Shown in pieces: positions 1 through 20,706 of a stretch of 20,706 nt of DNA (positions are counted from its first letter, which is position 1; each line of letters begins with the position of its first letter). Both the position numbers and the translations under genes were made by a program. A model generated the notes under the pieces. That model made no database searches, was not told where the DNA came from, and was given only the letters and a program-made list of their open reading frames with translations. Source of the stretch: a virus; the IMG/VR virus record IMGVR_UViG_3300043313_001055, positions 1-20,706 of that record; one strand, given 5' to 3'.

Positions 1-1
1 G

Positions 2-934
2 CGCCGTAGGCGTAACGCTGGAGAGACTAACGCGACCATCCCTCCCAGCGTCCGTAACTTCGGGGTAGAGTTAGAGTTCCACGGTTCCAGTTACGCGCTA
101 GCAGAGGAGATGCGCGCCCTAGGGCTGGACTGCGAGGAGCAAAGCTACAATCACAATGTCAGCCGTAGCCTTTGGAAGATCGTGCCCGATGGTTCGGTGG
201 ATAGCGGAGCAGAACTAGTCTCGCCTATCCTGTCCGGTGAACGTGGCTTCGAGGCGCTGCGCAAGGCTAGCCAAGCACTACAAACGGCCGGATGCAGCGT
301 CACAATAGACACAGGCTTTCACGTGCACCATGAGGTGCGCGACCTGACGGCCGTACAGTTCAAACGCTTTTGCATGTTGTGGCGTAGCTCGCAGGCGGCC
401 ATTGACTTACTTGTGTCTCCGTCACGTCGGCGTAACTCATACTGCAACCCGCTAACCGATCGGGATATACAGACCATTAACGGTCTGACCACCATGTCTC
501 AATACGTGGCCGGTGACCACCTCCGAAACATTGACCGTTTCAAGTCATTGAACGTTCAAGCGTTTGGCCAGTATGGGACGGTAGAGATCAGGCAACACCA
601 GGGCACCACGAACGCGGCCAAGATATGCGCATGGGTAGCGTTCGGTCAGGCAATGATTGCCTACGCCCGAGACAACGACACTCCGTTCGGTCTAGCCGAC
701 ACACCAGCATACGAAAGCGTGTGCCAGCTGCTAACCAACTTGCCGCTAGAGGAAGCTACCCGGACGTTCCTGACCGAGCGTGCGACCTTCTTTCAAGGCC
801 AGACAGGCAATGATCCCGAGGAGGAAGACGGCGAGGCTCGCCGCGACGCATACGCCGATAGCTGGGACGAGAGCGATGACGACTACGATCCCGAGCCGTT
901 ACTAGACACCTACGATTCACAGAGCATGTTCTGA
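2..934 (+). CDS. Amidoligase (Amidoligase_2-like), 5' end cut by window edge
   Basis: The frame is open from base 2 through the first internal ATG at 110, so the true start lies outside the window; 310 residues are visible. Seen: FGVELEF (bases 59-79), matching the GxExE start of the Amidoligase_2 fold; then DGS, GAELVSPIL, TGFHVHHEV, and GTVEIRQHQGTT followed by a Trp helix, the usual motif order of the family. These enzymes are glutamine-synthetase-like ATP-dependent ligases that join an amine to a carboxylate to form an amide, often on peptides; the substrate here is unknown. The last 40 or so residues are very acidic and Tyr/Trp-containing and lie outside the enzyme fold. The glutamine-amidotransferase-like gene follows after 12 bases, so a joint pathway is likely. 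Family assignment is firm; biological role is not. Confidence 0.85.
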   Translation, partial: RRRRNAGETNATIPPSVRNFGVELEFHGSSYALAEEMRALGLDCEEQSYNHNVSRSLWKIVPDGSVDSGAELVSPILSGERGFEALRKASQALQTAGCSVTIDTGFHVHHEVRDLTAVQFKRFCMLWRSSQAAIDLLVSPSRRRNSYCNPLTDRDIQTINGLTTMSQYVAGDHLRNIDRFKSLNVQAFGQYGTVEIRQHQGTTNAAKICAWVAFGQAMIAYARDNDTPFGLADTPAYESVCQLLTNLPLEEATRTFLTERATFFQGQTGNDPEEEDGEARRDAYADSWDESDDDYDPEPLLDTYDSQSMF

Positions 935-946
935 GGAGAGACCAGC

Positions 947-2095
947 ATGACTAACCAACGTCCACGCATTATGGTCCTAGAAGGACTTAGTGGTGCCGTC
1001 GACTGTGTGTATGAGGCAGGCGGTACGCCCGTCGAATTCGCGCCCTACAGTCTCGACGTGATCAAGAAAGAATTCCAGAGCCAGCGGGTAGACGGACTAG
1101 TCCTCACCGGAGGTGGGGACGTCGACCCGTCACACTACGGCGAGGGGAAGGCTCGCCATGTCCAGACTTACGGAGTAAACCAGCTACGGGACGTCGTAGA
1201 GTTTGCCGCCCTACGCATGGCGCGTAAGCACAATGTGCCCGTGTTGGGTATCTGCCGAGGCGCGCAAGTGATCAACGTCGAATCTGGCGGGTCTCTGTGG
1301 CAGAACATCACGGACAACCATCGCACTAGCTCGGCGCATAAGTGCGGCAACCTACCGGTGAACATCCGACAGGGTAGCTACCTACAGGAGGCTGTGGGAG
1401 GCAGACGCCGAGCGGCTGACACTATCCATCTACACCACCAGGCGGTTAGGCGCGTAGGGCGCGGACTGAGAGCCAGCGCGCATCACCGTGACGGAACTAT
1501 CGAGGCTATCGAAAGCATCACGGGCCGCTGGGTTGTCGGGGTACAGTTTCATCCCGAGATGGCACGGGACGGGGCACCCGAGATCGGACTGTTTCGTCAG
1601 CTAGTCCTCCACGCTGCGGCCGATGCCGGTCTACCCGTGCCCGAGGAGCGCGAGGCTAAGGCATACGCCTACACGTCGTATACCCCCGGCAATCATTACG
1701 AATGGCCGGGCGTCATGGGACGGGAGCGTTCATACGAAGACTCGTATGACGCCTATGGCGAAGACTGGGAGCGTGCCTATACTCCGGTAGCGCCAGGATC
1801 GCACCGTAGCGACTACACCGAGGTGTCGTGGGATGATCACTATTGGTGCCATATCTGCCGTATGGACTTCGACTATCAAAACGACTACGTCGACCACATG
1901 GGAGTCATCCACTCAATGCGCGTAGCGCTGCTACCTGATCGGGGCAGCGAGGACTCTCGCGCGGCAGTGCTAACCCGTATGCCGACTGCGAGCAACGACT
2001 ACAATCCGGACGATGATGACAACGTCATTGAGCAAGTGCAGCGCGAGCGGCTAGCTATTACGGTCGGCGCTACGTCCGGGCATAAGGTGGGCTAG
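947..2095 (+). CDS. Class I glutamine amidotransferase-like / peptidase C26 (PuuD-like) with C-terminal C2H2 finger
   Basis: 382 residues. ATG at 947 has a strong GAGGAGAG ribosome site. Residues 1-225 form the class I GATase fold: LTGGGDVDPSHYG (53-64), nucleophile elbow GICRGAQ with Cys103, and FHPE with His202 and Glu204, the complete Cys-His-Glu triad. The DxDP segment resembles PuuD-type gamma-glutamyl hydrolases rather than biosynthetic GATases. The family cleaves gamma-glutamyl amide bonds. Residues 236-300 are rich in Tyr, Asp and Glu, followed by a C-x2-C-x12-H-x4-H finger (Cys301, Cys304, His317, His322) and an acidic tail. Such a finger is not a usual part of the family and may guide binding to nucleic acid or protein. 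Pairing with the upstream amidoligase suggests making and trimming of an amide-linked product; that is inference. Confidence 0.83.
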   Translation: MTNQRPRIMVLEGLSGAVDCVYEAGGTPVEFAPYSLDVIKKEFQSQRVDGLVLTGGGDVDPSHYGEGKARHVQTYGVNQLRDVVEFAALRMARKHNVPVLGICRGAQVINVESGGSLWQNITDNHRTSSAHKCGNLPVNIRQGSYLQEAVGGRRRAADTIHLHHQAVRRVGRGLRASAHHRDGTIEAIESITGRWVVGVQFHPEMARDGAPEIGLFRQLVLHAAADAGLPVPEEREAKAYAYTSYTPGNHYEWPGVMGRERSYEDSYDAYGEDWERAYTPVAPGSHRSDYTEVSWDDHYWCHICRMDFDYQNDYVDHMGVIHSMRVALLPDRGSEDSRAAVLTRMPTASNDYNPDDDDNVIEQVQRERLAITVGATSGHKVG

Positions 2096-2097
2096 TC

Positions 2098-2445
2098 ATG
2101 AGTCTACGACTAGAGGAGGAGAATGGTGGCGCGTTATGCGCCACCTACTCATACGAGGACGCGGACCGCCTATGGTTCGCGGAACCAGGATCGCTGGAGG
2201 CAAGCGAGGCTAAGCGTATATGTATGGCCTGTCCGTTGTACTTCCCGTGCCAGACTTACGCGCTAGAGGAAGGCGTGACAGACGGGGTATGGGGAGGCAT
2301 GGACAAGGATGACCGTTACCGCATTTGGTACCGGGGTAAGGGCATGCCGACGACGTTCATGGATGACATCCAACGAGCATTCAACGGCATGACACGAGAC
2401 GGGCCGCGCGCAGCACGCGCGCACCCGATGACGGGAGGGTCGTGA
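2098..2445 (+). CDS. whiB-like: WhiB-like [4Fe-4S] transcription regulator
   Basis: 115 residues, ATG two bases after the upstream stop, with GGTGGG as ribosome site. Four cysteines fit the Wbl cluster: Cys14, Cys42, Cys45 and Cys51 (C-x27-C-x2-C-x5-C), followed by the GVWGGM turn at 63-68 and a basic stretch. Wbl proteins bind an iron-sulphur cluster, contact the principal sigma factor and change promoter choice; they occur only in actinobacteria and their phages. Phage versions such as that of mycobacteriophage TM4 repress host whiB2, block septation and cause superinfection exclusion (known for TM4, inferred here). It is expressed in the same run of genes as the amidoligase pair, and its 3' end overlaps the next gene by TGATG. 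Confidence 0.92.
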   Translation: MSLRLEEENGGALCATYSYEDADRLWFAEPGSLEASEAKRICMACPLYFPCQTYALEEGVTDGVWGGMDKDDRYRIWYRGKGMPTTFMDDIQRAFNGMTRDGPRAARAHPMTGGS

Positions 2446-2624
2446 TGGACCTATACGCGCCGTGGGCGGTAACACCCTGGCAGGCGATACTCGGGATAGC
2501 CGTGCTGTTGCTCGTGTGCCTAGCGGGCAACGTGGCGGCATGGGGACCGACTCTTGAGAGGTGGGAACGTGAGGTCTGTGGCACTAGCACTGGCGACGAT
2601 GACGCTGCTACTGGGATCAGTTAG
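2445..2624 (+). CDS. Small single-pass membrane protein
   Basis: 59 residues. The ATG at 2445 overlaps the whiB stop (TGATG), so translational coupling is likely; a GTG one codon upstream is the alternative start. A hydrophobic segment at about residues 11-32 (AILGIAVLLLVCLAGNVAAW) is long enough to cross the membrane once, followed by a short polar tail with EREVCG and acidic residues. No family was recognised. The next gene overlaps its last 56 bases in another frame. Confidence 0.5.
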   Translation: MDLYAPWAVTPWQAILGIAVLLLVCLAGNVAAWGPTLERWEREVCGTSTGDDDAATGIS

Positions 2625-2736
2625 CGGCAACGTGTCACGCTCGTATGACGAGTGCAGACACCTACCGGGCGCGGCAGCGTATGACGCTGGCGACCCGCAA
2701 TGGTGGCCAGTGTGCCACGAAGGGACGAGACCGTGA
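2569..2736 (+). CDS. Small protein with signal-peptide-like N-terminus
   Basis: 55 residues from a GTG start chosen because GAGAGGTGGGA lies just upstream; a TTG at 2554 is less likely. The N-terminus is a short hydrophobic run (VALALATMTLLLGSVSG) typical of a signal peptide or anchor, followed by a small mature part with two cysteines (DEC and PVCHEG) and WW. It begins inside the preceding membrane-protein gene and its stop overlaps the next start (TGATG). The side-by-side small membrane and small exported proteins resemble envelope-acting phage proteins, but no family is recognised. One of the two overlapping frames could be spurious. Confidence 0.45.
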   Translation: MRSVALALATMTLLLGSVSGNVSRSYDECRHLPGAAAYDAGDPQWWPVCHEGTRP

Positions 2737-2927
2737 TGGAAGTTACTTACGACATCAAGCTAGGCGAGCCGGATTGGGATAGCACCATGCGTGTTAAGGG
2801 AACGGTAGGCATGCGCACCGCTCCTATAGATATCGAGTTTGACATGGCTGTGGGTGAAGTAAAACTTACGCCCGAGGCAGCGCGTGATCTATACAACGCG
2901 TTAGGTACAATCCTGAGTAGTCACTGA
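2736..2927 (+). CDS. Hypothetical protein, 63 aa
   Basis: ATG at 2736 overlaps the preceding stop (TGATG) and has AAGGGACGAG upstream. The protein is acidic, begins with alternating strand-like segments (VTYDIKLGEP, MRVKGTVGM, IDIEFDMAV) and ends in a helix (TPEAARDLYNALGTIL). No Cys, no membrane segment, no recognised family. It is the last gene of the amidoligase-WhiB run before the extended -10 promoter at 2942. Confidence 0.6.
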   Translation: MEVTYDIKLGEPDWDSTMRVKGTVGMRTAPIDIEFDMAVGEVKLTPEAARDLYNALGTILSSH

Positions 2928-2941
2928 GGATTCTCGATCCG

Positions 2942-2950
2942 TGGTATACT
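2942..2950 (+). promoter_or_regulatory. Extended -10 promoter (TGG-TATACT)
   Basis: In the gap between two rightward genes, GTGGTATACTGG holds a TG-N-TATACT extended -10 hexamer (TATACT at 2945-2950). No good -35 hexamer is seen at the right spacing, as is usual for extended -10 promoters. Transcription should start near 2957, just before a GTG at 2958. The same 12 bases recur at 15588-15599. Confidence 0.6.
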
Positions 2951-2996
2951 GGAGGTAGTGCGTAGCACTGCCACTCCGGTAACTATAGGAGGCACT

Positions 2997-3146
2997 GTGG
3001 AACCCAGACTAGAGACTCTAGCCTGTCAGAACGGCTACCATGCCAAGTGTAAGGGTCTAGTCGTCAATTGGAGAATTGGAGTGCGGCACGCCGCGTGCGA
3101 GTGCTCGTGTCACCACCGGAGAGAGGACAGGAGTGACAGTAACTAG
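2997..3146 (+). CDS. Small Cys/His metal-binding protein
   Basis: 49 residues from a GTG at 2997 with a perfect AGGAGG ribosome site five bases upstream. An in-frame GTG at 2958 sits at the predicted transcription start of the 2942 promoter and would give a leaderless 62-residue form. Seen: Cys10, His15 and Cys18 in an N-terminal LACQNGYHAKC cluster, then Cys34, Cys36, Cys38, His39 and His40 near the end, a pattern common in tiny actinophage proteins and suited to zinc binding. First gene of the clamp/HTH group; its stop overlaps the next start by 14 bases. Function unknown. Confidence 0.7.
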   Translation: MEPRLETLACQNGYHAKCKGLVVNWRIGVRHAACECSCHHRREDRSDSN

Positions 3147-3780
3147 GTCGGCGCTATGGTGGACGTTCCAGGCCACTCTACCGCACTGTAAGGACACCTT
3201 AGGGCTGTCCACCAGCGATGACAAGCTGTGGACATGGGGCACCGATGGTTACACCATCGGCATATCCCGAGCCGATGATCCCGATCAGGAACCGTGTGAG
3301 GTGGTCCTTACCCATAAGGTGGCCCTGGACGTCATGCGCTGGCTACGGCCAGCGCGTAAGGCGGAACATGCGCAGGAAGTCCAGCTAATTGTGCGCGGCG
3401 AGGAGTTCCACCTAGGTGCGTATGACGTAAGCCAACTACCGGGCGAGCTTGTAGATTCTGCTGTGTTTGCGTACGACTGGCACGACCCGGATGATGGAGT
3501 AACGCCTGCCCCTGTTAGACTTGACTACTTACGCGAGCATGTAGCGAAGATATCTAGGCAGCGCGTAGAAATGTCACAGATGGTCTATCAAGGGCCGCTA
3601 CTAGCCCGCTTCGACAAGGCCACCCGTAGCACTATGGACCGTGTGCGATTCTATCCGCGTAGACTGGACGATCGCCACGGTGCGGCGATTGTGACCGTAG
3701 GGCCTGACTTCCTGGGTGCCATCTCTGCACTTACGTATGACGATGTAGAACCAATGGAAAGCTGGATAGATGAACACTGA
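3133..3780 (+). CDS. dnaN-like: DNA polymerase III beta / sliding-clamp-like protein
   Basis: 215 residues from GTG 3133, chosen because GAGAGGACAG precedes it. The order of motifs matches small actinophage beta clamps as known from the family: SALWWTFQATLPHCKDT at the start, a TDGYTIG strand, a hydrophobic VALDVMRWL helix, a central REEFHLG/ELVDSAVF region, LLARFDKATRS, and a C-terminal IVTVGPDFLGAISAL. A clamp encircles DNA and tethers the polymerase. The protein is short for a bacterial clamp (about 370 residues), but two-domain phage versions of this size exist. The replication proteins of the leftward block would be its partners, although no polymerase gene is visible. Moderately sure. 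Confidence 0.6.
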   Translation: MTVTRSALWWTFQATLPHCKDTLGLSTSDDKLWTWGTDGYTIGISRADDPDQEPCEVVLTHKVALDVMRWLRPARKAEHAQEVQLIVRGEEFHLGAYDVSQLPGELVDSAVFAYDWHDPDDGVTPAPVRLDYLREHVAKISRQRVEMSQMVYQGPLLARFDKATRSTMDRVRFYPRRLDDRHGAAIVTVGPDFLGAISALTYDDVEPMESWIDEH

Positions 3781-3961
3781 AGAATACGCGCTACATGCAC
3801 AGATTGCTACCCTCAAAGCATCGGTCGCGCTGCGCGACAAATGGCTACAACGGTTTAATACGGTGATAGAAAACTATCGCCACCGAGCCATCGTCGCCGA
3901 GACGGAGCTACTAAGAAGGGATAAGGCAAGTGACACCGATAGAGATACCGCTAGGGCGTAA
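3770..3961 (+). CDS. Small coiled-coil protein
   Basis: 63 residues; ATG 3770 lies 11 bases inside the clamp gene with GGAAAGCTGGA upstream, so coupling to it is likely. Residues 5-52 are a continuous charged helix (ALHAQIATLKASVALRDKWLQ...) with heptad-like hydrophobics, suggesting a short coiled coil or dimer. No motif or family recognised. Position directly behind the clamp could mean a DNA-replication accessory, but that is only context. Confidence 0.55.
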   Translation: MNTEEYALHAQIATLKASVALRDKWLQRFNTVIENYRHRAIVAETELLRRDKASDTDRDTARA

Positions 3962-4166
3962 GTACCGCAGCGCACATCACGGGCGACATACATCCAAGCA
4001 TAACGATGACACTCGCTATCGCAACAAGCGGCGTAAGATAGGACAGCAGGCGCACGAGCTACGCTACGGGCCGCCCACGCTCAAGTATCTGGAAATGGGT
4101 GTAACCGGCAAGAAGCGAATGAGATTGGCTGGAATGCAGTATGTCGACCGCAGAGTATCAAGCTAA
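3930..4166 (+). CDS. Small basic hypothetical protein
   Basis: 78 residues from GTG 3930 preceded by GAAGGGATAAGG. Strongly basic, with a central RYRNKRRKIG stretch, several His and Arg, and a C-terminal GKKRMRLAGMQYVDRR, which fits nucleic-acid binding. It overlaps its upstream neighbour by 32 bases and the downstream HTH gene by 26 bases, longer overlaps than elsewhere in the block, so the exact ends are less certain. No family recognised. Confidence 0.5.
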   Translation: MTPIEIPLGRKYRSAHHGRHTSKHNDDTRYRNKRRKIGQQAHELRYGPPTLKYLEMGVTGKKRMRLAGMQYVDRRVSS

Positions 4167-4575
4167 GTGGCGTAGATGGTACAAGCATAAGGGTAACCGC
4201 ATGGTGGACGCCGAGTATTCTCGACGTCGCTTGCAGGCTATGCAGTGCATGGGTTGGTCCAGGAGCGCAATAGCCCAGGCTACCGGCATAGACAAGGGTG
4301 AATTGTATCACCTGATGAACGTGTACAAAGTCATAAACGTTGACCGACTGCGCGCGGTTGATCGCGCCTATCGGCAGATGGCTTACACGCGTCCAGTACC
4401 ACGCAATAACATCGAAGCAGGCTTGATCAAGAAAACCCTAGCGCATGCTCGGGCCATGCATTACGTCCCGGCTATGGCTTGGGATGACATCGACAACTTA
4501 CGAGAAAAGCCTAAGGGCGTGCGTACCGGAAAGCCTTCCGATAGTCGCCTATCGAGACCATTTAGGAGAGACTGA
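4141..4575 (+). CDS. Helix-turn-helix DNA-binding protein
   Basis: 144 residues. A helix-turn-helix is visible at about residues 32-60 (MQCMGWSRSAIAQATGI, then DKGELYHLMN), with the Ala-x3-Gly pattern of the turn, and a conserved follow-on VDRLRAVDRAYRQM helix and a proline-rich segment. This layout is common in actinophage regulators that bind DNA as dimers. The start ATG has only a weak ribosome site and lies within the previous gene. The basic N-terminus (KWRRWYKHKG) and C-terminus may add DNA contacts. It could control the local promoters or host genes; the target is unknown. Confidence 0.7.
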   Translation: MSTAEYQAKWRRWYKHKGNRMVDAEYSRRRLQAMQCMGWSRSAIAQATGIDKGELYHLMNVYKVINVDRLRAVDRAYRQMAYTRPVPRNNIEAGLIKKTLAHARAMHYVPAMAWDDIDNLREKPKGVRTGKPSDSRLSRPFRRD

Positions 4576-4724
4576 TGCCGTACGATATACTGCCCGGCGA
4601 CGTCCGCAAAGCCGCAGTCGACGCGCTCTACAAGGCACGGAACGACGGCAAAGTTATGGACAAGGCTGCCGAGGAAGTGGCCAAGGCTGTCATTCGGGTA
4701 CTGACAGGTGGCAACAATGCCTAA
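4575..4724 (+). CDS. Small hypothetical protein, 49 aa
   Basis: ATG 4575 overlaps the HTH gene stop (TGATG) and has a strong GGAGAG site. The product is a two-helix acidic/basic protein (VRKAAVDALYKARNDGK, then MDKAAEEVAKAVIRVL). No Cys and no membrane segment. Short, but supported by the ribosome site and by the junctions at both ends: the following gene starts inside its last codons with an 8-base overlap. Confidence 0.6.
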   Translation: MPYDILPGDVRKAAVDALYKARNDGKVMDKAAEEVAKAVIRVLTGGNNA

Positions 4725-4923
4725 CCAGCGAGTAGATAGCTACGTTGAGGACTTACGCGATATCGCCGCGTGGATCATCGCTCATCATCATGCGCGTGCT
4801 AACGGTGCGTATAGACTGGAGGAGATAGCTCGCTATCTGCAAACCCAGGAGCAACGCATTGATGATCTACGTGCGAGCGAGCGCTCGCTAGAGAATGATG
4901 TTGAATGGAACAGGTGGCATTAA
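4717..4923 (+). CDS. Small helical hypothetical protein, 68 aa
   Basis: ATG 4717 was preferred to GTG 4708 because AGGTGG sits five bases before it. The protein is almost wholly helical, with an N-terminal segment holding HHHARANG and a C-terminal charged helix (TQEQRIDDLRASERSLENDVEW) likely to form a coiled coil. No family recognised. Its stop overlaps the next start (TAATG). Confidence 0.6.
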   Translation: MPNQRVDSYVEDLRDIAAWIIAHHHARANGAYRLEEIARYLQTQEQRIDDLRASERSLENDVEWNRWH

Positions 4924-5108
4924 TGCCTGATGTAACGGCGTGTCATAAACGACGATATCGTGACCGTGTAGCCGCAACGCTCGCTCTAGCCACAGCCAAG
5001 CGAAAGCATGAGCGTAGGCTGCGTAACGAGGTACGTGCGTACTACTGTGCTGGCTGTCGCTGCTGGCACTTAACCAGCCTGGGGCGCAATAGAGATGCCG
5101 TCCGATAA
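4923..5108 (+). CDS. Small zinc-binding protein with C-terminal CxxCxCWHLT motif
   Basis: 61 residues; ATG 4923 overlaps the preceding stop and has AGGTGG upstream. A basic helix (KRRYRDRVAATLALATAKRKHERR) is followed by YYCAGCRCWHLTS with Cys42, Cys45, Cys47 and His49; Cys7 and His8 may complete the site. The same architecture (basic helix, then a Cys-x2-Cys with WHLTS) recurs in many actinophages and plasmids. Function unknown; a nucleic-acid-binding adaptor is plausible. Last gene of the rightward block: the terminator stem starts at its stop codon. Confidence 0.7.
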   Translation: MPDVTACHKRRYRDRVAATLALATAKRKHERRLRNEVRAYYCAGCRCWHLTSLGRNRDAVR

Positions 5109-5154
5109 AGCACAAGAAGCCGCACGCGCCGATGAGCGCGTGCGGTGTGCTTTT
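5107..5154. terminator. Bidirectional intrinsic terminator between convergent blocks
   Basis: AAAGCACA (5107-5114), bulge AGAAG, CCGCACGCGC (5120-5129), loop CGATGA, GCGCGTGCGG (5136-5145), TGTGCTTT (5146-5153). Both outer and inner arms are perfect reverse complements, giving an 18-bp stem with one 5-base bulge. A T-run lies at the 3' edge on each strand, so it can serve the rightward block ending at 5108 and the leftward block ending at 5216. Confidence 0.85.
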
Positions 5155-5215
5155 CAGGACGAGAACGCCTACTGGCGCACTTATGAAAATAGAAGGCGTG
5201 CGGTAGCTGACCGAG

Positions 5216-5395
5216 CTATACTGGCAGATCAAACTCGCTGGCTCGAACACCTGCAAGAAACGCCGCCCACTCAGGGTGAGTGAACTTTAGGATAGCTCCG
5301 TCCGGGTCTTTGGTATCACGGACTAATACGCGTCTGGGCCTGATGTTCACTTCTACGCAAGCGCCGTTTCCGCTTACTGTTGCTTTACGCCACAT
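5216..5395 (-). CDS. DUF397 protein
   Basis: 59 residues; ATG at 5395 has AAGGAGAATAAG immediately upstream. The whole protein matches the DUF397 pattern: MWRKATVSGNGACVEVNI, then VLVRDTKDPDGAILKF, then HPEWAAFLAGV and EFD. DUF397 proteins are small actinobacterial partners of WhiJ-type XRE regulators, acting in development and resembling antitoxin or modulator proteins (known for Streptomyces). No WhiJ-type partner gene lies next to it here, so it may act on a host regulator. It is the last gene of the leftward block, one base after the lipoprotein nuclease gene, ahead of the shared terminator. Confidence 0.88.
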   Translation of the reverse strand: MWRKATVSGNGACVEVNIRPRRVLVRDTKDPDGAILKFTHPEWAAFLAGVRASEFDLPV

Positions 5396-5396
5396 C

Positions 5397-5819
5397 TTAT
5401 TCTCCTTGTTTAGCGGCTAGCATTTCTTTCTGTCCTTCGGCCAAGGTGATCGTATGCGCGCATACCTGACGGCGCAGCTGATTCTCCAGAACGTCATCAC
5501 GACGTGCCCGTGGTAATGGCACGAAGCGTAAGTTAACTTGAGCGGAAGGCGCGCCACCGAGTTCCAATGGAATGATATGATCATCTTCATACCCTCGCTT
5601 AGTGGGCAGGCCCTTCGGCCGGACGGTAGCCGTCCAGCCTTTCACGCAGATGGTTTGATGGATGGTGGCCTGCGTGACCACTGGGTTGAGCATCGCAGAT
5701 GCCACTTTGCTGGGGCTACGTTGCCCCAGCGAAGGACTAGTCCGCCCAGTTGTGCACCCCAATAAGGTCGGGGACACCAGAATGCTCAGAATCGCTATCG
5801 TAAGAAATTTTCTGAGCAT
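5397..5819 (-). CDS. Lipoprotein with HNH-like nuclease domain
   Basis: 140 residues. The N-terminus is a lipoprotein signal: basic MLRKF, hydrophobic core, and lipobox LLGC with Cys22 as the lipid-modified residue. Residues 45-135 form a His-Asn nuclease-like domain: NPVVTQATI, TICVKGWTATVRP, DDHIIPLELGG (His81), NLRF (Asn96), RRDDVLENQL and a final Cys120. This order is shared by exported HNH-type proteins of bacteria. Inference: a nuclease or nuclease-fold protein anchored outside the cell membrane, which could attack incoming DNA or cell-wall-associated DNA. Ribosome site GAAGAGGA. An 11-bp inverted repeat covers its start codon. Confidence 0.75.
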   Translation of the reverse strand: MLRKFLTIAILSILVSPTLLGCTTGRTSPSLGQRSPSKVASAMLNPVVTQATIHQTICVKGWTATVRPKGLPTKRGYEDDHIIPLELGGAPSAQVNLRFVPLPRARRDDVLENQLRRQVCAHTITLAEGQKEMLAAKQGE

Positions 5820-5958
5820 TGGTCCTCTTCTCTAATAGTTCCTTACGGCAGTCATCCGAACACCAACCATGCCCACGGAAAATCTGCGTAATTACCTCAG
5901 CGCCGCAGTTCATACACTTATTGGTGTTGTAGAACGGGATTATGTAGCGGGTGTCCAT
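5737..5958 (-). CDS. Small zinc-ribbon protein, 73 aa
   Basis: ATG at 5958 has AGGAG seven bases upstream. Cys15, Cys18, Cys33 and Cys37 (CMNCGAEV ... GWCSDDCRKELLEKR) form a compact zinc ribbon of the C-x2-C-x14-C-x3-C kind, followed by a basic helix and an acidic tail. Such ribbons in phages often bind nucleic acid or partner proteins. The gene overlaps the HAD gene by 19 bases and runs 83 bases past the start of the lipoprotein gene in another frame. No specific function recognised. Confidence 0.62.
   Translation of the reverse strand: MDTRYIIPFYNTNKCMNCGAEVITQIFRGHGWCSDDCRKELLEKRTNAQKISYDSDSEHSGVPDLIGVHNWAD
5781..5820. promoter_or_regulatory. Inverted repeat covering the lipoprotein nuclease start
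   Basis: AATGCTCAGAA (5781-5791) and TTCTGAGCATT (5810-5820) are perfect reverse complements separated by 18 bases. On the leftward mRNA the hairpin would hold the start codon at 5819 in its stem, and it also lies in the last codons of the upstream gene. It could damp translation of the nuclease or be a protein-binding site. Confidence 0.5.
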
Positions 5959-6266
5959 TGGCTTGCTCCTGGCAGGATGTTACGGTCGTCAATATACGCC
6001 GCATAGAGCGGCTTACCTAGCTGAATCTCGCGGTAAGGAACACGGTGCAGCTTCAACCAGGCTTCTACCATTTCGTAGTCGGACCACGGCCGACTACTGT
6101 GAATGATGATCTTATATCCTTTACGCACGGCTTCATGGAGCTTAACCCAATTAACCTTGATAGGTTTCCCGATACCCTCTTCCGGGTAGACGCTCTCGGC
6201 GAGCGTCCCGTCTAGATCGACGCCGATCCAGAGTAGATCATCCCTAGGTGGTATGTAGAAAGTCAC
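5940..6266 (-). CDS. HAD-superfamily phosphatase
   Basis: 108 residues from GTG 6266, chosen because GGAAGG lies six bases upstream and the start overlaps the upstream stop (GTGA). Seen motifs: DLDGT with Asp17 (nucleophile) and Asp19, HSSRP (motif II), GKPLYAAYIDDR with Lys85 and Asp93/Asp94 (motif III). This is a minimal HAD fold without a cap domain, typical of phage or polynucleotide-kinase-associated phosphatases. The substrate is unknown; nucleotide or nucleic-acid 3'-phosphate ends are reasonable guesses because of the replication context. Family assignment is firm. Confidence 0.85.
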   Translation of the reverse strand: MTFYIPPRDDLLWIGVDLDGTLAESVYPEEGIGKPIKVNWVKLHEAVRKGYKIIIHSSRPWSDYEMVEAWLKLHRVPYREIQLGKPLYAAYIDDRNILPGASQWTPAT

Positions 6267-6433
6267 GCCCAACCTTCCCACTCGATATCATATTGACGTA
6301 GAGATTCCTCTGTTACTCCCTCAGACTGACGCGCCGACTCTCGGCAGTCCTCGCACCGACTGTACCGCCAGTCGGGATCTAGTTCTTCGTAGCAGACATC
6401 ACAGAGTCGCACCGTTTCGTTAAACGGATTCAT
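6263..6433 (-). CDS. Small zinc-ribbon protein, 56 aa
   Basis: Cys11, Cys14, Cys27 and Cys30 (RLCDVCYEEL ... SRCEDCRESARQ) form a C-x2-C-x12-C-x2-C ribbon, followed by an acidic C-terminal helix (GVTEESLRQYDIEWEGWA). Start uncertain: ATG 6433 (weak GGGG upstream) is preferred; ATG 6448 gives five more residues. Its 3' end overlaps the HAD start by four bases, so the two are probably co-translated. No function recognised. Confidence 0.6.
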   Translation of the reverse strand: MNPFNETVRLCDVCYEELDPDWRYSRCEDCRESARQSEGVTEESLRQYDIEWEGWA

Positions 6434-6599
6434 GGAAGTACCCCGCATGCATATCCATCTGACGAAGCTCTTCCTGCTGTTCTGCAGGCGTAAGTGATAC
6501 CCAATAGTCTATCCATCCGCGACAGGCGTTACAGAGCATCTGGTTGGTGCGCTCATAGAGCACGTCTGTATTGTTGAAACAGATTTCACAGGTGTTCAC
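6420..6599 (-). CDS. Small zinc-ribbon protein, 59 aa
   Basis: GTG at 6599 overlaps the upstream stop (GTGA). Cys4, Cys7, Cys23 and Cys26 (TCEICFNN ... LCNACRGW) give a C-x2-C-x15-C-x2-C ribbon right at the N-terminus, followed by a helical tail (PAEQQEELRQMDMHAG). Tandem position with two other four-Cys ribbon genes (5737 and 6263) suggests duplication or parallel adaptor roles, though the sequences have diverged. Too short to be picked up by a 60-residue cut-off. Function unknown. Confidence 0.6.
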   Translation of the reverse strand: MNTCEICFNNTDVLYERTNQMLCNACRGWIDYWVSLTPAEQQEELRQMDMHAGYFHESV

Positions 6600-6784
6600 A
6601 ACGCCGCCAAATGCGCTTTAGCTGCTTCGAGACCAGCCACCCAACCCTCGTGCTTACCTTGCAGATATTTAGCCAGCAGGGTCGCCTCGGTGGTTCGGTA
6701 GCCCTCTTTGTAGCCATCCTCATACCCCACGTAATAATCACCGCTGAACATGGCTGGCTGCACGCCTTCGGTCGGTTCGGACAT
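6596..6784 (-). CDS. Small helical protein, 62 aa
   Basis: ATG 6784 overlaps the upstream stop (TAATG) and has AAAGGA upstream. The sequence has a Gly/Tyr-rich DYYVGYEDGYKEGY segment followed by a helix (TTEATLLAKYLQGKHEGWVAGLEAAKAHL). The spaced YxxGYxDGYxxGY pattern is common in small phage proteins near replication genes. No Cys, no membrane segment, no known function. Confidence 0.6.
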   Translation of the reverse strand: MSEPTEGVQPAMFSGDYYVGYEDGYKEGYRTTEATLLAKYLQGKHEGWVAGLEAAKAHLAAL

Positions 6785-7401
6785 TACTGGTCCTTTGTTA
6801 GATATTGAGCGTGAGCATTGGTGATGACGTGACGTCGCCCGATGTACGGGCGAGAACCGCCAAGTTCATTCAGCAATAAGCTTAAAGCTTCCTCGTCGGA
6901 CGGATTTTTTCGCAAAATATTTTTCGCCCATGTTGGAATTTTCTCCAGCCCAGAGCGAACGTCAACAACCATTACCAGCAGGTTGTTGCCCTCCTGCGGT
7001 GGGCGAGTCCGCTTGGTGTAGCTGTTCTGCTCAGCGTCGCTTTCGTCACCAGTAAATGTTTCATCGAAGGCTAGCGGTATTAAATCTTCAAGAAGCGCCG
7101 ATGAATACCACTGTACGTCTTCGATAGCGTAGCCGCTCCGGTCTGCTTTCTCCCGCTCGGCATAACCACGTGATACGTCAAGCATAGAGAAAAATATACG
7201 CGTGGTTTGCTGTGGGTTGGAACGTAGCCACTTGCGGACCTTTTTCTCCCCACCGGAGACCAGCCAAAGTCGAATCTCTTGGCACGCGTCCTCATATTCG
7301 ACACCCCATTCGCGGTACTTGCGTGCCGTCCAGCTGGCCGCTCTGGCAACGAACAGTTCCATATCGGAGTACGTGTAATGTTTTCTGGCTTTCTCTGGCA
7401 T
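6784..7401 (-). CDS. Sigma-factor-like (sigma-70 region 2-like) protein
   Basis: 205 residues. Region 2-like features: a basic helix with AARSWTARKYREW-type spacing, then YEDACQEIRLWLVSGGE, the acidic-Gln-Glu motif of sigma region 2, and a long helix RGYAEREKADRSGYAIEDVQWYSSALLEDLIP, which is shared by an actinophage family annotated as sigma-like HTH proteins. A low-complexity linker and VDVRSGLEKIP follow. The expected region 4 helix-turn-helix is not clear; the C-terminal SYIG-like end (LGGSRPYIGRRHVITNAHAQYL) is odd. It may direct host RNA polymerase to phage promoters. ATG 7401 has GGAG upstream at moderate distance. Confidence 0.5.
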   Translation of the reverse strand: MPEKARKHYTYSDMELFVARAASWTARKYREWGVEYEDACQEIRLWLVSGGEKKVRKWLRSNPQQTTRIFFSMLDVSRGYAEREKADRSGYAIEDVQWYSSALLEDLIPLAFDETFTGDESDAEQNSYTKRTRPPQEGNNLLVMVVDVRSGLEKIPTWAKNILRKNPSDEEALSLLLNELGGSRPYIGRRHVITNAHAQYLTKDQ

Positions 7402-7423
7402 GGCTACTCCAATATGGTAGGTA

Positions 7424-7837
7424 TCATCTCCTAGCGGTCTGAATCACTGGCACACCTGCCGCTATAGCTAAGTCTACCATATTCTGCGTCCCCTTGCCTC
7501 CGGGAAAAGCCATAACTTCGTCCGGGTTGAACGAGGAGAGCATATCCTGATTGCGATAGACCCCGGCCGTAGGACAATAAGTAGTCGTGAGTCCCTGATG
7601 CGAACGCCGATGATTAGGAGCGCAGGCTTCACGGCAAGGTCCATTCCAGTTGGCATTGACGGTGGCTAGAATAATATCTGGGTGCCGTAGACCCCACAGT
7701 CTGATCCAGGTGTCCGCTCCCGGTGCCCCACCCTCCACCAGCGTGGTGATATTGAACTCCCGGTGGTACAGGTCCAGGCGGTGGAACACATACGCCTGAT
7801 CGGTGTAGTCACGACCACCGCAACCTAGCAGAATCAT
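7424..7837 (-). CDS. SLOG-fold protein (DUF2493, YspA/cpYpsA-related)
   Basis: 137 residues; ATG 7837 overlaps the exonuclease stop (ATGA) and has GGGAG upstream. Signature blocks: GCGGRDYTD at 6-13, TLVEGGAPGADTW near 32-44, GVYRNQDML, and AFPGGKGTQNMVDLAIAAGVPV near the C-terminus. This is the DUF2493 group of the SLOG superfamily, a Rossmann-like fold that binds nucleotides or nucleotide-derived ligands and is linked to stress and conflict systems. Its role in phages is unknown. It sits between the exonuclease and the sigma-like gene in the same leftward operon. Confidence 0.85.
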   Translation of the reverse strand: MILLGCGGRDYTDQAYVFHRLDLYHREFNITTLVEGGAPGADTWIRLWGLRHPDIILATVNANWNGPCREACAPNHRRSHQGLTTTYCPTAGVYRNQDMLSSFNPDEVMAFPGGKGTQNMVDLAIAAGVPVIQTARR

Positions 7838-8598
7838 CCGATACTCCCAATCTTAACCAAAGCCTCTGCCTTGCTGCCGGTGCCCCAGGCACCGCAGCTA
7901 CCACAATGATAGCGCGGATACTTACCCCGCTGCGTATACCTGTGCCCCTCGCGGACAAGCTTCGTGCTTCCGCAGTGGCTGCAGGCATCCGGTAGGATGC
8001 CAACCTCGTCCGAATAAAGGTTGACGTTCGGATGGTTTTTGATCCATGGCTTCACCCGTAAGTATAGTTTCTCTTCTATGCGTACGTCACGCATGCAGTA
8101 CCGCATCATCTTAGCCCAGGCTACAACGTCGCCCGCCATGGCCTTGAGCCATGTCTCCATCTCCACGTGGCCCTTCGCGGGAAGGCCCACCTCTGGCAGG
8201 ATGTAGGCTAACTTATTAGACGTGAATCTGAAACGGTTGCGCATGACGCGCAGTAAGTCAATCTCCTGGAACGGAGCAGGCGGTGAATATCCGGCGACCC
8301 AAAGCTCCCGCCGAAGGTGGGGGACGTCGAAGGATGTTCCATTGTAGTGTACGAGGATATCCGCTTCGCTAAGTAGTGAGTGCGCGGCGTCAAGCATCTC
8401 TCTTGTGCTCTGATGGTATTCAGAGAAGAACATAACATCGCGTTCCCCTAACCACTTCGCCGCAAAACAACAAACCCTGGCGGACTCCATAAGAGCCGCC
8501 AGGGAGACGTTCTGTTTGAATAGCCCATAGATAGCACCGACATTAGGGAACAGTTCGATATCTATCGTGAGTATCTTAGGGCCATTCATTATACTCAT
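7834..8598 (-). CDS. DnaQ-like 3'-5' exonuclease with C-terminal zinc ribbon
   Basis: 254 residues; ATG 8598 overlaps the upstream stop (AAATGA). Exonuclease motifs: ExoI TIDIE (Asp13, Glu15), ExoII HYNGTSFD (Asp91), ExoIII YCMRDVRIEEKL (Tyr167, Asp171), the DEDDy arrangement of proofreading-type exonucleases. Residues 203-240 form a four-Cys ribbon (ACSHCGS Cys206/Cys209, HCGSCGAWG Cys232/Cys235), which is not part of the basic exonuclease fold and probably binds DNA or a partner. With no polymerase in view it may act as a stand-alone proofreading or recombination nuclease. Confidence in nuclease activity is high. Confidence 0.83.
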   Translation of the reverse strand: MSIMNGPKILTIDIELFPNVGAIYGLFKQNVSLAALMESARVCCFAAKWLGERDVMFFSEYHQSTREMLDAAHSLLSEADILVHYNGTSFDVPHLRRELWVAGYSPPAPFQEIDLLRVMRNRFRFTSNKLAYILPEVGLPAKGHVEMETWLKAMAGDVVAWAKMMRYCMRDVRIEEKLYLRVKPWIKNHPNVNLYSDEVGILPDACSHCGSTKLVREGHRYTQRGKYPRYHCGSCGAWGTGSKAEALVKIGSIG

Positions 8599-8741
8599 TT
8601 CTTTTTCTTACCGAAGAAGCCCTTCTTCTTTGGCTCTGGCTTAGGCCAGATCTTCATACCTTTTTCTTGATACGGCTCTTCTCTGCGGGAGTCAGTAACA
8701 GTATACCACTTAGTCCGCTTGGACGGCCTACCTTTAGGCAC
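8595..8741 (-). CDS. Small basic protein, 48 aa
   Basis: GTG at 8741 has GGAGAG eight bases upstream, and the stop overlaps the exonuclease start (ATGA). The product is very basic: N-terminal KGRPSKRTKW, an EEPYQEK middle, and a Lys-rich PKKKGFFGKKKK tail, as in nucleic-acid-binding peptides. It is missed by a 60-residue length filter but the ribosome site and tight junctions at both ends support it. No family recognised. Confidence 0.65.
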   Translation of the reverse strand: MPKGRPSKRTKWYTVTDSRREEPYQEKGMKIWPKPEPKKKGFFGKKKK

Positions 8742-8931
8742 TGTCTAAACTCTCCGGGTCGTCAGCGAAGTCCTCGCAAGCTTCCCATCCCGACATGAAG
8801 AACACTTTAATCAGGGCTACGAATGCTTCATCTTTTCTGTATTCGGGATCAACTCTGTACTGTATGAACCTGTCGAATGCCCTCTCTCCAGGAGTACGGC
8901 CCAGCTTCGCCAGGTCAACCACGTCAGGCAT
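8734..8931 (-). CDS. Small acidic helical protein, 65 aa
   Basis: ATG 8931 (rather than an upstream GTG) has GAGGT five bases before it and lies eight bases inside the preceding gene. All-helical and acidic: PGERAFDRFIQYRV, DEAFVALIKVFFMSGWEACEDFADDPESLDSA. A single Cys and a hydrophobic FVALIKVFFMSGW helix. No recognised family. Its 3' end overlaps the next start by eight bases. Confidence 0.6.
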   Translation of the reverse strand: MPDVVDLAKLGRTPGERAFDRFIQYRVDPEYRKDEAFVALIKVFFMSGWEACEDFADDPESLDSA

Positions 8932-9157
8932 CACATACCTCACACTTCACTTCTAGATGCAGTCGATCGTAACCTTCTTCGAACCTATTCGTACCGGTCC
9001 AGACAGCTTCATGTCCTTCCGGACACTTAGCATTATACTGCATCGTGGTGTAATGATGGTTCAGGTATGCACCAGTGTAGTAGTTACGGGTGGACGGTGC
9101 GAGTGACGAGGGGTCCCTGACTCCCCATCCGTAGAACACTGGTGCTATACCCGTCAT
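8924..9157 (-). CDS. Small protein with C-terminal four-residue zinc site
   Basis: 77 residues from ATG 9157, chosen because GAGGAG sits four bases upstream; a TTG at 9169 is the alternative. The N-terminal half is Tyr/Asn-rich and uncharged (APSTRNYYTGAYLNHHYTTMQYNA), the C-terminal half has CPEGHEAVW and VKCEVCDA, giving Cys/His/Cys/Cys ligands of a small zinc ribbon. No recognised function. Follows the G5/transglycosylase gene by eight bases. Confidence 0.6.
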   Translation of the reverse strand: MTGIAPVFYGWGVRDPSSLAPSTRNYYTGAYLNHHYTTMQYNAKCPEGHEAVWTGTNRFEEGYDRLHLEVKCEVCDA

Positions 9158-9165
9158 CTTACTCC

Positions 9166-9948
9166 TCAATACCAGTTAACGGCGAGTTCGTGAGCCCAAG
9201 CTCCGCAAGGACTCCCGTAAACACCTGCAATGTATCCCAATCCCCAGACGATCTGGGTACGTGGATTAGTTTGCCAATCTGCTCCAGCTGACGCCATCTT
9301 ACTACCCGGCAGTGACTGGGGAATTCCGTAAGCACCACTTGGGTTGTAAGCGTAAACGTTCCACCCGGACTCATGTTCCCAAAGCTGATCGAGACAGGAC
9401 CACTGCCCTGCGGCGACCATGGATTCTGCGATACTGCGAGGGTCCCCCCCGCTATAGGCAGGTACAGGGACAGGCTGTAGCACGGCTGGCGGTGCGGGCT
9501 GACTAGGGTTAGATACTGTAGCTGCCGGTACAGGTGTTGGTGCAGGCGGTGGCGGCGGAGGTGGTGTGACATATTTACCTACCGAGACAACCTTTACCGT
9601 TGGTTTGACAACCGTATGCACAATGTGCTCACGCTTGTCTATGTGTCCAGTGGTGTAATGGACCAGAAAAGCATCCTTGATGTAACCTGGCTTGCCCGGC
9701 GTGACTATCTTCGTATGGTTGATAGCCAAACTGTAGTCAGGTTTTAGAACGGTTTTTACTGGGAGAATTTTTTTGAAGGTCTCAACATTTTTGTAGTGTA
9801 CGACGGGCGGGAGTAAAAGATTCCCCGTCCAGGCGACTGGCTTGTAAGGAACATTAAGAGAGTAAGAACTTCCCCCGACCAGTACACCAACCATCAGCAG
9901 GATGCCGATCACCCAAACGATCGCCAGCCTGCGGAGGCTGGTACCCAT
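9166..9948 (-). CDS. Membrane-anchored G5-domain lytic transglycosylase (lysozyme-like)
   Basis: 260 residues. Hydrophobic residues 8-26 form a signal anchor. Residues about 52-126 (LVHYTTGHIDKREHIVHTVV and VVSVGKYV) resemble a G5 domain. Residues 128-165 are a Pro-rich linker with seven or more consecutive Pro. Residues 170-260 form a lysozyme/transglycosylase-like domain of actinobacterial type: catalytic candidate Glu193 in HESGWN, then SGAYGIPQSLPGSKM, GADWQTNP, TQIVWGLGYI, and the terminal WY; Cys185 and Cys248 may pair. The design resembles resuscitation-promoting factors. It cleaves peptidoglycan outside the membrane. It lies inside the replication operon (start overlaps upstream stop, TAATG), an unusual place for a cell-wall enzyme. 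Confidence 0.85.
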   Translation of the reverse strand: MGTSLRRLAIVWVIGILLMVGVLVGGSSYSLNVPYKPVAWTGNLLLPPVVHYKNVETFKKILPVKTVLKPDYSLAINHTKIVTPGKPGYIKDAFLVHYTTGHIDKREHIVHTVVKPTVKVVSVGKYVTPPPPPPPAPTPVPAATVSNPSQPAPPAVLQPVPVPAYSGGDPRSIAESMVAAGQWSCLDQLWEHESGWNVYAYNPSGAYGIPQSLPGSKMASAGADWQTNPRTQIVWGLGYIAGVYGSPCGAWAHELAVNWY

Positions 9949-10289
9949 TACGCTCCAGAGAAATGATCGTAAGTCGTAACTTCGTCCTTACGCTCCACCG
10001 GGGCACCTTGCACTGGACGCTGCTCGACGTCACTCACCTTAAAACCCTTAAGGGGGCGGACATCGGTGTGAGAGATTGGTGCGGTCGTGGTGTCAGTGCC
10101 ACCGCCGACGTTAGCCACGTAAACGACAAGGTTGTTGGGCTCATCCCACGTCACGATCGTGGCGACTAGGCCACGATTGACCACAACCTCATCACCAACG
10201 GCAAACTGTGGTTTGCCTTCCTGTACCGGCGCGTCGGTGACGCGAGTCTGCTCGTCCTCGCTCTTGACTGCCTTCTTTTCCTCGGTCAT
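9948..10289 (-). CDS. SH3/KOW-like beta-barrel protein, 113 aa
   Basis: ATG 10289 has AAAGGA seven bases upstream. Residues 1-25 are charged and flexible; residues 28-80 read as a small beta barrel (FAVGDEVVVNRGLVATIVTW, NNLVVYVANVGGG, ISHTDVRPL), reminiscent of SH3 or KOW-type modules that bind nucleic acid or protein, and the tail is again charged. No catalytic motif. The neighbouring Toprim gene ends four bases inside its start. Barrel call is inference from pattern only. Confidence 0.55.
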   Translation of the reverse strand: MTEEKKAVKSEDEQTRVTDAPVQEGKPQFAVGDEVVVNRGLVATIVTWDEPNNLVVYVANVGGGTDTTTAPISHTDVRPLKGFKVSDVEQRPVQGAPVERKDEVTTYDHFSGA

Positions 10290-10933
10290 TCTGTGATCCT
10301 TTCGAGAAATTCGTAAACCCCTCGGTCTACGATGTAGGAGTTGGCATCCAATCCATCTCCTAATTGTACCACCCTGGCGGTGTTCCCAATCGACTGGGCC
10401 ACGGCCTTCGCTGCATCCTTGCCAGGCTGGTCACCGTCCGCGATGACGATAACCTCCGGGATACCCTCGAAGCACAACGGCCAATATTCGTTGCCGTTGC
10501 TGGTCCAGGTGGACGCACCTGGATAGCCGACAGCTGGGATGTCACACAGGGCTTCGACGCTGATCGCGTCAAGTTCACCTTCGGTGATGACTACTACGTC
10601 CGTGGCACGGATGAGCGTTTGGGCGTTGTACAGCTGGTGCTTGACCCCCGGCTCGTAAAGGTACTTCTTACAGTTCAACCCCTCCTCCTTGTGATCACCG
10701 TGGGACAGGTTGACGCAACCATACTTGAACCCGACAACCCCGCTAGGGGTGAGGTACGGGATCGACAGTCTATGGATGAACTCACCCTCGGTGACGCAAC
10801 CTAGACGGAAGACGTCTGCTATCTCTTTCGAGATGCCACGCATCTCTAAGTAGGGAACCACTTCGATCACGTTCTGATAGTACAGCCAAGAGCGGTCCGT
10901 GAGGACCGCCTTGCGTTCGTCGGTCAAGACCAC
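10286..10933 (-). CDS. dnaG-like: DnaG-type primase Toprim protein
   Basis: 215 residues from GTG 10933 with AAGGGAG five bases upstream. The N-terminal region (PYLEMRGISKEIADVFRLG) is the typical primase linker, followed by SIPYLTPSGVVGFKYG and KYLYEPG. Toprim residues: Glu118 in VITEGELDA, and Asp166 and Asp168 in IADGDQPGKDAA, with a later GLDANSY. The helicase-binding part of bacterial DnaG is absent. It makes RNA primers for lagging-strand replication together with the separately encoded CHC2 zinc-finger protein whose gene overlaps it by ten bases. Confidence 0.87.
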   Translation of the reverse strand: MVLTDERKAVLTDRSWLYYQNVIEVVPYLEMRGISKEIADVFRLGCVTEGEFIHRLSIPYLTPSGVVGFKYGCVNLSHGDHKEEGLNCKKYLYEPGVKHQLYNAQTLIRATDVVVITEGELDAISVEALCDIPAVGYPGASTWTSNGNEYWPLCFEGIPEVIVIADGDQPGKDAAKAVAQSIGNTARVVQLGDGLDANSYIVDRGVYEFLERITE

Positions 10934-11256
10934 ATTAGCTCCCTTGCGAACAACTCGGAACGGCGGGGTCTCTTGCTCTCACTTACCCTACCACCCCCAA
11001 GATCATGCAGACGGGTCACAGTCTCAGAGTGATCCAACCGAAGCTGCTGCTTCAGCAGGCTGTAGGAGTTCCCACGGACGCCACAGGCCATGCAGCTGAA
11101 GGCGTTCGCTTGGTGATTTACGCTCGCGCTCTTGATGTGGTCCTCGTGAAAGGGGCAGTGCATCCGGACCCAGCCATGGCCCGAAGGGATAGCCATGTCC
11201 GTAAACATTGAAAGAACTTCGTCTATTGAGCATTCACTCTTCGTCTCTGCTGGCAT
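10924..11256 (-). CDS. dnaG-like: CHC2 zinc-finger part of split DnaG primase
   Basis: 110 residues from ATG 11256; a TTG at 11295 preceded by GGAGGG is the alternative start and adds 13 residues. Metal site: Cys34-Pro-Phe-His37 and Cys55-x2-Cys58 in HCPFHEDHIKSASVN and AFSCMACGVRGNSYSLL, the CHC2 pattern of DnaG primases that recognises template DNA. The Toprim part is the next gene in another frame, with a ten-base overlap, so the primase is split into two subunits rather than broken. Basic C-terminus (KRPRRSELFAR). Confidence 0.87.
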   Translation of the reverse strand: MPAETKSECSIDEVLSMFTDMAIPSGHGWVRMHCPFHEDHIKSASVNHQANAFSCMACGVRGNSYSLLKQQLRLDHSETVTRLHDLGGGRVSESKRPRRSELFARELMWS

Positions 11257-11596
11257 GGTAAAGGGACGTCTCGACTTGCTCACGGAATGTTTCAAGGATC
11301 ACCCTCCAGTCCGCTCCGATAATCTCGGAGATATCATACAGAGACTTGGCGTACAGGCTGATCGCAGTGTGTGCCGTGTACTGGTCCGACACCTTCATTA
11401 CGTCAACAATAGTAGGAGCGTCCTGATCGAGAATGGCCTTGACTCCTGTTAAGACAAGACCCTCGGCTTCCAGGGACTCAAGTAGAGTCTTGTTCTGGCA
11501 GACGGGGCACAGTTCGGGGTCAAGTTCCGATAGCAGGTTCTTTTTGCTGTTGTCGTCCTCAAACTCGTCCATGTTAATCGTCGGTGGCTTGATCAT
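11234..11596 (-). CDS. Hypothetical protein with single CPVC knuckle, 120 aa
   Basis: ATG 11596 has AGAGGAAA upstream. N-terminal acidic DEFEDDNSKKNLLSELDPELCPVCQNKTLLESLE with Cys30 and Cys33, then a mainly helical part (VLTGVKAILDQDAPTIVDVMKVSDQYTAHTAISLYAKSLYDISEIIGADWRVILETF). One CxxC could pair in a dimer. No family recognised. Position between the primase zinc finger and a nuclease suggests a replication accessory protein. Overlaps the downstream zinc-finger gene by 23 bases. Confidence 0.6.
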   Translation of the reverse strand: MIKPPTINMDEFEDDNSKKNLLSELDPELCPVCQNKTLLESLEAEGLVLTGVKAILDQDAPTIVDVMKVSDQYTAHTAISLYAKSLYDISEIIGADWRVILETFREQVETSLYHASRDEE

Positions 11597-11948
11597 ATCT
11601 TTTCCTCTCAGGCGGTAGCAGATTAGCCTTCCTGAGAATAATTATAGCATCAGACAGGGTAATTGCCACGACCCAATCATCTATTCGTTTCTCGCCGTAG
11701 CCGTTCGGCCGCCAAAAAACTAGCGGAAATTTTTTAGGACCTGCATTCTTTTTTGCCTGCCTGAGGGCGGGTAGCAGCTTATCGCTGCCACCGGTCTTCA
11801 CTTCTATAGATAAATCCTTGACGTGCAGGATGTCTTCGCCGGGCAGGCTAGCTGCGCGGGACTCTGCATTAGTGACACCGTGTTTACGTAGAAGATCAGC
11901 CACCATAACCTGGGTGGCTCTCCCACGGAAGACACGGCTACGACTCAT
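11574..11948 (-). CDS. PD-(D/E)XK nuclease, Holliday-junction-resolvase-like
   Basis: 124 residues; ATG 11948 overlaps the preceding stop (TAATG). A helix (GRATQVMVADLLRKHG) is followed by the core Asp39 in GEDILHV and Glu49-Val-Lys51 in LSIEVKTGG, then AKKNAGPKKFPLVFWRPNG, matching archaeal-type resolvase or VRR-like small PD-(D/E)XK nucleases. The enzyme would cut branched DNA during late replication or recombination. The substrate type is inferred from family and context. Confidence 0.72.
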   Translation of the reverse strand: MSRSRVFRGRATQVMVADLLRKHGVTNAESRAASLPGEDILHVKDLSIEVKTGGSDKLLPALRQAKKNAGPKKFPLVFWRPNGYGEKRIDDWVVAITLSDAIIILRKANLLPPERKRYDQATDD

Positions 11949-12103
11949 TAGCCAGGCACCCGGAGCAGTCTACCTTCACGAAGCACCCAAGCGGTTACGT
12001 TACCGAAGCCGTCAGTCTCGCGGGACTGCACCTTCTCACCGGGCCAGCCGGTGCTGGTGTGACAGTCGTCTTTCCACTCGTCATAAGTCCAATCGTCTGT
12101 CAT
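11948..12103 (-). CDS. Small hypothetical protein, 51 aa
   Basis: ATG 12103 has AGGAGGTGGCGGAG upstream. Acidic, with DDWTYDEWKDDC at the start and a strand-like GFGNVTAWVLREGRLLRV. No recognised family. Its stop overlaps the nuclease start (TAATG). First gene after an AT-rich gap that may hold a promoter. Confidence 0.6.
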   Translation of the reverse strand: MTDDWTYDEWKDDCHTSTGWPGEKVQSRETDGFGNVTAWVLREGRLLRVPG

Positions 12104-12199
12104 TTCTCCGCCACCTCCTGGAGAACGCTGCCACTGTCCACGCTAAGCCCTTTTAATCCTCATATATATAAGGGGATTCTCTGTCGATTTATAGCTACC
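12104..12199 (-). promoter_or_regulatory. AT-rich gap, possible promoter for nuclease/primase genes
   Basis: 96 bases without a convincing gene. On the leftward strand TCGACA is followed after 17 bases by TATGAG, inside a TTATATATATGAGG run; an alternative -10 is TATATA. It is the most AT-rich stretch of the leftward block and contains a short CCCTT/AAGGG inverted repeat. A 13-codon frame (GTG to the TGA at the start of the next gene) is too short to call. Weak promoter or unwinding site are both possible. Confidence 0.35.
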
Positions 12200-12457
12200 C
12201 TAGTCCGGGTATAGGGGGACCGTTTTTGAGGCAGTTAGCGTGGACAATTGACGATCTCTGTAAGCTCGCTTCTTGCACATCTCGGAACAGTATTTTGCAC
12301 TCTTTCGTCCAGCTTGGAACTCTTTGTTACATACCTGGCACTCTAGGGTAAGAACCCCCCCGAGGGAGACGGACTTGCCTGACGGCTGCGCCTCCTGTAT
12401 CCTCACCTTACAAGTACAGTAGCCAAAACGTACGTTACAGGCCAGGGAATGCTTCAT
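12200..12457 (-). CDS. Zinc-ribbon protein with two Cys clusters, 85 aa
   Basis: ATG 12457 overlaps the upstream stop (ATGA); its ribosome site is weak. N-terminal HSLACNVRFGYCTC (Cys7, Cys14, Cys16) and a second cluster LECQVCNKEF ... KYCSEMCKKRAYRDRQ (Cys40, Cys43, Cys57, Cys61), a C-x2-C-x13-C-x3-C ribbon followed by a basic helix. The second cluster is typical of small phage DNA-binding ribbons. No specific function recognised. Confidence 0.65.
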   Translation of the reverse strand: MKHSLACNVRFGYCTCKVRIQEAQPSGKSVSLGGVLTLECQVCNKEFQAGRKSAKYCSEMCKKRAYRDRQLSTLTASKTVPLYPD

Positions 12458-12657
12458 GGTCTACTCAGGTCAGGGGTAGGGAAGGCGGCTACGAACGTAG
12501 AGTTACGGACGCCATCTCGGTAGCCGTCGCGATAGACGCGGTCCAGGGCCTCCCGGCATTCTGCCAAGTTCTGCAAGGCTATAGCGAGTTCCTTCTCCGC
12601 TGAATTCGCCCTCTGGATTTCCTTCAGTAGTCTCTCGCTGTCCACCTGATTGGGCAT
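12454..12657 (-). CDS. Small coiled-coil protein, 67 aa
   Basis: ATG 12657 has AAGGA nine bases upstream. Residues 5-50 are a helical, charged segment with heptad spacing (SERLLKEIQRANSAEKELAIALQNLAECREALDRVY), ending in RDGYRDGVRNS. The composition and regularity favour this frame as a real gene. It overlaps 155 bases of the 12503-12820 gene in another frame, which is unusual in this window. No family recognised. Confidence 0.6.
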   Translation of the reverse strand: MPNQVDSERLLKEIQRANSAEKELAIALQNLAECREALDRVYRDGYRDGVRNSTFVAAFPTPDLSRP

Positions 12658-12820
12658 TTAGCTCATTCCTTATGATGCCTAGAAGATGCTGTTCGTGCTC
12701 TTCCTGGAGTCTACGCCACGCCAAGGGACACTCGGACTGAGATCTCGGAGGGCGCACGCTGGACAAAAGTCTTTCTTGCCACTCCATGTAGCTTTGTTCA
12801 GACATATTGCTCTCGGGCAT
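12503..12820 (-). CDS. Hypothetical protein, 105 aa, overlapping frame
   Basis: ATG 12820 overlaps the helicase stop (TAATG). The N-terminal 55 residues read like real protein (MSEQSYMEWQERLLSSVRP, RLQEEHEQHLLGIIRNEL). The rest, which overlaps the next gene, is Gly/Arg/Pro-rich and looks like an out-of-frame reading. A second start at codon 6 has GAGAG upstream. Either the two genes overlap by 155 bases or a shift of frame joins them. Unknown function. Confidence 0.45.
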   Translation of the reverse strand: MPESNMSEQSYMEWQERLLSSVRPPRSQSECPLAWRRLQEEHEQHLLGIIRNELNAQSGGQRETTEGNPEGEFSGEGTRYSLAELGRMPGGPGPRLSRRLPRWRP

Positions 12821-13599
12821 TAGATTTGAAAACCTCCGATCGTGGCCTTCGGATAGTCCATCCCAAGGTTAACCACATGTCCGGCACGGCCGGACCTATT
12901 CTTCGCCACATGCATGTTGATGTAACGGTTGTCGTTAGCGAAGTTCAAACCTAGCACAAGCTCCGGAATCTTGCCGATGTTACCGAGCAGATCAGCCATG
13001 CCGATCTGATACAAGCCGGACTCTTTCGCGCCCTTCACATGATGGCAAGCCAGAACGTGAGTATTGGTGAGACGTGCCATGGTTTGCAGATCACGACAGA
13101 TACCACGTAGTTCAGCGTACTCATTCTCCGGTTCGGTCGTGGTGTTGGCTAGGTTGTCTATCACCACCAACTGTGGATACATACCACGCAAGGCAGCGTT
13201 GGCTTGCAGACGCTTCCAAACAAAATCCATGTTGATGTCCGACTGATAACACCAGTCGACGTGGTCGGCTCGGAGCAGCCGATCAGTGAAAAAAACTTTC
13301 CAATTCTCTTCGCTGTAAGTGGCTTCCACCTGATCCAACGGATAGCCACTCAGGATGGAGCAAGCACGATAACGGACCGTGGCCTCGTCAGTGTCGGCGG
13401 AAAAGTATAGAGTCGGAACCTTTGTACGAATAGCTATATTAGTGGCAAGCAGGCTCTTACCCACTCCGGGGGCAGAGGCAACAAGGCTGAACTGTCCCTG
13501 ACGGAGACGAACGTCTGTTCTATCGAACACTTCGTTCCGTAAGGGGAGGGGCTGCGCGATGTGCGCAGCCCTTCTCCGGTTGATCGACAGTAGCGGCAT
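12820..13599 (-). CDS. dnaB-like: DnaB-like replicative helicase / RecA-fold ATPase
   Basis: 259 residues. Walker A SAPGVGKSLL (Lys48, Ser49), Walker B LVVIDNL (Asp148), motif HVLACHHVKG, and a C-terminal VAKNRSGRAG with an arginine-finger-like Arg, in DnaB order. Only the C-terminal ATPase domain is present; bacterial DnaB also has an N-terminal domain and is near 450 residues, but phage helicases are often this short. It unwinds DNA at the fork and would work with the split primase. No good ribosome site; it starts directly at the stop of the preceding gene, so coupling is likely. Confidence 0.83.
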   Translation of the reverse strand: MPLLSINRRRAAHIAQPLPLRNEVFDRTDVRLRQGQFSLVASAPGVGKSLLATNIAIRTKVPTLYFSADTDEATVRYRACSILSGYPLDQVEATYSEENWKVFFTDRLLRADHVDWCYQSDINMDFVWKRLQANAALRGMYPQLVVIDNLANTTTEPENEYAELRGICRDLQTMARLTNTHVLACHHVKGAKESGLYQIGMADLLGNIGKIPELVLGLNFANDNRYINMHVAKNRSGRAGHVVNLGMDYPKATIGGFQI

Positions 13600-13773
13600 C
13601 TACATCAGGGCATTCAGTGCGTCCCAAGCAGCGTCAACCGCTGCCTGGCGAGAGGCTAGCTGATCGGCAGCTACTGCTGCCTGCGCCCTGGCGTTGTCGT
13701 TCAGGTTCTTCGCCGCATGAAGGTTGGCCATCGCCTGCCTCAACGCCGCGAAGGCATCATCGACGGCGGCCAT
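13600..13773 (-). CDS. Small Ala-rich helical protein, 57 aa
   Basis: ATG 13773 overlaps the upstream stop (TGATG) with GGTGA upstream; an ATG at 13845 would give a longer version reading a disfavoured frame. Nearly all helix and Ala-rich (AAVDDAFAALRQAMANLHAAK and ARAQAAVAADQLASRQAAVDAAWDAL), likely a two-helix coiled coil. No family recognised. Next to the helicase gene, so perhaps a small helicase accessory; only context supports this. Confidence 0.6.
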   Translation of the reverse strand: MAAVDDAFAALRQAMANLHAAKNLNDNARAQAAVAADQLASRQAAVDAAWDALNALM

Positions 13774-14237
13774 CAGGCGTTCACCGCGCGGCAGCGACCC
13801 TGGACATCCGGAGACCACGGGATCGAGCACTCCCAGCGACGCCATGGACGGCCTCGGGCCATGCTGTCCCGGTAGACACGCTGACCATGCTGGCAGTTAC
13901 CGGGGTAGGTGACGCCAGGAGGGTTGACAGCTGCCTGCTGGACAGCCTGCTCATTGTGTGGGCCAGGTTGCGGGGAGGAGTTGGTTGGTACGTTACGGGG
14001 TTCGTTGACAACAGTAGTTGCTCCTACACTGGCGTTGATGTCGCGCACCGCGCGAGCAGAGTCGAGAGCGTCCGAGAACGCACCTTGAGCGGCTTCCTTT
14101 AGGAAGACTTCCGCAGTGCTTTCCTCGCCATCGAAAACCGTTACGAAGTTACTCCGTAAGTCTTCGTACGTGTCGGCTCGAACAGTGAACGACGTCTCGC
14201 CGAAGCGACCGCTGACGGTGTAGACCGGATCTTGCAT
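13773..14237 (-). CDS. Actinophage protein with C-terminal Cys/His zinc site (SSB-like position)
   Basis: 154 residues; ATG 14237 has GGGAG seven bases upstream. The N-terminal 60 residues read as strands and a helix (VYTVSGRFGETSFTVRADTYEDLRSNF), then a Pro/Asn-rich linker, then NCQHGQRVYRDSMARGRPWRRWECS with Cys115, His117, Cys137 and Cys149, a metal site seen in many actinophage proteins next to recombination nucleases. Single-stranded DNA binding is a fair guess for the family. First gene downstream of the 14270 promoter. Confidence 0.6.
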   Translation of the reverse strand: MQDPVYTVSGRFGETSFTVRADTYEDLRSNFVTVFDGEESTAEVFLKEAAQGAFSDALDSARAVRDINASVGATTVVNEPRNVPTNSSPQPGPHNEQAVQQAAVNPPGVTYPGNCQHGQRVYRDSMARGRPWRRWECSIPWSPDVQGRCRAVNA

Positions 14238-14269
14238 GGTTTTACTCCCTTTCCTGGGTGTGTCTAACC

Positions 14270-14278
14270 ATCATACCA
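14270..14278 (-). promoter_or_regulatory. Extended -10 promoter (TGG-TATGAT), leftward
   Basis: Reverse strand reads GTGGTATGATGG at the very end of the Cas4-like gene: the hexamer TATGAT (14270-14275) with TGG in front, sharing the GTGGTAT...TGG frame of the 2942 promoter. The stop codon of the Cas4-like gene lies inside the hexamer. Transcription should begin near 14263, giving a 26-base leader with a ribosome site for the gene starting at 14237. Confidence 0.55.
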
Positions 14279-15083
14279 CAGCCTGTGCGAAGATGCAGCT
14301 GTCGCTGACAGAGCAGTGGAAGCACTCTTCCCCCGGATGAGGAATGTAGATCTCTGCCTGCAAGGCACGGTCAAGATCCTCGTAGACCTTGGACAGCTTG
14401 GCCCACGTCCAGTGGGACAGGTTCAGCGGAGCGGACAGCTTCGCTTCACCTGCCTTGAGGTTGTAGATGTAAAAACCCCACCGACAAGACAGGTTGTAAG
14501 GTTCTGTGCTCAACGCCAGGCCGTACAAACCAAGCTGTTCGTCAGTCTGCGGCAATCGACCGGACTTGATATCCATCGGGAAGTATTGATCCTCCCACTG
14601 GAATACACGGTCAACGTGGCCGTGAATGGTAAGCCCACTCGCAAGCTGAATATTGAATGGAACCTCGATGGCTTGACCACGGCCCGTAAAGGTTAACAGC
14701 TTGAAATCCTGGTTGTCACGACGCCAATTAAAATAAGCCTCAATTGACTGGGGAATCCCAGTCGTCCGATACCACTCCACGCTCTGTCGGCCGTAGACTT
14801 TGTACCGGTCAGACTCGTAGCCTCTAGCACCCCAGTAGGCCAGCTGAGCAGCTAGCTCATCTCTTGCTATCTCCTGGGCAGCGACGTGGTTCTCTACAGT
14901 CAGCGCATCCTGTCGGTCCAGCCACTCGGTGGCTGTGTGCACCACAGTGCCAGCAACTGCCGCAGCGCCGGGACGCTGTGGAGCATGTTCAATGCGCTCA
15001 AGCCTAAACTGTTCACCGCATCGGCGGTAGCAGTTCAGCTGGCTGTAGCTGCGGTGGTGATCAACTTCGGTAGGTTCAGTCAT
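14271..15083 (-). CDS. Cas4/RecB-like PD-(D/E)XK exonuclease with Fe-S cysteines
   Basis: 270 residues. Opening YSQLNCYRRCGEQFRL with Cys18 and Cys22, GTVVHTATEW with His49, GHVDRVFQW (Asp158), MDIKSGR (Asp171, Lys173), and QLGLY (Gln183, Tyr187) reproduce the PD-(D/E)XK order H-D-DxK-QxxxY. The C-terminal CFHCSVSDSC (Cys254, Cys257, Cys263) with an N-terminal Cys fits a [4Fe-4S] cluster as in Cas4 and AddB. It resects DNA ends for recombination. First gene of the leftward operon; its ATG lies exactly at the expected transcription start of the divergent promoter and has no properly spaced ribosome site, so translation is probably leaderless. Confidence 0.83.
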   Translation of the reverse strand: MTEPTEVDHHRSYSQLNCYRRCGEQFRLERIEHAPQRPGAAAVAGTVVHTATEWLDRQDALTVENHVAAQEIARDELAAQLAYWGARGYESDRYKVYGRQSVEWYRTTGIPQSIEAYFNWRRDNQDFKLLTFTGRGQAIEVPFNIQLASGLTIHGHVDRVFQWEDQYFPMDIKSGRLPQTDEQLGLYGLALSTEPYNLSCRWGFYIYNLKAGEAKLSAPLNLSHWTWAKLSKVYEDLDRALQAEIYIPHPGEECFHCSVSDSCIFAQAVV

Positions 15084-15089
15084 GCCCCT

Positions 15090-15116
15090 AGTGTACCACG
15101 GACGGTATGGTACAGT
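15090..15116. promoter_or_regulatory. Divergent promoter pair in a near-perfect inverted repeat
   Basis: AGTGTACCA (15090-15098), 9-base spacer, TGGTACAGT (15108-15116): reverse complements except one position. Leftward reading gives TGG-TACACT with start near 15083, the ATG of the Cas4-like gene. Rightward reading gives TGG-TACAGT with start near 15123. Both are extended -10 elements, and each falls in the other's upstream contact region, so the two promoters should exclude each other and a dimeric regulator could bind the repeat. Confidence 0.7.
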
Positions 15117-15330
15117 TATCCCAGCAGCGTTAAGACGCAGGCTAAGAGTCCCGCTCGGAGAGATCGAGTACGGGCTTGGCTAGCTCCCCTGGCGTGGTGG
15201 TTGCAAAGGTGGGATAACCCACCGGGAAAAACTGAGGCAAGCATAAGTCAGGTGCGTCCTGGCGACGGTCTCTCGGGTTTTAAGATCACCCGGCTCGGTG
15301 GGGATGGCTACTGCTCTGAGGAGAGAATTT
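15117..15330 (+). other. Non-coding leader of rightward cassette
   Basis: About 210 bases from the predicted start near 15123 to the first gene at 15331, with no convincing gene. Two hairpins are visible: GGTGGG-ATAA-CCCACC (15208-15223), and CGGGT/ACCCG (15274-15278 with 15288-15292). The frame open on this strand has no start with a ribosome site. It may be a structured leader or a small RNA. Confidence 0.4.
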
Positions 15331-15483
15331 ATGGCTAGAGATGACTACAAACAGTTCGCTTGGGACAATGATCGTAACCTGGACAGGGTTACGGCTAAGA
15401 CGAGGAGTAAACTAGCCAACGCACAGGCTGCCGTGATCAAACAGATGGAAAAAGAGAAGAAGAGAGATGGGCGACGTAAGTGA
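15331..15483 (+). CDS. Small basic helical protein, 50 aa
   Basis: ATG 15331 was chosen for its GAGGAGAG site. Helical and basic (ARDDYKQFAWDNDRNLDRVTAKTRSKLANAQAAVIKQMEKEKKRDGRRK). No Cys, no family. First of five co-directional genes; overlaps the next by four bases. Confidence 0.6.
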   Translation: MARDDYKQFAWDNDRNLDRVTAKTRSKLANAQAAVIKQMEKEKKRDGRRK

Positions 15484-15677
15484 ATCTCTGTTACGAGACG
15501 CTTGACCTTACGGACGTTGAGCACGGCCAGGAGGACCTAGTCCTCCGATGCTCCCAGGTGAAGAACCATCAGGGCAGTCATCGGGCTGTGGTATACTGGC
15601 CTCAGACGTGGAAGACGCAGGAGGACGCGGATGTCGAAGAGAGTGCCAACCTTGCAGCAGCAGGCAGCAAGGGCTAG
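15480..15677 (+). CDS. Small Cys/His protein, 65 aa
   Basis: GTG 15480 overlaps the preceding stop (GTGA). Cys4 and the cluster RCSQVKNHQGSH (Cys24, His30, His34) match a small actinophage zinc-binding module of the form C-x(n)-C-x5-H-x3-H. A Trp-containing YWPQTW and an acidic tail follow. Its last 47 bases overlap the next gene, and it contains the second copy of GTGGTATACTGG. Function unknown. Confidence 0.6.
   Translation: MNLCYETLDLTDVEHGQEDLVLRCSQVKNHQGSHRAVVYWPQTWKTQEDADVEESANLAAAGSKG
15589..15597 (+). promoter_or_regulatory. Extended -10 promoter copy (TGG-TATACT)
   Basis: GTGGTATACTGG (15588-15599) is identical over 12 bases to the promoter at 2941. TATACT is at 15592-15597. It lies inside the coding sequence of the preceding gene, with a predicted start near 15604 and a strong AGGAGG site before the ATG at 15631, so it could drive the last three genes of the cassette separately. 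No -35 seen. Confidence 0.45.
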
Positions 15678-15786
15678 GTTTACCCGTGAGGCTCGGCAAG
15701 AAGCGACACGTCGAGAGGAAAGAGAGAAGTCTTCCATAGAAGCTTTTCGTTACGCCAAGGCTGTCAGAGATTCGAGGCGGAAGTGA
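15631..15786 (+). CDS. Small basic helical protein, 51 aa
   Basis: ATG 15631 has AGGAGG upstream. Basic and helical with an N-terminal QQQAARARF segment and EARQEATRREEREKSSIEAFRYAKAVRDSRRK, likely a coiled coil. Missed by a 60-residue limit. Overlaps the next gene by four bases (GTGA). No family recognised. Confidence 0.65.
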   Translation: MSKRVPTLQQQAARARFTREARQEATRREEREKSSIEAFRYAKAVRDSRRK

Positions 15787-15935
15787 CCACCTGGAATGAC
15801 ATTCTAGCCTTCGTCTTCGGAGGAATTCTATTCCTCTGTCTCGTTTGGATCGGTGTACACGTCTACGCGTTGGTCCTAGTTGGCTGGTATGCAGCCAAAG
15901 AAATTGCCAAGAGACGGAAAGGAATCCGTACATGA
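15783..15935 (+). CDS. Small single-pass membrane protein, 50 aa
   Basis: GTG 15783 overlaps the preceding stop and its own stop overlaps the next start (ATGA). Residues 7-36 are hydrophobic with several aromatic residues (ILAFVFGGILFLCLVWIGVH, then VYALVLVGWYAA), enough for one long or two short membrane segments, followed by a basic cytoplasmic-type tail KEIAKRRKGIRT. With the secreted protein next to it, it suggests envelope action. No family recognised. Confidence 0.65.
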   Translation: MTTWNDILAFVFGGILFLCLVWIGVHVYALVLVGWYAAKEIAKRRKGIRT

Positions 15936-16360
15936 AACGTAAACGACTCTACCAAAGGCTAGCAGTATTATTGCTAGCTGTGGTTGCCGCACTGGGCTTG
16001 GCGTTCACCAACTCGGCAACATCGAGCGCCACGATCCAGGGATACGGCACGACTACATCATTCTATGGCTGGAACTATGATTACGTTCCATGCTACGGGA
16101 ATAACACGTCGTTCCTGTATCAAGGCTTCCGGGCATCCAAGACCCTTGTCCAGTTCCGTTGGCAGACGCAGACCAATGGAACGATGCGAGTCCGTAACAT
16201 CAAATCCGGCGAGTACCACGACATCGCCACCGCTGGCAATCCTGACAGTTTCAAAGCCAAGGTGTACTGGCTCAATTGGTACGCTGGGCTGCGTTACGAG
16301 TGGGAGCTAGAGTGGCACTGGTCCGGGTTGGTATGTGGAGTTTACTTCTGGGCTGGATGA
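15932..16360 (+). CDS. Secreted aromatic-rich protein, 142 aa
   Basis: ATG 15932 has GGAAAGGA upstream and overlaps the previous stop. Signal peptide: MKRKRLYQR, a hydrophobic core LAVLLLAVVAALGLAFT, and an AxxSSA-type cleavage region near residue 33. The mature part (about 109 residues) is beta-strand-like and very rich in Tyr and Trp, with two cysteines (VPCYG and LVCGVY) that could form a disulphide. No known fold recognised. A phage-coded exported protein could alter the host surface, block adsorption or aid release. Last gene of the cassette, 10 bases before the terminator stem. Confidence 0.72.
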   Translation: MKRKRLYQRLAVLLLAVVAALGLAFTNSATSSATIQGYGTTTSFYGWNYDYVPCYGNNTSFLYQGFRASKTLVQFRWQTQTNGTMRVRNIKSGEYHDIATAGNPDSFKAKVYWLNWYAGLRYEWELEWHWSGLVCGVYFWAG

Positions 16361-16370
16361 TAACAAAGAG

Positions 16371-16396
16371 AGAGGCCCCGCCTTCGCGGGGCCTCT
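16371..16396. terminator. Bidirectional intrinsic terminator
   Basis: AGAGGCCCCGC (16371-16381), loop CTTC, GCGGGGCCTCT (16386-16396): a perfect 11-bp GC-rich stem with a four-base loop, between the convergent ends of the secreted-protein gene (16360) and the leftward gene ending at 16405. The flanking T tracts are short, but position and stem make it a likely two-way stop. Confidence 0.8.
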
Positions 16397-16404
16397 TATC
16401 TTAC

Positions 16405-17058
16405 TTATCCACCTTTAATGTGAAAGAAAAAACTTACTATTAGTCCAATGATAGCGACAGCGGCGATAATATAACCAACGTACGCGCTGGAGTCAAGACG
16501 GCGGTCAAACCTCTGGGCTCGTTCACCGGCTACATAGCCGGTTGGCACACCCTGATCAATACTCTTGTTGATCGCAGCAAGCTGCTGATCCACTGACTTA
16601 GCTCGCTCCCCGGCTTGGCTTCTAAGAGCAGCGATCTCAGTCTTGAACTGCTCCGACGTAACTGCCTGCAATTCCTTCGCAGCGGAAAAAGCTTCCTTTA
16701 GTGCGTTCTGGGAATTCTGCATGTCGGACATGTATTGATTCTTTGACGCTATCGCTGCGTCCTTAGCACGAGCATCCCGATCAAGAAAACGCTGAGCGAT
16801 ACCGTTAAACTTCTCGTTGATAATGTCTATCTGGGAAGACACCAACTGATCATGGTGGATCTTATTGTCATCAATATTGCGGTGAATCTCACCAATACGA
16901 ACATCAACCAGACCCATGGCTGCATCTAGGTCGCGCCGGGACTGTATCGTCTGCCGCTCAGACGCTTCCTCGGTGCGCTGAGTTGGATCAGGGACCGGGA
17001 TATTGGAGCGCTGCTGATATGAACTACCCCGAAACGGAATATTCTCCTCGCCGTTCAC
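16405..17058 (-). CDS. Coiled-coil protein with C-terminal membrane anchor
   Basis: 217 residues from GTG 17058, overlapping the upstream stop (GTGA). Residues 1-40 are polar and Pro-rich; residues 40-190 are a long coiled coil (for example [20 protein letters not shown] and [20 protein letters not shown]); residues 193-213 ([20 protein letters not shown]) are one membrane span ending in HIKGG. Such tail-anchored coiled coils occur among phage holin-like or lysis-associated proteins, and the gene is the last of the tail operon where lysis genes are often found. No lysin stands next to it. Function not proven. Confidence 0.6.
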
Positions 17059-17288
17059 TTCCTCTTAGCCTTTCCCGCTACACTGAGAGCTATCGCTACC
17101 GCCTGTTTCTGCGGGCGACCAGCTACCTTCTCAGTCTTGATGTTCTTGCTAATCACCTTCTTAGAGCTTCCCCTTTTTAGAGGCATCGGTTCTCCCTCGC
17201 AGCAACTATTCTTAAAATGACAATGAGGACATAGCCACCGCGAAGCGGTAGGTTCAAATAACTGTTCACAATTAGCACAGTCGATCAC
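17055..17288 (-). CDS. Zinc-ribbon N-terminus joined to DUF6496-like basic module
   Basis: 77 residues from GTG 17288, overlapping the tail-gene stop (GTGA). Residues 1-33 hold [10 protein letters not shown] and [12 protein letters not shown] (Cys4, Cys7, Cys20, Cys23, plus two). Residues 35-77 ([19 protein letters not shown], then [19 protein letters not shown]) match the short DUF6496-type basic protein found alone in many phages and bacteria. An internal ATG at 17186 has GAGGGAGA four bases upstream, so a second, 43-residue product is likely. Whether the two parts are one protein or two is open. Confidence 0.65.
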
Positions 17289-19402
17289 GAAACAACCCGT
17301 AATGTACCAAGGAAGTAAGTGTTAGGTGGTTGCAGGGTATTCACGTACACATCGTAGATGGTTCCAATCACCACATTCCTAGGTATTGAATTTATGTTCA
17401 AAGCATCCCAAGCTCGCTGGGTGAAGAAGTGAGTTCTGTTACTATCCTGCGTAAGTGTCCGCACGAACGGGGCGTCCGGACCCAGCACATAGACAGTCAT
17501 CACCGTGTTAAGCGGGTTACCACTGTCTAGCTGATCATTTATAGAGACGGTGTCGGAAAGAGCTAGCGTGACGACGATAGACAGATTATCCGCCACGGAT
17601 ACAACATCCGTCAACGTCGGATTACCGCCAGTAAATACGCTGAGCAGATCGACAATACTGACAGTGTCTGTAAGTGGCACCGCTGCCGTGATGCTGATTG
17701 CATCGGAGGCGTGAGCGGTATCGGTTAGCGGTACCGCAGCGGCCACAGACAGGGCGTCTACCGCGCTGGCCACATCCGTAAGGCTGATGGCAGCAGCGAC
17801 GCTCAGGGAGTCAGCTGCACTTACGATATCCGTCAGAGCAGCTGAAACGGCAATTGAAATCGAGTCAGCGACACCTACGGTGTCGGCCAAAGATATCGGC
17901 GTGGTGCTGATAGGCCCGAGGTAGCCGGTGTCGCTCAGCCCGATGTCGTCCATCCAGTACGGACCAGCGTTGGCAATATTCAGGCCGATGCCGAACCGAA
18001 CCTTATCCGGCACTCCGGTCATCGCTTGGGTTGCGGCCGACGTCTGCGTGTCATCCGGCGTACCGGGCGAGTCCGGCGTGTACCAGATCTTGTATTCCCA
18101 CTGGCCCACCGAGGCGTCGCCAGTGACGAAACCCTCTAGCCTGACCCACTGATTCAGCGGAATGGCAGCCGAGGTGAACACCGTAGTGCCAGCGGCCCTA
18201 GTGAAAGCCAGCGCGCCAGCGGCCGTGAAGAGGATGTTGCCGATATTGGTCGAGCCCTGCAGGACGTTTAGGACCCGATACTGCGCGGCGGGGAGGGCGG
18301 TGAAATAAAGGTAAGCGCGGAACCACCGAGTCGCCGGGTTTGGGAACGACGCACTCCACTCTAGATACGACGTCGTAGAAGTCGCAGCGGTCGCGATCTT
18401 GGCGGACAGGGTGCCGTGCGCGGCTTGGGTGTTGTCGAACGCGGTAGTCGCACCCGTGCCGGTAGACACGTTGTCGAAAGCATCATCTGGAGCAGTGCCA
18501 GAGTTACCGGTGGTGATGGTCGTACCGTTGCTGCCGCCCTCGAAGCTATTTTTCAGTGGCGACTTGGTACGGGTAAGAGCATCTGCCGACGCAACTGTAT
18601 CCGTAAGTGCAACCGTTGCCGAAACGGTCAGCGCATCAACACTGGCGACTGTGTCGCTAAGATTTCTGGATATCTGAGCCGGTTGGGTTTGGTACAGCAC
18701 CTGACGGTGCTTAAACTTACGTCTCCACACCTTGCCGGGTCTAGCCGAAGGCTGTGGACCGGCTGTAGCCGCCTTAAACGCGGCAGACATGATGCCAGAC
18801 GCAAGGCTACCACCGGTCACCGTGAATGTGGTTGCGATACTACCGGCTGATGTCTGTATCTGATCCTCAGCGGCGAAGTCAGACACCGTCGAATCGTTAC
18901 CGATGAACGAGTACCCAGCCCCGGCAGTTGCCGGACTGGTTGCATTACGGTAGATTAGCGCAGATACGATTAGATCACCGGCAGCGGTGGTGATCATCGC
19001 AGTATCGGTGGGGTTGGTTACCGGCGCAGTACTCAGCCCGGTCGTGTTCTTATCAAGCACAGCCGCTATAGCTGCACCAGAATACTCAACGATATGTATT
19101 GACCGTAAGCTATTATTCTGACTAAAAGTGGCGGTGACTGTAGTAGCCCCACCAGGAGCGTTCACACAGTAGCCTATGGCGAAGCGGGCAGCCGCTCCAG
19201 CTTCCGTGAACGTTGCGATAGTCACCCAAGTAGGTGCGCCGGTCGAAGAGAATGTGATCGACGGAGTGTTGGTAGTGTCTACCGAAGCAAACGCAACGAG
19301 AAGGTTACCAGCCGTGACGTTAGAACCGAAAGCAACTGCAATAGAAGTACCGTTCGCCGCGTTAGAAACCGAGACTGGAGCTTGTGCGCGGGCAATGGGC
19401 AT
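17285..19402 (-). CDS. Large repetitive minor tail / surface protein
   Basis: 705 residues. ATG 19402 has GAGGAGGGG upstream. Residues 1-215 are an immunoglobulin- or beta-sandwich-like Thr/Ala/Ser-rich region ([19 protein letters not shown]). At 248-280 are two repeats; 285-495 resemble a LamG/concanavalin-type carbohydrate-binding domain ([38 protein letters not shown]); 505-625 are seven more 18-residue repeats (LTDTVSxxDxLS); 630-705 form a C-terminal domain ([17 protein letters not shown]). Very few Cys or Lys. The make-up fits a tail-fibre or baseplate-associated protein that contacts the host surface. No enzyme motif seen. Confidence 0.72.
17528..17890 (-). repeat. Tandem 54-bp coding repeats (18-residue units), seven copies
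   Basis: Units start at residues 505, 523, 541, 559, 577, 597 and 615 of the tail protein, each beginning L(T/A/S)D followed by Val/Ala-x-x-Asp-x-Ile/Leu-Ser. Spacing is 18 residues, with a two-residue insertion after the fifth unit (TGGNPT region). Degenerate at DNA level. A rod of stacked beta strands is the likely form. Confidence 0.75.
18563..18661 (-). repeat. Two further 18-residue units, separate from the main array
   Basis: Residues 248-265 ([18 protein letters not shown]) and 266-280 ([15 protein letters not shown]) repeat the same motif, separated from the main array by the lectin-like region, so the repeats flank that domain. Confidence 0.7.
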
Positions 19403-19430
19403 CAGCCCCTCCTCTCAAAAGGGGAGGGAT
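19403..19430 (-). promoter_or_regulatory. Hairpin over the tail gene ribosome site
   Basis: In the 27-base gap, the leftward RNA reads CCCTCCCCTTTTGAGAGGAGGGGCTG before the ATG. CCCTCC can pair with GGAGGG across a ten-base loop, hiding the GAGGAGGGG ribosome site of the 705-residue gene. It could limit its translation relative to the upstream tail gene. Confidence 0.4.
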
Positions 19431-20047
19431 TAATTCACGCAGTAGACGTTGAAGTTAGTTAGGGTAATCGTCGGTGCGTTAGTCACCGCGTCCCAGGTAT
19501 TAAATACTTCCAAATAGTAGGGCGTCGTCGTGGTGAACGCAACCGCTGTCTGTGGTGTTCCGATTAGGAACCTGGACGCATTGCCAGCCCCGGCTGTGCC
19601 AATGGTACCGGTAGCAGCGTTGTTGGCTTGACCATACTCAACCCAACCGATAACATTCAGAAGTCCACCCGATGCGGCAGCGCCTTGCTGGGTTAAGGTG
19701 GCTAGAAGCTCGAAATCAAAACCCCACGTCACGGTAGTTATCGGCGTGGTAAGCGTGCCGGTTTTACCCAGCGTAAGGCCTAGCGTCCCCGCTGCAGTGT
19801 CCATCCCGACCGTAAAAGCCGTGGTACGTGCTGCTGTTGGGGTAGACCACGAGCCGCCGCCTTTGAGTATTAGCGCCTTACCTGGCCTCGTACCCTCCTG
19901 TGGGTTGAAGAAGCCACCGGGCAGCAGGAAAGGTGGGTTCGCTGCCGTAGCCCCAGACATGGCGGTGATTGCGGCAGCAGTCACCGCTGAACCCGACGCT
20001 GGCATCGAATAAATGCATTCAGCCTGAGTGCCGGTGAGAAAACTCAT
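19430..20047 (-). CDS. Phage structural (tail-type) protein, 205 aa
   Basis: ATG 20047 has AAGGAGA upstream. Strand-rich, Ala/Thr/Gly-rich, few charges (MSFLTGTQAECIYSMPASGS, WGFDFELLATLTQQG, TTTTPYYLEVFNTWD), similar in style to the next tail protein and to beta-sandwich phage tail proteins. Two Cys only. No enzyme motif. The position between the beta-helix gene and the large repetitive gene places it in the tail/baseplate operon. Confidence 0.65.
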   Translation of the reverse strand: MSFLTGTQAECIYSMPASGSAVTAAAITAMSGATAANPPFLLPGGFFNPQEGTRPGKALILKGGGSWSTPTAARTTAFTVGMDTAAGTLGLTLGKTGTLTTPITTVTWGFDFELLATLTQQGAAASGGLLNVIGWVEYGQANNAATGTIGTAGAGNASRFLIGTPQTAVAFTTTTPYYLEVFNTWDAVTNAPTITLTNFNVYCVN

Positions 20048-20059
20048 TTACCTATCTCC

Positions 20060-20706
20060 TTATTGCGGACCAATTGTTACGCCCGCTGCAATCCGAGAGC
20101 TTTCCCAGGCGTCACGTGCTTGCTGTTCGGTGGTCGAGACCAGCACACTGCCCGTGCAGTTGGCCGACTGATAGCACGGGTACTGGGTGGCGTCGGTGGT
20201 CGAGCGGTGCCAGTTGTAGCTATTGCCGGTCGCCGTGCACGTAGCGCTGATCGAGCCGCTCGGATTCCACATCTCCTGCGCATTACCAAACGCCGACGCC
20301 TGCTCGGCGCCGTCGTTCACAAGTAGGTTGTCGTAAATGTGGGTGTCCACCACGCCGGCCGCGCTAACGCCCGAGACGCCGTAGTTGGTCGTCGAGACCA
20401 CGGTGTTGTTATGCACGTTGGCGTTGTGGTCGTTCGCATCGCCAACGTTGATGCCACCGCCCGTGAACTGAGTATCGTTCGTGCCGCCCGGTGGGTAGGC
20501 ACCGTCGATCAGGTTGTTGCGGATGTCGGCCTTGTGCGTGGTGTCGGTGCCGCCAGAGTTCCAGAAATTGATGTTGTCGCCGTCCTCGCTGGACTGGCCG
20601 TAGACATTCGTCACCTTGTTCCAGGCCGCCTCGATCACGGCCGAGCGGACTTGGCTCAGTTGAAAGAACGCGACGCAGCAACCGAAGTTCGCGGTCTCGT
20701 GCGGAT
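20060..20706 (-). CDS. Right-handed beta-helix tail protein, N-terminus beyond window
   Basis: The frame stays open to the right edge (through TANFGCCVAFFQLSQVRSAV), so a GTG at 20638 is not the start and the N-terminal part is missing; 215 residues are visible. Repeated Asn-rich turns (ADIRNNLIDG, ANVHNNTVVS, THIYDNLLVND) at about 20-30 residue spacing are typical of parallel beta-helix folds of pectate-lyase type, used by phage tail spikes to bind or cleave surface polysaccharide. A C-terminal TEQQARDAWESSRIAAGVTIGP ends it. GC content is high (about 62% in two hand-counted 60-base lines), above a tail-operon line near 16441 (50%), hinting at a different origin. Enzyme activity not shown. 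Confidence 0.72.
   Translation of the reverse strand, partial: PHETANFGCCVAFFQLSQVRSAVIEAAWNKVTNVYGQSSEDGDNINFWNSGGTDTTHKADIRNNLIDGAYPPGGTNDTQFTGGGINVGDANDHNANVHNNTVVSTTNYGVSGVSAAGVVDTHIYDNLLVNDGAEQASAFGNAQEMWNPSGSISATCTATGNSYNWHRSTTDATQYPCYQSANCTGSVLVSTTEQQARDAWESSRIAAGVTIGPQ

Follow-up and report, generated by a model that had tools for sequence, protein, structure and literature searches.

An actinobacteriophage locus pairs a glutamine-synthetase-like amidoligase with a PuuD-like hydrolase: a candidate zinc-armed module for gamma-glutamyl conjugation and deconjugation

The window analysed here, the whole of a 20.7-kb virus record and itself a fragment, begins with two genes on the same strand separated by 12 bp (Table 1). 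The first gave a Pfam match to Amidoligase_2 (E 1.6e-26; 94.1 bits against a curated cut-off of 22) and the second to Peptidase_C26 (E 3.8e-47; 161 bits against a cut-off of 20.5), bearing out the pairing of these families proposed in the first-pass annotation. The intergenic gap contains a purine stretch resembling a ribosome binding site which, on a direct reading of the letters, is consistent with co-translation of the ligase and the hydrolase. The WhiB-like regulator gene that follows directly is found at the same position in the nearest relative, L002 (record IMGVR_UViG_3300019999_000001), and is probably on the same transcript; we regard it as context and not as part of the pair. A promoter and terminator scan of positions 1-3200 detected nothing above chance.

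Table 1. Features of the amidoligase-hydrolase locus, with positions in the window.
Feature	Position	Strand	Basis or remark
Amidoligase_2, glutamine-synthetase-like ligase	2..934	+	Pfam PF12224; 5' end cut by contig start
FGVELEF, ExE motif of the GS-like ligase active site, putative metal/ATP site	59..79	+	E235/E237 (L002 numbering)
GTVEIRQH, second conserved acidic/basic ligase motif	575..598	+	E407, R409 (L002 numbering)
Acidic, aromatic C-terminal tail of amidoligase; flexible, lineage-restricted	809..931	+	Composition; model
12-bp gap from ligase stop to hydrolase ATG, with ribosome-binding-like purine stretch	935..946	+	Direct sequence reading
Peptidase_C26 / PuuD-like gamma-glutamyl hydrolase (by family) with C-terminal zinc finger	947..2095	+	Pfam PF07722
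GICRGAQ, catalytic nucleophile Cys103	1247..1267	+	C103 invariant
QFHPEM, catalytic His202 and Glu204	1544..1561	+	Both invariant
Acidic Tyr/Trp-rich linker from hydrolase domain to finger; predicted disordered	1643..1843	+	Residues 233-299
C2H2-type zinc finger (C-x2-C ... H-x4-H), WCHICRMDFDYQNDYVDHMGVIH	1844..1912	+	Residues 300-322; beta-beta-alpha in model
WhiB-like regulator gene, directly downstream of C26	2098..2445	+	PF02467, E 3.1e-14

The DnaB-like helicase and the PD-(D/E)XK exonuclease of the window matched mainly phages of Mycobacterium, Propionibacterium/Cutibacterium, Rhodococcus and Streptomyces; because of these matches and of the WhiB gene, the host is very probably an actinobacterium. 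Four further regions of the window were recorded. The primase appears to be split into two overlapping ORFs (10289-11295, minus strand), one coding for a CHC2 zinc-ribbon protein (PF01807) and the other for a Toprim protein. An ORF at 5400-5819 (minus strand) is predicted to code for a secreted lipoprotein-like product with an HNH-like motif, DDHIIPLELGG...N, and gave no Pfam match at 0.01. A small Tyr/Trp-rich protein with a signal-peptide-like N-terminus and no Pfam match is encoded at 15845-16360 on the plus strand, amid genes lying mostly on the minus strand. The 705-aa ORF at 17288-19402 (minus strand) has repeated similar units, possibly those of a virion surface or fibre protein.

Judged by the full-length, 519-aa ORF of L002 (87% identical to the window ligase over the shared part; 92% for the C26 protein), the ligase of the window lacks its first ~212 residues, a truncation that the first-pass annotation had overlooked. 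In L002 this missing part comprises a beta-solenoid-like stretch, with a weak Pfam match to the LbH domain (a left-handed beta-helix-like stretch), and a predicted CxxC...CxxC zinc ribbon. The first pair of active-site residues, E235/E237 in L002, is nearly invariant across 30 relatives and the second, E407 and R409, is invariant; both motifs are intact in the window. A PDB profile search with the ligase alignment retrieved no chain, so the fold was tested by structure prediction instead, from an alignment in which two rows from phage records were left out. In the AlphaFold model of the L002 ligase, confidence was high for the ribbon (about residues 160-195) and for the catalytic domain; the N-terminal solenoid, with too few relatives, reached a pLDDT of about 30. 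The model superimposed on YbdK (1r8g; Z 13.6, rmsd 3.9, 226 residues aligned), on glutamine synthetases (Z about 13) and on gamma-glutamylmethylamide synthetase, and a GS/GCS-like, YbdK-like fold is the one predicted for this orthologue of the window ligase. The ligase of L018 (3972-5747) is fused at its N-terminus to a YdcK-type beta-solenoid repeat (PF18836, E 1.9e-18); it also carries a zinc ribbon, and its tail is strongly acidic and includes a CxCxxC cluster.

The hydrolase was confidently modelled over residues 1-235. Its Cys-His-Glu triad is intact, as the first-pass annotation had stated: in a set of 30 viral and bacterial sequences Cys103, His202 and Glu204 never vary. The nearest solved relatives, by sequence and fold, are Lin1909 (3fij), PuuD (6vtv) and SpuA (7d4r/7d50/7d53).

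The same annotation had described both proteins as ending in Asp/Glu/Tyr/Trp-rich regions of similar flavour, and had proposed these regions as shared docking sites or as the substrates themselves. The composition was confirmed: among 21 predicted proteins of the window the two stretches are the richest in these residues (21/40 and 19/40; the next protein reaches 14/40). In the C26 protein, however, the stretch is a linker, followed by a zinc finger that had escaped notice and by a further C-terminal tail. The likeness between the ligase tail and the C26 linker appears to be mainly compositional, local alignment against shuffles giving only p = 0.036. Both parts are poorly ordered in the models, with pLDDT below 50 for linker residues 241-296 and about 50 for the ligase tail of L002.

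Comparison with relatives did not bear out the expected co-conservation of the tails, which are absent from most of them. Only the window, L002 and L018 have the acidic ligase tail, which is absent in L003-L007, L024 and L088; the linker is acidic and Tyr-rich only in the window and L002 among the relatives compared, its net charge being -9 in the window, -8 in L002, -1 in L018 and +11 to +12 in L003, L004 and L007. Tails as conserved features were thus rejected: most relatives in which both enzymes are present and still adjacent have no such stretch, or one of opposite charge. Conservation at the C26 C-terminus lies in the finger instead. Between the window and L002 both stretches look to be under purifying selection, the pN/pS values, which come from few sites, being 0.26 for the tail (ligase domain, 0.16) and 0.15 for the linker (C26 domain, 0.06). 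These values leave room for a lineage-specific role of the tails. Matched docking sites or substrates are, in spite of this and of the extreme composition, a highly improbable explanation for the pair, given the distribution among relatives, the weak mutual similarity and the predicted disorder of the linker.

The finger residues Cys301, Phe308, Asp309, Asp313, Asp316 and His317 are invariant in ten phages, the window included. The model places strands at 299-301 and 306-308 and a helix at 311-321, with modest confidence (pLDDT 54-64). An expected zinc ligand is substituted in L005 and L024. Pfam assigned no confident family to the finger, the only match being zf-C2H2_4 at E 0.16 in one relative, nor to the ribbon of the ligase. 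When 2.9 million viral contigs were searched with two degenerate DNA patterns derived from the finger, matches fell only on contigs carrying this C26 family, and the finger is absent from all bacterial C26 proteins fetched.

The distribution of the two zinc modules follows the pairing of the genes. The ribbon occurs in 8 of the 13 ligases with a C26 partner and in 1 of 73 other ligases; among C26 proteins, the finger is present in 9 of the 15 that have a paired ligase and in none of 59 others. Ribbon and finger, as recognised from sequence, largely co-occur. The C26 proteins carrying the finger form one clade (100/100), placed with moderate support near bacterial PuuD-like enzymes. C26 proteins beside an amidoligase are found in separate C26 clades. 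A second set of amidoligase-C26 pairs, L026-L030, has no finger, and its C26 proteins form a clade of their own. The idea that the zinc-armed ligases constitute one clade found no support: the ligase tree, whose forks are weak, requires two changes. Pairwise identities of ligases and C26 proteins are correlated, with rho 0.64 when all pairs are taken and 0.40 in the zinc-armed set; joint inheritance would give such a correlation, and so could the phage phylogeny alone.

The adjacency itself is conserved, as the first-pass annotation had anticipated: 14 further viral contigs have a same-strand amidoligase gene immediately before C26, except that in one of them (L005/L021) a GGCT gene is placed between the two. 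An amidoligase was found in the fetched flank of 33 of 65 viral C26 loci, and these 14 contigs correspond to 13 of those 33 plus L088. Most of the other viral C26 loci with an amidoligase belong to a larger cassette, with a COOH-NH2 ligase, a class-II amidotransferase and usually an ATP-grasp protein. For the C26 loci of bacteria, 80 in number, the flanks contained no amidoligase. Of 396 actinobacterial genomes sampled, only 4 carry one, which led us to reject the amidoligase as an ordinary host gene. Two of these rare actinobacterial-genome amidoligases, L247 and L250, have neighbours of the kind seen in phages, GGCT or class-II amidotransferase genes.

Seen from the ligase, 112 amidoligase loci were collapsed to 77 clusters at 70% identity. 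In 70 of these (about 90%) a C26, class-II amidotransferase or GGCT gene lies within the fetched flank; outside CN2-containing cassettes, 46 of 59 clusters have exactly one of the three (GGCT 26, C26 11, class-II amidotransferase 9). These neighbour counts derive from profiles built for this analysis, on flanks partly cut by contig ends and on loci related by descent, so that they are non-independent. C26, class-II amidotransferase and gamma-glutamyl cyclotransferase have unrelated folds and a common chemistry, the cleavage of gamma-glutamyl amides. That three such partners replace one another beside one ligase is our main argument for a gamma-glutamyl bond as the bond handled.

On balance, we consider it somewhat probable that the two genes form a minimal, zinc-armed gamma-glutamyl conjugation and deconjugation module of an actinobacteriophage; both the chemistry and the direction of the two reactions are inferred from the families and the gene context. 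Within the records searched, its lineage has none of the COOH-NH2 ligase type 2, class-II amidotransferase and ATP-grasp genes that many phage cassettes contain. The GS-fold amidoligase would use ATP to activate a carboxylate, probably the gamma-carboxylate of glutamate by way of an acyl-phosphate, and join it to an amine. Linkages of this class would be removed or edited by the PuuD-like C26, with Cys103 forming a gamma-glutamyl-thioester. The zinc modules would probably serve to recruit both enzymes to a common macromolecular target or to one another; these modules are predicted, and we infer their zinc binding and recruitment role, which could instead be structural. Candidate substrates are peptidoglycan precursors, a published guess for the larger cassette, or a cytoplasmic protein or nucleoprotein, raised by the zinc modules. 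Two considerations speak against such a module. Making and breaking one bond would be a futile cycle unless time, place or substrate kept the ligase and the hydrolase apart, and enzymes of the C26 and class-II amidotransferase families can also work as ammonia-feeding glutaminases.

This last activity is the basis of a tentative alternative, a two-subunit amidotransferase in which C26, as glutaminase, feeds ammonia to the amidoligase and a carboxylate is amidated, functionally like GatD/MurT on the D-glutamate of peptidoglycan. The C26 protein does match class-I amidotransferases, both in Pfam (PF00117) and in fold (GMP synthase subunits), and in other phages the neighbour of the ligase is a class-II glutamine amidotransferase instead. 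Its closest solved relatives, however, are PuuD, SpuA and Lin1909 and not amidotransferase subunits; MurT has a Mur-ligase fold, unlike the Amidoligase_2 partner in the window, with its GS-like fold; and the partner most often found beside the ligase, GGCT, is not known to act as an ammonia donor.

The zinc modules suggest a further reading, which we hold to be rather doubtful: reversible tagging with gamma-glutamyl or other amides, in which a writer and an eraser would be carried by these modules to one macromolecular target. Such a target could be a DNA-bound protein, RNA polymerase, the ribosome or DNA, and the pair would then be a phage switch for post-translational or nucleoprotein modification.

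Gamma-D-glutamyl bonds occur in peptidoglycan, and the pair could be a peptidoglycan-editing one, altering such amide bonds in the stem peptides of the host and so blocking superinfection or aiding infection. Taken as the explanation in its own right this is unlikely, although it is compatible with the conjugation-deconjugation module as one choice of substrate. In its favour is the proposal made for PSA-HP1, RIO-1, phiEco32 and LUZ24-type phages (PMC5498523, PMC10580990). Against it, modules such as the zinc ribbon and the finger fit a macromolecular partner in the cytoplasm, and neither the COOH-NH2 ligase type 2 (PF14395) nor the class-II amidotransferase GATase_6 (PF13522) was found in the seven nearest records, which are possibly incomplete; the positive control for PF14395 gave matches in the records of L010 and L034. 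No ATP-grasp partner was seen in the flanks of the window lineage. GGCT/GGACT (PF06094) is absent from the L002 record (47.8 kb) and present in three of the seven nearest, the window being a fragment.

Metabolism of small amines is very unlikely. Here the ligase would gamma-glutamylate polyamines or other amines in the manner of PuuA/GlnA3 and the C26 protein would release them as PuuD does, a view that draws on the GS fold, on the PuuD/SpuA-like C26 and on the use of gamma-glutamylpolyamine synthetases by actinobacteria (PMC5403932, PMC8998196). Amidoligase_2 is, however, a GS-like family other than PuuA/GlnA, and enzymes acting on small molecules would not be expected to carry zinc modules, as both do here. 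In the Puu polyamine pathway, moreover, PuuB/PuuC-like oxidoreductases come between ligase and hydrolase, and none was seen among the window genes scanned, the window being a fragment.

Phage amidoligase cassettes are widespread, and the interchange of partners beside one ligase directs attention to the bond handled. With its two genes, the zinc-armed form is compact and should lend itself readily to reconstitution, and its zinc modules offer a handle, by pull-down or binding assay, in the search for the target.

The proposal of such a cassette in phages reportedly goes back to Iyer et al. 2009, as cited through later papers. That amidoligase pairs are known from comparative genomics, as the first-pass annotation had stated, agrees both with the neighbours of nearly all phage amidoligases examined here, which cleave gamma-glutamyl amides, and with the phage cassettes already described in the literature (PMC5498523, PMC3890496, PMC10580990). 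The larger cassette has been proposed to modify the cell wall against superinfection (PMC5498523, PMC10580990), and another paper proposes nitrogen metabolism as an alternative (PMC10945688). An enzyme assay of any cassette member was not found in the passages searched.

Among solved enzymes, PuuD, SpuA and Lin1909 (C26-type gamma-glutamyl hydrolases in MEROPS) share the fold and catalytic triad of the window C26; the bacterial relatives fetched differ in having neither a C-terminal finger nor an amidoligase in the flank. YbdK and the glutamine-synthetase-like ligases share the predicted ligase fold (Z 13-14), with a sequence identity of only about 10-14%. The closest annotated phage amidoligases, at 36-38% identity, are those of the Arthrobacter cluster AL phages Laroye, Salgado and Waltz, which like the window have an actinobacterial host and gamma-glutamyl-amide-cleaving neighbours (PMC5513430). 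Waltz differs in having a GGACT gene upstream and a class-II amidotransferase gene downstream, with neither C26 nor a zinc ribbon.

The cassette itself is known, and it is its C26-only form, with a C2H2-type finger and a ligase zinc ribbon, that is undescribed in the literature searched. As in the 'peptidoglycan modification cassette' of PSA-HP1, RIO-1, phiEco32 and LUZ24/PaP3-type phages, Amidoligase_2 in the window adjoins, on one strand, an enzyme of a gamma-glutamyl-amide-cleaving family; in contrast to the published cassette, that enzyme is C26, with a predicted finger of its own, beside a ligase whose zinc ribbon and solenoid are predicted from its relatives.
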